64,000 nucleotides of DNA, taken from an uncultured Pelagibacteraceae bacterium (GTDB taxonomy: Bacteria; Pseudomonadota; Alphaproteobacteria; Pelagibacterales; Pelagibacteraceae). This document shows positions 1-64,000 of this stretch, piece by piece. Position 1 is the first letter of the stretch, and the number at the start of each line of letters is the position of its first letter. The notes below the pieces were generated by a model. It had not been told where the DNA came from. It was given only the letters and a program-made list of their open reading frames with translations, and did no database searches. The stretch is from NCBI GenBank assembly GCA_902628275.1, contig CACOMI010000003.1, positions 62,001 through 126,000 on the forward strand, written 5' to 3'. Made by a program: the position numbers and the translations under genes.

Positions 1-1
1 T

Positions 2-64
2 CAAGTAGATCATATAGCAAGTATTTTAGATGAAAGATCAATTTGGCAAAGATATGGTTTCTAA
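2..64 (+). CDS. C-terminal end of an upstream gene (partial)
   Basis: An open frame enters from the left edge and stops with TAA at 62-64, giving a 20-residue tail that ends in WQRYGF. It overlaps the glyQ start by 11 nt, an overlap style common in this window. Too little is present to name the protein, and a chance open frame is possible. Confidence 0.35.
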
Positions 65-935
65 AGCAAAAAAAGAAAAAAAAAAAATTCAAACATTCCA
101 AGATACAATTTTAAATCTTCAGAAATTTTGGAGTAAAAAAGGATGCATTATTCTTCAGCCTTATGATATGGAGGTTGGTGCAGGAACTTTTCATCCAGCT
201 ACTACCCTAAGATCACTTGGAAATAAACCATGGAAAGCAGCTTACGTACAACCATCAAGAAGACCTACAGATGGAAGATATGGAGACAATCCAAACAGGT
301 TGCAACACTATTATCAATTTCAAGTTTTAATTAAACCTTCCCCTGAAAATATAAAAAAACTTTATTTAAATAGTTTATCTACTATAGGAATAGATCATAA
401 TGATCATGATATAAGGTTTGTTGAAGATGATTGGGAAAGTCCAACATTAGGTGCCGCAGGATTGGGATGGGAAGTATGGTGTGATGGAATGGAAATTACT
501 CAATTCACCTATTTTCAACAAATGGCTGGATTTGATTGTAAACCTGTATCAGTTGAAATCACTTATGGTTTAGAAAGAATTTGTATGTTCACTCAAAAAG
601 AAAAAAACGTTTATGATTTGTTGTGGAATGATGAAGGTGTAAAATATCACGAAGTATTTCATCAAGCTGAAAAAGAATTTTCAGCATACAATTTTGAACA
701 CGCGAATGTAGAAACACTTTTGAAAATGTTTGAAATGCATGAGTCCGAGGCAAAAGATTTGGTAGAAAAAAAAATTTCTTTACCAGCATATGATCAATGT
801 TTAAAAGCCAGTCATGTATTTAATATTTTAGATGCAAGAGGTGCAATCAGTGTTGCACAAAGAGCAGGTTATATTGCTAGAATAAGAGATATTACAAAAT
901 CTGCAGCAGGCGTTTGGTTAGATAGTCAAAAATAA
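54..935 (+). CDS. glyQ: Glycyl-tRNA synthetase alpha subunit
   Basis: Alpha chain of the heterotetrameric bacterial glycyl-tRNA synthetase, which holds the catalytic core that activates glycine with ATP and charges tRNA-Gly in the cytoplasm. The sequence follows the GlyQ family closely: [41 protein letters not shown] and EITYGLERI are all present. The start at 54 gives 293 residues (E. coli about 303) and leaves 13 residues before the conserved TFQ. An in-frame ATG at 30 would add 8 residues and overlap the upstream frame by 35 nt; neither start has a clear Shine-Dalgarno site. The TAA overlaps the glyS ATG by one base, so the two subunits are translationally coupled. Confidence 0.95.
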
Positions 936-3004
936 TGTCAGAGTTTTTTTTAGAATTATTTAGTGAAGAAATACCCTCAAATCTTCAACAAAATTTAAGG
1001 GAAGACTTACTTAAAAGTTTTAATGATTTTTTTTTAGAAAAATCAATTTTATTTAAAAAAAGATCATCATACTCAACACCAAACAGACTAGTGGTATTGT
1101 TTGAAGGAGTTCAAAAAAATGTTGTACTTAAATCAGAGGAGATTAAAGGTCCAAATATCAAGTCACCAGAGGTAGCACTAGAGGGTTTTGTTAGGTCAAA
1201 TAAAATCGTAAAAAAGGATCTCTACAAAAAGAAAACTGACAAAGGAGAATTTTATTTTTTCAAGACAAAATCAAAAAAATTGTACACACATGAATTGCTA
1301 GAGGAATTTATCCCAATATTGTTGAGTAAAATTCAATGGAAAAAATCAATGTATTGGGGAACTTTTGACCTAAATTGGGGTAGACCGTTAAAATCAATTC
1401 TAGCTGTATTTGATAAAAAAAAATTAAATTTTAATTTTCATCACCTAACATCTTCTAACTCAACTTTTATTGATAAAGAATTTGAGGAAAATAAAAAGTC
1501 ATTCTTAGAATTTAAAAATTATAAAAGTTTTTTTAAAAAAATGGACATTATCGTCGATCATAATGAAAGAAAAAAGTTAATAGAAAAAAAATTCAACAAT
1601 ATATTAAAAAATAAAAATGTTAAGATTCAACATAATCCTAGATTACTTAATGAGGTTGTAGATTTAACAGATCAACCAAATATCCTTCTTTGTGAATTTG
1701 ATAAGAAATTTTTAAATATTCCAAAAGAAATATTAATTATTACTATGCAATATCATCAAAAATATTTCCCTATATTTGATAATAAAGAAAATATTACCAA
1801 TGAGTTTTTAGTGGTTGCAAACAAAAAAGATAAAAAGGGATTAATCAAATTGGGAAATGAAAGGGTAGTTGAAGCAAGGTTAAGCGATGCAGAATTTTTT
1901 TGGAAAAAAGATAAATCTCAAAATATGGTCAAAAAAGTTACTGATTTAAAATCAATGAATTATTTTAGAGGATTAGGAAGTTATTTTGATAAAGCTCAAA
2001 GAATGAGAAAATTGGGTGGAATGATATCTGATGAACTTTTAATCAGTAAAGAAAAAGTTGAATTATCAGCATCAATTTGTAAAGTTGATTTATTATCAGA
2101 ATTAGTTGGTGAATTCCCAGAACTACAAGGTGTGATGGGAGGTTATTTTGCTAACGCACAAGGATTTGATAAAGATTTAGTGTTGGCAATAAGTGAGCAA
2201 TATTTGCCAATAGGTTCTGGATCAAGTGTCCCAAAAAAACCATTTAGCATCGCCCTTTCATTGACAGATAAAATAGATACTTTAGTTGGTTTTTTTGGTT
2301 TAAATCACAAGCCATCAAGTTCTAAAGATCCATATGCTTTAAGAAGATTAGCGTTAGGAGTAATAAGAATCATACTTGAAAATAAGAAAGATTTTAAAAT
2401 AAAAGATCTAATTAATTATTCTTCAAGTCTTTATTTAGATCAAGGTTTTGAAATTGAAAATAAATTTTTACAAAAAGAATTAACAGATTTTTTAATGGAA
2501 AGATTAAAATACTACATGAGGGAAAAAAATATAAGAAATGACATAATCCAAGCATCAACGAGTTCTTTTAACTTAGATCAATCACTTATTATTTTTAATA
2601 AGGCTAAGCATTTAAATAAAATAATTAGCAACAAAGATGGCTTAGATATTATTGCAAGTTACAAACGAGCTTCAAACATTTTACATAATGAATTAAAAAA
2701 TGAAAAAATAGAATTATCAAATACAACTGATCCTAGTATTTTTAAAACAGAAATAGAAAAAAACTTATTTAAAAAAATTAGTGATTTAAAGAAATATTTT
2801 TTGAGTATAAATAAGGATGAAAATTATGTTCAAACATTGGATAATTTAGCTAGCGTAAAAAGAGAAGTCTTTGATTTTTTTGATAATGTAATAGTTAATG
2901 AAGACGATCCAGTCATCAAGAAAAATAGGCTAGAACTAATCCAAATGATGTGTAAAACGTTTAACAATTATGTTAATTTTTCTTTAATAGACTCCCATCA
3001 ATGA
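935..3004 (+). CDS. glyS: Glycyl-tRNA synthetase beta subunit
   Basis: Beta chain of glycyl-tRNA synthetase, needed for tRNA recognition. At 689 residues it has the same length as the E. coli protein. It opens with the typical LLELF-like stretch (FFLELFSEEIPSN) and contains the GRPLKSILA, HNPRLLNEV, MQYHQKYFP and SKDPYALRRLALG segments of the family; the last belongs to the conserved HD-like region. It overlaps glyQ by 1 nt and ppdK by 4 nt (ATGA), so the three genes probably share one transcript. The protein is rich in Lys, Asn and Ile, as is usual in this AT-rich genome. Confidence 0.95.
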   Translation: MSEFFLELFSEEIPSNLQQNLREDLLKSFNDFFLEKSILFKKRSSYSTPNRLVVLFEGVQKNVVLKSEEIKGPNIKSPEVALEGFVRSNKIVKKDLYKKKTDKGEFYFFKTKSKKLYTHELLEEFIPILLSKIQWKKSMYWGTFDLNWGRPLKSILAVFDKKKLNFNFHHLTSSNSTFIDKEFEENKKSFLEFKNYKSFFKKMDIIVDHNERKKLIEKKFNNILKNKNVKIQHNPRLLNEVVDLTDQPNILLCEFDKKFLNIPKEILIITMQYHQKYFPIFDNKENITNEFLVVANKKDKKGLIKLGNERVVEARLSDAEFFWKKDKSQNMVKKVTDLKSMNYFRGLGSYFDKAQRMRKLGGMISDELLISKEKVELSASICKVDLLSELVGEFPELQGVMGGYFANAQGFDKDLVLAISEQYLPIGSGSSVPKKPFSIALSLTDKIDTLVGFFGLNHKPSSSKDPYALRRLALGVIRIILENKKDFKIKDLINYSSSLYLDQGFEIENKFLQKELTDFLMERLKYYMREKNIRNDIIQASTSSFNLDQSLIIFNKAKHLNKIISNKDGLDIIASYKRASNILHNELKNEKIELSNTTDPSIFKTEIEKNLFKKISDLKKYFLSINKDENYVQTLDNLASVKREVFDFFDNVIVNEDDPVIKKNRLELIQMMCKTFNNYVNFSLIDSHQ

Positions 3005-5661
3005 AAAAACTTATATTAAATTTTAATTCTAGGGATAGTAAAAAAATTAAAAATCCTAAAAATTTTTTAGGTGGAAAAGGTGCCAATCTCACTGAAATGG
3101 GAAGGATGGGTCTTCCAGTACCTCCTGGTTTTACAATATCAACAAAAGTTTGCGACATTTTTTATAGGGATAAAAAAAAATTAAACAAAAATTTAATTTC
3201 TCAAGTTAAAAAAGAATTAAAATTGATTGAAAAAGATGTCTCTAAAAAATTTGGAGACTTAAAAAATCCACTTTTGTTGTCCGTACGATCTGGTGCAAGA
3301 GTTTCAATGCCAGGAATGATGGATACTATTTTAAATTTAGGTCTAAATGATAAAACAGTCAAAGCTTTAGCGGTTAAAACTTTGAATGGAAGATTTGCTA
3401 AAGACAGCTATCGAAGATTCATTCAAATGTATGGCAATGTAGTTATGGGTGTTGAGAGCTATCATTTTGAGGAATTGATTGAAAATTATAAACTTACAAA
3501 AGGTGTTTTATTAGATACAGATCTAGATGAAACTGACTGGGATGGTTTGATTGAAGATTTTAAAAAAACAATAAGAGACAAGGCCAAAAAAGATTTTCCT
3601 CAAGATGTTTATGAGCAATTACTAGGTGCAATAAGTGCTGTTTTTTTATCGTGGGAAAGCAATAGAGCAAAAGTTTATAGAAAAATAAATCAAATTCCAG
3701 CTGAGTGGGGAACAGCGGTAAATGTTCAATCAATGGTATTTGGAAATATGGGTGATGATTGTGCGACTGGAGTTGTGTTTACCAGAAATCCATCCGATGG
3801 ATCAAATGAAATATATGGCGAGTATTTAATTAATGCTCAGGGTGAAGATGTTGTAGCAGGTACTAGGACTCCCCAACATATTACAAAAAAAGCTAGGCAA
3901 GACGCCAAAGTTAAAGAATTATCAATGGAAGAATCTATGCCAAAAGTTTTTAAAGAACTTCAAAAAATTTTAAAAAAATTAGAGAAACATTATAAAGATA
4001 TGCAAGATGTAGAATTTACAGTCGAAAGTAATAAACTATGGATGCTTCAAACTAGATCAGGAAAAAGAACAGCGAAATCGGCAGTTAAAATTGCAGTTGA
4101 TATGGTTAATGAAAAATTAATTTCAAAAAAAGAAGCTGTGTTAAGAATTGATCCAAAATCTCTAGATACACTTTTGCATCCTACATTGGATGAAAAAAGT
4201 TCAATCAATGTAATAGCAAATGGATTACCGGCATCACCGGGTGCTGCTAGTGGTAAAGTGGTATTTACATCTGAAGAAGCAGAAAGATTAACTGCAATGA
4301 TGCAAGATACAATTTTGGTAAGAGTAGAAACCTCTCCAGAGGATATACAAGGAATGCATGCTGCTAAAGGAATTTTGACTGCCAGAGGAGGAATGACAAG
4401 TCATGCGGCTGTTGTTGCAAGAGGTATGGGCAGACCATGTGTATCAGGATCAAGTGAAATTGATATAAACTATCAAAATAAATCTTTTAAAACATCTTCA
4501 ATGAAGATTCAAGAAGGAGACATAATCACTATAGATGGCTCAACTGGAAGAATTATTGCTGGAAGTGTTTCAACGGTGAAACCAGAAATATCTGGTGATT
4601 TTTCGAAGTTGATGTCTTGGGCTGACAGTTTCAGGAAATTAAAAGTAAGAACAAATTCTGAGACTCCAAAAGATACTAAAACAGCAAAAGACTTTGGCGC
4701 AGAAGGAATTGGACTATGTAGAACTGAGCACATGTTTTTTGATGAAGAAAGAATTTTGTCTGTAAGAGAAATGATATTATCAAAAACAAAAGAGGATAGA
4801 TCAAAAGCATTAGACAAACTATTGCCGCATCAAAGAAAAGATTTTATTGATATTTTTAAAATTATGAGTGGATTACCAGTAACCGTAAGATTGTTGGACC
4901 CACCATTACATGAATTCTTACCTCGAACAGAAAAGGAAATTAATGAGGTTGCTCAAATAGTTAATCTTCCAATTAAAGAGATACAGTCAAGGATTGAAGA
5001 GCTTCATGAGCAAAATCCTATGCTAGGACATAGAGGCTGTCGTTTGGGAATATCTTTTCCAGAAATTTACGAAATGCAATGTAAGGCAATTTTTGAAGCT
5101 TTGGTAAAACTAAAAAAAAGTAAAATAAAATCTGCATTTCCTGAAATAATGATACCTTTAGTATCTACTGAAGCAGAGATAAGAATTATGAAAGATTTAG
5201 TAATTAGAACAGCGAGTCAAGTTCAACAAGAACATAAATTAAAAATAGAATTTTTAGTAGGTACGATGATAGAATTACCTAGAGCAGCTATAAAAGCAAA
5301 GGAAATTGCTAAACATGCTGAATTTTTTAGTTTTGGAACAAATGATTTAACACAAACTACTTTTGGGATTAGTAGAGATGATAGTGGAAAATTCTTAAAT
5401 GACTATTTAGAAAATAAAATATTTTCTATAGATCCGTTTGTTTCAATTGATGAAGGTGTTTCAGATTTAGTGGAAATAGCAGTTGAAAAAGGGCGAAAAC
5501 AAAACAAAAATCTTAAATTGGGTATTTGTGGAGAGCATGGAGGAGATCCGCAAAGTATATATTTTTGTTCTAGAGCAGGCTTGAATTACGTTTCTTGCTC
5601 ACCTTATAGAGTCCCAGTTGCCAGGTTAGCTGCCGCTCAGGCTGAACTTCAAAAAAAATAA
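3001..5661 (+). CDS. ppdK: Pyruvate, phosphate dikinase
   Basis: Interconverts pyruvate + ATP + Pi with phosphoenolpyruvate + AMP + PPi, linking glycolysis and gluconeogenesis. The 886 residues show the expected order: N-terminal ATP-grasp domain (GGKGANLTEMGRMGLPVPPG near residue 22), swivelling phosphohistidine domain with GGMTSHAAVVARG (catalytic His468), and C-terminal PEP/pyruvate TIM barrel ending in GICGEHGGDP (catalytic Cys843). Length matches other bacterial PPDKs (about 880). The start overlaps the glyS stop by 4 nt. The gene ends 8 bp before the left copy of the tmRNA-derived repeat, so its native downstream region has been replaced by the island. No own terminator is evident. Confidence 0.96.
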   Translation: MKKLILNFNSRDSKKIKNPKNFLGGKGANLTEMGRMGLPVPPGFTISTKVCDIFYRDKKKLNKNLISQVKKELKLIEKDVSKKFGDLKNPLLLSVRSGARVSMPGMMDTILNLGLNDKTVKALAVKTLNGRFAKDSYRRFIQMYGNVVMGVESYHFEELIENYKLTKGVLLDTDLDETDWDGLIEDFKKTIRDKAKKDFPQDVYEQLLGAISAVFLSWESNRAKVYRKINQIPAEWGTAVNVQSMVFGNMGDDCATGVVFTRNPSDGSNEIYGEYLINAQGEDVVAGTRTPQHITKKARQDAKVKELSMEESMPKVFKELQKILKKLEKHYKDMQDVEFTVESNKLWMLQTRSGKRTAKSAVKIAVDMVNEKLISKKEAVLRIDPKSLDTLLHPTLDEKSSINVIANGLPASPGAASGKVVFTSEEAERLTAMMQDTILVRVETSPEDIQGMHAAKGILTARGGMTSHAAVVARGMGRPCVSGSSEIDINYQNKSFKTSSMKIQEGDIITIDGSTGRIIAGSVSTVKPEISGDFSKLMSWADSFRKLKVRTNSETPKDTKTAKDFGAEGIGLCRTEHMFFDEERILSVREMILSKTKEDRSKALDKLLPHQRKDFIDIFKIMSGLPVTVRLLDPPLHEFLPRTEKEINEVAQIVNLPIKEIQSRIEELHEQNPMLGHRGCRLGISFPEIYEMQCKAIFEALVKLKKSKIKSAFPEIMIPLVSTEAEIRIMKDLVIRTASQVQQEHKLKIEFLVGTMIELPRAAIKAKEIAKHAEFFSFGTNDLTQTTFGISRDDSGKFLNDYLENKIFSIDPFVSIDEGVSDLVEIAVEKGRKQNKNLKLGICGEHGGDPQSIYFCSRAGLNYVSCSPYRVPVARLAAAQAELQKK

Positions 5662-5668
5662 TTTAATC

Positions 5669-5693
5669 AGGGGCGTTCTGTTGCCAGGTGCCC
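5669..5693. repeat. Left 25-bp direct repeat (displaced ssrA 3' end, att-like)
   Basis: These 25 bases are identical to 7667-7691, the 3' end of the permuted tmRNA gene. Identity stops at 5694, where the native gene continues with C but this copy has T, breaking the last pair of the terminal hairpin. A partial copy of an RNA 3' end at the far side of a small gene cluster is the signature left by a site-specific integrase. Which base the crossover used is not visible. Confidence 0.8.
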
Positions 5694-5751
5694 TTAACCA
5701 TTTCCCGTGAATGTTGAATAATTTGATTTTGAAACGTTAAAAATCTTATTT

Positions 5752-5791
5752 AACTGCGGTTAGATTGCGGTCAAATTCCATACTGCGGTCA
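5752..5791 (+). repeat. Three 11-bp repeats (TGCGGT core) at left island end
   Basis: Units aactgcggtta (5752-5762), gattgcggtca (5763-5773) and tactgcggtca (5781-5791). The first two abut with an 11-bp period and the third follows after 7 bp. They lie between the left att-like repeat and the first island gene. The spacing near one helical turn and the position fit recombinase arm-type sites or operator sites upstream of the GTG at 5815. Confidence 0.6.
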
Positions 5792-5814
5792 CAATTTATT
5801 TATATAAATTCATT

Positions 5815-6360
5815 GTGTCACTAAGATATTCAAATCTAATTTCAAGCGCACTTCACACAACTTATACACTTCCTCAAAAATGGGTTAATGATATTAAACA
5901 TGTAGAATTCAATGAAATTCTCTCATCATCAATTGGGCCACTAGCTTTAGTATTTGGTTGGAAAAATAAACATAAAGAGGAATTCTCAGAAATTGCATCT
6001 GGAGTTCTAGCATCAAGTTTTATACATGGAGACCCAATTGGCAGTATAAGCTCGATAGTAGTTTTGGCTTATAAATATTCAAAGACAAAAAATAAAGCAG
6101 AGTTTAATAATCTTAAATGGGGTTTTTTTAAAGGAACTCTAAGTGTTGGTGCATTTGCATTAACTACTAAGTTTGTTTCCTCTTCCTTATTTGGTTTTAT
6201 AGTTGCTCTATGTGTTGCGGGAATTATTAGAAAATCATTGGGATACTTAAAACTGTTGCAGTACATTAAATATCTTAAGCAATTCAAACCAAAGTTTAAA
6301 AAGTATATGACTAGACGAGAATTTATGACCTTAAATTTTATGACTCTTAAAAATGCTTGA
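5815..6360 (+). CDS. Island hypothetical protein with C-terminal hydrophobic segments
   Basis: First gene of the island, 181 residues from a GTG start; not recognised. The N-terminal half is mixed (a WVNDIKHVEF stretch, then IGPLALVFGW). Two or three hydrophobic segments follow in the second half (GTLSVGAFALTTKFV, SLFGFIVALCVAGII), and the tail is basic (KFKKYMTRREF). This suggests a small inner-membrane protein. It overlaps the 22-codon frame at 6353 by 8 nt, so it appears to head a tightly coupled cluster. The upstream 11-bp repeats could hold its control region. No function can be assigned. Confidence 0.6.
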   Translation: MSLRYSNLISSALHTTYTLPQKWVNDIKHVEFNEILSSSIGPLALVFGWKNKHKEEFSEIASGVLASSFIHGDPIGSISSIVVLAYKYSKTKNKAEFNNLKWGFFKGTLSVGAFALTTKFVSSSLFGFIVALCVAGIIRKSLGYLKLLQYIKYLKQFKPKFKKYMTRREFMTLNFMTLKNA

Positions 6361-6421
6361 AACTATAATATTTATTGAACTTGTAGCTTTAGGTCTAGGG
6401 CTATATTTTTCATATCAATGA
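6353..6421 (+). CDS. 22-aa membrane peptide, coupled to both neighbours
   Basis: A short frame, ATG at 6353 and TGA at 6419-6421, encodes a single hydrophobic helix (MLETIIFIELVALGLGLYF followed by SYQ). It overlaps the end of the preceding gene by 8 nt and the start of the next by 4 nt (ATGA). That exact nesting is hard to explain if the frame is not translated, because it is the usual architecture of coupled genes in this genome. The hydrophobic composition fits a one-pass membrane micropeptide. Function is unknown and translation is inferred. Confidence 0.5.
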   Translation: MLETIIFIELVALGLGLYFSYQ

Positions 6422-6951
6422 TTTTTGGTTTATTTAAAAAAAAGAAAAAAGAAAATACAGATAAAGATATTTCTGAAATTTTTGGGAAGATAAATAAATT
6501 ATTTAATACAGAGAATTCAAAATTTGTTTTAGATCTTTATAGTCTTGTATTTTTCCAATTAAAAACATTAGTTTTTACCCTTTTAGCTCCAGTAGATTTA
6601 AATAATAATGACAAATTACACAAATTATATAATCATAAATTTTCATTAGGATATATTTATGGATTGATTATTGCTTTAATTCAAAGCAATGATTTTATGA
6701 AAAAAAAAGAGGAACAATTGCATCAATTATTATTTGTTGAAATGACGAAAAGCCTTTTTGGCTTTTCTCAAGATGTTTCAGAAAATTATTTTAAAATGAG
6801 CAGGACGGTTTTTGCAGAAGATAAGATATTTTTGAAGGGTATTAGTGCAGGAGCTAATGAATTTATAAACTTTCAAAAAGGAAGATTTAAAGGAAAAATT
6901 GGTATATATTTTGACCAAGGTATTAAAGAGTTTGTGAAAGATTTAAATTAA
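6418..6951 (+). CDS. Island hypothetical protein
   Basis: Encodes 177 residues; not recognised. It starts with a very basic segment (FGLFKKKKKE near residue 3), then a hydrophobic stretch around residues 43-60 (SLVFFQLKTLVFTLLAP). The rest is mostly helical and polar, with GYIYGLIIALI around residue 78 and GISAGANEFINFQKGRFKG near the C-terminus. It may associate with the membrane. The ATG overlaps the stop of the 22-codon frame. The TAA at 6949-6951 is followed immediately by the next ATG, so the gene sits inside a co-transcribed unit. Confidence 0.65.
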   Translation: MIFGLFKKKKKENTDKDISEIFGKINKLFNTENSKFVLDLYSLVFFQLKTLVFTLLAPVDLNNNDKLHKLYNHKFSLGYIYGLIIALIQSNDFMKKKEEQLHQLLFVEMTKSLFGFSQDVSENYFKMSRTVFAEDKIFLKGISAGANEFINFQKGRFKGKIGIYFDQGIKEFVKDLN

Positions 6952-7146
6952 ATGGATATTTGGCAAATAATACTTGCTTTAGTCATAGTTGGTTTATCTA
7001 TTATTATGCCAATTTATTATTCATTAAAGAAGAAAAAATTAGCACAACAATTAAAAGAGGGAAGACAAGTTTCTGAGAGAGAAAAAATTAGAGTTTATAT
7101 AGATCAAATCAATCAACAGTCTAGAGATAGAAATAGAAAATTATAA
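6952..7146 (+). CDS. Small single-pass membrane protein (64 aa)
   Basis: Starts on the base after the preceding stop. Residues 4-24 form one hydrophobic helix (WQIILALVIVGLSIIMPIYY). The remainder is strongly charged and probably helical (KKKKLAQQLKEGR, REKIRVYIDQINQQ), typical of a small bitopic protein with a cytoplasmic tail. No family recognised. Zero spacing to the upstream gene and 3 nt to the downstream gene place it in the island operon. Confidence 0.65.
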   Translation: MDIWQIILALVIVGLSIIMPIYYSLKKKKLAQQLKEGRQVSEREKIRVYIDQINQQSRDRNRKL

Positions 7147-7149
7147 ATA

Positions 7150-7578
7150 ATGCACCATTCACTAAAAAAAATAAAAAAAGAAAGGTTTGCAGATCTAATT
7201 CAGAATATAATTAAAAAACAAACGAAAGAGGAAATTTTTCAATCTGTTACTTCAGAGATGAAAATTATTAAGTCAAAAAAATTTAAAAATCCTGACTTAA
7301 TATTAGCTTTGAATGATCAAGTTTCTGAGTTTGATTTTATGCCAGTATTGGGAGGTGAACACAAAGGAGAGATATCAATAAAAGTTGTATTGGTTGAAGG
7401 GAAGTATAAAGCATTGAAGTATTATATTGAGAAAAAATTATTTAAAAAATCTACTAAAATTGATACCAAAACCATGGACTCAATGTTTTTTTTGCATACA
7501 TATCATTACGCTATTATGGCGCATGATGATCGAAGACTAAGAAAAGTTTTGGGTATAAAAAAAGGTTTGTTTGGATAA
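7150..7578 (+). CDS. Island hypothetical protein (142 aa)
   Basis: Last island gene; not recognised. It is soluble-looking, with a basic helical N-terminus (KKIKKERFADLIQNIIKK), a central beta-like section (FMPVLGGEHKGEISIKVVL) and a C-terminus with several histidines (FFLHTYHYAIMAHDDRRLRK). Nothing in it resembles the R...HxxR...Y motif of a tyrosine recombinase. It begins 3 nt after the previous stop and ends 10 bp before the right-end 11-bp repeats, so those repeats are outside coding sequence. Confidence 0.65.
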   Translation: MHHSLKKIKKERFADLIQNIIKKQTKEEIFQSVTSEMKIIKSKKFKNPDLILALNDQVSEFDFMPVLGGEHKGEISIKVVLVEGKYKALKYYIEKKLFKKSTKIDTKTMDSMFFLHTYHYAIMAHDDRRLRKVLGIKKGLFG

Positions 7579-7588
7579 ATCAAATTTG

Positions 7589-7610
7589 AACTGCGCCTCA
7601 ACTGCGCCCG
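7589..7610 (+). repeat. Tandem 11-bp repeat (AACTGCGCC) at right island end
   Basis: Units aactgcgcctc (7589-7599) and aactgcgcccg (7600-7610) are directly tandem. They share the AACTGCG core and the 11-bp period with the repeats at 5752-5791 at the other end of the island. Both arrays lie inside the att-like repeats, the arrangement expected of recombinase arm sites. Confidence 0.6.
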
Positions 7611-7666
7611 AGTATTTTTTTTCTTTCTTTAATTGTTGATACTGCAAACTAAATTAACAAATGAGA

Positions 7667-7691
7667 AGGGGCGTTCTGTTGCCAGGTGCCC
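7667..7691. repeat. Right 25-bp direct repeat (intact ssrA 3' end)
   Basis: Identical to 5669-5693. Here it forms the 3'-terminal hairpin of the tmRNA coding segment on the minus strand, with 5-bp GGGGC/GCCCC arms at 7668-7672 and 7688-7692. This is therefore the functional copy that keeps ssrA intact after insertion. Confidence 0.8.
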
Positions 7692-7925
7692 CAGACCCCG
7701 TTTGCTTAATTAACTTAGTTAATTAGGCAGCAAGTGCGTAACTTTCGTTAGCAATTATAAATTAGCCCTTTACGGTGGAACAATTCCGAACGAAAGAATA
7801 GCTTTTAGTCACCCGTCGAATCTAGTTCACCCCCATAAGTTGTAATGGTGGAGGTGGTGGGTACTGCCCCCACGTCCGCAATGGTTATTACGAAATTCGT
7901 TTATCGTCATAGTTGGAAATCCAAC
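7668..7925 (-). ncRNA. ssrA: Circularly permuted (two-piece type) tmRNA
   Basis: tmRNA rescues stalled ribosomes by acting as tRNA-Ala and then as a short mRNA for a degradation tag. On the minus strand the order is permuted. The acceptor segment (about 7925-7846) comes first: a 5-bp T-stem with GGCAGUA loop (7873-7857), 3' acceptor strand CACCUCC, discriminator A and CCA (7848-7846). An 11-nt spacer (7845-7835) follows. Then comes the 5' acceptor strand GGGGGUG (7834-7828) with GAUUCGACGGG of the D-arm side, the tag frame (7752-7723) and the terminal hairpin (7692-7668). The 7-bp acceptor stem pairs fully and carries G-U at the third pair, the alanine identity element. The 5' limit is estimated from the GUUGG/CCAAC hairpin at 7912-7925. 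Confidence 0.92.
7723..7752 (-). other. tmRNA proteolysis tag reading frame (ANESYALAA)
   Basis: Nine sense codons and TAA on the minus strand encode ANESYALAA. With the alanine carried by tmRNA itself the appended tag would be AANESYALAA. The ALAA end is the kind of degron recognised by ClpXP in other bacteria. The preceding AUUUAUAAUU is the A/U-rich stretch expected upstream of a resume codon. Confidence 0.9.
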
Positions 7926-7931
7926 ATTATT

Positions 7932-7959
7932 AATATAAAAGTAATTAGAACAGATTCAA
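7932..7959 (-). promoter_or_regulatory. Likely sigma-70 promoter of ssrA
   Basis: On the minus strand TTGAAT (7959-7954) and TATATT (7937-7932) are separated by 16 nt, which puts the start near 7925. That is the first base of the GUUGG hairpin that opens the tmRNA acceptor segment. The match between predicted start and RNA boundary supports both calls. Confidence 0.6.
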
Positions 7960-7967
7960 CAACAATC

Positions 7968-8915
7968 ATGAAATTAACCAAAGAACAACAAGAAGAAATA
8001 AAAAATCAACAATCGCAAAGCAATCTAACAAAAAGAGTTACTGTCCCTGAACTCGAAAAAATCCTATATGAAGCAATCCCAGCTTTAGACCATGGCTTTG
8101 TAAGAGTAGTTGACTATATGGGTGATGATACATCCATAGTTCAATCAGCTAGAGTATCATATGGGAAAGGTACTAAACAAGTTTCAACCGATAAAGGTTT
8201 AATAAAATATTTGATGAGACATTGGCACAGTACTCCGTTTGAAATGTGTGAAATCAAATACCATGTGAAACTACCAATATTCATTGCTAGACAATGGATC
8301 AGACATAGGACAGCAAATGTAAATGAATACTCCGCAAGATATTCAATTCTAGATAAAGAATTTTATTTACCATCGCAAGAAAATTTAGCTGCTCAATCAA
8401 CTAGTAACCGACAGGGTAGAGGAGATGTTTTAGAAGGAAAACAGGCAGAGGAAGTTTTGGAACTTTTAAAAAGTGATGCAGAGAGAACTTATGATAATTA
8501 TGAGACTATGCTTAATGAAAGGTATGATGGATCGACTATTGATGAAAATAAAAAAGGTTTAGCAAGGGAACTTGCAAGAATGAATTTAACGTTAAACACT
8601 TATACCCAATGGTATTGGAAAACTGATTTATTAAACTTAATGAATTTTTTAAGATTAAGAGCTGATAGTCATGCTCAATATGAAATTAGAGTTTATGCCG
8701 ACATAATGCTGGATACTGTAAAAAAATGGGTTCCTATAACTTATGATGCTTTTATGGATTATAGAGTTGGTGGAACGGAGGTTTCTGCAAAAGGAAAATT
8801 AATTATTCAAAAAATTATTAAAAATGAAAACGTTGATGTTGAAAGTTCTGGTTTGTCAAAAAGAGAGTGGAATGAATTAATGACTGCTTTTGATCTTAAA
8901 GATAAGTTGATTTAA
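7968..8915 (+). CDS. thyX: Flavin-dependent thymidylate synthase
   Basis: Makes dTMP from dUMP using methylenetetrahydrofolate and FAD/NADPH, replacing ThyA. The 315 residues include the ThyX motif [11 protein letters not shown] (R112, H113, R114, S122) preceded by RQWI, and the conserved [20 protein letters not shown] and [11 protein letters not shown] blocks. The frame stays open upstream to 7845, but that extension is read across the tmRNA acceptor segment and is rejected. The ATG at 7968 ([10 protein letters not shown]) matches where alphaproteobacterial ThyX proteins begin. It is divergent from ssrA and convergent with mrp, whose 3' end overlaps it by 20 nt. Confidence 0.95.
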
Positions 8916-9720
8916 TTATTTCAGCAAAATTAATATATATTTTTGAAATTTCATGTTGAGGATTTGACTCGACTAATGGTATTCCTTCGTCACTAGTTTT
9001 TCCAACCTCAGGGTTTATTGGTATTTCACCTAAAAATTCTTTTTGAAATTCTTCAGCTGTTTTTTTAACACCACCTTCTCCAAAAATTTTATATTTTTTA
9101 CCATCATCTGCAATAAAATAACTCATATTGTCTACTAGTCCTAAAATTTTTACTCCTAGTTTATCAAACATTCTAATGCCTCTTTTTACGTCTAGAAGAG
9201 CTACCTCTTGAGGTGTGGAAACTATTATTGCACCATCCATTTTAATTTCTTGTGAAAAGGTTAATTGAGTGTCACCTGTTCCTGGCGGCATATCAACAAT
9301 TATAAAATCTAAATCTTTCCAATTAACTTTTTGAGTGAAAGTTTTAATTGCACTTGTTACCATAGGACCTCGCCATATCATTGGTGTTTGTTGATCTGTT
9401 AAAAAACCAATAGACATACATTGAACGTTGTATTTTATTATTGGATCTAATTTTTGACCATCACTTTTAGGTTTTTCGTTTATATCAAACATTTTGGGTA
9501 TTGACGGTCCATAAATATCAGCGTCTAGAAGACCAACTTTACATCCAATTTTTTTAAGTGCTATTGCAAGATTCGTTGCAAAAGTAGATTTTCCAACCCC
9601 ACCTTTTGCACTTGAGATAGCTATTGTAAATTTTGTTCCAAGTATTGGATTTTTTGTGAATTTTTTTGGCTTTAGCTTCTCTTTGATTGCGGCAGTTAGC
9701 TCAGGGTTTTTATCACTCAT
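8896..9720 (-). CDS. mrp: Mrp/ApbC-type iron-sulfur carrier ATPase
   Basis: ParA/MinD-superfamily P-loop ATPase thought to carry and deliver Fe-S clusters. The deviant Walker A is clear ([11 protein letters not shown]), followed by [21 protein letters not shown] and [12 protein letters not shown]. Two oddities: the N-terminal DUF59/MIP18 domain is absent, leaving only a short lead, and the C-terminal CxxC that often follows NMSYF is replaced ([13 protein letters not shown]), so cluster bridging by those cysteines is not possible here. I chose the start at 9720 (MSDKNPEL), preceded by GATAGG. An upstream in-frame ATG at 9771 would add 17 residues and abut hflK with no room for promoters. Confidence 0.88.
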
Positions 9721-9734
9721 GAACCTATCATTAC

Positions 9735-9762
9735 TTGTTTTTTCCAATAAAGACACTATATA
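9735..9762 (+). promoter_or_regulatory. Possible promoter for hflK operon
   Basis: TTGTTT at 9735-9740 and TATATA at 9757-9762 with a 16-nt spacer predict a start near 9769, only about 3 nt before the hflK ATG. If correct, the hflK mRNA is nearly leaderless. The score is modest in such AT-rich DNA. Confidence 0.4.
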
Positions 9763-9771
9763 AGTTCGCAT

Positions 9772-10878
9772 ATGTCAGATGATTTCAAAGGAAGAGGTGG
9801 AAGCCCGTGGGGAACTCCTCCAGGCGGAGGAAGTGGTGGTAATGGCTCAGGAAGAGGTCCAACTCCTCCTAATATTGATGAGATTATAAAAGATATACAG
9901 AATAAGATTAATAGATTCTTACCAGGAGGTAAATCTTCAGGAGGTAAATCGATAAGTTTGATATTATTAGTTCTTGCATTTATTTGGTTAGCTAGCGGTC
10001 TTTATAGAGTGCTTCCAGATGAACAAGGTGTAGTTCTAAGATTTGGTAAGTTTGTTAAAACGACTCAACCAGGTTTAAATTATCATATACCTTTTCCAGT
10101 AGAAACTGTTCAAACACCCAAGGTTACAAAAGTAAATAGAATGGACATAGGATTTAGGTCTGAGAGAGATAGTGGTTTTTCAACAGGTGGTGGTGTTGCA
10201 GATGTACCACAAGAGAGTTTGATGTTAACTGGCGATGAAAATATAGTTAATATAGATTTTTCTGTTTTCTGGGTAATTAAAGACGCAGGAAATTTTTTAT
10301 TCAAAATTCAAGATCCTGAGGGAACTGTTAAGGCTGCAGCAGAAACTGCAATGAGAGAAGTAATTGCAAAAAGTGCTATTCAACCAATATTAACTGAGGG
10401 AAGATCCAAAATCGAAGTTGAAACACAAGCTATAATTCAAACTATTTTAGATGATTATGAAAGTGGGATTCAGATTACACAAGTACAAACCCAAAAAGCC
10501 GATCCTCCAGATCAGGTTATTGATGCGTTTAGAGATGTGCAGGCAGCGAGAGCAGATATGGAAAGATCAAAAAACGAGGCTGAAGCGTATGCAAATGATG
10601 TAATTCCGAGAGCTCGGGGAGAAGCACAAAAAATTTTACAGGCAGCTGAAGCATACAAAAAAGAAGTTGTAGCTAAAGCGGAAGGTGAGGCAAGTAGATT
10701 TATTGCAATTTATAGTGAATATAAAAATGCTAAAGCAGTTACTCAAGAAAGAATGTATTTGGAGACTATGGAAAAAGTATTAGCTGACATAGATAAAGTA
10801 ATTATAGAAAAAAATGCAGGATCAGGTGTAGTTCCTTATTTGCCATTACCTGAATTAAAAAAGAAAGCGACAAATTAA
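9772..10878 (+). CDS. hflK: HflK, membrane protease regulator subunit
   Basis: SPFH/band-7 protein that with HflC forms a large inner-membrane assembly around the FtsH protease and controls its access to membrane substrates. The 368 residues begin with the Gly/Pro/Asn-rich cytoplasmic stretch typical of HflK. A single membrane anchor follows around residues 61-80 (ISLILLVLAFIWLASGLYRV). Then comes the band-7 domain (DEQGVVLRFGKF, GLNYHIPFPVETVQTP) and a long coiled coil rich in Ala, Glu and Lys (residues about 255-320). It is first gene of hflK-hflC-DUF2065-degP-miaA, with 1 nt between hflK and hflC. Confidence 0.93.
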   Translation: MSDDFKGRGGSPWGTPPGGGSGGNGSGRGPTPPNIDEIIKDIQNKINRFLPGGKSSGGKSISLILLVLAFIWLASGLYRVLPDEQGVVLRFGKFVKTTQPGLNYHIPFPVETVQTPKVTKVNRMDIGFRSERDSGFSTGGGVADVPQESLMLTGDENIVNIDFSVFWVIKDAGNFLFKIQDPEGTVKAAAETAMREVIAKSAIQPILTEGRSKIEVETQAIIQTILDDYESGIQITQVQTQKADPPDQVIDAFRDVQAARADMERSKNEAEAYANDVIPRARGEAQKILQAAEAYKKEVVAKAEGEASRFIAIYSEYKNAKAVTQERMYLETMEKVLADIDKVIIEKNAGSGVVPYLPLPELKKKATN

Positions 10879-10879
10879 A

Positions 10880-11752
10880 ATGAAAGCTGGAAAAATAATA
10901 GCTGGTTTATTAGTTGCAATTGGCGTTGTAGCCTATTTATCTATTATAATTGTGAAAGAAGTTAACCAAGCTATTATACTTCAATTTGGTGATCCAAAAA
11001 GAATAATAATGAAGCCAGGATTAAACTTTAAAATCCCCTTTATTCAAAATGTTGTTTACTTAGACAAAAGAATTTTAAATTTAGATGCTCCACCAGAAGA
11101 AGTTATTGCATCAGATCAAAAACGTTTAATTGTTGATGCATTTGCAAGATTTAAGATTGTAGACCCACTAAAGTTCTACATTTCGGTTGGAAATGAGAGA
11201 GTAGCTAGATCGAGACTATCTACAATTATTAACTCAAGAATTAGAAATGTATTAGGTCAAGAAGAATTACAAACTTTATTATCTAAAGATAGATCAAAGC
11301 AGATGGCATTGATTAAAGAGGGTGTTAATAATGAAGCACAAAATTTTGGGATTAATATAGTTGATGTAAGAATTAAAAGAGCAGACCTTCCTCAAGCAAA
11401 CAGTGATGCAATTTACAGAAGAATGCAAACTGAAAGGGAGAGAGAGGCAAAAGAATTTAGAGCAAAAGGAGCAGAAATGGCTGTAACAATAACATCAACT
11501 GCAGACAAAGAAGTTACGGTAATTTTAGCGGATGCTCAAAAACAGTCTGAGATCATGAAAGGTGAAGGTGATGGTGAAAGAAACAAAATATTTGCAGAAG
11601 CCTTTGGACAAGACCCAGAATTTTTTGCTTTCTATAGAGCAATGCAAGCATATGAAAAGGCTTTAATTGGTGGTGAAACTTCATTAATCTTATCTCCTGA
11701 TAGTGAATTTTTTAAATTTTTTGGAAATATAAAACCTGAAATCCAACAATAA
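10880..11752 (+). CDS. hflC: HflC, membrane protease regulator subunit
   Basis: Partner of HflK in the FtsH-associated band-7 complex. An N-terminal anchor (residues 4-25, KIIAGLLVAIGVVAYLSIII) precedes the band-7 domain (VNQAIILQFGDPKRI, PGLNFKIPFIQNVVYLDKRI). An Ala/Glu-rich helical region with EREREAKEFRAKGAEMA follows. The end has the family's EFFAFYRAMQAYEKAL and SPDSEFFKFF segments. At 290 residues it is close to other alphaproteobacterial HflC proteins. It is separated from hflK by 1 nt and from the DUF2065 gene by 7 nt. Confidence 0.94.
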   Translation: MKAGKIIAGLLVAIGVVAYLSIIIVKEVNQAIILQFGDPKRIIMKPGLNFKIPFIQNVVYLDKRILNLDAPPEEVIASDQKRLIVDAFARFKIVDPLKFYISVGNERVARSRLSTIINSRIRNVLGQEELQTLLSKDRSKQMALIKEGVNNEAQNFGINIVDVRIKRADLPQANSDAIYRRMQTEREREAKEFRAKGAEMAVTITSTADKEVTVILADAQKQSEIMKGEGDGERNKIFAEAFGQDPEFFAFYRAMQAYEKALIGGETSLILSPDSEFFKFFGNIKPEIQQ

Positions 11753-11759
11753 TTTTTTA

Positions 11760-11945
11760 ATGCGTGAGCTAGTTATAGCTTTTGGTCTTTTCTTATTTAT
11801 TGAAGGAATTTTATACGCCTTATTTCCAGCAAAAATGAAAAGTATGTTAAAAAAATTAGAACTTGTTAAAGTTAGTGAACTTAGGGCAGTAGGACTTATT
11901 TTTACATTAATAGGTTTTATAATAATTTATTACATCAAGAGCTAG
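11760..11945 (+). CDS. DUF2065 (YjeT-type) small membrane protein
   Basis: A 61-residue protein with two hydrophobic helices (residues about 5-22 and 41-59) joined by a basic loop (PAKMKSMLKKLE). The FGLFLFIEGILYALFP and RAVGLIFTLIGF pattern is that of DUF2065, a family often found beside hflK/hflC in proteobacteria. Function is unknown; its place between hflC and degP suggests a role with membrane protein quality control. It starts 7 nt after hflC and ends 1 nt before degP. Confidence 0.85.
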   Translation: MRELVIAFGLFLFIEGILYALFPAKMKSMLKKLELVKVSELRAVGLIFTLIGFIIIYYIKS

Positions 11946-11946
11946 A

Positions 11947-13362
11947 ATGGAAAAGATTAAACTTATAATTCTGACAATAATTTTATCATTCACATTTTCA
12001 TTAAATGTAAGCTCTAAACCAGTTCCTACTTCCTTTGCGGATCTTGCCGAAAAATTAATGCCATCTGTAGTTAATATTTCTACTTCAACTACAATTGTAA
12101 CAAACACCAATCCATTTCCCTTCCAGTTTCCTCCAGGATCTCCTTTTGAAGATATGTTTAAAGAATTTGGGACGCCTCAAGAAAGACAATCAGCTGCATT
12201 AGGTTCAGGTTTTATAATTGATGAAAATGGAATCGTAGTTACAAATAATCATGTAATCCAAGATGCCGATGACATTATTGTAAGGGTATACGGAGATCAG
12301 GAATTTAAAGCAAAAGTTTTAGGTGCGGACCCCCTCATGGATATTGCTGTTTTGCAATTAGAGACAGATGAAAAATTTATTCCAGTGGCTTTTGGAGACT
12401 CTGATAAAGCAAGAATTGGGGATTGGGTTTTAGCTATTGGAAATCCTTTTGGTCTAGGAGGCACTGTAACTGCCGGAATTATTTCAGCAAGAAATAGATC
12501 TATAGGTTTATCGAGATATGAAGATTTTATACAGACAGATGCTTCGATAAATTCAGGAAATTCTGGAGGTCCTCTATTTGATATGCAGGGAAATGTTGTT
12601 GGTATAAACACAGCTATACTTGGTAGAAGTGGAAACGTAGGAATAGGATTTTCTATTCCATCAAATAGTGCACAAAGAGTTATCAAACAACTCATAGAAT
12701 TTGGTGAGACAAAAAGAGGGTGGCTAGGTGTTAGAATCCAAGATGTAACTAAAGAAATTGCTGATGTTGAAAAATTAGATAAAGCAAGAGGAGCATTAGT
12801 TGCTAGTGTTGCCGAAAATAGTCCTTCAGAAAAAGCAGGAATACAAGCAGGCGATATTATTTTAGAATTTAATGGAGAAAAAATAAATCAAATGAAAGAA
12901 CTTCCAACAATTGTTGCAAGAACTGAAGTTGGAAAGAAAGTTGAAGTTAAAATATGGAGAAATAAAAAAGAAATTATTAAAGATGTTATTTTAGGAAGAT
13001 TAGAAACTTCAGATGATTTTAAAATAAGTAAAAATCAAGAGTCGGAAAATCAAAGTGATGAAGAAATCATTGAAAGTTTAAGAATAGCAGTAAGACCTTT
13101 AACCAAAGAAGATATCAAAAATAGAAAATTACCCAATCAAACTACAGGACTTGTAATAACTAAAATTGCAAACAATAGTCCCATAGTTAATTCAATAGAA
13201 GTTAATAGTATAATTATTGAGGCTCAAAAGAAAAAAATTATATCAGCCGAAGATTTAATAAATATTACTAAAGAAGTTCAAAATTCTAATCAGAAAACAA
13301 TTTTGCTTGCTATCTATAATAATCAAAATCAAAGAAGATATATTGGCGTTAAGTTAGATTGA
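11947..13362 (+). CDS. degP: DegP/DegQ-type periplasmic serine protease (HtrA)
   Basis: Periplasmic protease/chaperone that removes misfolded envelope proteins. An N-terminal signal peptide (residues 1-23, a long Ile/Leu-rich core ending in VSSKP) leads into a trypsin-like domain with catalytic His102 (TNNHVI), Asp132 (MDIAVL) and Ser206 (GNSGGPL). Two PDZ regions follow: one beginning near RGWLGVRIQD and containing EKAGIQAGDIILEFNG, and a more diverged C-terminal one. The 471 residues match the Do family. The gene follows the DUF2065 gene after 1 nt and its TGA ends 2 nt before the miaA ATG, so all five genes are probably co-transcribed. Confidence 0.95.
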   Translation: MEKIKLIILTIILSFTFSLNVSSKPVPTSFADLAEKLMPSVVNISTSTTIVTNTNPFPFQFPPGSPFEDMFKEFGTPQERQSAALGSGFIIDENGIVVTNNHVIQDADDIIVRVYGDQEFKAKVLGADPLMDIAVLQLETDEKFIPVAFGDSDKARIGDWVLAIGNPFGLGGTVTAGIISARNRSIGLSRYEDFIQTDASINSGNSGGPLFDMQGNVVGINTAILGRSGNVGIGFSIPSNSAQRVIKQLIEFGETKRGWLGVRIQDVTKEIADVEKLDKARGALVASVAENSPSEKAGIQAGDIILEFNGEKINQMKELPTIVARTEVGKKVEVKIWRNKKEIIKDVILGRLETSDDFKISKNQESENQSDEEIIESLRIAVRPLTKEDIKNRKLPNQTTGLVITKIANNSPIVNSIEVNSIIIEAQKKKIISAEDLINITKEVQNSNQKTILLAIYNNQNQRRYIGVKLD

Positions 13363-13364
13363 TC

Positions 13365-14273
13365 ATGGATTTAAAGTCCAAGATTATATTAATATCAGGA
13401 CCAACAGCTTCGGGGAAATCCGGTTTTGCAATTAAGGTTGCCAAAAGAGTTAATGGAGAAATTATTAATGCAGATAGTATGCAAGTATATAAACAACTTA
13501 AAATTTTATCAGCTAGACCAGATCCAAAACAATATCAAAAAATAAAACATCATTTATATGGATTTCATGATGTAACAAAAAACTTTTCTACAGGCGATTG
13601 GCTAAAGTTAGCAATCAAAAAGATTAAAGAAGTTCAAAAAAGAAAAAAAATTCCGATTCTTGTTGGTGGTACTGGTTTATACTTCAAAGCTCTAACTGAT
13701 GGTTTAGTTAAAATACCAACAATTTCATTAAAATTAAGACATCAAATTAGAAATTTACAAATAAAACTTGGACAAAAGAAATTTTATGAAAAACTTTTAA
13801 AATTAGATCCATCTTCAAAAGGAAAAATAAATTCTACTGACACTCAAAGATCTATCAGAGCATATGAAGTGAAAAAATTTACGAAAAAATCTCTTCATGA
13901 ATGGTTTAAAAACACAAAATCAAACTTCTTAGTAGGCGATTTTTTTAAAGTTTATATTGATTACTCTAGAAAAGAATTAATTGAGCGTATCAATCTACGA
14001 ACAGGAGAGATGATAGATAATGGAGCAATAAAAGAAGTAAAAAGTTTCTTAAAGCTCAGGGTAAGAAAAGACAAAAGTGCCAACAAAGCAATAGGGGTTA
14101 ATGAAATCAGGGAATATTTAAATAAACAAAATAATTTGAATGATACTAAAGAAAAAATAGCCATAAAAACCAGACAATACGCCAAAAGACAAAGCACTTG
14201 GGCCAGAGGCAATATGACGAGTTGGATGAAGTTGAAGCCACAAGAAATAAATAAATTTTTGAAAAAAATTTAA
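13365..14273 (+). CDS. miaA: tRNA dimethylallyltransferase
   Basis: Adds a dimethylallyl group to N6 of A37 in tRNAs that read UNN codons, aiding decoding accuracy. It has the P-loop GPTASGKS near residue 13, the DSMQVYKQL loop, GGTGLYFKALTDG and the basic C-terminal KTRQYAKRQSTW segment that ends MiaA proteins. The 302-residue length is normal. An in-frame TTG at 13359 overlapping the degP stop would add two residues; I prefer the ATG. It is last in the hflK operon, with 52 nt before ilvB. Confidence 0.95.
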   Translation: MDLKSKIILISGPTASGKSGFAIKVAKRVNGEIINADSMQVYKQLKILSARPDPKQYQKIKHHLYGFHDVTKNFSTGDWLKLAIKKIKEVQKRKKIPILVGGTGLYFKALTDGLVKIPTISLKLRHQIRNLQIKLGQKKFYEKLLKLDPSSKGKINSTDTQRSIRAYEVKKFTKKSLHEWFKNTKSNFLVGDFFKVYIDYSRKELIERINLRTGEMIDNGAIKEVKSFLKLRVRKDKSANKAIGVNEIREYLNKQNNLNDTKEKIAIKTRQYAKRQSTWARGNMTSWMKLKPQEINKFLKKI

Positions 14274-14325
14274 AATTTTCATTCTTAAACTTGACCAATG
14301 AGTACAACTTCAGCTAGATTGCCTA

Positions 14326-16092
14326 ATGCCAAAATTATTAACTGGTGCAGAAATTGTATTTAAATGTCTTGAAGACCAAAAGGTAGAACATATCTTTGGT
14401 TATCCTGGTGGTGCAGTTTTACCGATTTATGATGAACTAAAAAATCATCCTTTCATAAAACATATTTTAGTAAGACACGAACAAGGCGCAGGTCATGCAG
14501 CCGAAGGTTATGCGAGATCGTCTGGAAAACCAGGAGTAGTTTTAGTTACATCAGGCCCTGGAGCCACCAATGTTGTTACAGCTTTAACAGATGCTTATAT
14601 GGACTCGGTTCCATTAGTTTGCATTTCTGGTCAAGTTCCAACGCATTTAATTGGAACAGACGCTTTTCAGGAATGTGATACTACAGGAATTACAAGACCT
14701 TGTACGAAACATAATTGGTTAGTTAAGGATATAAAAGATCTTTCAAAAGTTATTCATGAAGCTTTTAGAGTTGCAACAACAGGAAGACCTGGACCTGTTT
14801 TAATTGATATTCCTAAAGATATTCAGTTTGCAAAAACAAAATACAAAAAACCAAATAAAGAAAAAAAATTAAATGGAAAATCGCATAATAAATTTTCTCA
14901 AGATCAAATTGATGAATTAGTAAAATTATTAAATAAATCCAAAAAACCAATAATTTATAGTGGGGGAGGAGTTATTAACTCAGGTCCAAAAGCAAGTCAG
15001 GCTTTGAGAGACTTTGTTGAGCTGACTGGTTTTCCTATTACTTCAACACTTCAAGGCTTAGGTGCTTATCCTGGAGATGATAATCAATTTTTAGGAATGC
15101 TTGGTATGCATGGAACGTATGAAGCAAACAATGCTATGCATGATTGTGATTTACTAATTAATATTGGTGCTAGATTCGATGACCGTATTACTGGAAAAAT
15201 TGATGAATTTTCGCCTTATTCAAAAAAAGTTCATATTGACATTGACCCATCCTCAATTAATAAAATTATTAAAGTTGATCTCGCAATTGTAGGAGATGTA
15301 TCGAGTGTAATAAACAAAATAAACAAAACAATTACAAAAGTTAAAAATGGTCATAGCAAATCAAACAAATCAAATATTGCTAAATGGTGGGAACAAATTG
15401 AAAAATGGAGAGAAAAAAATTCTCTTAATTTTGTTAACAGCACAGAGAGTATTAAACCTCAATATGCTGTTCAAAGACTTTATGAATTAACTAAGGATAA
15501 AGATACTTATGTTACTACTGAGGTTGGACAACATCAAATGTGGGCCGCTCAGCACTATAAATTCAATAAACCAAATAGATGGATGACATCTGGCGGTTTA
15601 GGAACAATGGGGTATGGATTACCAGCAGCGGTTGGTGTACAAATTGCTCATCCTGAAAAATTAGTAATTGATATCGCAGGAGAAGCTTCAGTTTTAATGA
15701 CCATGCAAGAAATGTCTACTGCAGTTCAATATAATCTCCCTATAAAAATATTTATTCTAAATAATCAATATATGGGAATGGTAAGACAATGGCAGGAATT
15801 ATTACATGAAAAAAATTATTCTGAAAGTTATTCTGAAGCATTACCAGACTTTTTGAAAATGGCAGACGCATATGGATGTAAAGGAATTAAAATAGATAAT
15901 CCAGACGATCTAGATATTAAAATCCAAGAAATGATCGATTATGATGGACCAGTTATATTCGATTGCCATGTTGATCCCAATGAAAATTGTTTCCCAATGA
16001 TACCATCTGGAAAACCTCATAACCAAATGATCTTAGGTCCAAATGAGCAAAAGGAAAATAAAATTAAAGGAAAAGGCAAAGCCTTAGTATAA
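14326..16092 (+). CDS. ilvB: Acetolactate synthase large subunit
   Basis: TPP-dependent catalytic subunit that condenses pyruvate with pyruvate or 2-oxobutyrate, the first common step of valine, leucine and isoleucine synthesis. The catalytic glutamate lies in [17 protein letters not shown]. The family's [26 protein letters not shown] and [15 protein letters not shown] motifs are present. In the TPP/Mg motif, the usual GDG or GDA is GEA (AGEASVLM...NNQYMG), so the metal-binding aspartate is glutamate. The 588 residues are normal. ilvN follows after 5 nt. A TTGACC (14291) / TAGATT (14315) pair upstream is a possible promoter but would start at the ATG. Confidence 0.95.
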
Positions 16093-16097
16093 TCACA

Positions 16098-16646
16098 ATG
16101 CCTAAATCAAAATCAGCTTATAGCATACCAACAAAGAAACAAAAACCAGATACATATATTTTTGTAGTTTGGGTAGATAATGAGGCTGGAGTTCTTGCAA
16201 GAGTTGTTGGTCTCTTCTCTGGGCGAGGATATAATATCGAGTCTTTAGCTGTTGCTGAGGTTGACGCAATTAAAAATATTTCAAGAATAACAATTGTTAC
16301 AACTGGAACACCTCAAGTAATTGATCAAATAAAACTTCAATTAACTAAATTAGTACCTGTTCATAAAGTTGCAGAATTTAACAGAGAAGATAAGGATGTA
16401 ATATTTAAGGAAATGGCTTTGTTTAAAGTTGCAGGAAAAAGAAATAAAATTGAAAAATGCTTAAATGCTTGTAAAAAATTTAATCCCATAATATTAGATG
16501 AAACAAAAAATTCAGCAGTAATTCAAATCACTGCTCTTAGAAGAGAGATAGATGTAATGAATAAAAAATTAAAGCCTTTGGGACTTATAAGTACTTCGAG
16601 AACAGGGGCAGTAGCTATGACTAGAGGTGCTAAAATATTTAATTAA
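16098..16646 (+). CDS. ilvN: Acetolactate synthase regulatory (small) subunit
   Basis: Small subunit that stimulates the catalytic chain and binds feedback-inhibiting valine. The N-terminal ACT domain is clear (VDNEAGVLARVVGLFSGRGY, then NIESLAVAEVD). A C-terminal domain follows, with KVAEFNREDKDVI and TGAVAMTRG near the end. The 182 residues match the longer IlvN/IlvH form common in Alphaproteobacteria. It lies 5 nt after ilvB and 17 nt before ilvC. Confidence 0.94.
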   Translation: MPKSKSAYSIPTKKQKPDTYIFVVWVDNEAGVLARVVGLFSGRGYNIESLAVAEVDAIKNISRITIVTTGTPQVIDQIKLQLTKLVPVHKVAEFNREDKDVIFKEMALFKVAGKRNKIEKCLNACKKFNPIILDETKNSAVIQITALRREIDVMNKKLKPLGLISTSRTGAVAMTRGAKIFN

Positions 16647-16650
16647 TTTA

Positions 16651-17686
<1,036 letters not shown>

Positions 17687-17768
17687 ATTTTTATAAGAAA
17701 ATTATTACTACTATAATTCTATTATTTCACTTATACTTTTTTAAATAAATTTAAAAACGAGGGTTAAA

Positions 17769-19331
17769 ATGAAGACTAAAAATATAGTGAAAATACTATT
17801 GTCATTAGTTCTAGTTTTTAGCTTCTCATCTGCATGGGCCAAAACTATTAAATGGTCTATGCAAGGAGACAGTCTAACACTAGATCCACATGCACAAAAC
17901 GAGGGCCCAACTACTCAAGTTTCTAGACAAGTTTACGAAGCACTTGTTCAAAGAGGCTTGGATATGAAAATAGGCCCAGCTTTAGCTACTAAATGGAAAG
18001 CTACAGATCCAAATACTTGGATTTTTACTTTAAGGGAAGATGCAAAATTTTCTGATGGTTCTGGCATGACATCTGCTGATGTTGTGTTTAGTATATTGAG
18101 AGCCAAACAAAGAACATCAGACTTTAAAGAATACATTAGTACAGTTTCAAATGTTGAAGCAGTCGGGGATTATGCTGTTAAAATTACAACAAGTAAACCT
18201 AATCCTATTTTATTAAATCAACTATCTAACATTTTTATAATGTCTAAGGCTTGGTCAGAGAAAAACTTTGCAATGTCTCCACAAAATTGGGATGCAGGAC
18301 AAGAAACTTTCTCTGCTACTAATGCTATGGGAACTGGTCCTTTTAAAATTACTTTAAGAGAGCCCAATACCAAAACCGTGTTTAAAAGAAATAAACATTG
18401 GTGGGGTGAGATGAAAGATAAAAAGGTTACTCAAATTGAATTACTTCCAATTAAAAATGCAGCCACAAGAGTTGCAGCTTTATTATCAGGAGAAATAGAT
18501 TTAGTTACTGATGCACCAGTTCAAGATTTAAAAAGAATTGGATCTTCTTCGGGTCATAAAGTTGAAAGTACAGCTCAAATGAGAACAATTTTCTTAGGTA
18601 TGGATCAAGCAGCCGACAAGCTTAGAACTGGAAATACAGGAGACAATCCGTTTAAGAAAAAAGAGGTAAGACAAGCACTTTATCAAGCAATTGATATTGA
18701 AGCGATTAAGAAAAAAGTTATGAGAGGTTTAAGTGAACCCGCAGGTATTATAACTTTCCCTGGTGTAAATGGTTACACAGCAGATCTTGATAAAAGATTA
18801 CCTTATGATGTTGAAGCTGCAAAAAATCTTTTAGCTAGCGCAGGATATCCAAATGGTTTTGAAGTTGAACTTAGATGTCCAAACGACAGATATGTTAATG
18901 ACGAAGCGATTTGTACAGCTGTTGTAGGCATGTTAGGAAAGATCGGTGTTAATGTTAACTTGTTTGCACAGACAAAAAGTAAACACTTCAAAGAGCTTAA
19001 AGACAATCAAGGTGATTTCTATATGCTAGGATGGGGTGTTCCAACTTTGGATAGTCACTATGTTTTTCATTACTTATACGAAAGCGGTGCGAGCTGGAAT
19101 AAAGTAAATTTCAGTAACTCAGAAGTAGATGCTGCAATTAGAGTTATGGAAGGTGAAGTTGATCTAGATAAAAGAAATGCTGCAATTGCAAAAGCTTGGA
19201 AAATTGTAAAAGATGATATTTCATATCTTCCTTTACATCACCAAGTAATTTCTTGGGCAGCTAAGAGCAATGTTAATGTTCCTATCAGACCGAATAACGA
19301 ACCGTTATTCCGAACTGCTAGCTTTAATTAA
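17769..19331 (+). CDS. Peptide ABC transporter substrate-binding protein
   Basis: Periplasmic receptor of a dipeptide/oligopeptide importer (family 5, DppA/OppA type). A signal peptide (residues 1-24, ending SSAWA) precedes KWSMQGDSLTLDPHAQNEGP. The family pattern follows: NTWIFTLREDAKFSDGSG, GTGPFKI, RNKHWWG, VRQALYQAIDIEAI and a Trp/Gly-rich C-terminal lobe. The 520 residues are typical. The ATG follows a GAGGG site. A 15-bp hairpin separates it from the permease genes, consistent with a more abundant binding protein. The ligand cannot be read from sequence; peptides are the family default. Confidence 0.92.
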   Translation: MKTKNIVKILLSLVLVFSFSSAWAKTIKWSMQGDSLTLDPHAQNEGPTTQVSRQVYEALVQRGLDMKIGPALATKWKATDPNTWIFTLREDAKFSDGSGMTSADVVFSILRAKQRTSDFKEYISTVSNVEAVGDYAVKITTSKPNPILLNQLSNIFIMSKAWSEKNFAMSPQNWDAGQETFSATNAMGTGPFKITLREPNTKTVFKRNKHWWGEMKDKKVTQIELLPIKNAATRVAALLSGEIDLVTDAPVQDLKRIGSSSGHKVESTAQMRTIFLGMDQAADKLRTGNTGDNPFKKKEVRQALYQAIDIEAIKKKVMRGLSEPAGIITFPGVNGYTADLDKRLPYDVEAAKNLLASAGYPNGFEVELRCPNDRYVNDEAICTAVVGMLGKIGVNVNLFAQTKSKHFKELKDNQGDFYMLGWGVPTLDSHYVFHYLYESGASWNKVNFSNSEVDAAIRVMEGEVDLDKRNAAIAKAWKIVKDDISYLPLHHQVISWAAKSNVNVPIRPNNEPLFRTASFN

Positions 19332-19340
19332 ATAAAATTA

Positions 19341-19374
19341 TTACAAGCCCTTTTTTTATAAAAAGGGCTTGTAA
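19341..19374 (+). terminator. 15-bp perfect hairpin between SBP and permease genes
   Basis: Arms 19341-19355 and 19360-19374 pair perfectly around a 4-nt loop. No U-run follows on the plus strand, so it is more likely a 3'-end-protecting or partial-termination hairpin that keeps the receptor mRNA level above that of the permease and ATPase genes. Confidence 0.65.
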
Positions 19375-19391
19375 AATTAAACCTTCACAAA

Positions 19392-20375
19392 TTGATTAAA
19401 TATTTTTTTAAAAGACTGTTCCAATCAGCTTTGGTAATGCTAGTTGTTGCCTTTGTATCTTTCTCTTTATTCAATTTTGTTGGAGATCCAATCAACAATA
19501 TGGTTGGAGAGGAAACTTCAGATGAAGAAAGGGCTGAATTGAGAGAAACATTGGGATTAATGGATCCAATTCATGTTCAATTTACAAGATTTGTTATAAA
19601 TGCCTCTAAAGGTGAATTTGGGATATCTTACCAATTAAGGCGGCCTGTTTCTGAGCTTATTGTTGAGAGACTACCAGCAACTATTGAACTTGTGGTTATT
19701 TCTGCATTAATTGCTTTAGTTTCAGGAACTTTATTAGGAGTTTATACTGGGATTAATAGAAAAGGATTTTTAAGCGATATTATCTTAGCTGTTTCTTTGC
19801 TAGGGGTATCACTCCCCACATTTGTAATTGGTATTTTGTTTATATACTTATTTGCAGTTATTTTGGGAATTTTACCATCTTTTGGTAGAGGTGAAGTTGT
19901 TGATTTAGGTTTTTGGACGACAGGTTTTTTAACAATTTCTGGACTTAAAGCAATTATACTTCCATCAGTTACATTAAGTCTCTTTCAAATGACTTATATT
20001 ATCAGACTTGTGAGAGCAGAGATGATGGAAATATTACAAACTGATTATATAAAATTCGCAAGAGCAAGAGGTATCAGTGAAAAAAGCATAAAATATAAAC
20101 ACGCATTAAAAAATGGATTAATACCAGTAATTACTATTGCAGGAATTAACATTGGAACCTTGATTGCATTTTCTATTATTACCGAAACAGTCTTTCAGTG
20201 GCCAGGAATGGGTTTCTTATTTATTCAAGCAGTGCAATTTGTAGATATTCCAATTATGTCTGCTTACCTAGTTTTTATAGCCTTTGTCTTTGTTATGATT
20301 AATTTTATAGTTGATATTTTATACTATTTTATTGATCCAAGGATTAGAGTTAAAGGAGATGTAGCAAGTGGGTAA
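19392..20375 (+). CDS. Peptide ABC transporter permease (DppB type)
   Basis: Inner-membrane subunit of the importer. An N-terminal helix (IKYFFKRLFQSALVMLVVAF) is followed by GEFGISYQLRRPVSELI and the inner-membrane component domain with about six helices. The EAA-like loop reads TDYIKFARARGISEKSIKYK, followed by KHALKNGLIPVI. The start is TTG at 19392: the family's N-terminal helix begins exactly there and the next ATG (19437) would cut it. It overlaps the next gene by 8 nt. Length (327) is normal. Confidence 0.92.
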   Translation: MIKYFFKRLFQSALVMLVVAFVSFSLFNFVGDPINNMVGEETSDEERAELRETLGLMDPIHVQFTRFVINASKGEFGISYQLRRPVSELIVERLPATIELVVISALIALVSGTLLGVYTGINRKGFLSDIILAVSLLGVSLPTFVIGILFIYLFAVILGILPSFGRGEVVDLGFWTTGFLTISGLKAIILPSVTLSLFQMTYIIRLVRAEMMEILQTDYIKFARARGISEKSIKYKHALKNGLIPVITIAGINIGTLIAFSIITETVFQWPGMGFLFIQAVQFVDIPIMSAYLVFIAFVFVMINFIVDILYYFIDPRIRVKGDVASG

Positions 20376-21297
20376 TAATTTTTTGATTACATGGGGCAGA
20401 ATAAAAGATAGTGATATTTATCACAGCTTTATTAAATCACCAACTGCAATAGTATCATCAGCAATATTATTTATAATTTTTTTCTGCTCTTTTTTTGTTG
20501 AATTTATTACTCCATATAATCCTTTTGATCCCTCTTCGTTATCTCTAATGGATGCTTTTACGCCACCTTCTTGGGAAGAAGACGGGCTTCAAAAGTTTAT
20601 TTTAGGAACTGATGGTCAAGGTAGGGATATGTTATCGACAATTTTATATGGATCCAGAATTTCGCTGATAGTTGGATTTTCTGCAATTATATTTAGTTTG
20701 ATACTCGGTGTTGGACTTGGATTAACAGCTGGTTTTTTTGGTGGGAAATATGAAATGATAGTGATGAGATTAACTGATATTCAATTAACAGTACCAAGTA
20801 TTTTAATGGCTTTATTGGTTGATGGTATTGCAAGAGGATTGATTTCAAGAGAAATGCACGATGAAATGGCAATTTATGTATTGATATTTGCTATTGGAAT
20901 TTCCGAATGGCCACAATTTGCAAGAGTATCAAGAGCTGCAACTTTAGTTGAGAAAAATAAAGATTATGTTTCAGCATCAACGATAATTGGCGTTTCTAAT
21001 TTAATTATTATGTTTAAGCACATTTTACCAAATATTTTAAGACCAGTATTAGTTATAGGGACAATCGGTTTAGCATTGGCTATAATAGCAGAGTCTACTT
21101 TAAGCTTTTTAGGTGTTGGTGTACCTCCAACAACACCTTCTTTAGGTACTCTAATAAGATTGGGAAATGATTTTCTATTTTCAGGAGAATGGTGGATTAC
21201 TTTTTTTCCTGCAATATTTTTAGTTATTTTGGCATTTTCAATTAATTTATTAGGAGATTGGATGAGAGACACTCTTAATCCAAAATTAAAAAAATGA
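20368..21297 (+). CDS. Peptide ABC transporter permease (DppC type)
   Basis: Second membrane subunit. It has the N-terminal helix plus periplasmic segment with YNPFDPSSLSLMDAFTPPSW and LGTDGQGRDMLSTILYGSRISL, the hallmark of DppC/OppC. The inner-membrane domain follows with the loop DYVSASTIIGVSNLIIMFKH. It starts at GTG 20368 inside the end of dppB and overlaps the ATPase gene by 4 nt (ATGA). The 309-residue length fits. Confidence 0.93.
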   Translation: MGNNFLITWGRIKDSDIYHSFIKSPTAIVSSAILFIIFFCSFFVEFITPYNPFDPSSLSLMDAFTPPSWEEDGLQKFILGTDGQGRDMLSTILYGSRISLIVGFSAIIFSLILGVGLGLTAGFFGGKYEMIVMRLTDIQLTVPSILMALLVDGIARGLISREMHDEMAIYVLIFAIGISEWPQFARVSRAATLVEKNKDYVSASTIIGVSNLIIMFKHILPNILRPVLVIGTIGLALAIIAESTLSFLGVGVPPTTPSLGTLIRLGNDFLFSGEWWITFFPAIFLVILAFSINLLGDWMRDTLNPKLKK

Positions 21298-22976
21298 GTT
21301 TTTTAAAAATTAACAATTTAAGCGTTGATTACCAAATGAGAAAAGAAACTGTTTACGCGGCTAAAAATGTAAATATTGAGGTAAATAAAGGTGAAATATT
21401 AGGTTTAGTTGGAGAGTCTGGTTCTGGAAAAAGTACAGTAGGAAACGCAATAATAAATTTAATTGATGAACCAGGTAAAGTATCGAGTGGATCTATTATT
21501 TTAGGTGATTTAAATATTCATGAAAATTCTGAAAATATAGTTAAGTACAGAGGAAATAAAATTGGATTGATATTTCAAGACCCACAAACATCTTTGAATC
21601 CAATTCTTACTGTAGGTGAACAATTAATAGAAACAATACAAACTCATCTTCAATTAACAAAGGAAGAAGCTAAATATAAATCTATTAACTTATTAAAAGA
21701 AGTGGGAATTAAGGATGCAGAGAAAAGATTTGATAATTACCCTCATCAGTTTTCAGGAGGAATGAGACAGAGGGTAGTTATATCTCTTGCTTTATGTTGT
21801 GAGCCCGAACTGCTCATAGCAGATGAGCCAACAACTGCTTTGGATGTTTCAATTCAATCACAAATTCTTGAATTAATAAAAAGATTAACAAAAGAAAGAA
21901 ATCTTGCAGTTATTTTAATAACACATGATATGGGTGTTATAGCAGAAACTACTGATCGGGTTGCTGTAATGAAAAGTGGAAATTTGATTGAAATAGGAAT
22001 TACTAAAGATATTTTAACTAATCCAAAAAAAAATTATACTAAAAGTTTAGTAAGCTCTGTTCCACCAACAAATAAAAAAATTTCAAGGTTTGTTATTATA
22101 GAAAATAAAAATGAAGTTAACAAATCAAATAATATTAAAATTTTAAATAGATGGAAAAAAAAAGAAATAACAAGTCAAGATTTAGTTCAAGTAAAAAATC
22201 TTAGTAAAAGCTTTGATGATAATTTTTTTACAGAGAATTCTAAAAATTCTGTAATGGCAATTAATGATGTTTCATTCGAAGTGAAAGAAGGAGAAACTTT
22301 TGGTTTAGTTGGAGAAAGTGGTAGTGGAAAATCTACTATTGCTAAAATGATAGTAAATTTATTTAAACCATCTTCTGGAAATATTTTCTTTGATAAAGTT
22401 TGTATAACAAAAATTAAACAGAAATCTGAATTGATGAAATTTAGAAAACAAATTCAGATGATATTTCAAGACCCTTATTCCTCATTGAATGGAAGACTAA
22501 AAGTTAAAGATATAATTTCAGAACCAATCACACTTCACAATCCATCAATATCAAAAATAGATTTAAATAATTATATATATGATTTATTAGACTCTGTTGA
22601 ATTAACACAGAAATCTGCAGATCGATATCCTCATGAATTTTCAGGAGGCCAAAGACAAAGAATTTCAATTGCTAGAGCCCTAGCTACACAACCAAGACTT
22701 TTGGTTTGTGATGAACCAACTTCTGCATTGGATGTAAGTATTCAAGCCCAGATTTTAAATTTATTGAAAGATCTTCAAGAACAATTAAATCTAACAATTT
22801 TATTTATTAGTCATGATTTGCCAGTTGTAAGACAAATGTGTGATAGAATTGGAGTTTTAAAAGATGGTAAATTATGCGAAATTTCAAACTCAGAAGATTT
22901 ATTTCTTAAACCCGAACATGAATATACAAAAGAACTCCTTCGCCATATGCCAAAAATTGAGTCTATTTATAATTAA
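21294..22976 (+). CDS. Peptide ABC transporter, fused double ATPase (DppD-DppF)
   Basis: Energy-coupling subunit with both ATPase domains in one 560-residue chain. The first domain has Walker A GESGSGKST, the Q-loop FQDPQTSLNP, signature FSGGMRQR and Walker B LLIADEPTTALD. The second repeats these as GESGSGKST, FQDPYSSLNG, FSGGQRQR and LLVCDEPTSALD, each followed by the switch His (ITHD, ISHD). The linker near residues 255-300 is Lys/Asn-rich. Such DppDF fusions are known in proteobacteria. It ends the transporter operon; a 103-nt spacer follows. Confidence 0.94.
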   Translation: MSFLKINNLSVDYQMRKETVYAAKNVNIEVNKGEILGLVGESGSGKSTVGNAIINLIDEPGKVSSGSIILGDLNIHENSENIVKYRGNKIGLIFQDPQTSLNPILTVGEQLIETIQTHLQLTKEEAKYKSINLLKEVGIKDAEKRFDNYPHQFSGGMRQRVVISLALCCEPELLIADEPTTALDVSIQSQILELIKRLTKERNLAVILITHDMGVIAETTDRVAVMKSGNLIEIGITKDILTNPKKNYTKSLVSSVPPTNKKISRFVIIENKNEVNKSNNIKILNRWKKKEITSQDLVQVKNLSKSFDDNFFTENSKNSVMAINDVSFEVKEGETFGLVGESGSGKSTIAKMIVNLFKPSSGNIFFDKVCITKIKQKSELMKFRKQIQMIFQDPYSSLNGRLKVKDIISEPITLHNPSISKIDLNNYIYDLLDSVELTQKSADRYPHEFSGGQRQRISIARALATQPRLLVCDEPTSALDVSIQAQILNLLKDLQEQLNLTILFISHDLPVVRQMCDRIGVLKDGKLCEISNSEDLFLKPEHEYTKELLRHMPKIESIYN

Positions 22977-23029
22977 TTTATAAAGCATCCCAAAATGGTC
23001 TATTTAATATCTTATAATTACTTATTATT

Positions 23030-23057
23030 TTGCAATCTCTCTTATAGATTGTATTAT
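23030..23057 (+). promoter_or_regulatory. Likely promoter of leuA
   Basis: TTGCAA (23030-23035) and TATTAT (23052-23057) with a 16-nt spacer lie 23 nt before the leuA ATG. An AGGA stretch sits between them and the start codon. The spacer after the peptide transporter is one of the longest in the region, so a promoter is expected here. Confidence 0.5.
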
Positions 23058-23079
23058 AGATTTTCAAAAAATTTAGGAT

Positions 23080-24657
23080 ATGAGCGAAAAAGATAAAGTG
23101 TATATTTTTGATACTACGATGAGAGATGGTGAGCAATCACCAGGTGCATCAATGAGTGTTGAGGAAAAGATCCAAATATCTAGAGTATTTGATGAAATGG
23201 GTATTGATATAATTGAAGCAGGTTTCCCTATTACATCTCCAGGAGATTTTGAAGCTGTATCTGCTATTAGTAAAGGTTTAAAAAATTCAGTTCCTTGTGG
23301 CTTAGCTAGAGCTAAAAAGAAAGATATTGATGCATGTTATGAATCATTAAAACATGCAAAAAGATTTAGAATTCATACTTTTATTTCAACTAGCCCAGTT
23401 CATATGAAACACAAACTTAACATGACAGATGAACAGGTAATTGATGCAGTTAAAGAAAGTGTAACTTATGCTAAAAAATTTACAGATGATGTTGAATGGT
23501 CATGTGAAGATGGAACAAGAACAACTTTGGACTTTATGTGTAAAACAATTGAACTTGCAATTAAATGCGGAGCAACAACGATTAATATTCCTGATACAGT
23601 CGGTTATTCTATTCCAGAGGAATTTGCAAAAACAATAACTCATATTAGAAACAATGTTCCAAATATTGATAAGGCAATAATTTCCGCACATTGTCATAAT
23701 GATTTAGGTTTAGCAGTAGCTAATGCCTTAGCTGGATTATCAGCGGGAGTAAGACAAATAGAATGTACTATAAATGGAATTGGAGAAAGAGCTGGAAACG
23801 CTGCACTTGAAGAAGTTGTAATGGCAATTAAAACTAGAAATGATTTAATGCCATTTGATACTGGAATTAAAACGGAATTAATTAGTAAAGCATCGAAAAT
23901 GGTTGCTAATGCAACTGGTTTTCCGGTTCAATTTAATAAAGCTATTGTTGGCAAAAATGCTTTCGCACATGAATCAGGAATCCACCAAGATGGTATGCTT
24001 AAAAATAGAGAAACATATGAAATTATGTCTCCTGAGAGTGTGGGTGTCAAAAAAACTTCATTAGTGATGGGTAAACATTCTGGAAGACATGCATTTAAAG
24101 ATAAATTATCTGATTTAGGATATTCAGATGTTACAGACGATGTTATTCAAGAAGCTTTTGGTAAATTTAAAGTTTTAGCTGATAAGAAAAAACATATATA
24201 TGATGAGGATATAATTGCATTAGTTGACGATAGTTTAATAGTTGACAATAAAATTAACGCGATAAATTTGAAATCATTAAAAGTCTATGCTGGTACAGGA
24301 GAACCTCAAAGAGCAGAAATGACCCTAGATGTATTTGGTGAAATAAAAAAAACTGCACAAACTGGAGATGGTCCTGTAGATGCTATATTTAAATGTATAA
24401 AAGAATTATATCCACATGATGTCAAATTATCATTGTATCAAGTTCATGCAGTCACTGAAGGAACAGACGCTCAAGCAACTGTTAGTGTGAAAATTGAAGA
24501 AAATGATAGAACAACTGTGGGTCAGTCAGCTGATACCGACACTTTGGTAGCCTCTGCAAAAGCTTATTTAAATGCATTAAATAAAATGCTGATAAAAAGA
24601 GAGAAAAAATCTTTATCTGAAAATATTGAACATCAAAAGGTGAAAGAGGGAGTATAA
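23080..24657 (+). CDS. leuA: 2-isopropylmalate synthase
   Basis: Condenses acetyl-CoA with 2-oxoisovalerate, the committed step to leucine. It shows the DRE-TIM signature at the start (FDTTMRDGEQSPGASMS), HCHNDLGLAVANALAG with metal-binding histidines, NGIGERAGNAALEEVVMAI, and the C-terminal regulatory domain that binds leucine. The 525 residues match the long LeuA type. It lies away from ilvBNC but in the same direction. Its TAA is followed directly by the mreB ATG with no gap, which ties a biosynthetic gene to the cell-shape operon. Confidence 0.95.
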   Translation: MSEKDKVYIFDTTMRDGEQSPGASMSVEEKIQISRVFDEMGIDIIEAGFPITSPGDFEAVSAISKGLKNSVPCGLARAKKKDIDACYESLKHAKRFRIHTFISTSPVHMKHKLNMTDEQVIDAVKESVTYAKKFTDDVEWSCEDGTRTTLDFMCKTIELAIKCGATTINIPDTVGYSIPEEFAKTITHIRNNVPNIDKAIISAHCHNDLGLAVANALAGLSAGVRQIECTINGIGERAGNAALEEVVMAIKTRNDLMPFDTGIKTELISKASKMVANATGFPVQFNKAIVGKNAFAHESGIHQDGMLKNRETYEIMSPESVGVKKTSLVMGKHSGRHAFKDKLSDLGYSDVTDDVIQEAFGKFKVLADKKKHIYDEDIIALVDDSLIVDNKINAINLKSLKVYAGTGEPQRAEMTLDVFGEIKKTAQTGDGPVDAIFKCIKELYPHDVKLSLYQVHAVTEGTDAQATVSVKIEENDRTTVGQSADTDTLVASAKAYLNALNKMLIKREKKSLSENIEHQKVKEGV

Positions 24658-25692
<1,035 letters not shown>

Positions 25693-25698
25693 AAAAAA

Positions 25699-26547
25699 AT
25701 GGCTACCGGCAGAGATGATTTTGTAATTGCCATAAGATCAGCTTTTTTAAAAAAAAAAGATAAACAGAAATTTTCTTTGTTAACATTGATTTTTTTATCT
25801 ATTTTTGTAATTATTCTTAGTAATTTTAACCTTAAGGTAATTAATGTTATAAAATCGAGTATAAATGAGGTTATATATAGGTCCTCTTTTTTTATTTCTA
25901 TTCCAGAAAATTACTTAAAAAATTTGAAACGAAATTTTGATGACCATATGAGTTTATATGAAGGTTATAATAAAACTAAAAATGAATTAGAAAAATTAAA
26001 GCAAAAGAAATTAATTGATGATTTTTTGAAGATTGAAAATGCGAAGTTAAGATCATTGATTGATGAAAATATTAAATCTAATGAGATATTTGCCAAGGTT
26101 TTAATCGATAAAGAAAGTCCATACTTGAAATCTATAGTTTTAAATAAGGGGTCTAGAGAAAACGTAAAAATAGGAATGGCAATTATAGATGGTGTTTATT
26201 TGGTTGGGCAGGTAATTGAGGTAAATTATACAAATTCAAGAGCACTATTATTATCTGATTTAAACAGCAAAATTCCCTCAGTTTTAGAGCCTTTTGACAT
26301 TCAAGCGGTTATTTCTGGAACCGGCGGTAATTTTGGAATAATCGAACATACGCAGAATGAATACGAAAAAAAATTAGATGAGAGCGATGTTATTGCTTAT
26401 ACATCTGGTTTAGGTGGATTGTTTAAACCTGGGATTCCAATTGGCAAAATATCAAAAGAAAAGTCTGGAAAAATAAATTTTTTTTCTGATTTTACTCAAC
26501 TGAATTATGTAAAAATAACATCGTATAAAATAGGAAGCGATGAATAA
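25699..26547 (+). CDS. mreC: Rod-shape determining protein MreC
   Basis: Bitopic membrane protein that scaffolds PBP2 and RodA in the elongasome. A transmembrane helix at about residues 23-43 (FSLLTLIFLSIFVIILSNF) is followed by a coiled coil (KTKNELEKLKQKKLIDDFL). The periplasmic beta domain contains LNKGSRENVKIGMAIIDG and YLVGQV. The 282 residues fit. It begins 6 nt after mreB and shares one base with mreD. Confidence 0.92.
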   Translation: MATGRDDFVIAIRSAFLKKKDKQKFSLLTLIFLSIFVIILSNFNLKVINVIKSSINEVIYRSSFFISIPENYLKNLKRNFDDHMSLYEGYNKTKNELEKLKQKKLIDDFLKIENAKLRSLIDENIKSNEIFAKVLIDKESPYLKSIVLNKGSRENVKIGMAIIDGVYLVGQVIEVNYTNSRALLLSDLNSKIPSVLEPFDIQAVISGTGGNFGIIEHTQNEYEKKLDESDVIAYTSGLGGLFKPGIPIGKISKEKSGKINFFSDFTQLNYVKITSYKIGSDE

Positions 26548-27065
26548 TGTCATCATTAAATAAAAGTCCTTTTTTACAAATCTTTTTATCTTATTTACCT
26601 TTATTAATTTTATTATTTTCAGTTTTTAATGAATTTGATTTTAACTATTTAAATCTAGATTATTTCTCATTCAATTTTGTTCATTTACTAATATTCTATT
26701 GGACATTAAGAAATCCTGATTATCTAGGTTATTTATCAATTTTTTTTGCAGGTATTATTAATGATGTTGTGATAGGTATACCGATAGGAATTAGCAGTTT
26801 TTGTTATTTATTACTTTGCTCAGTTACAGCTTATATTAGAAATATTACCTTAACTCCAAATTTTATTAAAGACTGGATATCACTCTTGTTTACTATTTTA
26901 TTAATAAATTCAATTCAGGTAATAATTTTAGATTTAATTTTCTTAATTCAAATTGATTACATGAGCTATCTGATTAATTCAGGTTTCACATTTTTATTTT
27001 ATCCAATATTTTTTTTAATTTTTAATTTTTTAAACGAAAAAATCTCAAAACAATCAAATGATTAA
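26547..27065 (+). CDS. mreD: Rod-shape determining protein MreD
   Basis: Small inner-membrane subunit of the elongasome with about five hydrophobic helices. The sequence is poorly conserved, as usual for MreD, but NPDYLGYLSIFFAGIINDVV is the family's typical block. Its place between mreC and mrdA settles the call. It overlaps mreC by 1 nt and mrdA by 8 nt. Confidence 0.85.
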   Translation: MSSLNKSPFLQIFLSYLPLLILLFSVFNEFDFNYLNLDYFSFNFVHLLIFYWTLRNPDYLGYLSIFFAGIINDVVIGIPIGISSFCYLLLCSVTAYIRNITLTPNFIKDWISLLFTILLINSIQVIILDLIFLIQIDYMSYLINSGFTFLFYPIFFLIFNFLNEKISKQSND

Positions 27066-28962
27066 ATCCAATTCAGGTATAAGAAAAACAGATGTAATTA
27101 ATAGAAGGATGTTCATAATTGGCGCTGCTAAATTTGTAGTATTTGCGGGTATAATTGCACGATTATTTTCATTGCAAATAAATGAAAATAAAAAATATTT
27201 GACACTCTCAGATAAAAACAGAATTAGAGAATGGAAACTTCCACCTACAAGAGGTGATATTGTTGATTATTTTGGGAATATAATAGCAGGAAATTTAAAG
27301 GTATATCAATTACATATAATTCCTGAACAAGTTGAAAATTTCAATTATTTATTGTTAAGATTAAAAAGCATCCTAGATCTTAGTGAAAAGAAAATCACTA
27401 AAATAAATAAATTAAAATCAGAGTTAAAACCTTGGGATAGCATTATTGTATCTGAAAATTTAACTTGGGGTCAATTTGTAAAAATAAATAATTATTTATA
27501 TGACCTCGTTGGTGTTAAACCAGTAATGACAATTTCAAGAAATTATCCATTCAAAGATGTATATACTCATGTGCTTGGATATGTAAGTCAACCAAACGAA
27601 GAAGAGATTTTAGCAAATGAAACAATTCAACAAAGATTTGTTCCTGGAATGAAAATTGGAAAATTAGGTTTAGAGAAAAGACTTGAAAATCATTTAATAG
27701 GAACAAATGCTATTCAAAGATATGAAGTTAATGCATTTGGTAAAAGAATTAATCAACTTGAGTATCAAAAAGGTAAACAAGGTACAAAAATACGTTTAAC
27801 TGTCGATACAGAAATACAAAAGTCCTGTGGAAATTTATTAAAAGGAAAAGCAGGATCTATTAGTGTTATGGATATTTTCACAGGAGATATTATTGCTATG
27901 TACTCATCTCCTTCTTATGATCCTAATTTATTTCTTTTTGGAATAAGTCAAGATGAATGGCAGTTGATAAGAAATAATCCTTTAAAACCATTAATAAACA
28001 AAACTCTTTCAGGACTTTATTCACCTGGATCAACTATTAAACCAATTGTAGCCCTTTCGGCACTAGAAAATAACGTTATAGATACAAAGTTTAAAGTTAA
28101 ATGTACAGGCAAAATGGAATTGTATGGTCAAACATTTCATTGTTGGAAGGAAAAAGGACATGGTTGGGTAAGTTTAAAAAACGCAATGAAGCAATCTTGT
28201 GATACTTATTTTTATGAGATTGCAAGGTTATTAGGCGTTGATAGGCTAAATATTACAGCTGAAAAATTTGGTTTAGGAAAAAAAGTACTTGGAGAATATT
28301 TTGAAAATGAAAAGAAAGGTCTATTTCCAAATACAAAATGGAAAAAAAATAATCTTGGTCGGGGTTGGGTTTTAGGAGAAACATTGATTACTGGTATAGG
28401 TCAAGGATATATACAGTCCACACCACTACAACTTTGTATGATGACAGCACAAATTGCAAATGGTGGTTACGCAATCAAACCAAAAATAATCGTTGATAAT
28501 AAACCTATAAATTTGCAAGAGGCAAAAAAGTCAATGCAGCGTGAACAACTACATTACTCAGATAAAAAATTATTTAAAAATAAAAAAAATATTAAGATAG
28601 TTCAAGAAGCAATATTTAGTTCTACGAATGAAAGATTTGGAACTTCTTATAAGTCAAGAATAGATGATCCAAAATATCAATTTGCTGGAAAGACTGGAAC
28701 AGCCCAGGTTAAAAGAATTAGCAAAAGGGAACGTGAATTAGACTTAGAATTAGAACAAATTCCATACAAAGATAGAGATCATGCTTTGTATGTTGCTTAT
28801 GGGCCCTACATTAATCCACGATATGCATTAAGTATTATAGTTGAGCATGGTGGTTCAGGAAGTAAGGCAGCAGCACCTATTGCAAAAAAATTGTTTAAAT
28901 TAATTATTGATAGACATGATTTAAGAAATGACCAGTCAAATTTCGAGGAGATAAATATTTAA
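27058..28962 (+). CDS. mrdA: Penicillin-binding protein 2 (peptidoglycan transpeptidase)
   Basis: Crosslinks peptidoglycan during side-wall growth, working with RodA. An N-terminal membrane anchor lies near residues 18-38. The dimerisation domain (PPTRGDIVDYFGNIIA) is followed by the transpeptidase domain with SPGSTIKP (nucleophile Ser325, Lys328), the SCD triad in MKQSCDTYFYE, and the third motif KTGTAQV. The 634 residues are normal for PBP2. It overlaps mreD by 8 nt and abuts rodA with no gap. Confidence 0.95.
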   Translation: MIKSNSGIRKTDVINRRMFIIGAAKFVVFAGIIARLFSLQINENKKYLTLSDKNRIREWKLPPTRGDIVDYFGNIIAGNLKVYQLHIIPEQVENFNYLLLRLKSILDLSEKKITKINKLKSELKPWDSIIVSENLTWGQFVKINNYLYDLVGVKPVMTISRNYPFKDVYTHVLGYVSQPNEEEILANETIQQRFVPGMKIGKLGLEKRLENHLIGTNAIQRYEVNAFGKRINQLEYQKGKQGTKIRLTVDTEIQKSCGNLLKGKAGSISVMDIFTGDIIAMYSSPSYDPNLFLFGISQDEWQLIRNNPLKPLINKTLSGLYSPGSTIKPIVALSALENNVIDTKFKVKCTGKMELYGQTFHCWKEKGHGWVSLKNAMKQSCDTYFYEIARLLGVDRLNITAEKFGLGKKVLGEYFENEKKGLFPNTKWKKNNLGRGWVLGETLITGIGQGYIQSTPLQLCMMTAQIANGGYAIKPKIIVDNKPINLQEAKKSMQREQLHYSDKKLFKNKKNIKIVQEAIFSSTNERFGTSYKSRIDDPKYQFAGKTGTAQVKRISKRERELDLELEQIPYKDRDHALYVAYGPYINPRYALSIIVEHGGSGSKAAAPIAKKLFKLIIDRHDLRNDQSNFEEINI

Positions 28963-30087
28963 ATGTTCCAAAACGATAGACTAAATAATGAGATAACATT
29001 TTTCCAGAAAATAAAAAATTTGGATTATATTTTGTTAATTTCTGTTGCACTTCTCTCTGCAATCAGTGTATTTGTGATGTATTCTACAGACGGTGGCGAA
29101 ATACTTTTTCATACTAAAAACCATTTTGTAAAACTTATGGTTTTTTTTCCACTAATGATTTTTGTTGCATTTTTTAATATTAAGTTTTGGCACAATTTTT
29201 CATATATAATATATTTTTTAGTAATTATTTTATTAATTTGGGTTTCATTTTTTGGTATTAAATCTTCTGGTTCACAAAGATGGATGGATGTTTATTTATT
29301 TGTACTTCAACCATCTGAACTAATGAAAGTAGCAATTATACTTTGCCTTGCAAAATACTATCATAGATTAAAAATTGAAAACGTTAATTCGTTCACAAGT
29401 ATTATAATTGTCCTATCTATAATAATAATTCCAATAATATTTGTAATATCTCAACCTGATCTTGGCACTTCAATATTAATAGCTTTGAGTGGATTGATTA
29501 TTTTGTGGTTAGGTGGTGTAAAAATAAAGTATTTTATATACTCATTTATTACTTTTTTAATTTCACTGCCATTTATAATTTCATTTCTTAAACCTTATCA
29601 AAAACTAAGAATTTTAACTTTTTTAGACCCAGATAGAGACCCTTTAGGAGCAGGATATCAAATAATACAATCAAAAATAGCTATAGGATCAGGGGGACTT
29701 GATGGAAAAGGTTTTTTAAAAGGAACTCAGAGTTATTTAGATTTTTTACCTGAAAAACATACTGATTTTATTTTTACTTTATTCTCAGAAGAATTTGGTT
29801 TCATAGGTTCAGTTGGTCTTCTAATATTATATACAATAATCATTTTTAGAATTGTAAGAATAGGATCAATATCAAGGAGTAATTTTGCAAGACTTTTTTG
29901 TTTTGGTTATGCTTTTGCAATTTTTATTTATATAGTAGTTAATTTATCTATGGTCCTAGGCTTGTTACCCATAGTTGGATCTCCATTGCCAATAATGTCA
30001 TATGGTGGTTCATCAATGCTAGCCACAATGATTGGCTTTGGCATAGTATTGAGTGCAAAAATCAACCATAAACAAATTATTGCATAA
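28963..30087 (+). CDS. rodA: RodA, SEDS peptidoglycan glycosyltransferase
   Basis: Polytopic SEDS-family enzyme that polymerises glycan strands from lipid II in the elongasome. About ten membrane helices and the family blocks are visible: GSQRWMDVYLFVLQPSELMK, SQPDLGTS, LPEKHTDFIF (with the conserved Glu/Asp region) and LPIMSYGGSS near the C-terminus. The 374-residue length matches. It starts immediately after the mrdA stop and is last in the mre operon. Confidence 0.95.
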   Translation: MFQNDRLNNEITFFQKIKNLDYILLISVALLSAISVFVMYSTDGGEILFHTKNHFVKLMVFFPLMIFVAFFNIKFWHNFSYIIYFLVIILLIWVSFFGIKSSGSQRWMDVYLFVLQPSELMKVAIILCLAKYYHRLKIENVNSFTSIIIVLSIIIIPIIFVISQPDLGTSILIALSGLIILWLGGVKIKYFIYSFITFLISLPFIISFLKPYQKLRILTFLDPDRDPLGAGYQIIQSKIAIGSGGLDGKGFLKGTQSYLDFLPEKHTDFIFTLFSEEFGFIGSVGLLILYTIIIFRIVRIGSISRSNFARLFCFGYAFAIFIYIVVNLSMVLGLLPIVGSPLPIMSYGGSSMLATMIGFGIVLSAKINHKQIIA

Positions 30088-30109
30088 TAAATATTTAAAT
30101 TTGTATAAT
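30080..30109 (+). promoter_or_regulatory. Likely promoter of the oxidoreductase cluster
   Basis: TTGCAT (30080-30085) and a perfect TATAAT (30104-30109) with an 18-nt spacer lie 42 nt before the ATG at 30152. The -35 box overlaps the rodA stop. It separates the mre operon from the next cluster. Confidence 0.55.
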
Positions 30110-30151
30110 TTGTCACTCTGATAACCTAATTTTTGCTTGTATAACAATCCA

Positions 30152-31393
30152 ATGGATAAAAGTAATAGAATTGGAGTCGTTGGCGCAGGTATTCAAGGTA
30201 TATCTAATGCATTATTTCTTCAAAAAAAAGGTTTTGATGTAACAATTTTTGATAGAGACAACCCGGGAAGTCAAGCTGCTTCTTATGGAAATGCAGGTCA
30301 TTTTTCACCTTATGCATCTCTTTCTTTAAATAGAACCGATGTTCTAGCAGATGTACCAGCTATGCTGTTAAGCTCTACCGGTCCACTTGCTTTAAGATGG
30401 AACTATGTTCCAAAAATGATTCCATGGTTTATAAAATTTATATTGAACACATCTAAAGCTAAGATGATGCACACAGCAAAAAATATGCACCAAATTTTAG
30501 ATTTAGCTCTACCAGCCTATGATGAGTTGTTTGAAGAGATTGATTTGGAAGGTTTAGTCGAAAATAAAGGAATACTTTATATATGGAATGATAAAGATTT
30601 AAAAAGTAGAGAATTAGAAATTAATGTAAGAAAGGAATTAGGTGTTGAACAACAATTAGTTACAAAAGCTGAAATTCACGATCTTGAACCTAATATTAAA
30701 CCATTTTACCATGCCGGTGTATATTACCCTTATGCAAGACATGCAAGAAATCCAAAAAGAATACTTCTAAAATTATTTGATCTATTTTTAAAAAAGGGTG
30801 GAAAATTTAATAAAGTAAATATTCAAGACATTAGTTTTGATGAAGAAAAACCAATTTTCAAAACTGAAATACAAAGTTACATTTTTGATAAAGTAGTAAT
30901 AGCCTGTGGTGCTTTTTCAAAAAAATTGACAGACAATTTAGATGAAAAAATACCTTTAGATACTGAGCGTGGATACCATGTTCACTTTAAAGATTGTGAT
31001 CATTTGTTAAATAGACCAGTAATATTTTCTAATCGTGGATTTGGCATTACTCCAATGGAACAGGGTTTAAGAGTAGTTGGAACAGTAGAATTTGGTGGTT
31101 TAGATAACCCGTTGTCTAAGTCAAGAGTTAAGAACTTAATAAATAATGCAAAATATATGCTTGGGGATTTACCCGAACATGAGGACGAATGGTTAGGATT
31201 TAGACCTACTTTACCAGATTTTTTACCTGTTATGGGGCCATCAAAAAATTACAAGAATATTTACTATTGTTTTGGGCATCATCATTTAGGATGGACTTTG
31301 GGTCCAATTTCTGGAAAGATTGTTTCAGGAATGATAGCGAACGAAAATACCAATTTAGATCTAAAACCCTATAGTTCGCTTAGATTTAGTTAA
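30152..31393 (+). CDS. FAD-dependent D-amino-acid dehydrogenase-like oxidoreductase
   Basis: DAO-superfamily flavoprotein resembling the DadA small subunit, which oxidises D-amino acids to 2-oxo acids. The dinucleotide-binding GVVGAGIQGISNALFLQKKG at the N-terminus is followed by DRDNPGSQAASYGNAGHFSP, a DadA-type block. The end has RPTLPDFLPVMGPS and FGHHHLGWTLGP. The ATG at 30152 gives 413 residues; an upstream TTG at 30137 is possible but unnecessary. It is followed at once by a DMT permease and a D-2-hydroxyacid dehydrogenase, so a role in D-amino-acid or hydroxyproline-like catabolism is plausible but the substrate is open. Confidence 0.8.
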   Translation: MDKSNRIGVVGAGIQGISNALFLQKKGFDVTIFDRDNPGSQAASYGNAGHFSPYASLSLNRTDVLADVPAMLLSSTGPLALRWNYVPKMIPWFIKFILNTSKAKMMHTAKNMHQILDLALPAYDELFEEIDLEGLVENKGILYIWNDKDLKSRELEINVRKELGVEQQLVTKAEIHDLEPNIKPFYHAGVYYPYARHARNPKRILLKLFDLFLKKGGKFNKVNIQDISFDEEKPIFKTEIQSYIFDKVVIACGAFSKKLTDNLDEKIPLDTERGYHVHFKDCDHLLNRPVIFSNRGFGITPMEQGLRVVGTVEFGGLDNPLSKSRVKNLINNAKYMLGDLPEHEDEWLGFRPTLPDFLPVMGPSKNYKNIYYCFGHHHLGWTLGPISGKIVSGMIANENTNLDLKPYSSLRFS

Positions 31394-32296
31394 GTGACAA
31401 AAGATAATAATTTTTTAGCATATTTTTATCTATTTTTAACAGTAACTTTTTGGGCAGGAAATTTTGTAGTAGGTAAACTTGCGAGTTTTTATGAAGTTCC
31501 ACCTTTTTCTTTAAATTTTTACAGATGGCTTTTTGCTTGGCTAATTTTAGCACCTTTTACTATCCCTGAAATATTTGAGAAAAGAAACTACATTTTCAAA
31601 AATTATAAGCTTTTTATTATATTAGGAGTTACCAGCATAACAATATTTAATTCTATCGTTTATTATTCGTTAAATTTTACTCAAGTTATTAGTGGAGTGC
31701 TAATGATTTCAACTATACCTGTGATGATTATGTTGTTTTCTTCAATTTTAAAAATTGAGAAGACAAACATTTTTCAGATTATAGGAGTAATATTTTCTTT
31801 TGCTGGAGTAATTATGATTATTACAAAAGCAAATTTAGAAATTTTAAAAAATTTAGATTTTAATAAAGGAGATATTACAATGGTTATAGCAATGTTTTCG
31901 TGGGCATTATATTCTACATTATTAAAAGGTAAAAAGTATGAGTTAACTCAAATATCATTACTCCAAGTGGTAATAACTTTTGGTTTAATATTTTTAATAC
32001 CAATTTATTTAATTGAATATCAAGTTGGTTTTAGAATTGATTTAAAATTACCATTTATTTTAATTTTATCTTATGTAGTTCTGTTCCCAGGCTTAGCGTC
32101 TTTTATTTTGTGGATAAAAGGAATTTCCATGATTGGTGCTAATCGATCAGGTGTTTTTTTACATTTAATGCCAATTTTAAGTGCAATAATGGCAATGATC
32201 TTTTTTAGTGAAAAATTTATGTTTTATCATATTTTAGGCGCTTGTTTTATTATAGCGGGAATATTGTTATCAAATAAGAAAGTAAAAAATGCTTAA
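31394..32296 (+). CDS. DMT-superfamily (EamA) permease
   Basis: About ten membrane helices in two EamA repeats, with the usual TFWAGNFVVGKLAS start and the second-repeat MVIAMFSWALYSTLLKGKK. Such carriers export or import amino acids and other small metabolites. It uses a GTG start directly after the stop of the FAD oxidoreductase and overlaps the dehydrogenase gene by 8 nt. This suggests a transporter dedicated to the substrates or products of these enzymes. Substrate and direction are unknown. Length 300 is typical. Confidence 0.85.
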   Translation: MTKDNNFLAYFYLFLTVTFWAGNFVVGKLASFYEVPPFSLNFYRWLFAWLILAPFTIPEIFEKRNYIFKNYKLFIILGVTSITIFNSIVYYSLNFTQVISGVLMISTIPVMIMLFSSILKIEKTNIFQIIGVIFSFAGVIMIITKANLEILKNLDFNKGDITMVIAMFSWALYSTLLKGKKYELTQISLLQVVITFGLIFLIPIYLIEYQVGFRIDLKLPFILILSYVVLFPGLASFILWIKGISMIGANRSGVFLHLMPILSAIMAMIFFSEKFMFYHILGACFIIAGILLSNKKVKNA

Positions 32297-33239
32297 AGTT
32301 GCTATATTAGATGATTATCAAAATGTTGCTCAACAATTTGTAGATTTAGAAAAACTATCTGGAAAATATGAATTTAAAATTTTTAGCGAACCTTTCTTAG
32401 ATGAAGCAGATGCAATCGAACAATTGTCAGACTTTGAGGCTTTATTAATTATGAGAGAAAGAACTCCTATTACAAAAAATTTAATTGATAATCTTAATGA
32501 TTTAAAATTTGTTATCACAAGTGGATTACGTAACAGATCTATTGATTTAGAGGCTGCCAAAAAAAGAAAAGTAATAGTTTGTGGAACAGAAATTAATTTA
32601 AACCCTACACCTGAATTGACCTGGGCATTAATTCTTGGCTTAGCCAGAAATTTTAAGGAGGAGTTTGATAATATGTATCAAGGATACTGGCAAACTACTA
32701 TTGGTGTTGAATTAAAAGGAAAAATATTAGGATTAATTGGATTAGGCAGAGTAGGAAGTGAAGTTGCAAAAATTGGAAAAGCTTTTGGAATGCAGATTAT
32801 GGCTTGGAGTGAAAATTTAAGTTTAGACAAATGTAAAGAGCTAGATGTATTGCCATGTAGTAAAGAGGATTTAATTATAAATTCTGATGTACTTTCAATT
32901 CATGTTCAGGGAGGCGAAAGATACAAAAACTGTATAACTTTAAAAGAATTAGACAAAATGAAAAAAACAGCTTTTTTAATAAATACCTCAAGAGGTCCTA
33001 TTATTAATGAAGATGATTTAATAATTGCATTGTCAACTAATGTGATCGCAGGTGCTGGTATTGATGTTTATGATAAAGAACCATTGCCTGAAAATAATAA
33101 ACTTAGATTTTTACCAAATGCATTGCTTACTCCACACATAGGTTATGTAACAGCTGAAAATTATAGTATTTTTTATAATCAAATGATTGAAGGATTAGAG
33201 GCTTGCATTGATGGAAAGCCAATTCGAGTTCTAGAGTAA
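32289..33239 (+). CDS. D-2-hydroxyacid dehydrogenase family protein
   Basis: NAD-dependent dehydrogenase of the D-isomer-specific family (phosphoglycerate dehydrogenase/glyoxylate reductase type). NAD-binding GLIGLGRVGSEVAKIGKAFG lies around residue 147. The catalytic Arg is in NTSRGPIINEDDL, Glu in DVYDKEPLPENNKL and His in TPHIGYVT. The 316 residues match the family. Overlapping the EamA permease gene, it likely acts on the 2-oxo acid made by the upstream flavoenzyme, though this pairing is inferred from position only. Confidence 0.85.
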   Translation: MLKVAILDDYQNVAQQFVDLEKLSGKYEFKIFSEPFLDEADAIEQLSDFEALLIMRERTPITKNLIDNLNDLKFVITSGLRNRSIDLEAAKKRKVIVCGTEINLNPTPELTWALILGLARNFKEEFDNMYQGYWQTTIGVELKGKILGLIGLGRVGSEVAKIGKAFGMQIMAWSENLSLDKCKELDVLPCSKEDLIINSDVLSIHVQGGERYKNCITLKELDKMKKTAFLINTSRGPIINEDDLIIALSTNVIAGAGIDVYDKEPLPENNKLRFLPNALLTPHIGYVTAENYSIFYNQMIEGLEACIDGKPIRVLE

Positions 33240-33241
33240 CT

Positions 33242-34141
33242 ATGGAGTTACCAGTTGTTAACCACGACGATTATTTTGCGAAAATTGGAGATGATCATAA
33301 ATTTCCTATAAACAAGTTTAGAGAATTGGCTAATTATTTGATCCAAAATAAAATCGTTAAGAAGTTTCATAAACCATATGCATGTTCACTCGAAACATTG
33401 AGTTACGCACATTCAGAAAATTATATTTCTAATATTAAAAATAAAACATTAAGCAAAGAAGGAGTAAAAAAAATTGGATTTCCCCTTGTTGATAGTGTTG
33501 TTCAGAGATCCTTAGTCGCTACTGGTGGCACAGTTTTAGCTTCTAAACTTGCGATAAATTATGGAATATCCTGTAATACTGCTGGAGGCAGTCATCACGC
33601 AAACTATGATGGCGGGGCTGGATATTGTGTTTTTAATGATGTTGCTGTAGCGACACATTATCTATTAAATCGAGGCTTAGCTAACAAAATATTAATTGTT
33701 GATCTAGATGTTCACCAAGGAAATGGAAATTCAGAAATTTTTAAAGATAATAGGAATGTTTTTACATTCAGTATGCATTCTAAAAGTAACTATCCAGCCA
33801 AAAAATCAAATAGCGATTTAGATGTAGAACTAGAAGATAATTTAGAGGACAATGCTTACATTAAAACACTAAAACACTATTTAAATGAGTTAAATCAAGA
33901 AAATTTTGATTTTGTTTTCTATATAGCTGGAGTAGACATTCATTTTAATGATAGACTAGGTAAATTAAAAATATCTGAGGAAGGGATTAAATCTAGAGAT
34001 GAGCTTGTTATTGAAAATTTTTTCTCTAAAAGAATACCATTTTGTGGTGTTTTAGGTGGTGGTTACAATAAAGATTTTGATAAATTAGTTCAATTACATT
34101 CAATCTTACACCAATCCTGTGCTAAATATATGGGATCATGA
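33242..34141 (+). CDS. Histone-deacetylase-like (acetylpolyamine amidohydrolase family) hydrolase
   Basis: Zinc amidohydrolase of the arginase/deacetylase fold. The catalytic His pair is in AGGSHHANYDGGAGYCVFND. Zinc ligands appear in DLDVHQGNG (Asp, His) and the third Asp in AGVDIHFNDRLG, followed by GVLGGGYNK. Bacterial members deacetylate acetylated polyamines or other N-acetyl compounds. The 299 residues are typical of the short bacterial class. It begins 2 nt after the dehydrogenase and overlaps msrB by 4 nt. The substrate is not determinable. Confidence 0.82.
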   Translation: MELPVVNHDDYFAKIGDDHKFPINKFRELANYLIQNKIVKKFHKPYACSLETLSYAHSENYISNIKNKTLSKEGVKKIGFPLVDSVVQRSLVATGGTVLASKLAINYGISCNTAGGSHHANYDGGAGYCVFNDVAVATHYLLNRGLANKILIVDLDVHQGNGNSEIFKDNRNVFTFSMHSKSNYPAKKSNSDLDVELEDNLEDNAYIKTLKHYLNELNQENFDFVFYIAGVDIHFNDRLGKLKISEEGIKSRDELVIENFFSKRIPFCGVLGGGYNKDFDKLVQLHSILHQSCAKYMGS

Positions 34142-34512
34142 CCAAAAAAATAAATCCAAATTTAACTGCAGAGCAAAAATTAATCTTGTTTGAAGAAGGA
34201 ACCGAGCGTGCAGGCTCAAGCGAACTTAATCATGAAAAGAGAGAAGGAAGTTTCCATTGTGCAAATTGTGGAGAGAAATTATTTGAATCAAAAACAAAAT
34301 ACGAGAGTGGGTCAGGTTGGCCCTCTTTCTATGATTCTTTACCAGATGTATTTGAAACAAAAACAGACAACCATATTGGTTATGCACGAACTGAATATCA
34401 TTGTAAAAAATGTGGAGGACATCATGGACATATATTTGATGATGGACCTAAACCTACAGGAAAAAGATTCTGTAACAATGGTGTCTGCTTAGTTTTCAAA
34501 CCAAAAGAATAG
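34138..34512 (+). CDS. msrB: Peptide-methionine (R)-S-oxide reductase
   Basis: Repairs oxidised methionine (R-sulfoxide) in proteins. Zinc-binding CxxC pairs are C41/C44 and C89/C92. SGSGWPSFYD and VRx-like ARTEYHCKKCGGHHGHIFDDGP follow, and the catalytic cysteine is C112 in KRFCNNGVC; C117 is an additional cysteine that could resolve the sulfenate. The 124-residue length fits MsrB. It overlaps the HDAC-like gene by 4 nt and is convergent with grxC 11 nt downstream, so reductant genes face each other here. Confidence 0.93.
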   Translation: MTKKINPNLTAEQKLILFEEGTERAGSSELNHEKREGSFHCANCGEKLFESKTKYESGSGWPSFYDSLPDVFETKTDNHIGYARTEYHCKKCGGHHGHIFDDGPKPTGKRFCNNGVCLVFKPKE

Positions 34513-34523
34513 GTTATTTTAGA

Positions 34524-34781
34524 TTAATTATTTAAAAGATCTTGTAGTTTATTTTCTTTTTCTAGTGCTCTAACTTCATCGTAACCACCAATATGTTGAT
34601 CATCGAAAAATATTTGTGGAATTGTTCTTTTACCATTTGCTTTTTTAATCATTTCATCAATAGCTCCTTCAACTTTTGAAATATCAATTTCATTATAAGA
34701 TGCATTATTTCTGGATAATAATCTTTTAGCGGCTTCACAGTAACCACATCTTGGACCTGTATACATGGTAATTTTTTTCAT
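34524..34781 (-). CDS. grxC: Glutaredoxin 3
   Basis: Small glutathione-dependent thiol-disulfide oxidoreductase. The dithiol active site is C12-G-Y-C15 in GPRCGYCEAAKRLL. The cis-proline segment RTIPQIFFDDQHIGGYDEV and the GG that binds glutathione are present. The 85-residue size is that of the classical GrxC family. It lies 3 nt downstream of the DUF2805 gene on the minus strand, so the two are probably co-transcribed. Confidence 0.95.
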   Translation of the reverse strand: MKKITMYTGPRCGYCEAAKRLLSRNNASYNEIDISKVEGAIDEMIKKANGKRTIPQIFFDDQHIGGYDEVRALEKENKLQDLLNN

Positions 34782-34784
34782 GGA

Positions 34785-35081
34785 CTATAGATAGTCACCT
34801 TTTTTTATTTTACTAGTTATTTCTTTTCTTGAGTATTCGAACTTTTTTCGATGTTTTATACTTTTTTGATTTACTCTTTTTCTCCATAATCTGAAAGAGG
34901 ATGGTTTTAAGGATCTTCTCATAATTTTAATTACATCAGATTCTTTTTTTCCTGTTTTTTTTTCAATTTCTTCAAAAGTGATTCTGTCAGCCCAAGCTGC
35001 CCAAATGATCCAATCAGGGTCGTCCATTTTGGGTTCTGGATTTTTGACTTTAGTAATTGGCCTGTGACCTTTTTTTTTCAT
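34785..35081 (-). CDS. DUF2805 / TIGR03643 family protein
   Basis: A 98-residue basic protein with the DPDWIIWAAWADRITFEEIE block, a helix-turn-helix-like ETG/EKKTGKKESDVIKIMRR region and SSFRLWRKRVNQ typical of the TIGR03643/DUF2805 family. Function is unknown; the basic charge and HTH-like middle suggest nucleic-acid binding. It is first in a two-gene minus-strand unit with grxC. Confidence 0.8.
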   Translation of the reverse strand: MKKKGHRPITKVKNPEPKMDDPDWIIWAAWADRITFEEIEKKTGKKESDVIKIMRRSLKPSSFRLWRKRVNQKSIKHRKKFEYSRKEITSKIKKGDYL

Positions 35082-35144
35082 AAATCCTTTATATTTGAAA
35101 AAAAAATTTAATGCATTTTTTTTAGCCTCTGTTATTATGTATTT

Positions 35145-35198
35145 GATAGTCCTTCTTAGCCATCTTTAGCTCCCGGTTTTTAAGGACTATCTTTTTTT
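35145..35198 (+). terminator. Intrinsic-terminator-like hairpin ending at the LysE start codon
   Basis: Perfect 10-bp arms GATAGTCCTT (35145-35154) and AAGGACTATC (35182-35191) enclose a 27-nt loop. Seven T (35192-35198) follow and touch the ATG at 35199. TATTAT at 35133-35138 could serve as a -10 box, placing a start near 35145. As no plus-strand gene ends nearby, it is either a leader attenuator or the end of a short RNA. It also leaves the gene no Shine-Dalgarno site. Confidence 0.7.
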
Positions 35199-35813
35199 AT
35201 GCTCCCCCTAGATTTTATTCTTTATCTACAGATCATAATTTTTCTATTTATTACCCCTGGAACACCTAGAATTGTAATTATCTCATATTCAATGAATTAT
35301 GGAGTTAAAAAATGTGCGTGGTCTGCTCTTGGAGATGTGACGGCTAATTTAATTCAAGCCACTTTAGTAATTTTTGTAATTGGATCTTTCTTTGCTGAAA
35401 GCTCAACAATATTAAATATCTTTAAATGGGTAGGAATAATTTATTTGTTATATCTTGCTTATGATATTTATAAATCAAGGCCAAAAGATATTACTGACAA
35501 AAGTGAAATAAAAAAAAGTAACCTATCTTTTTACAAAGATGGTTTTTTAGTAGCAGGAACAAGTCCAAAAGCTTGGATGTTTTTTCCTTTTATATTTCCT
35601 CAATTTATTGACTTTAATGAAAATTATTTAGCTCAATTTTTTATTTTAATTACAACTTATATTGTTTTAGATTTTATATCTTTAATGGGTTATGCGATGC
35701 TTGCACAAAAATTAATTAGTTGGATTAAAGCAAATCCAAAAACTATAAATACAATTTCTGCGAGTGTTTTAGTAATAATTGCTGTTATTATTGTTGTTAC
35801 ACAACAATATTAA
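35199..35813 (+). CDS. LysE/RhtB-family amino-acid exporter
   Basis: Inner-membrane translocator with about six helices. LysE-family features are the N-terminal FLFITPGTPRIVIISYSMNYG (the ITPGP-like motif, here with T) and SPKAWMFFPFIFPQF in the middle. It likely exports amino acids or related metabolites. The 204 residues are typical. The ATG directly follows the U-run of a terminator-like hairpin, so expression probably depends on readthrough of that element. Confidence 0.85.
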   Translation: MLPLDFILYLQIIIFLFITPGTPRIVIISYSMNYGVKKCAWSALGDVTANLIQATLVIFVIGSFFAESSTILNIFKWVGIIYLLYLAYDIYKSRPKDITDKSEIKKSNLSFYKDGFLVAGTSPKAWMFFPFIFPQFIDFNENYLAQFFILITTYIVLDFISLMGYAMLAQKLISWIKANPKTINTISASVLVIIAVIIVVTQQY

Positions 35814-35900
35814 TCCTAGAGATGTCTTTATTGCCACTTGCATAAAATACTTTTTCTTTATTTAATCGGCCATTAATTAATTAATTTAAGAGGAAATAAA

Positions 35901-37139
35901 ATGAGATTAAATAAAATAATTTTAAGTTTTGTTTCTGCATTAGTAATTTTATTTTCAACATCGGTTGCATCTTTTGCAAAAGTTGTTGGTGACAAAATTA
36001 TTTTAGGTGCTGCAATTTCCTTAACTGGTAAATACTCATCTAATGGTGTTCATACTCAAAACGGTTATAACATGGCTGTTGACAGAATTAACAGCATGGG
36101 CGGTGTTAAAGTTGGTGGAAAAACTTATAAGTTTGACATTATTTATTATGATGATGAGTCAAACCCTAAGAGAGCTGCACAGCTTGCAGAAAGATTAATA
36201 TCACAAGATGGTGTTGAGTTCATGCTTGGCCCATACAGTTCTGGTTTAACAAAAGCGATTGCTCCAGTGACTGAAAAATACGGTGTTCCAATGGTTGAAG
36301 CAAATGGTGCATCTAGATCTTTGTTTACAAAAGGTTACAAATATCTATTTGCTGTATTAGCTCCAGCTAATTTATATCTTGATGTCGCTATCGAAACAGC
36401 GGTTGAGTTAAATGGTGGAAAACCAGTAAGAATTGCACAAGCGTTTGAACAAGATGCATTCTCACAGGACGTTAGATTAGGTATTTTAGATGCTGCTGAA
36501 AGAACTGGCTCTAAAATAATAATTGACGATAAATTACCTAAAGAGCTAAATGATATGGCTGCTACTTTGGTTAAAGTAAAACAAATGAAACCAGATGTAC
36601 TTGTTGTATCAGGTCACACAAAAGGTGCGTTAACTGCGATCAGACAAATCGCTGAAATGAAAGTTGATGTTCCAATGTTGGCAATGACTCACTGTGATGC
36701 TGCTAAGCTATCTAAACAGCATGGTAAAAATTCACAGTATGCACTTTGTGCTTCTCAATGGCACAAGTCACTAACTTATAAAGATGATTTCTTTAAAGAT
36801 GGTATGACTTATGCTGCAGACTTTGAGAAGGAGTTTGGATATGATCCACCTTACCAATCTGCTGAGTCTTCAGCTGCTTTATTGGTTTTCAAAGATGCAT
36901 TTGAAAGAGCTAACTCTTTCGATCAAAAGAAAGTGAGAGATGCTCTTGCAGCTACTAACATGCAAACATTCTATGGAAATATTAAATTTGCACCTGGTGG
37001 TCAAAATGTTGACAAACCAATGGTACTTTTCCAAGTAATGTGTGATGCTTCAGGAAGTTGTGAAAATAAAGTTGTTGCTCCATTAAAATGGGCATCAGCT
37101 AAATTAATTCACCCAATTCCTAAGTGGTCAGAAAGATAA
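35901..37139 (+). CDS. HAAT-type ABC transporter substrate-binding protein (LivK family)
   Basis: Periplasmic receptor of the hydrophobic amino-acid transporter type. A signal peptide (residues 1-26, ending SVASFA) precedes IILGAAISLTGKYSSNGVHT. Periplasmic-binding-protein type 1 lobes follow with DDESNPKRAAQLAERLI and MLGPYSSGLTKAIAPV. Three C-terminal cysteines occur near MCDASGSCENK. The gene has a strong AGAGGA site and is followed by a canonical terminator before the permease genes, consistent with receptor excess. Many members of this family bind ligands other than branched-chain amino acids, so the ligand is left open. Confidence 0.9.
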   Translation: MRLNKIILSFVSALVILFSTSVASFAKVVGDKIILGAAISLTGKYSSNGVHTQNGYNMAVDRINSMGGVKVGGKTYKFDIIYYDDESNPKRAAQLAERLISQDGVEFMLGPYSSGLTKAIAPVTEKYGVPMVEANGASRSLFTKGYKYLFAVLAPANLYLDVAIETAVELNGGKPVRIAQAFEQDAFSQDVRLGILDAAERTGSKIIIDDKLPKELNDMAATLVKVKQMKPDVLVVSGHTKGALTAIRQIAEMKVDVPMLAMTHCDAAKLSKQHGKNSQYALCASQWHKSLTYKDDFFKDGMTYAADFEKEFGYDPPYQSAESSAALLVFKDAFERANSFDQKKVRDALAATNMQTFYGNIKFAPGGQNVDKPMVLFQVMCDASGSCENKVVAPLKWASAKLIHPIPKWSER

Positions 37140-37152
37140 AATAAAATAACAA

Positions 37153-37181
37153 AGCCCCCTAGTCATAGGGGGCTTTTTTTT
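37153..37181 (+). terminator. Intrinsic terminator after the SBP gene
   Basis: Perfect GC-rich arms (AGCCCCCTA / TAGGGGGCT, 37153-37174) with a 4-nt loop are followed by a run of T to 37181. It lies 13 nt after the SBP stop and 21 nt before the permease ATG, so it should limit transcription into the permease genes. Confidence 0.92.
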
Positions 37182-37202
37182 ATATAACCCAAAAAAATTT
37201 TT

Positions 37203-38096
37203 ATGGATTTTCTTGTATTTCAATATCCAATGATAACAGTTCAAGCCTGTTTGGATGGAATTCTTTTAGGTGTTCTATTTGCATTAATTGCTTATGGAAT
37301 GGCACTTCAATGGGGTGTGATGAATATAATTAATATTGCACAAGGAGATCTTGTTATTTTGGGAGGATACATAGCATATTTTATGTATCTCTACGGTATT
37401 CATCCAGCATGGGGTGTGATTGTTGCACCAGTAATAATGTATTTTGTTGGTATAGCAATTTACAAACTCGTAATAAATAAAGTAGTAGATAGAGACTTAT
37501 TTATCTCAATCTTAGCAACATTTGGAATAAGTATTTTGTTCATGCAATTGATGAATTTTGCATTTGGAGCAGACGTTGTGCTTGCAAACTCTGGGTATGG
37601 AACAACTATGTTGTTTGATAGCAACGTTGTTTTACCTAATTCAAAAATATTTTCAGCATTCATAAGCATTTTATTTGCTGCTTGTTTAGTAATTTACATG
37701 AAAAAATCTAAGCTTGGCCGAGCTATTAGAGCTACAGCTCAAAATGCAAGAGCTGCTAAAATTTTAGGTGTTGATACAGAAAAAGTTTATGCAGCAACAT
37801 TCGGTATAAATGCTGCTCTTTGTGGTGTTGCTGGAGCATTAATTTCTATAACATTTACAATTCACCCTTATATGGGATTACCTTATACAATTCGATCATT
37901 TATGATCGTTATTGTTGCAGGTCTTGGAAATTTACCAGGTGTGGCAATGTCAGGCATGGGGTTAGGTGTATTTGAGGAATTCGCAGACTATATTTTAGGA
38001 ACAGAATTTAGAATTGGTTCTGTATTTTTACTTTTAGTATTAATTCTTGTTTATAGAAGATTCAAACTTTCAAGAAAAAGAGAGTACCTAAAATGA
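37203..38096 (+). CDS. HAAT-type ABC permease (LivH family)
   Basis: Membrane subunit of the importer with about eight helices. LivH features include GILLGVLFALIAYGMALQWG, MNIINIAQGDLVILGGYIAY and the C-terminal GLGNLPGVAMSGMGLGVFEE. The ATPase-contact loop reads GRAIRATAQNARAAKILGVD. The 297 residues match. It is overlapped by 4 nt by an unusual 60-codon gene placed before livM. Confidence 0.92.
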   Translation: MDFLVFQYPMITVQACLDGILLGVLFALIAYGMALQWGVMNIINIAQGDLVILGGYIAYFMYLYGIHPAWGVIVAPVIMYFVGIAIYKLVINKVVDRDLFISILATFGISILFMQLMNFAFGADVVLANSGYGTTMLFDSNVVLPNSKIFSAFISILFAACLVIYMKKSKLGRAIRATAQNARAAKILGVDTEKVYAATFGINAALCGVAGALISITFTIHPYMGLPYTIRSFMIVIVAGLGNLPGVAMSGMGLGVFEEFADYILGTEFRIGSVFLLLVLILVYRRFKLSRKREYLK

Positions 38097-38275
38097 AAAA
38101 AGTTAAAATTACAGATGATACTGGAAACATAATTAAAGTTGATATCAAAAAATTCAAAAAACATTTAGATGAGTATCATTTAAATGGATCAAGCGTACAT
38201 GAAGAAAATGGACATTATTTTACAGTTGATCAAAAATTTAGAGATAAAATAAACAGCTTATATGAACAAGAATAA
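38093..38275 (+). CDS. 60-aa soluble protein inserted between LivH and LivM genes
   Basis: Small charged protein, not recognised. It overlaps the livH-type stop by 4 nt (ATGA) and the livM-type start by 14 nt, so it is translated as part of the transporter operon. The sequence is hydrophilic with no membrane segment: KVKITDDTGNIIKVDIKKF, then HLDEYHLNGSSVHEENGHYF and a charged end. The DDTGNII...V pattern hints at a short beta-hairpin followed by a helix. The standard HAAT operon has no gene here. It could be an accessory or regulatory protein of the importer. Confidence 0.75.
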   Translation: MKKVKITDDTGNIIKVDIKKFKKHLDEYHLNGSSVHEENGHYFTVDQKFRDKINSLYEQE

Positions 38276-39314
38276 TTTAGTTTTATACTCTGGTATTTTG
38301 ATTTTTGGTTTAGCAGCCCCATTCCTCTTTCCAGCTTTTAAAGTTCAGTTATCTATACTTTGTGTATTAATTGTTCTTGCGACTACATGGAATATCCAAG
38401 GTGGTGAGATGGGATATAATTCATTTGGAAATATTTTGTTTTATGGTCTCGGAATGTATCTTTGTGCATCTGTTCAGGTTGGTATGTTTTTTCCATTAGC
38501 AGAATGGACAGAGAGCGGCGGTGAAAAAACATTTGTACATACACCAACCCAGTTTTTTCAAGGAATGGCTGTTGGTCTGGTCGTTGCCGCTATAGTTCCA
38601 ACTATTGTTGCTGGTTTAATAGGATATTCTATTCTAGGTCTAAGAGGACATTACTTTGCAATATGCACATTGGGCTTAGGTGTGGCAGCAGGTGAAATAT
38701 CTGGTGGTATAGAAATTATTGGAGCAGGTCAAGGTTTTACCACACCACCATTTCCAGACGTTGGTAGTTTAGAAGCTAGAGGAGAATTTTTTTATTTCTT
38801 AAGTTTCTTTACTTTAATTTTGACATTTATTGCAGTGCGTTCAATTTATTCTACGAGATTCAAATTAATACTTAATGCTATCAGAGATAATGAAGACAAA
38901 GCTGAGGCAATGGGTATTGAAACAATGAAATATAAAATTATTGGCTGGATGATCTCAGCTTTCTTTTGTGGATTGGCTGGTGGAATAATGGGTGGCCTAG
39001 TTGGTTACATTGACTCTACAGACGTTGCATTTGATGGAAGAGAGATGGGAGTATTCATGGTACTAATGGCAATACTTGGAGGTAAAGGAACTCTTTGGGG
39101 CCCAATTATTGGTGCAACTATATTTCACATTTTTAAAGAAGGCTTTTGGACATTCTTTTTGGGTTGGCAGTATGTTGCTCTAGGAGTTTTGATTGTTGTG
39201 ATTGTGATTTATTTCCCAGAAGGAATTATGGGATGGCTTAGAGAAAAATATCCAGAACGATTTGGTGAAGTAGTTGATGAAAAAGATCGTAAAGCACAGG
39301 TAGAACTTAAATGA
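38262..39314 (+). CDS. HAAT-type ABC permease (LivM family)
   Basis: Second membrane subunit. About ten hydrophobic helices carry the LivM pattern: TWNIQGGEMGYNSFGNILFYGLG, the central LRGHYFAICTLGLGVAAGEI, and the contact loop FKLILNAIRDNEDKAEAMGI followed by GLAGGIMGGLVGY. The 350 residues are normal. It overlaps the 60-codon gene by 14 nt and the LivG gene by 4 nt. Confidence 0.92.
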   Translation: MNKNNLVLYSGILIFGLAAPFLFPAFKVQLSILCVLIVLATTWNIQGGEMGYNSFGNILFYGLGMYLCASVQVGMFFPLAEWTESGGEKTFVHTPTQFFQGMAVGLVVAAIVPTIVAGLIGYSILGLRGHYFAICTLGLGVAAGEISGGIEIIGAGQGFTTPPFPDVGSLEARGEFFYFLSFFTLILTFIAVRSIYSTRFKLILNAIRDNEDKAEAMGIETMKYKIIGWMISAFFCGLAGGIMGGLVGYIDSTDVAFDGREMGVFMVLMAILGGKGTLWGPIIGATIFHIFKEGFWTFFLGWQYVALGVLIVVIVIYFPEGIMGWLREKYPERFGEVVDEKDRKAQVELK

Positions 39315-40051
39315 GTATTTTAGAAGTTAGTAACGTTAGTAAATCGTTTGGTGGTGTTAAAGCTAACGTTGATATTTCAATGAATGTAGAAAAGGGTAAG
39401 ATAGTTGGATTAATTGGACCAAATGGTTCAGGAAAAACTACATTATTTAATTCGATTGTAGGGACTTACCCAATAGATAATGGATCCATAAAATTTAATG
39501 GAAAAGAAGTTTCTGAGTTACCAGTCCCTGTAATTGCTAAGTTAGGTTTATTGAGAACTTTTCAGCAAACAAGAATTTATGGAAAGCTTAATTGTATAGA
39601 AAATATGCTTATTAGTCATAAAGGTAGTGACGCAGATTTAATGAAAATATTTTCAAAAATTCCACAAGAATTAACAGACAAAGCTGAAAATTTATTAAAT
39701 TTTGTAGGGTTATTTCAAAAAAGAAAGCTTAGAGCAGGAGATCTGTCTTTTGGTCAGCAAAAATTACTAGAGCTTGCTATGGCATTAATGAATGAACCAG
39801 AGATGTTATTACTAGATGAGCCCACAGCTGGAATTAATCCGACACTGATAAATGGTATTATTGATAGATTAATTAAAGTTAACCAGGATTTTGGAATTAC
39901 TCTTTTGGTTATTGAACACAATATGAGAGTGATTATGCAATTAGCAGAAAATATTTTTTGTTTAGCACATGGAAAAATGTTAGCTAATGGTACACCTGAG
40001 GAAATTAAGAATGACAAGCGTGTTATCGATGCATATTTGGGGGCACAATAA
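39311..40051 (+). CDS. HAAT-type ABC ATPase (LivG family)
   Basis: Cytoplasmic ATPase subunit. Walker A GPNGSGKTT, Q-loop LLRTFQQTRIYG, signature LSFGQQKLLELAMAL and Walker B MLLLDEPTAGINP are in order, with the LivG-type C-terminus (DAYLGAQ). The 246 residues are typical. It overlaps the LivM gene by 4 nt and the LivF gene by 1 nt. Confidence 0.94.
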   Translation: MSILEVSNVSKSFGGVKANVDISMNVEKGKIVGLIGPNGSGKTTLFNSIVGTYPIDNGSIKFNGKEVSELPVPVIAKLGLLRTFQQTRIYGKLNCIENMLISHKGSDADLMKIFSKIPQELTDKAENLLNFVGLFQKRKLRAGDLSFGQQKLLELAMALMNEPEMLLLDEPTAGINPTLINGIIDRLIKVNQDFGITLLVIEHNMRVIMQLAENIFCLAHGKMLANGTPEEIKNDKRVIDAYLGAQ

Positions 40052-40836
40052 TGGCAAACCAATACGAAGTTTTAGGTAAGGCTCCAACTGCAGACGATTT
40101 AAAAAAATTATCTCCTAATGAAATTCATTTAACAATTAAAAATTTAAATGCGGGTTATGGTAAAATGGAAATTCTGCATAATTTTGATTTATTTGTAAAT
40201 AAAGCACAATCATTATGTTTGATTGGTCCAAATGGTGCTGGAAAGTCCACTATTCTTCACTCAATATATGGTTTTACAAATATTTTTTCTGGTCAAATTG
40301 AACTTGAGGGAAAAGAAATAACAAATCTTACACCTGCTGAAAAATTAAAGTCTGTTGGCATAGCTTATATATTGCAGGATAACTCTGTATTTCCAGATAT
40401 GACAGTAGAAGAAAATTTATTAATGGGAGGATATATAAAAGAAAAAACAGATGAGTCATTTGAAGAGGCTGAAAGAATTTTTGAAAAGTATGAAAGGCTA
40501 AGAAATAGAAGAAACCAACCCGCAAAAGTTTTATCTGGTGGGGAGAGAAGACTTTTAGAGATATCAAGAGCCTTAGTAATGAAACCTTCAGTGCTTTTAG
40601 TTGATGAGCCTTCAATAGGACTTGAACCCAGATATATTGAAATGGTTTTTGAAATATTAAGAGATCTTCAAGAGAACGAAAAAAAAACAATTATACTTGT
40701 AGAGCAAAATGCAAAAAAAGGTTTAGAGTTTGCTGACATTGGATACGTTTTAGTATCAGGTCAAACTGCAATAGCTGGAAAAGGTGATGATTTACTTAAA
40801 AACCCTGATGTTGGAAGACTGTTTCTTGGTGGTTAA
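40051..40836 (+). CDS. HAAT-type ABC ATPase (LivF family)
   Basis: Second ATPase of the importer. Walker A GPNGAGKST, signature LSGGERRLLEISRAL, Walker B VLLVDEPSIGLEP and the end RLFLGG identify LivF. It carries an N-terminal extension of roughly 25 residues (QYEVLGKAPTADDLKKLSPN) before the first strand; I see no second good start that would remove it. It shares one base with the gene on each side, including azlC. Confidence 0.93.
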   Translation: MANQYEVLGKAPTADDLKKLSPNEIHLTIKNLNAGYGKMEILHNFDLFVNKAQSLCLIGPNGAGKSTILHSIYGFTNIFSGQIELEGKEITNLTPAEKLKSVGIAYILQDNSVFPDMTVEENLLMGGYIKEKTDESFEEAERIFEKYERLRNRRNQPAKVLSGGERRLLEISRALVMKPSVLLVDEPSIGLEPRYIEMVFEILRDLQENEKKTIILVEQNAKKGLEFADIGYVLVSGQTAIAGKGDDLLKNPDVGRLFLGG

Positions 40837-41540
40837 TGGTCAGCAAAAAATATTATTTTAAAGGATACAGGTCTATCCTTACTCATGATAGTCCAGCAAT
40901 TGCTCTTACCTGTTGTTTCATTGCAATTGGAGCACTTTTTAAAAATCTAGGTTTTAATATTCAAGAAAGTATCTTTTCTACAGTTTTAACATACGCTTTG
41001 CCTGGCTCTTTAGTTATGGCTGAGTCTATGTTGATAGGTGCTTCTCTATTAAATATTTTTTTAGCTGTTTGGTTTGTTAATGCTCGACTATACCCTATGG
41101 CTGTATCTTTGTTTCCTTTAATGATGCATAAAAGCCAACCTAAGTGGAAATATTACTTCTCTTGTCACTTTATTGCAGTTTCTGCTTGGTTAATAATGAA
41201 AAGTAATTATAAAAAAATACCAAAAGAGTACAGGATTGATTATTGGATTGGAATAGGTAGTGCCACTGTAAGCGTATCTGTAATCGGTACATTTATTGGA
41301 TTTTCTTTTTCTGAATATTTGAACAAAGATATGATGATGGGCTTAGCAATTCTTAATCCAGTTTACTTTCTATGTATGATGGTTGGAGCCGCAAAAACTA
41401 TTCAAATTACTTTGTCAGTTGTACTAGGTTTAATTTTAGGTCCAATTATTTATTTATTATCGCCTGAATGGTCAATTTTATTAGCAGGCATTATAGGCGG
41501 GACCGTCGCTTATTTGTTAGGAGAATATAATGTCAGCTAA
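40836..41540 (+). CDS. azlC: AzlC-family branched-chain amino-acid exporter, large subunit
   Basis: Membrane protein of the AzlC/YgaZ family that with AzlD exports branched-chain amino acids. The family's ALTCCFIAIGALFKNLGFN and AESMLIGASLLNIFLAVWFVNARLYPMAVSLFP match, and about seven helices are evident. The 234 residues fit. It is translationally linked to the LivF gene (1-nt overlap) and to azlD (11-nt overlap), so an exporter pair is produced together with an importer of the same substrate class. Confidence 0.88.
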   Translation: MVSKKYYFKGYRSILTHDSPAIALTCCFIAIGALFKNLGFNIQESIFSTVLTYALPGSLVMAESMLIGASLLNIFLAVWFVNARLYPMAVSLFPLMMHKSQPKWKYYFSCHFIAVSAWLIMKSNYKKIPKEYRIDYWIGIGSATVSVSVIGTFIGFSFSEYLNKDMMMGLAILNPVYFLCMMVGAAKTIQITLSVVLGLILGPIIYLLSPEWSILLAGIIGGTVAYLLGEYNVS

Positions 41541-41853
41541 TATCGTTTATGCAATTTTAGTTACATCTTTAGCAACTTTTTTATCAAGATTCTTAGGCGC
41601 TGTTACATCTCAAGGTATAAAAGAAACATCTAAATTATTTAAATGGTTTAATTGTTTAGCTTATGCGACTTTGGCAGCATTAATTGCGAGAACCATAATT
41701 TTTCCTGCTGGTATTTTAATGGACGCAAGCTATTCAAGCAGGTTATCAGTGGTTTTATTATCTGTATTTGTATTTTTTATTTCAAAGAAAAATTTTGTCT
41801 ATCCAACTATTTTCTCAGCTATTTGTATGGCAGTTATAAATAATTACATTTAA
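41530..41853 (+). CDS. azlD: AzlD-family transporter small subunit
   Basis: A 107-residue membrane protein with three to four helices and the AzlD signature of a serine/threonine-rich first helix followed by a basic loop (LSRFLGAVTSQGIKETSKLFK) and FNCLAYATLAALIAR. It overlaps azlC by 11 nt. It completes the AzlCD exporter and ends the operon; 40 nt separate it from glaH. Confidence 0.88.
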   Translation: MSANIVYAILVTSLATFLSRFLGAVTSQGIKETSKLFKWFNCLAYATLAALIARTIIFPAGILMDASYSSRLSVVLLSVFVFFISKKNFVYPTIFSAICMAVINNYI

Positions 41854-41893
41854 TTAAAATTGATTTATAGAATAATGTAAAATAAAATTTAGT

Positions 41894-42805
41894 ATGCAAA
41901 ATATTAAAGGAATAGAAATAGCTAAACACGATAAATCAAATAGGATTATCAAAATAAGTTTAGAAAATGAAATTATTGATAAATTAATCTTTCCTTTTAA
42001 TAAATTCGATTTAACAGCATTAGAGCTAAGACCGTTCACAAGATTTACTATAGCAAAAAGCTTAGATGATTTAACAAATAATAAATTAAGTGAATTGATG
42101 AATTCGATTATAAGAGATAGATCGACTGGATGTTTTATGATTGGCCCTAAAAATATAACTTCTAAGATTAATGATACTTTCTTAGTAAAACTTTCAACTG
42201 CAATTGCTCATTTAATTGGTGTACCTAATCATGATGCTATGACAGGAAAATATTATGCAAGGTTTCAAGTAAAACATGAGGACAGTAGTGACTCTTATTT
42301 AAGAAAGGCTTATAGAAATATGGATCTTCATACAGATGGAACGTATGTTAAAGAAGTTACAGACTGGTTAATTATGACAAAAATTGATGAACAAAATGTG
42401 GAAGGTGGAGAAACAGCAATGTTACACCTTGATGACTGGGAACATTGTGATGATTTATATGAAGATCCTGTGGGAAAGCAAAATTTTTTATGGGGATCGC
42501 CTAAAAGTAAAAATATTGATTATAAAGTTGAGCATCCAGTTTTTTCAAGTGATAAAGAAGGAAGGCCAACAATATCTTACATTGACCAATTCCCTGAACC
42601 ACAAAATATGGAGCAAGGTAATTTTTTACAGAGATTATCAGATGGTTTAGAGGAGAGTAAAAAAAAAATTGTTACTAAATTACCAGTCGGCTATTCTGTA
42701 ATCGCCAATAATTATTTTTGGCTTCATGGTAGAAAACCTTTTAAAGAAAATATTGAATTAAGTAGAGAATTACTAAGAATTAGAGGTTCTTTTTTTGTTA
42801 ATTAA
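41894..42805 (+). CDS. glaH: Glutarate 2-hydroxylase (CsiD/GlaH family), Fe(II)/2-oxoglutarate-dependent
   Basis: Converts glutarate to L-2-hydroxyglutarate with 2-oxoglutarate and O2, a step of lysine catabolism through 5-aminovalerate. The protein matches E. coli CsiD along its length: LSTAIAHLIGVPNHDAMTG, KYYARFQVKHEDSSDSYLR, TDWLIMTKIDEQNVEGGE, YIDQFPEP and the C-terminal RELLRIRGSFF. The iron facial triad is His146/Asp148 (DLHTDGTYV) and His278 (WLHGRKPF). At 303 residues it is slightly shorter than CsiD. No LhgO or gabTD homologue lies beside it here; it sits between two HAAT importers, which may bring in a C5 substrate. Confidence 0.88.
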   Translation: MQNIKGIEIAKHDKSNRIIKISLENEIIDKLIFPFNKFDLTALELRPFTRFTIAKSLDDLTNNKLSELMNSIIRDRSTGCFMIGPKNITSKINDTFLVKLSTAIAHLIGVPNHDAMTGKYYARFQVKHEDSSDSYLRKAYRNMDLHTDGTYVKEVTDWLIMTKIDEQNVEGGETAMLHLDDWEHCDDLYEDPVGKQNFLWGSPKSKNIDYKVEHPVFSSDKEGRPTISYIDQFPEPQNMEQGNFLQRLSDGLEESKKKIVTKLPVGYSVIANNYFWLHGRKPFKENIELSRELLRIRGSFFVN

Positions 42806-42837
42806 TTAAATAATATCAATATAAAGTAACCAAACTT

Positions 42838-43605
42838 ATGAAATTAGGATTTATTGGTACTGGGAAAATAGCATCTTCTGTAATAACTGGAATATGTAAA
42901 TCTAAAATTAAATTTAATAAGATTTTAGTTTCAGCAAGAAATAAAACAGTAGCCCAAAATCTAAATAAAAAATTTAAAAAAGTAATTATTGCTAAAAATA
43001 ATCAGCAAATTGTAGATGACTGTAATTGGGTGTTTCTCTCAGTAACCCCAAGTGTTGGAGAAAAAATAATCAAAAATTTAAAATTCAAATCTCATCAAAC
43101 TATTATTAGTTTTATCTCTACTATAACTTTGGCTAGATTAAAAAAGGATATTAAAGTTAGAGCACAGATCGTTAGAGCTATTCCATTACCTCCAATATCA
43201 TTAAAAAAAGGCCCTGTTCCTATTTGTCCACCAAATAGAAAAGTAAAGGAATTTTTTAATCATCTTGGAACAACAGTAGAAATCAAAAACGAAAAATCCT
43301 CTATAAATTTCTGGTCTACCTCAGGCATGATGGCTCCTTTTTATGAGTTATTAAGAGTTATGACAGATTGGTTAGTAAAACGTGGAGTAAAAAGAGATAA
43401 TGCACAAAAATATATAACCTCTTTATTTTTAGCTTTATCTGAGGATGCTGTAGTCAATTCAAAATTAAATTTAAAACATTTGGTAAAAGAATCTCAAACA
43501 CCAAAAGGATTAAATGAACAAGGAGTAAGAGAGCTCACAAAAGCAAAATTTTACAAGTCAATCGAAAAAACATTAAACAGTATCCATAAAAGATTAAGCA
43601 AATAA
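42838..43605 (+). CDS. Pyrroline-5-carboxylate reductase-like protein
   Basis: NAD(P)H-dependent reductase of the ProC family. Dinucleotide-binding LGFIGTGKIASSVITGI begins the protein. VFLSVTPSVGEKII and the RAIPLPPISLKKGP segment follow, with a helical dimerisation region containing GMMAPFYELLRVMTDW and QTPKGLNEQG at the end. Several usual ProC landmarks are altered (the SGPAY and PGGTT blocks read SGMMAP and TPKGLN), and the 255 residues are slightly short. It may reduce a different cyclic imine. It ends 5 nt before the second importer's LivG gene. Confidence 0.75.
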   Translation: MKLGFIGTGKIASSVITGICKSKIKFNKILVSARNKTVAQNLNKKFKKVIIAKNNQQIVDDCNWVFLSVTPSVGEKIIKNLKFKSHQTIISFISTITLARLKKDIKVRAQIVRAIPLPPISLKKGPVPICPPNRKVKEFFNHLGTTVEIKNEKSSINFWSTSGMMAPFYELLRVMTDWLVKRGVKRDNAQKYITSLFLALSEDAVVNSKLNLKHLVKESQTPKGLNEQGVRELTKAKFYKSIEKTLNSIHKRLSK

Positions 43606-43610
43606 TTTAA

Positions 43611-44399
43611 ATGTCAGATAATATTTTAGAAATTAATGAATTATCAAAATATTTTGGAGGGTTAGCTGCAGTTTCAGACTGTTCATTAAAAGTTAAGAGA
43701 GGCACCATTACAGGGATTATAGGTCCAAACGGATCTGGAAAAACTACTTTGTTTAATTTAATAGCTGGAAATTTAAAGTCTTCATCAGGAGATGTAATTT
43801 TTAATGAAGAAAATATTACGGATATCCCAGCTCATGAATTATTTGGAAAAGGGTTATTAAGAACTTTTCAAATAGCTCACGAATTTTCAAATTTATCAGT
43901 ATTAGAAAATTTAATGATGGTTCCAGCTAATCAAACTGGTGAAACTTTATTAAATGCTTTTATTAAACCAAGCATAGTTAAAAAAGAAGAAGAGCAGATT
44001 AGGGTTAAAGCTTATGAGGTGGTTGAATTTTTAAACCTTAAACATTTAGCTAACGAAAGGGCTGGAAACTTATCTGGGGGGCAAAAAAAATTATTAGAAC
44101 TTGGTAGAACAATGATGGTTGATGCAAAACTTGTACTTTTAGATGAGGTGGGAGCAGGAGTTAACAGAACATTACTTAAAGACTTAGGTACAGCCATTTT
44201 AAAATTAAATAAAGAAAAGAATTATACTTTTTGTATGATTGAACATGACATGGATTTTATTAGTAGAATGTGTGATCCTGTTATTGTTATGGCAGAAGGA
44301 TCAGTTTTATTTGAAGGAACTTCAGACGAAGTTAAAAAAAATGAAAAAGTTATAGAAAGTTATTTAGGTAGATCTAATGTTACGGGAGATAAAGCGTAA
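43611..44399 (+). CDS. HAAT-type ABC ATPase (LivG family), second system
   Basis: ATPase of the second importer. Walker A GPNGSGKTT, Q-loop LLRTFQIAHEFSN and signature LSGGQKKLLELGR are normal. Walker B reads LVLLDEVGAGVNR, with Val replacing the usual Pro or Ala after DE. The 262 residues fit. It leads livG-livF-livH-livM with 1-4 nt overlaps, a reversed order relative to the first system (LivH first). The upstream ProC-like gene is only 5 nt away. Confidence 0.93.
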   Translation: MSDNILEINELSKYFGGLAAVSDCSLKVKRGTITGIIGPNGSGKTTLFNLIAGNLKSSSGDVIFNEENITDIPAHELFGKGLLRTFQIAHEFSNLSVLENLMMVPANQTGETLLNAFIKPSIVKKEEEQIRVKAYEVVEFLNLKHLANERAGNLSGGQKKLLELGRTMMVDAKLVLLDEVGAGVNRTLLKDLGTAILKLNKEKNYTFCMIEHDMDFISRMCDPVIVMAEGSVLFEGTSDEVKKNEKVIESYLGRSNVTGDKA

Positions 44400-45106
44400 T
44401 GGCTTTTTTTGAGGGAACACAAATGACAGCAGGTTATGGAGATGGTCCTGATATTATTAGCTCATGTAGCATAAGCGCAAATAGAGGAGAGATCGTTGCA
44501 ATTTTAGGTCCTAATGGAGCGGGAAAATCTACCGCAATGAAAGCAATGTTAGGGCTTTTAAATTTAAAGTCCGGAAGTGTAACTCTTGATGGAGAGGATA
44601 TTTCTAAAATTTCACCACAAGACAGAGTGAAACAAGGTATTTCATTTGTACCTCAAACAAGAAATGTATTTGCAGAGCTTACAGTTAAAGAAAATTTAGA
44701 AATTGGAGGCTTTTTAAGAGAAGACGGCTTAGATCAAATGATAGAAAATATATACAATTTATTTCCTATATTAAGTGAAAAAAAATCACAAATAGTTGGA
44801 CAATTATCTGGTGGTCAAAGGCAACAAGTAGCTCTTGGTAGAGCATTAATGAGCGAACCATCTGTTTTAATGTTAGATGAACCAACTGCCGGTGTTTCGC
44901 CGATTGTGATGGATGAACTATTTGAACATATTATAAAGGTTAAAAAGACAAATGTTGCAATAATCATGGTAGAACAAAACGCCAAACAAGCTTTAAGTAT
45001 ATCAGATAGAGGGTACGTTTTAGTAACAGGACAAAATAAATTTGAAGGATCGGGTGAAGAATTGCTTAATGATCCAGAGGTAAGACGGTCTTTTTTAGGA
45101 GGATAA
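44399..45106 (+). CDS. HAAT-type ABC ATPase (LivF family), second system
   Basis: Second ATPase subunit of this importer: Walker A GPNGAGKST, FVPQTRNVFAELTVKENLE, signature LSGGQRQQVALGRAL, Walker B VLMLDEPTAGVSP and the LivF-type end RRSFLGG. The 235 residues are standard. It overlaps its neighbours by 1 nt on each side. Confidence 0.94.
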   Translation: MAFFEGTQMTAGYGDGPDIISSCSISANRGEIVAILGPNGAGKSTAMKAMLGLLNLKSGSVTLDGEDISKISPQDRVKQGISFVPQTRNVFAELTVKENLEIGGFLREDGLDQMIENIYNLFPILSEKKSQIVGQLSGGQRQQVALGRALMSEPSVLMLDEPTAGVSPIVMDELFEHIIKVKKTNVAIIMVEQNAKQALSISDRGYVLVTGQNKFEGSGEELLNDPEVRRSFLGG

Positions 45107-46116
45107 TGGATTTTATAAATGCAATAGTTGTTTTAACAAATTTTACAATAATACCAGCCTTAGCTTACGGATCTCAGTTAGCATTAGGTGCAATTTTTGT
45201 AACTTTAATTTATGCAGTTTTGAGATTTGCAAATTTTGCTACTGGAGACATGATGTCGTTTGGAACTATGTTTGCAGTTTTATTAACATATTATTTCCAA
45301 TCAATTGGTTTAGGTCTTGGTTTTTTACCCACAGCACTTTTGACAATTCCTTTCGCTATCATAATGATGATTTTATATATGTTGTTAATTGATAAATTTG
45401 TTTTTAGCTATTATAGAATAAAAAAAAGTCCCCCGGTTCAGTTCGCAATGGTAAGCGTTGGTGTAATGTTTGTTACTCAAGCAATTATAAGAATTATTAT
45501 AGGTCCATCCGATAGAAGATTTTTAGATGGGGAAAAATTTATTTTAAAAGCAACAGAATTTAAAGAAATGACTGGATTAAATGAAGGTCTGACACTTAAA
45601 TCAACCCAAGCAATAACAATTGTTGTAACTCTCATAATAGTTTCAATAATGTTTTGGTTTCTTAATAAAACAAAAACTGGGACCAGTATGCGAGCTTATT
45701 CAGATAATGAGGATTTGGCTTTACTTTCAGGTATTGATCCAAAAAGAGTTGTTTTGATAACTTGGGTAATTGCTGGAGTTTTGGCTACTGTTGGTGGTAT
45801 TTTATACGGTTTGGATAAAAGTTACCGACCATTTGTATACTTTAACAACATGTTACCTATATTTGCAGCCGCAATAGTTGGAGGAATTGGAAATCCTTTT
45901 GGTGCCTTTCTTGGTGGCTATGTAATAGCTTTTGCAGAAATACTTATAACATATGCTTATAAAAGATTTATTGCCTACTTGGTGCCCGAAAGCATGGAAC
46001 CAGACTCCCTCATGCAGTTATTATCTACTGATTATAAATTTGCGGTCTCATTTTCAATTTTAGTAATAGTCTTATTGATAAGACCTTCTGGAATATTTAA
46101 AGGAAAAACAATATGA
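45106..46116 (+). CDS. HAAT-type ABC permease (LivH family), second system
   Basis: Membrane subunit with about eight helices, the LivH start YGSQLALGAIFVTLIYAVLR followed by FANFATGDMMSFGTM, and a contact loop GTSMRAYSDNEDLALLSGID followed by a helix and GGIGNPFGAFLGGY. At 336 residues it is longer than the first system's LivH, with an extra loop near residues 135-170. It shares 1 nt with LivF and 4 nt with LivM. Confidence 0.92.
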   Translation: MDFINAIVVLTNFTIIPALAYGSQLALGAIFVTLIYAVLRFANFATGDMMSFGTMFAVLLTYYFQSIGLGLGFLPTALLTIPFAIIMMILYMLLIDKFVFSYYRIKKSPPVQFAMVSVGVMFVTQAIIRIIIGPSDRRFLDGEKFILKATEFKEMTGLNEGLTLKSTQAITIVVTLIIVSIMFWFLNKTKTGTSMRAYSDNEDLALLSGIDPKRVVLITWVIAGVLATVGGILYGLDKSYRPFVYFNNMLPIFAAAIVGGIGNPFGAFLGGYVIAFAEILITYAYKRFIAYLVPESMEPDSLMQLLSTDYKFAVSFSILVIVLLIRPSGIFKGKTI

Positions 46117-47483
46117 GAAAGTATTCCAATATAATAGCCGCTTACTCAATAATGCTAGTATTAATTTTATTAGTTGGAATTTTTCAATCTTGGTCAATTG
46201 CCCTTACAATTCTAAATTATTGCTTAATTTCTGCAGTTATGACAATTGGAGCTAACATACAATGGGGTTATGCTGGACTAATAAATTTTGGAATAATGGG
46301 TTACACAGCTCTAGGTGGTTTAGCAGTTGTCCTGGTATCCGTAGATCCTGTGCAACAAGCATGGCAAGCTGGTGGATTGAATATTCTTATTTGTTTTTGG
46401 ATAATTGTAGTGATCGTGGTTTTAATTCGTTACTTATTAAAATATTTTAATAAATCTAAATATAGAACTTACGGCATTGCATTTATAATAATTGGTGGAA
46501 TTTTATTATTAAGATTGACTGCAAGTCCAGGAATAGAGGCAATAGAGGCAGTTGATCCTGCTAAAACAGGATTTCTTGGGGGCATGGGATTACCAGTTTT
46601 ATTCTCATGGATTGGTGGAGCTTTTTTAGCTGGTGGTTTAGCTTTTATTGTTGGTAAAATAGCATTAGGGCTTAGAGCTGATTATTTGGCTATTGCTACA
46701 TTATTGATTGCTGAAATTGTGGTTTCTATAATAAAGCATGAGGAATGGTTAGCAAGAGGTGTTAAAAATGTAATTGGTTTAAAAAGACCAGCACCTTATG
46801 AAATAGATCTTCAAACTTCACAATGGTTTATTAATTTAGTTGAGAAATTTCATTCTAAAAAACTAAGTATGATTAATTCAATTACTGAGAGACAAGATGC
46901 TCTTAGTCAATTTGTTATTGATGCCTCTTCTGTTTACGTCAAACTTTGTTTTACTGGATTATTTTTATCTGTCGTAATTGTTTTATTGATTGTGACACAA
47001 AAGGCTCTTTATTCACCTTGGGGAAGAAAAATGAGAGCAATAAGAGATAATGAAGAAGCAGCAAGTGCTATGGGTAAAAATATAGTTAAAGAACATTTAT
47101 TTATTTTTATTTTAGGTTCCGCAATTGTTGGTATTGCTGGAGCCATGATGGTAACAAACGATGGTTTATTTACTCCAGGAAGTTACCGACCAATGAGATA
47201 TACTTTTGTAATTTGGGTAATGGTAATTGTTGGCGGTACAGGGAATAATTTTGGCGCAATATTAGGTGGTTTTGTAGTTTGGTTCTTGTGGGTTGAGGCT
47301 GCTCCAATGGCTTTATTTTTAATAAACTTTTTCACATCTCATTTACCTGAAACAAATTTAGTAAGAGTTCATTTAATTGAAAGTGCACCATATTTTAGAT
47401 TTTTGGTTATTGGTATAGGGTTATTAACAATTATGAGGTATAGACCAAAAGGTATACTTCCAGAAAAAATAGAAATAAAATAA
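46113..47483 (+). CDS. HAAT-type ABC permease (LivM family), long form, second system
   Basis: LivM-type membrane subunit: SAVMTIGANIQWGYAGLINF and GIMGYTALGG near the N-terminus, GLRADYLAIATLLIAEIV in the centre, and the loop GRKMRAIRDNEEAASAMGKN followed by GIAGAMMV. At 456 residues it exceeds the usual 320-360. The extra length lies near residues 95-160 (two added helices) and residues 225-280 (a polar insertion). It ends 5 nt before a 23-codon membrane-peptide frame. Confidence 0.9.
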   Translation: MRKYSNIIAAYSIMLVLILLVGIFQSWSIALTILNYCLISAVMTIGANIQWGYAGLINFGIMGYTALGGLAVVLVSVDPVQQAWQAGGLNILICFWIIVVIVVLIRYLLKYFNKSKYRTYGIAFIIIGGILLLRLTASPGIEAIEAVDPAKTGFLGGMGLPVLFSWIGGAFLAGGLAFIVGKIALGLRADYLAIATLLIAEIVVSIIKHEEWLARGVKNVIGLKRPAPYEIDLQTSQWFINLVEKFHSKKLSMINSITERQDALSQFVIDASSVYVKLCFTGLFLSVVIVLLIVTQKALYSPWGRKMRAIRDNEEAASAMGKNIVKEHLFIFILGSAIVGIAGAMMVTNDGLFTPGSYRPMRYTFVIWVMVIVGGTGNNFGAILGGFVVWFLWVEAAPMALFLINFFTSHLPETNLVRVHLIESAPYFRFLVIGIGLLTIMRYRPKGILPEKIEIK

Positions 47484-47488
47484 CTTTT

Positions 47489-47560
47489 ATGAAATACATT
47501 ATATTAGGTGCCGCGATAGCTTGGTTTTTGTACATAGCTGATAAGTATTTATTTTTTTAA
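47489..47560 (+). CDS. 23-aa membrane micropeptide
   Basis: ATG at 47489 to TAA at 47558-47560, encoding one hydrophobic helix (MKYIILGAAIAWFLYIADKY then LFF). It begins 5 nt after the LivM-type stop and its stop shares a base with the MFS start (TAATG). The exact fill of the gap and hydrophobic composition suggest a translated single-pass peptide linking the two transporters. Translation is inferred. Confidence 0.5.
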   Translation: MKYIILGAAIAWFLYIADKYLFF

Positions 47561-48741
47561 TGAATAAAAATCTTTGGTTATTAATTTTAAGTCAAGTTTT
47601 TGGCTTCACCGCAGCTAATGTGACTGTTTTTCTAAGTGGTATTATTGGCAGTCAAATTTCTCCAATTAAATCATTATCGACTTTTCCACCTTCAATTTAT
47701 GTAGTCGGAATTGCATTATCAACGATATTTGCAGCAAAAATAATGTCAATAATTGGTAGAAAGCTTGGTTTTGTTTTAGCATCAATAGGAAGTACTCTTG
47801 CATGTTTGTTAGCAGCTTTTGCAATTTTAAATAAAAATTTTACAATTTTTTCTCTAGCATGTTTTTTTCTTGGAACAGGCATGGCATTTATTCATCAGTA
47901 TAGATTTGCTGCTGCTGAAAGTGTTGAAAAACAAAAAGCTCCGAAAGCTGTTTCAATGCTTTTACTAGCAGGCATTGTATCTGCTTTTATAGGTATAAGT
48001 TTAGCTAATTATACGAAAAACTTAGTGAGTGATCATATTTATGTAGGGTCTTATCTTGCTCTTGCATGTTTTACGATCATGCCAGCAATATTTTTAAGTT
48101 TTTATAAAAATATAAATATTCAAGATAATAAAAATTCTATAAACAAAGATGTAAGGAGCTACAAAGAATTTATTTCAGATCCTAAATTTCTTCAGGCAAT
48201 GTTTTCTGCAACATTCGGCTATGTTGTGATGGCTTTTTTAATGACAGCAACACCAATTAGTATGCATTATATACATAATATAAGTGTAGATAAGGTTGGT
48301 ATTGTAATTCAATTTCATGTTCTTGGAATGTTTTTACCATCATTAATTACTGGTAATTTAATAAACAAATATGGTCCTTCAAAAATGATGTATGCAGGAA
48401 CTTTTTTTTATTTTTTAACAATTATAATGAGTATATTTGAGCCTAATTTTTTAAATTATTTTATATCTCTTATATTACTTGGTATTGGATGGAATTTTCT
48501 TTATATTTCGGGAACTAGTTTACTAGTTACAACTTATCAAGAGCATGAAAAGTTTAAAGCACAAGGGTTTAATGATCTTGTTGTTTTTTCTGCTACAGCT
48601 CTAGGAAGTCTCTCAGCTGGTATATTGATCTCACTTACAAGTTGGAAAATAATTAATTTTATGTGTATTCCTTTTATAATATTGATCTTAGTATCAATTA
48701 TTAGAGCAGATCGAAAATATAATAAATTGGAGCAAACCTAA
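47560..48741 (+). CDS. MFS transporter
   Basis: Major facilitator permease with about twelve helices over 393 residues. MFS features include the loop between helices 2 and 3 (SIIGRKLGFVLASIGST), GTGMAFIHQYRFAAAESV and the second-half NKYGPSKMMYAG. The substrate is unknown. Its ATG shares one base with the preceding micropeptide stop, so it may be translated from the importer transcript. A strong bidirectional terminator follows. Confidence 0.88.
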   Translation: MNKNLWLLILSQVFGFTAANVTVFLSGIIGSQISPIKSLSTFPPSIYVVGIALSTIFAAKIMSIIGRKLGFVLASIGSTLACLLAAFAILNKNFTIFSLACFFLGTGMAFIHQYRFAAAESVEKQKAPKAVSMLLLAGIVSAFIGISLANYTKNLVSDHIYVGSYLALACFTIMPAIFLSFYKNINIQDNKNSINKDVRSYKEFISDPKFLQAMFSATFGYVVMAFLMTATPISMHYIHNISVDKVGIVIQFHVLGMFLPSLITGNLINKYGPSKMMYAGTFFYFLTIIMSIFEPNFLNYFISLILLGIGWNFLYISGTSLLVTTYQEHEKFKAQGFNDLVVFSATALGSLSAGILISLTSWKIINFMCIPFIILILVSIIRADRKYNKLEQT

Positions 48742-48751
48742 TTTTAATAAA

Positions 48752-48785
48752 AAAAAACCCCAGTAAAAAATTACTGGGGTTTTTT
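48752..48785. terminator. Bidirectional intrinsic terminator
   Basis: Arms 48752-48766 and 48771-48785 pair perfectly over 15 bp (CCCCAGTAA / TTACTGGGG core) around an AAAA loop. A-run and T-run flanks give U-tracts in both directions. It lies between the convergent MFS and SBP genes and serves both. Confidence 0.92.
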
Positions 48786-48798
48786 AAATTAAACAATA

Positions 48799-49989
48799 TT
48801 ATCTTTGTTTTTTAGTCTTAAATTTTCCACCTTTGATTTCTTTCTCTAGGAAAGATCCAAAAGCTTCACCAACATCTGTAAATTCAACAGCAGTTGCGCC
48901 TTCATAATTTATTTGCTTACCTTTAGCTAATAAATCAAGACCCTTTTTAAGTTCACCTGGATATATTTTTGTACCTGGTGCATTAGCAACAGCCATTACA
49001 TTTGCTTGTACAGTTGCTCTGTCTGCTTTACCACCAGCTTGCATAGCCAAAGCAATTAAAGCAGCTGCGTCATATGACTCACCAGTATATGGTCCTGAAG
49101 AATCAATTCCAGCAGCTTTTGCAACTTCTGCAAATTTACCAGCACCTTTTCCAGTTGATCCTGGAAGAGATCCAAATGATTTATTAAGATCTTTACCAAA
49201 TCTATCTGTTAAAGAATCTCCAATCATACCATCAGATAAAACGAAAGTATCAAATGATCCAGCATCTAAAGATCCTTGGATAATCATTCCACCTGCTTGA
49301 TCTAAGTAACCTAAAACAGCTAAAGCGTCACCACCTGCTGCAGCAAGTGTTGCAACTTCAGCACCATAGTCAGCTTTACCCTCTTCGTGAGCTGTTACTG
49401 CAGTTACTTTAATTCCATGAGCTTTAACACCTGCAACATAAACATCCGCTAAACCTTTACCATAGTCATTGTTAGTATGTGTAACTGCTATAGTTTTTAC
49501 TTTTCTATCCTTAGTAATATCAGCTAAAACTTGACCACCTCTAGCATCTGATGGAGCTGTTCTAAAGAAATATCCATTATCTGCTAAAGTAGTTAATCCT
49601 GGAGAAGTAGCAGATGGTGAAATCATAACAACACCATTTGGCACTGCTGCATTTGTTGCAATTGCACCAGTTACACCAGAGCAGTCTGCTCCCATGATTG
49701 CTACCACACCGCCAGCTATTAAACCTTCAGCTGCTGTTGTTGCTGCTGCAGAATCAACACAAGTTGAGTCAGCTCTTTCAGCTTTAATATATTTTCCACC
49801 TAGTAATGAACCTGAGTCAGAAGCTTCTTTAAATGCAAGCTCTGCAGAGTCAGCCATTGCTGGAGTAAGAGATTCAATAGGACCTGTAAATCCTAAAATG
49901 ATTCCCATTTTGATACCATGTCCGTCTGCAAAAGAGTTTGTTGTAAAAGCTGAAACAAACATAAATGCAGCAATAAATAGTTTTCTCAT
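48799..49989 (-). CDS. HAAT-type ABC transporter substrate-binding protein (LivK family), second system
   Basis: Periplasmic receptor of 396 residues. A signal peptide (residues 1-21, ending TTNSFA) precedes IKMGIILGFTGPIESLTPAM. The LivK-type lobes contain DSTCVDSAAATTAAEGLI, MGADCSGVTGAIA and SYDAAALIALAMQAGGK. Two cysteines (in STCVD and ADCSG) could form a disulfide as in other members. The strong AGAGGA site and reduced Lys/Asn content suggest high expression. It is encoded convergently to the second livGFHM cluster with a shared terminator, so it is probably its receptor under separate control. Ligand unknown. Confidence 0.9.
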   Translation of the reverse strand: MRKLFIAAFMFVSAFTTNSFADGHGIKMGIILGFTGPIESLTPAMADSAELAFKEASDSGSLLGGKYIKAERADSTCVDSAAATTAAEGLIAGGVVAIMGADCSGVTGAIATNAAVPNGVVMISPSATSPGLTTLADNGYFFRTAPSDARGGQVLADITKDRKVKTIAVTHTNNDYGKGLADVYVAGVKAHGIKVTAVTAHEEGKADYGAEVATLAAAGGDALAVLGYLDQAGGMIIQGSLDAGSFDTFVLSDGMIGDSLTDRFGKDLNKSFGSLPGSTGKGAGKFAEVAKAAGIDSSGPYTGESYDAAALIALAMQAGGKADRATVQANVMAVANAPGTKIYPGELKKGLDLLAKGKQINYEGATAVEFTDVGEAFGSFLEKEIKGGKFKTKKQR

Positions 49990-50043
49990 TATCTTCCTCT
50001 ATATTGTTAACAATTTATAAAAACGTAATTTAAGTATGAATAA

Positions 50044-50057
50044 ATTGAATATTCAAT
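50044..50057. promoter_or_regulatory. 14-bp perfect palindrome upstream of the SBP gene
   Basis: ATTGAATATTCAAT lies 55 nt upstream of the minus-strand SBP start, immediately after a TTGTCA that could be its -35 box. A regulator dimer site is plausible, but palindromes of this kind arise often in AT-rich DNA. Confidence 0.35.
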
Positions 50058-50060
50058 GAC

Positions 50061-50088
50061 AAAATTAGCTCATTTAACTGCTAATTTT
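50061..50088 (-). terminator. Probable terminator of the aldehyde dehydrogenase operon
   Basis: A 9-bp stem (AAAATTAGC / GCTAATTTT) with a 10-nt loop starts 7 nt after the aldehyde dehydrogenase stop on the minus strand and ends in a short T-run. The AT-rich stem makes it weak. Confidence 0.5.
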
Positions 50089-50095
50089 CAAAATA

Positions 50096-51577
50096 TTATC
50101 TAATTGAGAAAGGGTCTAGAGATGGTTCGTCTGATGTATAAAACCATGTAGTTTTTACTCTTGTATAATCTTTGATTGAATCGATCCCAGCTTCTTTGCC
50201 ATATCCACTATCTTTAATACCTCCAAAAGGTGCCGATGGAGATATAAGTCTGTAAGTGTTAACAAAAGTGATACCTGCCCTGATTGCTTTAGAAACTCTC
50301 ATCCCTCTTGATAAATTACTTGTGTAAACTCCAGAAGATAGCCCATATTGATTATCATTCATTTTTGAAATTACTTCATCTTCAGTTTCAAATTTCATAA
50401 CTGACAATACAGGTCCAAATAATTCATTTTCTGCTACAGGCAAATTGTGATTATCACATTCTATAATTGTTGGAGGAAAGTAATATCCTTTATTTGAAAA
50501 AGAATGTCTTTCACCACCACATTTAATTTTTCCACCTTGATCAATTGTGTCTTTTATATTTTTTTCAATTACCTCTAATTGTTTAAAATTACTTAAAGGA
50601 CCCATCTCTGTTTCTGGATCCATTGGTGCTCCAATTTTTATTTTTGAAGCACGTTTTGAAAGTTTATCTAAAAATTCATCATAAATTCCTTTTTGTAAAT
50701 AAAGTCTTGAACCAGCAATACAGCTCTGTCCACTTGCACCAAAAATTCCAGCTGTAATCCCATTTATTGCATTTTCTTGATCTGCATCGTCAAATACTGC
50801 TACTGGACTTTTTCCACCTAGCTCTAAGCTGACCTCTGATAAATTTTCTGCTGAGTTCCTAATTATATGCCTTGCTGTTTCAGGGCCACCAGTAAAAGCA
50901 ACTTTTTCAACCAAGTTGTGAGTAGTTAAACTTTTACCACAAGGATCTCCAAATCCTGTAATTACATTTACTACACCTTTAGGGATACCAGTTTTTTCAA
51001 TTAATTTTGCAAATTCAAACAAAACAGCTGGGGCAAGTTCTGAAGATTTAATTACAACTGTATTCCCCATTGCGAGTGCTGGTGCTACTTTAGTAGCGGT
51101 TAAAAACATTTGAGAATTCCATGGAATAATTGCTGCCACAACTCCAATAGGAATCCTGGTTGTAATTGCTTGAATGTTTGGTTTGTCTATAGGAAGAACA
51201 GTTCCCTCAACCTTATCTGCTAAACCCGCATAATAGTCGTAGTATTCTGCTATATATACTGCTTGTTTTTTTGTTTCTCTATAGAGTTTTCCTGTATCAA
51301 TTGTTTCTATTTCTCCTAGCATTTCTGCATTTTCTCTTAATTGATCTCCAATAGCTCTTAAGTATTTAGCTCTTTCTCTAGGAAGTAATTTGGACCACTC
51401 ACCCTCGAATGCTTTTTGAGCAGCCTTGACTGCATTATCAACATCTTTAGCACTTGCTTCTGGAACAACTGCCCATGACTCATTATGTTCTGGATTTAGA
51501 GTTTCAAATGTTCTTTTACTCTCAGAGTCAACCCACTCACCATTAATAAACATTTTATATTGTTTAAGTTTACTCAT
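50096..51577 (-). CDS. Aldehyde dehydrogenase (NAD(P)+)
   Basis: Oxidises an aldehyde to the carboxylic acid. The 493 residues carry the family motifs: VAAIIPWNSQMFLTATKVAP, the catalytic Glu in SLELGGKSPVAVFDDAD, the nucleophilic Cys in SGQSCIAGSR, and SPSAPFGGIKDSGYGKEAG near the end. The substrate is not readable from sequence. It is the last gene of a five-gene minus-strand operon and overlaps the alpha/beta hydrolase by 8 nt, which suggests that it removes an aldehyde made by the TPP enzyme or the monooxygenase upstream. Confidence 0.93.
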   Translation of the reverse strand: MSKLKQYKMFINGEWVDSESKRTFETLNPEHNESWAVVPEASAKDVDNAVKAAQKAFEGEWSKLLPRERAKYLRAIGDQLRENAEMLGEIETIDTGKLYRETKKQAVYIAEYYDYYAGLADKVEGTVLPIDKPNIQAITTRIPIGVVAAIIPWNSQMFLTATKVAPALAMGNTVVIKSSELAPAVLFEFAKLIEKTGIPKGVVNVITGFGDPCGKSLTTHNLVEKVAFTGGPETARHIIRNSAENLSEVSLELGGKSPVAVFDDADQENAINGITAGIFGASGQSCIAGSRLYLQKGIYDEFLDKLSKRASKIKIGAPMDPETEMGPLSNFKQLEVIEKNIKDTIDQGGKIKCGGERHSFSNKGYYFPPTIIECDNHNLPVAENELFGPVLSVMKFETEDEVISKMNDNQYGLSSGVYTSNLSRGMRVSKAIRAGITFVNTYRLISPSAPFGGIKDSGYGKEAGIDSIKDYTRVKTTWFYTSDEPSLDPFSIR

Positions 51578-52352
51578 CTGATCTAATAAAATTTTTGATA
51601 GTTAAATTTACATCATCAGCACACTCAATACCACAAAGATGTTTTCCATCTTTAATTATCTTTAATTGACTTTTAGAGATTAAAGCATTCAATTCGTGAG
51701 ACATTTTTACAGTTGAGCCAATATCATATTCACCTGTCATAACTAGTGTATTAGCTTTAATTTTATTAAAATCTTCATCATTTTTATGATTAACAAATAG
51801 CTCGTAAACCTTTAGAAAATTATTCATGTTATTTGCAGATAAAATTGAACTTATTTTTTCATATATATCTGGATTATTTTCTAAATATTTATCAGTAAAC
51901 CATCTATTTAAAGCTTGCTTTGAAAGTTTTAATTCTTGTTTTGCTTGTTCAAACCTTTGATTAACAATTTTTTGTTGTTCCTCAGTCCTTTTATAAATCG
52001 AACACAAAAGAGTTAATGTCTGTAAACGCTCATTATGTTTAGTTGCAAAATTTCTGGCTATTAAAGACCCTATAGAGAAACCTACAAGATGTATTTTTCT
52101 TATATTAAGATGCTCCATTAACCCAATTAATTGGTCAGAAAAATCATCAAAACTTATTTCCTTATTTTCTAATGAAGATTTTCCATGGCCTAAAATGTCA
52201 TATGCAAGAGTTGAATGATAATTAAAAAATTCAAGCTGAGGCTGCCATATTTCGTGAGTAAGACCTACACCATGCACAAATACTATTGGCACATCTTGAT
52301 CCTTTTTATTGTATAAGTAATAAGTTCCTGAAGCAGTAGTTCCCGTCGTCAT
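51570..52352 (-). CDS. Alpha/beta-fold hydrolase
   Basis: A 260-residue hydrolase. The oxyanion strand is VPIVFVHGVGLTHEIWQPQ. The nucleophile is Ser in HLVGFSIGSLIARN, the acid is probably Asp in TGEYDIGS and the base is His in KDGKHLCGIE. The ATG at 52352 lies just after a TTG that could also be read. The fold is that of ester, enol-lactone or carbamate hydrolases; the substrate is unknown. It lies 3-6 nt downstream of the DUF1185 gene and overlaps the aldehyde dehydrogenase. Confidence 0.88.
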   Translation of the reverse strand: MTTGTTASGTYYLYNKKDQDVPIVFVHGVGLTHEIWQPQLEFFNYHSTLAYDILGHGKSSLENKEISFDDFSDQLIGLMEHLNIRKIHLVGFSIGSLIARNFATKHNERLQTLTLLCSIYKRTEEQQKIVNQRFEQAKQELKLSKQALNRWFTDKYLENNPDIYEKISSILSANNMNNFLKVYELFVNHKNDEDFNKIKANTLVMTGEYDIGSTVKMSHELNALISKSQLKIIKDGKHLCGIECADDVNLTIKNFIRSDE

Positions 52353-52358
52353 CAAGAA

Positions 52359-52946
52359 TTATTTTGTCTCAATACCCATTTCTTTCATATCTTGATATCT
52401 GTCACCAGTTCTTGCATGCGCTCTACCACTTGATGCTCCACCAATTGCAATAACCACCTCATCATCGAAGGGTGCATCATGAATAGTAAATTCATGAGTT
52501 AAGTAATATGGTCTCAATCCAGAATCTGTTTTATGCATCATAGGAATCGCAATCTTTGATCCAGCAGGTCCCCTGGTATTTGTAAAACTTAAATAGGAAG
52601 TTCCACCTACCGCATCTCTAAATTTATTTCCAAACCTTAAAGTATGAATAAAAGCTGAAGCATGTTCTATTTCACCGTTCAATCCAACTATACCTGCCTT
52701 ACCATAAGCTAATATTTTTTCTGGTGATCCTATTTCTTTTATCAATTCTGGAACAAGTAAATCACCTAGCTTTGGCGCAAGATCTAAAATAGTTGGTCTA
52801 AGATCTTCAACAAAACCCTGACCATGCCATGGATTTTTAAACACTGCTGCAACTGATACCATTAAAACTGGTTCTTTCGCTTCTTTACCACCTTCAATAA
52901 AAGTTTTGTCTACGAATTTGGTAAATTTTCTTAATTCTAATTTCAT
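52359..52946 (-). CDS. AA_synth (DUF1185) family protein
   Basis: A 195-residue protein of the PF06684 'amino acid synthesis' family. Recognisable blocks are VSVAAVFKNPWHGQGFVEDL, the ILAYGKAGIVGLNGEIEHAS stretch, FTIHDAPFDDEVVIAIGGA and SSGRAHARTGDRYQDM. Biochemical function is not established; the His/Asp/Glu residues in these blocks could form a metal or catalytic site. It overlaps the TPP enzyme gene by 4 nt and belongs to the catabolic operon. Confidence 0.82.
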   Translation of the reverse strand: MKLELRKFTKFVDKTFIEGGKEAKEPVLMVSVAAVFKNPWHGQGFVEDLRPTILDLAPKLGDLLVPELIKEIGSPEKILAYGKAGIVGLNGEIEHASAFIHTLRFGNKFRDAVGGTSYLSFTNTRGPAGSKIAIPMMHKTDSGLRPYYLTHEFTIHDAPFDDEVVIAIGGASSGRAHARTGDRYQDMKEMGIETK

Positions 52947-54646
52947 TTTTTTACTCTATGTGCAAAACTATCTCTTCTAAAACTGTATAATGCTTTTGGA
53001 TCTACATCAACATCTATCACTGATGGCTTATTTGATTTAATAGCAGCTCCTACAGCTTCATTAATCTCAGAAATTTTTTTTACTTTAAATCCTTTCGCAC
53101 CGTAGAGTTCTGCAACCTTGTCAAACGATGGACTAGTAATGTCTGCACCTAAATATCTTTTCCCAAAAAAATCTTTTTGGTAAGCTTTTTCTGCTCCCCA
53201 GCTTTGATTATTCATCACAATAGTTGTTGTATTAATTCCATATTCAACAGCAGTGCTTAATTCTGATATTGTCATTCCAAAACCCCCATCACCCATTAAA
53301 CTTACGACCGTTTTTTTTGGTTTTGCAACTTTCACTCCAAGACCGCATGCAAATGAAAAACCAACAAGGCCAAAATCTAATGGAGTAAATAAAGAGGGAG
53401 GGTCGTAATATTCTAGAGCATCAGTTGCTTGCAGGCATAGTGTTCCAGCATCTAATGTAATTGCAGAGTTTTTTGGAAGTACTTTTCTTAATTGTTTAAA
53501 TAGACCTTTGGGCTGTATAGGAAAATTTAAACCTAAATTTTCATTATCTCTTTTTTGTAAATACTCTTTTCTTTCTTTTAAATATAAGTTTGTCCAATTT
53601 TTTATATTTAGTTTAATCTTATCTTTTTTAATTTGATCATAAAGTTGTTTAGTTGCTGTAGCAGCATCAGCATGAATTTTAATGGTTGCAGGAAAATATT
53701 TTCCAAGCATTTTTTTTTCAAGTTCTATTTGTATAATTTTTGCTTTTTTATTTATATTTTCATAAGAATAAAAAGTTGAGTTAAATCCTAAACGTGTTCC
53801 AATTGCTAAAATAATGTCTGCACTCTTAACTAATCTTGAGGCAACAGGATTTCCCCTAGGACCCATTTGTCCTGCATTTAATTTATGTCCAAATGGAATC
53901 GCATCTCCATGACCTGCTGCTGTAACAATAGGTATGTTGCATAGTTCAGCTAATTTTAATACGTCTTTGTATTTAGAATTATATTTAATTCCTGCACCAA
54001 CAATAATTACTGAGCATTTTGAAGTTTCAATTAATTTCGCAGCCTTTTTGATATTATCTTTATTACCTTTTTGTCTATTCTCATTTGTGAATGATGGTTT
54101 TTTAGTATTTATATTATAAGAGTTTGACTCAGCTAATATATTTCTTGGTAAATTTATACAAACAGGTCCTCTCCTAGGTTTCATAGATAGCTTAAATGCA
54201 TCACTCATGAGATTTGGAATATTTTTTGAATTTTTTATAGTCCACGTTTTTTTTGTAATTGGTGAAAATAAAGACTGTTGATCTAAACCCTGAAATGCAT
54301 CCTCCATTTTATCTTTTGTTGAATAAGAGCCTGCAATTGCAACCACTGGCGAAAAAGCTGCATTTGCTTGAGCAACTCCTGTAACTAAATTTGTAGCACC
54401 AGGTCCGTTCTGACCTGCAATAATTACACCATGTTTATTTGAAGCTCTTGCGTAACCGTCAGCCATATGAGTGCCTGTTCGTTCATCTCTTACTCCAATA
54501 AATTTTATACTCTTTTCATGATAAAGAGCATCAAACATTTCCATTGTCGCTGAACCAATGAGCCCAAAAACATGTTTTACTTTCTCTTTTTTTAATGATT
54601 GAACAGCGGCCTGACCACCGCTAATTCTTTTTCGTTTTGTTTTCAC
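52943..54646 (-). CDS. Thiamine-diphosphate-dependent enzyme (acetolactate-synthase-like)
   Basis: A three-domain TPP enzyme of 567 residues. The catalytic Glu is in FIGVRDERTGTHMADGYAR, and AGQNGPGATNLVTGVAQAN follows. The TPP/Mg motif is a complete GDGGFGMTISELSTAVEYGI followed by NNQSWGAEKAYQ. It is not IlvB: the quinone/FAD-loop and small-subunit partner are absent and ilvB occurs elsewhere in the window. Likely reactions are 2-oxo-acid decarboxylation or carboligation. It starts at GTG (54646) overlapping the monooxygenase stop by 4 nt. Confidence 0.88.
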   Translation of the reverse strand: MKTKRKRISGGQAAVQSLKKEKVKHVFGLIGSATMEMFDALYHEKSIKFIGVRDERTGTHMADGYARASNKHGVIIAGQNGPGATNLVTGVAQANAAFSPVVAIAGSYSTKDKMEDAFQGLDQQSLFSPITKKTWTIKNSKNIPNLMSDAFKLSMKPRRGPVCINLPRNILAESNSYNINTKKPSFTNENRQKGNKDNIKKAAKLIETSKCSVIIVGAGIKYNSKYKDVLKLAELCNIPIVTAAGHGDAIPFGHKLNAGQMGPRGNPVASRLVKSADIILAIGTRLGFNSTFYSYENINKKAKIIQIELEKKMLGKYFPATIKIHADAATATKQLYDQIKKDKIKLNIKNWTNLYLKERKEYLQKRDNENLGLNFPIQPKGLFKQLRKVLPKNSAITLDAGTLCLQATDALEYYDPPSLFTPLDFGLVGFSFACGLGVKVAKPKKTVVSLMGDGGFGMTISELSTAVEYGINTTTIVMNNQSWGAEKAYQKDFFGKRYLGADITSPSFDKVAELYGAKGFKVKKISEINEAVGAAIKSNKPSVIDVDVDPKALYSFRRDSFAHRVKK

Positions 54647-55812
54647 GAAACTTTTTTTACTTCAGTATCAAAATCATCTTGAAAATGAGGCATAACTTTT
54701 TCAGTGAAAAGTTTAATACTTTTCATACAATCTTTATGCTTTACACCTGGAAAATTAGACCAAACTTGTAAATTTTGTAAGTTAAGTTCAGATTTTAATT
54801 CATGAATTTTATCAATTACATATTCTGGGGTTCCAAATAACATATTTCTTTTGTGTAAAAATTCATAATTTAGCAGATCTAATTTACCTTTTGTTTCAGG
54901 TAATTCCTCACCTGGATCCATATGATTTCCCAAACCTCTCCAATGACATACCCATCTCATGTAATTAACCATATGTTCTCCAGCTTTTTCTTTAGCTTCT
55001 TCCATAGTGTCTGCAACAAACATGTCTCTCACAAGGGAAACACCCTCACCTAGAGGAACATTTTTTTTTGTGACCTCTGATCTTTTATTTTTATAAGCTT
55101 CAAATCTTACCTTTAAAGCTTTTACAGTTGGTATCCACATTATGACATTTATATTTTGCTCAGCAGCCCATTCTATTGACCTAATTCCGTCTACAACTTG
55201 ATGAATTGGTGGGTGAGGATCTTGATATGGTTTAGGTAATACACTTATTTTTTTCATTGTATTATCTTCCATATTCATAAATTCTTCACTTGGAGGACTC
55301 ATGTCATGCTGCCAAACATAATTCGGTGAAGGGTAAGTATAGAACTCTCCTTCGTGTTTAAAAAATTTTTCTGTCCAGGATTTTTTTAATACCTCTAATG
55401 TTTCAGCAAATAATCTAAAATTCTTTGCCTGATCTTTTAGATCTGCCTCTTTGTTTAAATTAATTGCTTCCCTCCCATAAACTCCTCGTGCAACACCCAC
55501 TTCAACTCTTCCCTTTGAAAGTTGATCTAATGTTGCAATATCTTCTGCAAGTCTTATAGGATTATGAAAAGTTATTACATTTGCAGCTTGACCAATTCGA
55601 ATATTTTTTGTTCTTGCAGCTGCATCAGCACCCATCATTAAAGGATTAGTGCAAGATTCCATGCCCTCATGATTGAAATGATGTTCTGTAAACCAAATTG
55701 AATTCCATTTATTTTGATCACAATATTCTGTGATTTCCTTAGTTTCGTCTAATAATTGATGATAAGGTTTTTGTTTCCAGTTCGTAGTATTGCAGAAATA
55801 TCCAAATTTCAT
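54643..55812 (-). CDS. LLM-class (luciferase-like) flavin-dependent monooxygenase
   Basis: Bacterial-luciferase-fold TIM-barrel oxygenase of 389 residues that would use reduced flavin supplied by a separate reductase. The family's N-terminal MKFGYFCNT, WFTEHHFNHEGMESCTNPLM, RIGQAANVITFHNPIRLAED and QLSKGRVEVGVARGVYGREA segments are clear. The start at 55812 is fixed by a strong AAAGGAGG site; an upstream in-frame ATG at 55854 would read through that site. It is the first gene of the operon LLM-TPP enzyme-DUF1185-hydrolase-aldehyde dehydrogenase. No flavin reductase gene is adjacent. Confidence 0.9.
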   Translation of the reverse strand: MKFGYFCNTTNWKQKPYHQLLDETKEITEYCDQNKWNSIWFTEHHFNHEGMESCTNPLMMGADAAARTKNIRIGQAANVITFHNPIRLAEDIATLDQLSKGRVEVGVARGVYGREAINLNKEADLKDQAKNFRLFAETLEVLKKSWTEKFFKHEGEFYTYPSPNYVWQHDMSPPSEEFMNMEDNTMKKISVLPKPYQDPHPPIHQVVDGIRSIEWAAEQNINVIMWIPTVKALKVRFEAYKNKRSEVTKKNVPLGEGVSLVRDMFVADTMEEAKEKAGEHMVNYMRWVCHWRGLGNHMDPGEELPETKGKLDLLNYEFLHKRNMLFGTPEYVIDKIHELKSELNLQNLQVWSNFPGVKHKDCMKSIKLFTEKVMPHFQDDFDTEVKKVS

Positions 55813-55816
55813 AAAG

Positions 55817-55823
55817 CCTCCTT
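55817..55823 (-). promoter_or_regulatory. Strong ribosome binding site of the LLM monooxygenase
   Basis: AAGGAGG on the minus strand ends 4 nt before the ATG at 55812. It decides this start over the upstream ATG at 55854. Confidence 0.8.
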
Positions 55824-55917
55824 TAAATATTAATTTAAAGACGACCGATCCCACTTTCGTAAATCTATGAATTTAACGACGAGTTATGTATCGCTTTATA
55901 TCCAAACTTTATAATTA

Positions 55918-56886
55918 CTAACGTTGATATTCAATAAATTTCTTTAATGATTTGTTGAGAAATTTCTCATAAATTTCACCATTATTTTTAAATTTACTCC
56001 CATTTAAAAAAGATTTGTTCATTTTGAAATCGTAAGATGGCTCAAAGAAAAAAGGAACAGATAGTCTCTTGCTTTTATTCCACAAAACTCTGTGATTAGT
56101 TGCTTTAAATTTGCCTTTGCTTAAAAATTCTAGAGCTCTACCAGTATTTACGACCAAAGCTTTTTTGTTAAATGGTACATCATACCATTTTTTGCTTTTT
56201 CTATTTTGAACTTGCAATCCACCTTTTTTATCTTGATAGAGAACTGTAAATACCCCGCTGTCTACATGAGTTTCACATCCAAGAGCAACCCCATCTTGTT
56301 TTGATATCTCTACTGGCTTAGTCTGGTTAGGATAATAATTAAATCTTAATGTACTTAATGTTTTTAATCTTGAAAAAGCTTTCTTTGAAATATTTGGATT
56401 CTTTCTATTAAGTTTAATTATACTTTTAAATAAAGTTTCACTTATACTGTAAATATTATCAAAATATTTATTTAAAACTTTAATTGATTTTTTGTTAAAA
56501 CATTTATCTAGTTTAAGATACTCTATATATTGATTGTTTAGATTTGTAGAATATTTTTTTGTTACTTTTAAATCACCTATGTCTAAACCTTCTTTTCCAT
56601 TTACATCGTTAGGAAAATACCCTCTATAGAAATTTTTATTTTTTTTATTCCATTTTTTTGGAGACAATTTTCTTTTATTATTATCTGATAAATTAAAAAA
56701 TTTATTTCCAACTTCACAGATTTTGTAAATTTCTTTTAAATTAATTCCATGACCTGTAATTTGAAAAAATCCTATATTAACACAAGCTTTTTCAATTTCT
56801 TTAATTGTTTTAAATGCACTTTGGGTTTCAAAATTATTTTCAATTAGCGAGGATATATCAATCGTTGGTATATAGCTTTTTATCAT
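55918..56886 (-). CDS. Isopenicillin-N-synthase-like 2-oxoglutarate/Fe(II) dioxygenase
   Basis: Soluble oxygenase of 322 residues. The N-terminal DIOX_N part has IPTIDISSL and GFFQITGHGI. The C-terminal 2OG-FeII domain holds the iron ligands His207, Asp209 (CETHVDSGVFTVL) and His265 (ATNHRVL), and the 2-oxoglutarate-binding R274-x-S276 (RLSVPFF). Bacterial members act on varied small molecules, so the substrate is open. It overlaps the downstream-oriented EamA gene by 4 nt, forming a unit EamA-EamA-dioxygenase on the minus strand. Confidence 0.87.
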   Translation of the reverse strand: MIKSYIPTIDISSLIENNFETQSAFKTIKEIEKACVNIGFFQITGHGINLKEIYKICEVGNKFFNLSDNNKRKLSPKKWNKKNKNFYRGYFPNDVNGKEGLDIGDLKVTKKYSTNLNNQYIEYLKLDKCFNKKSIKVLNKYFDNIYSISETLFKSIIKLNRKNPNISKKAFSRLKTLSTLRFNYYPNQTKPVEISKQDGVALGCETHVDSGVFTVLYQDKKGGLQVQNRKSKKWYDVPFNKKALVVNTGRALEFLSKGKFKATNHRVLWNKSKRLSVPFFFEPSYDFKMNKSFLNGSKFKNNGEIYEKFLNKSLKKFIEYQR

Positions 56887-57836
56887 CTTCTTACGGGAGT
56901 TTCTGTTGCAATGTATTGATCTCTAGCTTTTTCTCTAAAGTAAATATAAATTCCAGCTGCTATTATACACGCAACTCCAAAAAATGTTCTGCCTGAAGGA
57001 ATTTCATTGAATAAAAAATATCCAGGTATCATTGACATAATAATCAGTGAGTATTCAAATAGAGAAACTACAGAAGGTGAAGCCACAATGTAAGCTGAAA
57101 ATATACAGAGAAAAGCTATCGAGGCGACAAAACCAAAAAATAAGATAAATTTCCATGTATATTCAATGTTTGAAAACCACTCTCTAAAAATAAACTGTGT
57201 AGTTGGATCAAAGTCTGGGTTATTCAATTGTCCATTTCCCATAAACAAATATATAAGAACACATAAAATTAGTGCTATTAAATAAAAATAAAATAGTTGA
57301 GTATTTACATCGTCTTTGTCAGATGTGTATTTTGTTATTGTCATGGATGCAGCATAAAAAAATGCACATAATACTGGAAGCAAACTTTTATATTCAAAGT
57401 CAGAAAAGTTTGGATCAAGTACAATAAAAACTCCCACAAAACCAAATACAATTGCTGACCATCTTCTTATCCCAATAAACTCTTTCAAAAAAAATTTAGC
57501 AAAAATAGATACAAAAAAAGGACAAGAGAAAAATAGAGCATTTGCTGTTGCCAAGGGCATATAAGTAAGAGAAATAAAGAAAGCTGAAAATGCTAAAAAG
57601 TGAAGAACTACTCTAACAATTGTTAAAAAAGGATAATAAGTTTTTATTGAAACTTTTTGTTTCCTAAATTTTATGTAACTAAAAAGCAAAACAGCTGCAA
57701 CAAAATATCTTCCAAAAAAAATCTCATAAAGAGAGGATTTTTCAAAAATATATTTAATTAAAGAGTCTTGCATCGCAAATAAAGTCATCGCAATGATAAT
57801 TAAAAATATACCTTTTGAATTATTATCTCTTGTCAT
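56883..57836 (-). CDS. DMT-superfamily (EamA) permease, tandem copy 2
   Basis: About ten membrane helices in two EamA repeats over 317 residues. It is clearly related along its whole length to the preceding gene: both contain SLYE, TSDKD, QFIFREWF, ASPSVVS, FEYS, FREKA or VREKA and an IATE end. The pair arose by tandem duplication. It starts directly after the stop of copy 1 and overlaps the dioxygenase by 4 nt. It may move the dioxygenase substrate or product. Confidence 0.87.
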   Translation of the reverse strand: MTRDNNSKGIFLIIIAMTLFAMQDSLIKYIFEKSSLYEIFFGRYFVAAVLLFSYIKFRKQKVSIKTYYPFLTIVRVVLHFLAFSAFFISLTYMPLATANALFFSCPFFVSIFAKFFLKEFIGIRRWSAIVFGFVGVFIVLDPNFSDFEYKSLLPVLCAFFYAASMTITKYTSDKDDVNTQLFYFYLIALILCVLIYLFMGNGQLNNPDFDPTTQFIFREWFSNIEYTWKFILFFGFVASIAFLCIFSAYIVASPSVVSLFEYSLIIMSMIPGYFLFNEIPSGRTFFGVACIIAAGIYIYFREKARDQYIATETPVRR

Positions 57837-58787
57837 TTATCTTAGAGGTTTTTCGGTAGCAATTGATTGATTTTGTGCTTTTTCACGCACAAAAATATAA
57901 ATTCCACTTGATACAATTATTATAATTCCAATCATTGTATTTAATGTAGGTATTTCATCGAAATATAGCCATCCTACTAATGGGGACCAAAATAATATTG
58001 AATATTCAAAAGGTGAAACTACAGAAGGAGAAGCTATGCTGTAAGCTGTAAATAAAAAAAAGAAAGCAATAGTAGCTGTAACACCAGTTGCAACCATTAA
58101 TAGGATATTGGAATTAAAATTAACAAACCATTCTCTAAATATAAATTGAGAAGCTGGATGGTTTAAAGTGTTGTATTGACCGTCACCAATAATAAAATAG
58201 AAAATTATACTTAGAATAATTGCACCAATATAAAATGTAAAAGTTTGGGTATAAACGCTATCCTTATCAGATGTTTTTTTTATAATGATCATAGATAATG
58301 AATAACAAAACGCACATAAAATAGGTAATAAACTTAAATAGTTAAAATTACTGAAATCAGGATTTAATGTCACATAAACACCAATAAATCCCACAACCAC
58401 AGCAGTCCATCTTCTTAATCCTATTTCCTCTTCTAAAAAAAAATGAGCAAATATTGTGATTAAAAATGGAGTAACAAAAAATAAAGCTGTAGCAGTCCCA
58501 AGCGGTAACACAGTCAAAGAAACATAAAAAGAACTAAAACCAAAGAAAAAAAGTATTACTCGGGTAAAAGTTAAAAGAGGGTATTGGCTTTTAAATACTA
58601 TTGGTTTTTTTGTAATTATTAAAAATAATAAAATAAGCACAAAACTTACTACTGTCCTTACCAAGTAAACTTCATAAAGCGAAACAAAATTATAAATATG
58701 CTTCATAATTCCGTCCTGTACAGAAAAAACCATCATGGCAATTAATATGTAAGCTATTCCTTTAGGATTATTGTTTGGAGTACTCAT
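57837..58787 (-). CDS. DMT-superfamily (EamA) permease, tandem copy 1
   Basis: A 316-residue EamA carrier with about ten helices, paralogous to the next gene downstream (see shared TSDKD, QFIFREWF and ASPSVVS blocks). In the DMT family two proteins may act singly or as a pair; with no gap between the genes, a heterodimer is possible. It is the first gene of this minus-strand unit and is divergent from the ureohydrolase, sharing a 63-nt AT-rich promoter region (58788-58850). Confidence 0.87.
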   Translation of the reverse strand: MSTPNNNPKGIAYILIAMMVFSVQDGIMKHIYNFVSLYEVYLVRTVVSFVLILLFLIITKKPIVFKSQYPLLTFTRVILFFFGFSSFYVSLTVLPLGTATALFFVTPFLITIFAHFFLEEEIGLRRWTAVVVGFIGVYVTLNPDFSNFNYLSLLPILCAFCYSLSMIIIKKTSDKDSVYTQTFTFYIGAIILSIIFYFIIGDGQYNTLNHPASQFIFREWFVNFNSNILLMVATGVTATIAFFFLFTAYSIASPSVVSPFEYSILFWSPLVGWLYFDEIPTLNTMIGIIIIVSSGIYIFVREKAQNQSIATEKPLR

Positions 58788-58850
58788 TGATGACCTATAT
58801 CAAAAAAGAATATGTTTTTAAATTTATTAAATTTATGACATATTCATTAT

Positions 58851-59837
58851 ATGAGTTTAGATGAAGATAAGATAATGATGGAAACCCTTTATTGGTGGGG
58901 TATTCCAACTTTATTTAGATGTAAAAATGATCCAGAACCAAAGAATTGCGATATAGCATTAGTTGGTGTTCCACATAGCACAGGAAATGGGACCACAGAA
59001 AGAGATCAACATCTAGGTCCAAGGGCAGTTAGAAATATTTCTGCAATGCTAAAACGTTCGCATTTTGATTATAAAATTGATCCTTGGAAAGAAAATAGAA
59101 TTCATGATTTAGGAGATGTTCCTTTTCCAGAAGCAAATAACAATGAAAAATGTATTGAAAGGATTTCAGCCTTTTATAATCAAATTGAGGAAGCAGAAAA
59201 ACCAGTTGTATCAATAGGAGGAGACCATTCTATAACAGGTGGAATTGTACAAAGCTTAGCAAAGAAAGATTCAAAACTTACAAAAGGTAAAAAAATAACT
59301 TTCGTTCATTTTGATGCTCACACTGATTGTTTTGAAAAATTAGATCATTTTCTTGGAGCAAAAAAATCAGCAGCTCATTGGGCTTCTTACTTAGTTAAAC
59401 AGGGAAACGTTGATCCACATACAAGTACTCAAATAGGTATAAGAGGAAATCCAAGAACATTAGATTGGCTTCAAGCTAGTTATGATATTGGTTATCAAGT
59501 AATAACTATGGACGAATATAGAGATTGGGGCCATGAAAAATGTTCAAAAATGATTTTGGATAGGTTAGGGGACAATCCAATTTATATAACTTTTGATTTA
59601 GATTGTTTAGATCCATCAGTTGCACCAGGTGTTGCAAACATTGAGCCAGCATATAAAGGATTTAATATGGACGAGGTCAGAAAACTTCTTCAGTCCTTAA
59701 AAGGAAAAAATATTATTGGTGGTGATGTAGTATGTTTAATGCCAACTAAAGATAGTCCAAATCAAATAACAGCTATGGTAGCAGCCTCAATAATGTTTGA
59801 AATTATTTGTTTGATTTCTATAAACCGTAATAAATAA
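58851..59837 (+). CDS. Agmatinase/ureohydrolase-family protein
   Basis: Binuclear manganese hydrolase of the arginase family. The metal-binding blocks are all intact: SIGGDHSITGG, VHFDAHTDCF and ITFDLDCLDPSVAPGVANIE. RDQHLGPRAVRNIS at the N-terminus and the later NIIGGDVVCLMPTKD also fit, the latter in place of the usual GxDVVEV. Members hydrolyse agmatine, guanidinobutyrate, guanidinopropionate and similar guanidino compounds. The DVVCLMPT variation and 328-residue length leave the substrate uncertain. It ends 1 bp before the convergent GMC oxidoreductase gene. Confidence 0.87.
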   Translation: MSLDEDKIMMETLYWWGIPTLFRCKNDPEPKNCDIALVGVPHSTGNGTTERDQHLGPRAVRNISAMLKRSHFDYKIDPWKENRIHDLGDVPFPEANNNEKCIERISAFYNQIEEAEKPVVSIGGDHSITGGIVQSLAKKDSKLTKGKKITFVHFDAHTDCFEKLDHFLGAKKSAAHWASYLVKQGNVDPHTSTQIGIRGNPRTLDWLQASYDIGYQVITMDEYRDWGHEKCSKMILDRLGDNPIYITFDLDCLDPSVAPGVANIEPAYKGFNMDEVRKLLQSLKGKNIIGGDVVCLMPTKDSPNQITAMVAASIMFEIICLISINRNK

Positions 59838-59838
59838 A

Positions 59839-61419
59839 TTAATTTAAAATAAAGTCCGACGCTCTTTCAGCAATCATTAATGTTGGAGCATTTAAGTTTC
59901 CACTTGTAATTTCTGGCATTACAGAGGCATCAACAACTCTAAGATTTTCTAAACCATGTACTTTTAGTTTATCATCAACAACAGCTTGTTCATCAATTCC
60001 CATCTTTAAAGTGCAAGATGGATGATAAGCGGTTTCAGCTTTAGATCGAATATACTCCTCAAATACTTCATTAGTGTCAGCATGCTCTCCAGGTCCAATT
60101 TCTTTTCCTGCATATGGTTTTAAAGAATTTTGTCCTAAAATTTTTCTTGCAACATGAATACACTCAATAGTTTGTTTTAAATCATCTTCATGTTCTAAAT
60201 AATTAAATTGAATTTTTGGATAGTCATATGGGTTTGAACTATTTAAGGTTACATGACCTCTACTTTTAGGATGATTTGGACTTGCGTGCAATTGATATCC
60301 ATGCCTGTCAGGGTCTACTAATCCATGATCAATCACAAATGCAGGAAAAAAATGAAATTGAATATTAGGATATTCTCGTTCAGGCGATGATTTGCAAAAT
60401 CCACCAGCCTCTAAAAATGAAGTCGAGCATGGTCCTGTTTTTGATAAAAACCACTGAATACCAATCCTTAACATATTTAATTTATTAATATAAGAATACA
60501 GAGTGTCAGATGTTTTACACTCTTGTTGAACGTAGGTTTCTAAATGATCCTGCAAATTTTTACCAACACCTTCAAGATGATGAACAACATCAATTCCTTT
60601 GTCTTTCAAATGTTGACTAGGTCCAACTCCTGATAGCATTAACAACTGAGGTGAATTAATTGCACCACCACTTAGTATAACTTCTTTATTTGCATAAATT
60701 TTTTCAACTTTATTTTTTATTTTAACTTCAATACCTATTGCTTTTTTTCCATCAAAAATAATTTTTTCAACAAATGAGTCAGTAAAAATATTTAAATTCT
60801 TTCTTTTTTTTGCTGGATTTAAATAATATTTTGAAACACTTGCTCTTTCTCCATTGTGAATGGTTACATCATACATACCAAAACCTTCTTGTTCTTTACC
60901 ATTCATATCATTATTTATTTTATAACCAGCTTCTCCAGCTGAATCGATAAATGCTTTAAATAGAGGATTTTTATTTTTAGATTGATTAACTGGTAATATG
61001 CCGTTTCCACCTCTGTATTCATTCTCTCCTTCAGACCAAGTCTCAATTTTTTTAAAAGAAGGCAATACCTTTTCATATGACCAATCTGTTAATCCAAAAG
61101 ATGCCCATCTTTGATAATCGTTTGGATTTCCTCTTACATAAACCATTCCATTGTGAGCAGAGCACCCACCGATCATTTTTCCTCTTGGGCAAAATAATTT
61201 TCTATTATTTAAATAAGGCTCTGGCTCTGAATAATATTTGTAATTATATTTGGGATCATGCATTGTATATAAAATTGCAAGTGGCATGTTTACTTTCCAA
61301 ATATCACTAGGTTTACCAGCTTCAAATATTGCTACAGTGTTTTTGCCATTTTCAGTTAATCGATTTGCGAGCACACAGCCAGCTGAACCAGCACCAATTA
61401 TTAAATAATCAAACTTCAT
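59839..61419 (-). CDS. GMC-family FAD oxidoreductase (choline dehydrogenase-like)
   Basis: Flavoprotein alcohol dehydrogenase of 526 residues. The ADP-binding YLIIGAGSAGCVLANRLTE opens it, and the GMC signature blocks follow: CPRGKMIGGCSAHNGMVYVR and SGGAINSPQLLMLSGVGP. The C-terminal AYHPSCTLKMG with catalytic His and VVDASVMPEITSGNLNAPTL complete the family pattern. It resembles BetA and alkan-1-ol dehydrogenases, so an alcohol such as choline or another small alcohol is likely. It is last in the aldolase-thioesterase-TauD-HD-GMC operon and overlaps the HD gene by 4 nt. Confidence 0.9.
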   Translation of the reverse strand: MKFDYLIIGAGSAGCVLANRLTENGKNTVAIFEAGKPSDIWKVNMPLAILYTMHDPKYNYKYYSEPEPYLNNRKLFCPRGKMIGGCSAHNGMVYVRGNPNDYQRWASFGLTDWSYEKVLPSFKKIETWSEGENEYRGGNGILPVNQSKNKNPLFKAFIDSAGEAGYKINNDMNGKEQEGFGMYDVTIHNGERASVSKYYLNPAKKRKNLNIFTDSFVEKIIFDGKKAIGIEVKIKNKVEKIYANKEVILSGGAINSPQLLMLSGVGPSQHLKDKGIDVVHHLEGVGKNLQDHLETYVQQECKTSDTLYSYINKLNMLRIGIQWFLSKTGPCSTSFLEAGGFCKSSPEREYPNIQFHFFPAFVIDHGLVDPDRHGYQLHASPNHPKSRGHVTLNSSNPYDYPKIQFNYLEHEDDLKQTIECIHVARKILGQNSLKPYAGKEIGPGEHADTNEVFEEYIRSKAETAYHPSCTLKMGIDEQAVVDDKLKVHGLENLRVVDASVMPEITSGNLNAPTLMIAERASDFILN

Positions 61420-61952
61420 ATAAGACTTGATGTTAGTAATTTTTTATATTGATGAATAGACTTCATTTTGATGCCTGTCCTTTTTGCCGCTTCATCAAAT
61501 TTTCTAACAAGAATTGATGATTTGAAATATTTTTTTTTCTCGAACTGTCTGCATTCGTCATCCTTTAAAATTCCACCTTGTAAATTAAGGCTTACTCTTG
61601 AAGCCTCAGAAAGTTTATTATAATAATTTTTATTTCTAGCTAAATAACGCTTAGCAAGAACATGATATTTAATTGGTTCAACAACCTCTTCTTTAAAGAA
61701 ACTTTTTAAATATTCATAACCTATACTCTCATGCTCACCATCTAAATTTGACTCAACTAACTCATCTGGGTTTTCAATAATAAAATGTCCATAATCATGC
61801 AATAGACATGAGCAAATAACTTCTTTTTTACATTTAGCTTTTTCAGCGAGCATCGCAGCTTGTATCATGTGTTGAGACATGGTTACGTTTTCGCCAATAT
61901 AGAGTGATTGGTTGTTTGTAAAATTTGATATTATTTTTTCAATTACTTGCAT
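61416..61952 (-). CDS. PhnZ/TmpB-type HD-domain diiron oxygenase
   Basis: A 178-residue HD-domain protein of the phosphonate-associated class. Candidate diiron ligands are His28, His52-Asp53, His74, His97 and Asp153. Tyr18 and Glu21 (YIGENVT) sit where PhnZ has its iron-site Tyr and Glu. The spacings agree with those I recall for PhnZ (Y24, E27, H34, H58, D59, H80, H104, D161) to within one residue. KYHVLAKRYL and SLNLQGG are also family features. PhnZ and TmpB oxidatively cleave the C-P bond of 1-hydroxyphosphonates. Neighbouring TauD-like dioxygenase could supply the hydroxylation. The substrate is inferred, not known. Confidence 0.82.
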   Translation of the reverse strand: MQVIEKIISNFTNNQSLYIGENVTMSQHMIQAAMLAEKAKCKKEVICSCLLHDYGHFIIENPDELVESNLDGEHESIGYEYLKSFFKEEVVEPIKYHVLAKRYLARNKNYYNKLSEASRVSLNLQGGILKDDECRQFEKKKYFKSSILVRKFDEAAKRTGIKMKSIHQYKKLLTSSLI

Positions 61953-61957
61953 GATGA

Positions 61958-62791
61958 CTATTGAGGTCGGTCTCCCTCAATTGCAATTCTATCCATAATT
62001 CTCTCATATCCCAAACCTCTTCCTGGAAAAAAGTCAGCTATTGCATAATGAATAACACTTCTATTATCCCAGATTGCTACAGTATTTTCTGTCCAGCTAA
62101 ACCTACATGTTAAATCCAATCTTGCTTGATGCTCAAATATTTCTTTTAATATTTGATCACTTTCTTCTTTATCTAATCCAATAATTTGTTTGGTATAAGT
62201 CCAATTAACAAATAAAATTTTTTTACCTGTTTCTGGATGTGTTCTAACAATTGGATGTTCATTTGAATAAGAGTCATAATTTCTTTTTTCATTTCCTTCC
62301 ATATACTTATAGTTATCTATAAAAAATTCTGCACCAAGTGAGCTATGAATTGCTTTTCTATCTTTTATTTTCTCTTTAATTTTATCATCTAGTGTTTCCC
62401 AAGCTAACTCCATATTGGAAAAACAAGTATCACCACCAACAGGAGGGATTTTTAAAGATTTTAATATTACTGCTTTTGTTGGTTTTGCATTATAACTAAC
62501 GTCACTATGCCAATTCTCACCCCATTGGTTTTTTTCTTCTTTACCTTTTATTATTCTGACAATTTCAGGATAATCATTTAATCCTTTTACATAAGCATGA
62601 GTTTCTAAAGGTCCAAACTTTTCAGCAAGTGCAATTTGTTGTTTTTTAGTAATAGGCTGATCTCTAAAAAAAATAACTTTATGTTCTAAAAGAAGATCAT
62701 TTATTTTCTTAAAATTTAAATCTGAAACATCGGTTAAATCTATACCTTTAATTTCAGCTCCTAATGCACCAGAAAGTAACTTAATTTCCAT
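61958..62791 (-). CDS. TauD/TfdA-family 2-oxoglutarate-dependent dioxygenase
   Basis: Hydroxylase of 277 residues. TauD landmarks: LLSGALGAEIKGIDLTD, HKVIFFRDQPITKKQQIALA, iron ligands His95/Asp97 (NWHSDVSY) and His248 (NRSVIHYAIADF), and a C-terminal RIMDRIAIEG with the 2-oxoglutarate arginine (Arg264 likely). TauD-type enzymes hydroxylate sulfonates, carboxylates or other small molecules. It lies 5 nt from the HD oxygenase gene, an arrangement parallel to PhnY-PhnZ and TmpA-TmpB, although those hydroxylases belong to other branches. Its overlap by 1 nt with the thioesterase gene places it in one operon. Confidence 0.9.
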   Translation of the reverse strand: MEIKLLSGALGAEIKGIDLTDVSDLNFKKINDLLLEHKVIFFRDQPITKKQQIALAEKFGPLETHAYVKGLNDYPEIVRIIKGKEEKNQWGENWHSDVSYNAKPTKAVILKSLKIPPVGGDTCFSNMELAWETLDDKIKEKIKDRKAIHSSLGAEFFIDNYKYMEGNEKRNYDSYSNEHPIVRTHPETGKKILFVNWTYTKQIIGLDKEESDQILKEIFEHQARLDLTCRFSWTENTVAIWDNRSVIHYAIADFFPGRGLGYERIMDRIAIEGDRPQ

Positions 62792-63258
62792 TATTTTTTC
62801 AATTTTCCAGTTATCACAAGATCATTATCCCTAAAATTTGATTTGTTTAATTTAATAAAATCATCCATTAACTTAATTTTGTCTTGTTCAAATTCTGCCA
62901 CTTTTCTCTTATTTAAGTCAATATACAAAGATAACATTTCTAAAGTTGCTGATAATTTTTTTGTAGTTGTTTCAAGCATTTCCATTTTGAAGTGTAATCT
63001 TTTTTTGTCATGATCAAAAAAGGTAAGATTAATTTCAACCTCTTCACCCTCCTTTACCTCATTATTATAAGTTGTGTGTGTTTCAACAACCATGGTACTC
63101 ATTTTGTTAGTTTTTGCTGAGTCCTCACCCATCTTAAATTTTTGTAACATTATTTCCCAAATTTGATCAAAAATAAGAACATAGTAAGCCATGTTCATAT
63201 GATTATTATAGTCTGTCCACTCTTTTTTGATAATTTGATTTGCTATATGTATAGACAT
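62791..63258 (-). CDS. Hotdog-fold thioesterase (betainyl-CoA thioesterase-like)
   Basis: A 155-residue acyl-CoA thioesterase. The N-terminal EWTDYNNHMNMAYYVLIFD carries the 4HBT catalytic Asp16 with Asn19-His20. VVETHTTYNNEVKEGEEVEI and KKRLHFKMEM follow. These match the hotdog thioesterases found with carnitine-degradation genes, which release betaine from betainyl-CoA, so a quaternary-amine link is possible. No carnitine dehydrogenase or BKACE gene is visible beside it. It abuts the aldolase gene with no gap and overlaps the dioxygenase by 1 nt. Confidence 0.8.
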   Translation of the reverse strand: MSIHIANQIIKKEWTDYNNHMNMAYYVLIFDQIWEIMLQKFKMGEDSAKTNKMSTMVVETHTTYNNEVKEGEEVEINLTFFDHDKKRLHFKMEMLETTTKKLSATLEMLSLYIDLNKRKVAEFEQDKIKLMDDFIKLNKSNFRDNDLVITGKLKK

Positions 63259-63987
63259 TTAATTTTTATAATCTGGTTCTTCTTTATCTAAAATTAATTT
63301 TATTTGATCAAGATGTAATTTTGCTAAATCAATTGGATAGTTTGCAGTTTCTTGAGCTGTTTTTTCAGCAACATCTTCGCTGACTATATTTAATTCTTGA
63401 TTTGAGGCTAAAGCAGTTAAATAAGTTTCTGCTGCTTTTTCGAAATAATATAAATAATTAAAACCTTCTGCAACTGTCTGTCCTGTTGTAATAATTCCAT
63501 GGTTAGCAAGTAACATATGTTGTTTGTTTCCTAAAGCACTAGCCATCTTCATAGCCTCATCCTCAAATCCTAATCCTCCAAATTCATTATAAACTGAGAC
63601 TCTATTATAAAATATCATAGTATTTTGATCTATAGGTTTCATTATTGGATCTTTTAATGTTGATAATGCTGTTGCATACTTTGAATGACAATGAAAAATA
63701 CATTTTGCATGTGGAATTTTTTGATGTATTGCACCATGAATACTAATTGCTGTAGGATCAATTAAATTAGGCTTATTCTTTAGTTCATTAATATTTTCTT
63801 TAGTCACTAAAATTAAATCACTAGCTTTAATTTGACTAAAATGTATGCCAGCTTTATTGACGTAAAAATCTGTTGAGGAGCCTGGAATGCAGGCACTAAA
63901 ATGGTTTGCAACACCCTCGTGCATATTTAATCTTGCAGTCCATCTAAAAGTAGCAGCTAAATCTTTTTGTAATTCGGTTATTTCCAT
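63259..63987 (-). CDS. Class II aldolase/adducin family protein
   Basis: A 242-residue member of the zinc-dependent class II aldolase fold (AraD/FucA relatives). The N-terminal block is TARLNMHEGVANHFSACIPG. The zinc histidines are His99 and His101 in CIFHCHSKYATALS, with a further His in LLANHGIITTG. The family includes aldolases, epimerases and decarboxylases, so the reaction is not assignable. It is first in the five-gene minus-strand operon; 13 nt remain to the window edge, so an upstream gene or promoter is not visible. Confidence 0.87.
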   Translation of the reverse strand: MEITELQKDLAATFRWTARLNMHEGVANHFSACIPGSSTDFYVNKAGIHFSQIKASDLILVTKENINELKNKPNLIDPTAISIHGAIHQKIPHAKCIFHCHSKYATALSTLKDPIMKPIDQNTMIFYNRVSVYNEFGGLGFEDEAMKMASALGNKQHMLLANHGIITTGQTVAEGFNYLYYFEKAAETYLTALASNQELNIVSEDVAEKTAQETANYPIDLAKLHLDQIKLILDKEEPDYKN

Positions 63988-64000
63988 TTTTGTTAAATTA

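Follow-up and report, generated by a model that had tools for sequence, protein, structure and literature searches.

Few cell lineages in the sea are as abundant as SAR11 bacteria. In one survey, as far as its accessible text goes, no genomic islands were detected in Pelagibacter ubique HTCC1062 (PMC3478194). In Dehalococcoides, integrase-less islands in ssrA have been proposed to be cis-mobilizable, and the available part of that report gives 15 without an integration module (PMC3146451). Pseudomonas tmRNA islands are, according to the accessible portion of the study, carried by a jumbo phage, and a helper phage was shown for one element (PMC12595487). Helper-dependent elements in general, including CALIN cassette arrays without an integrase, are covered in the available text of another paper (PMC11389934). 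The literature search, which covered titles and abstract openings among the matches listed and few subscription journals, returned no description of arm-site words or ssrA elements in SAR11.

The window (the whole stretch of DNA analysed, 64,000 nucleotides) comes from a Pelagibacteraceae genome (G000; 1,140,557 bases, 84% complete) and contains a small island between two exact 25-bp repeats. Their sequence is that of the hairpin at the 3' terminus of ssrA, the permuted tmRNA gene (RF01849 match; predicted folding -13 kcal/mol), and the 2-kb island therefore sits in ssrA. The target gene, a permuted alphaproteobacterial tmRNA gene (tag ANESYALAA; RF01849 222 bits; also called by ARAGORN), lies on the minus strand at 7664-7963 and includes the right repeat (7667-7691), with its hairpin on the same strand. 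The left repeat (5669-5693) is a displaced copy of the ssrA 3' end, 7 bases from the stop of a pyruvate phosphate dikinase gene (Pfam PPDK_N and PEP-utilizers). From repeat start to repeat start the island measures 1,998 bp. In two insertion-free relatives (L031, L153) apparently the same upstream gene runs directly into the hairpin and ssrA; this arrangement is the empty site. The island is best read as an integrase-less mobile element in the ssrA hairpin, in which the 25-bp repeats would be att cores and arrays of short words inside them putative arm-type sites of a helper integrase acting in trans (probability roughly 0.83).

All four ORFs of the island are on the plus strand: ORF1 (5815-6360, 181 aa), ORF2 (6418-6951, 177 aa), ORF3 (6952-7146, 64 aa) and ORF4 (7150-7578, 142 aa). 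None has a credible match in Pfam, PHROG, NCBIfam or PADLOC, with defence families matching only weakly, and the island therefore contains no integrase. The integrase-family profile likewise found no arm-binding tyrosine integrase in it, and no phage-satellite integration, replication or packaging genes were recognised. With attL and attR present and integration and transfer genes absent, the island has the composition by which cis-mobilizable elements are defined. It also has the marks of a tyrosine-integrase element, namely a direct-repeat core in the 3' end of an RNA gene and the same short word inside both ends. DNA relatives of ORF1 in other genomes are 64-75% identical, and several of these have no hairpin core in the stretch examined. 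ORF3 likely encodes a single membrane helix. Its relatives are found at L216:5597-5785 (G604), close to an integrase, and in a further ssrA segment (L212); from reading the ORFs, the G604 relative is also close to methyltransferase-like genes. No relatives of ORF2 and ORF4 were found among viral contigs by a method that detects close relatives only.

The left array (5752-5773, plus strand) consists of two words with an 11-bp period, AACTGCGGTTA at 5752-5762 and ATTGCGGTCA at 5764-5773, and a third word, ACTGCGGTCA, stands 18 bp further along at 5782-5791. The TGCGGT(T/C)A units within these words start at 5755, 5766 and 5784, with spacings of 11 and 18. The right array (7589-7608, plus strand) has AACTGCGCC at 7589-7597 and again at 7600-7608, also with an 11-bp period. 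Both lie outside the listed island ORFs (first start 5815, last end 7578) and about 60-100 bp inside the 25-bp repeats, as in the preliminary description, which had placed them in non-coding DNA inside the repeats. The arrays it described are confirmed. One detail has to be amended: the middle left unit reads ATTGCG instead of ACTGCG, the core said to be shared by both ends.

In the window the short motif ACTGCG occurs about as often as chance predicts (5 copies against 4.26 expected), although four of the five copies are in the arrays. The tandem form YTGCGSNNNNAYTGCGS occurs twice in the window and in none of 100 shuffles. Across the whole assembly it was again found twice, once per island end, and its backward control not at all; the pattern was composed after the arrays had been seen, and the control is accordingly the count elsewhere and not the presence at the island. 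A motif scattered over the genome had been named beforehand as the outcome that would speak against arm-type sites, and the tandem form is not scattered. The strict pattern of the core followed by 50-80 bases and ACTGCGGT matches only the genome of the window among 397 genomes. The word of the window is therefore rare at left ends, and the general rule is the pairing of words between ends, not any particular word.

The same island was found at a second site. In G630, another Pelagibacteraceae genome from a collection in which each genome represents another species, it is present at 99.4% identity over 2,036 bp with both repeats, and there it occupies a hairpin that is not part of ssrA. The match sets in exactly with the left repeat, at its first base, and is lost within a few bases past the right one, with no similarity outside. 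The neighbours in G630 are a SelR/MsrB gene on the left and a gene for 86 aa without a Pfam family on the right. When 5.7 and 19 kb of window backbone were compared with G630, only short matches were found, and these regions may therefore be absent from the G630 assembly. One neighbouring match of 69% lies between SelR/MsrB-type genes, which may be paralogs. Since the borders are the same at two sites at 99.4% identity, the integrase-less form changed place without an integrase of its own, and the mobile origin proposed at the outset is supported.

Such non-ssrA hairpins are not confined to G630. Among 33 single-core loci, 12 lack the tmRNA tag used as the criterion; one of these, L155, reads as a tmRNA variant, and in 11 the hairpin was judged to be outside ssrA. 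Where such loci were read, the hairpin comes directly after the stop codons of RNase H genes (one of them checked against Pfam) or of two kinds of small gene, always in a fixed direction (L047, L050, L053, L156, L158, L169; L057, L170, L206; L037, L051, L056, L214). Tandem words precede it in L047, L053, L170, L206 and L214. The hairpin thus seems to be a shared attachment site. In L172:979-1076 (SAG AG-892-L05) a right-end array ACTGCG...AACTGCG was observed beside another gene, and the core there follows ssrA only as far as GGTGC; this is a further non-ssrA site for the word of the window.

The two copies also bear on the possibility that the island is a dead remnant, which once had its own integrase, lost the gene and became fixed, leaving the words as fossils. 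The island has no integrase, a single tyrosine recombinase of some 300-325 aa is present in 24 of the 30 genomes whose cores are repeated, and homopolymer indels between the two copies shift the frame of ORF4 in G630, which may be biology or a sequencing error. All three would suit a remnant. However, it is the integrase-less form itself that stands at two sites with the same borders, and both copies still show recognisable words at either end, the right array of G630 differing by a single substitution. A remnant is therefore considered unlikely, and the trans-mobilised element is preferred.

The arrangement of core and words is not peculiar to the window. An 18-base core is present in 292 of the 397 genomes of the family, many of which have two to five copies on one strand, and in the places listed the repeated cores are often within a few kb of each other. 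In many of the 42 core-to-core segments read, words stand in tandem equally far inside the left and the right end, the word differing by element (for example CCCGTACA, GCCGACT, GGACGAGTC, TGACGCCA, TTCCGAA and TGCGTC in different elements). The pairing of words was then quantified at 65 loci, mostly chosen for close core pairs and including the window, which yielded 47 segments of less than 8 kb, 30 of them ending at ssrA; the 15.3-kb segment of L055 (G095) was left out. A 6-base word with at least three G/C common to both ends was sought in the zone 45-110 bp inside the repeats. Such a word was found in 26 of the 30 ssrA-terminal segments versus 31% of mismatched pairs (0 of 10,000 permutations), elements of related genomes sharing words and so not being independent. 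Further inside, at 130-195 bp, a control zone gave a shared word in 4 of 30 segments, as expected by chance, and the zone 0-45 bp gave none.

The pairing is not universal. Weak cases among the 26 are L058 and L067, with one word each, and L151, with two. Four ssrA-terminal segments (L059, L060, L061, L063) share no word, and among core-to-core segments that do not end at ssrA only 5 of 17 do; both results count against the preferred reading. Words were also shared as reverse complements in 12 of 30 segments versus 17% of mismatched pairs, and some words therefore form dyads as well.

The spacing of the words is just as regular. At right ends the repeat lag of 11 has 64 counts and no other lag of 6-24 exceeds 4. 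At left ends lag 11 has 59 counts, accompanied by 28 at lag 12 and 30 at lag 23, mostly from three-word arrays. The distance between the repeat and the start of an exact tandem word is 59-75 bp at left ends and 62-77 bp at right ends. Such words are present in 19 of 30 left ends, 23 of 30 right ends and both ends of 15 of 30; in control zones the corresponding numbers are 0-1 of 30 on the left and 3 of 30 on the right. Matched words at a fixed distance with mainly an 11-bp lag support the arm-type recombinase sites proposed in the preliminary description.

Ends are also exchanged between elements. In L171 (AH-287-G17), located at ssrA, the right words AACTGCGCCTCAACTGCGCC are the same as in the window and the cargo is different. 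In five other elements the core-proximal right end of the window (about 30 bp) is kept and the words are different. Ends, words and cargo thus mix as modules.

Segments of other sizes were observed as well. Two-hairpin segments of 350-630 bp (L037, L058:3511, L061:3335, L062:8, L070) apparently contain one small gene each and have no common end word. Larger core-to-core spacings that might hold bigger elements are those of L055 (15.3 kb) and G051:C1:399926-434351 (34 kb). In the L055 locus the profile detected no integrase of the arm-binding family.

The words might instead be operators, through which a regulator of the island or of a helper controls cargo promoters, and which would not be recombination sites. 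Left arrays do stand just before the first cargo ORF, and at the left ends of L038, L042, L043 and L074 a third, inverted copy of the word was read near the first cargo gene, forming a dyad, so arm words may double as operators. The sharing of reverse-complement words described above points the same way. A promoter scan of the island gave 11 hits versus 11.1 expected and argues neither way. As an alternative to recombination sites, however, operators fit poorly: the right array of the window comes after the last gene, between gene and core, where this role leaves it unexplained, the distance of the words is tied to the core, and none of the four ORFs has a DNA-binding family (Pfam, PHROG, NCBIfam). 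Operators in place of arm sites are thus quite improbable, while an operator function as an added role of the words may exist. Least probable of all is homologous recombination, in which the island would be swapped between cells together with neighbouring sequence and without involvement of the repeats: the hairpin is repeated in SAR11 genomes and could act as a short homology, but 25 bp is short for homologous exchange, the identity between G000 and G630 starts at the left core and stops within a few bases past the right one, and the pairing and spacing of words are left unexplained.

If the island is a trans-mobilised element, its helper should be an integrase of the arm-binding kind. A profile built from 12 members of this family, which recovers 34 of 34 positive-control loci, was relied on in this search since a motif-based test misses real integrases. 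Only one of the 65 loci of the pairing test contains such an integrase, in the G526 element of L151. A tyrosine recombinase domain is present in 27 of the 30 genomes with repeated cores, and 26 of 29 places have frames of 300-325 aa, probably all of one type (two were read). By coordinates none of the 29 places is inside any core-to-core segment read. In the recombinase of G000, whose neighbour gene has no Pfam family, the SAM-like domain begins at residue 18, too early for an arm-binding domain to fit in front of it. Integrases whose N terminus is longer occur in 16 of the 397 genomes of the family and in 18 of 399 genomes of the genus.

Within the stretches examined, two integrase genes of the arm-binding type are adjacent to ssrA, those of G224 and G526. 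The profile of their family aligns with lambda integrase (1z1g) from residue 69 onward, and about 53 positions at the N terminus stay outside the match. This is the place that the arm-binding domain has in lambda integrase; Pfam names no arm-binding domain there. In G224, TGACGCCA-TGACGCCA lies on the reverse strand between the core and the ATG taken as the integrase start. A longer frame from a TTG would overlap the words, and the contig ends soon after the integrase gene. In another genome the element L041, in which the profile finds no such integrase, has the same TGACGCCA words at both ends. The right ends of L041 and G224 are 89% identical over 108 bp, comprising core and words, and then fall to about 30%. 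The integrase-less L041 therefore carries the end of an integrase element. That an integrase element in ssrA and an integrase-less one have a word and an end in common supports the reading as arm-type sites.

A tandem word with a lag of 11 or 12 bp is also found at the integrase gene starts of the arm-binding family, in 20 of 24 rows or 18 of 22 distinct loci (the survey covered 29 loci, of which 5 had no ORF call, and two loci were counted twice in the rows). Lags of 8-10, 13 and 14 total 5. A tRNA gene is present in the stretch at 10 of the 22 distinct loci and ssrA at 2. The recurrence of this arrangement at the gene starts of one integrase family further favours the reading of the words as candidate arm-type sites. 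Other observations count against it. At the gene start of the ssrA integrase of G526, as at three other loci, there is no exact tandem word, the G526 element has only two overlapping 6-mers common to its ends, and no integrase with the word of the window island was found in G000, which is 84% complete, or elsewhere in the material searched. As for accretion in cis, tandem arrays exist and the G526 integrase element adjoins another segment; at neither of its two sites is the window island accompanied by a core beyond its own pair.

The G526 element itself (element B; L151:12657-18830, 6.2 kb) combines an integrase adjacent to ssrA with small ORFs and a protein of 733 aa that resembles a primase (PHROG 1156, 8e-25). 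From its gene content it looks like a phage satellite in SAR11.

A phage or viral helper was sought in IMG/VR and in phage records. The core occurs in 12 IMG/VR stretches, with an ARAGORN tmRNA gene in 11; the twelfth, the GC-rich contig L108, is a chance-like match. The integrase-family profile found no integrase in any of the 12, and the right array of the window has no exact match in IMG/VR. The G224 word pair is present in 71 stretches, none of which contains a core fragment of at least 12 bases. An integrase was found in one of the 71, L275, where the word pair stands at the 3' end of the integrase; this is probably chance. The 61 bases around the ssrA 3' end had no match in phage records at E up to 1. 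Among the matches listed, all phage relatives of the integrase are below 60% identity, the best full-length ones at 32-33%, and HTVC019P aligns to residues 118-324 only. A phage or viral helper was rejected as a candidate, no viral contig or phage record in these sources combining the core of the window with an integrase, and the link to pelagiphages suggested earlier was not found in them. The permuted tmRNA genes called by ARAGORN in viral contigs (L104-L107, L109-L115) have the tags ADENLALAA, AKTINADENLALAA or ANDDMVFALAA.

In the proposed mechanism crossover would take place at the 25-bp repeats, the core sites, and the word arrays with their 11-bp period, which lie 60-100 bp further in, would serve as arm-type sites. 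Another element would supply a helper tyrosine integrase of the arm-binding kind. By analogy with lambda, its N terminus would sit on the arm words and its catalytic part on the cores, bridging both ends. The island would be excised as a circle, with an attP of right arm, core and left arm, and could reinsert at a copy of the hairpin. With each element family having its own arm word, the word may decide which helper moves it. Binding of the arm words, the circle, action in trans and a word that codes for the helper all belong to the inferred part of this scheme.

The integrase-less island and its relatives with the same layout and different words suggest a stock of very small cassettes that rely on borrowed enzymes for their movement. 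In its widest form this would be a trans-mobilised cassette system of SAR11, with many cargo units of 0.4-3 kb (hundreds, by extrapolation), one hairpin in ssrA and in copies after rnhA and other genes, end words that name the allowed helper, and helpers that are rare in cell genomes. The chances for and against such a system appear about equal. Arm words provide a computable key, with which elements can be delimited, integrase-less cargo linked to helper integrases and the choice of DNA by arm-binding domains studied.

In the literature compared, as far as the sources were accessible, nothing corresponds to the SAR11 combination of a single core and numerous matched arm words on units of 0.4-3.4 kb that lack an integrase. 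The nearest systems each share a part of the arrangement. The Dehalococcoides islands are also in ssrA, with direct repeats of its 3' end and in tandem arrays, but their integration modules have serine recombinases and the available text does not mention arm-type words, whereas SAR11 has tyrosine integrases and units of 0.4-3.4 kb with element-specific words at both ends (PMC3146451). The Pseudomonas tmRNA islands resemble the window island in their insertion just after tmRNA, direct repeats, a tyrosine integrase system and lack of transfer genes; unlike it, the three described in the accessible portion encode their own integrase (PMC12595487). Attachment sites of the lambda type, as presented in the excerpts available, likewise combine a core with repeated arm sites and an integrase gene beside one arm, whereas the SAR11 sites are on integrase-less elements and have many words for one core (PMC2951348, PMC8138268). 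Tycheposons and PICMI satellites, in the available parts of their descriptions, are also marine and use fixed integration sites, and in G526 element B an integrase is accompanied by a primase-like protein; but tycheposons are 4-200 kb long with a tyrosine recombinase and PICMIs encode excision and replication proteins, and the window island has 2 kb and neither (PMC10872708, PMC10803314). CALIN arrays, according to the text at hand, are cargo-unit arrays that depend on an integrase from elsewhere, whereas the SAR11 units are bounded by the ssrA hairpin and have internal arm words (PMC11389934).

If the cassette system is real, its units would stand to arm-binding integrases as MITEs do to transposases and as cassettes do to integrons, and the code from word to integrase would be an open one.
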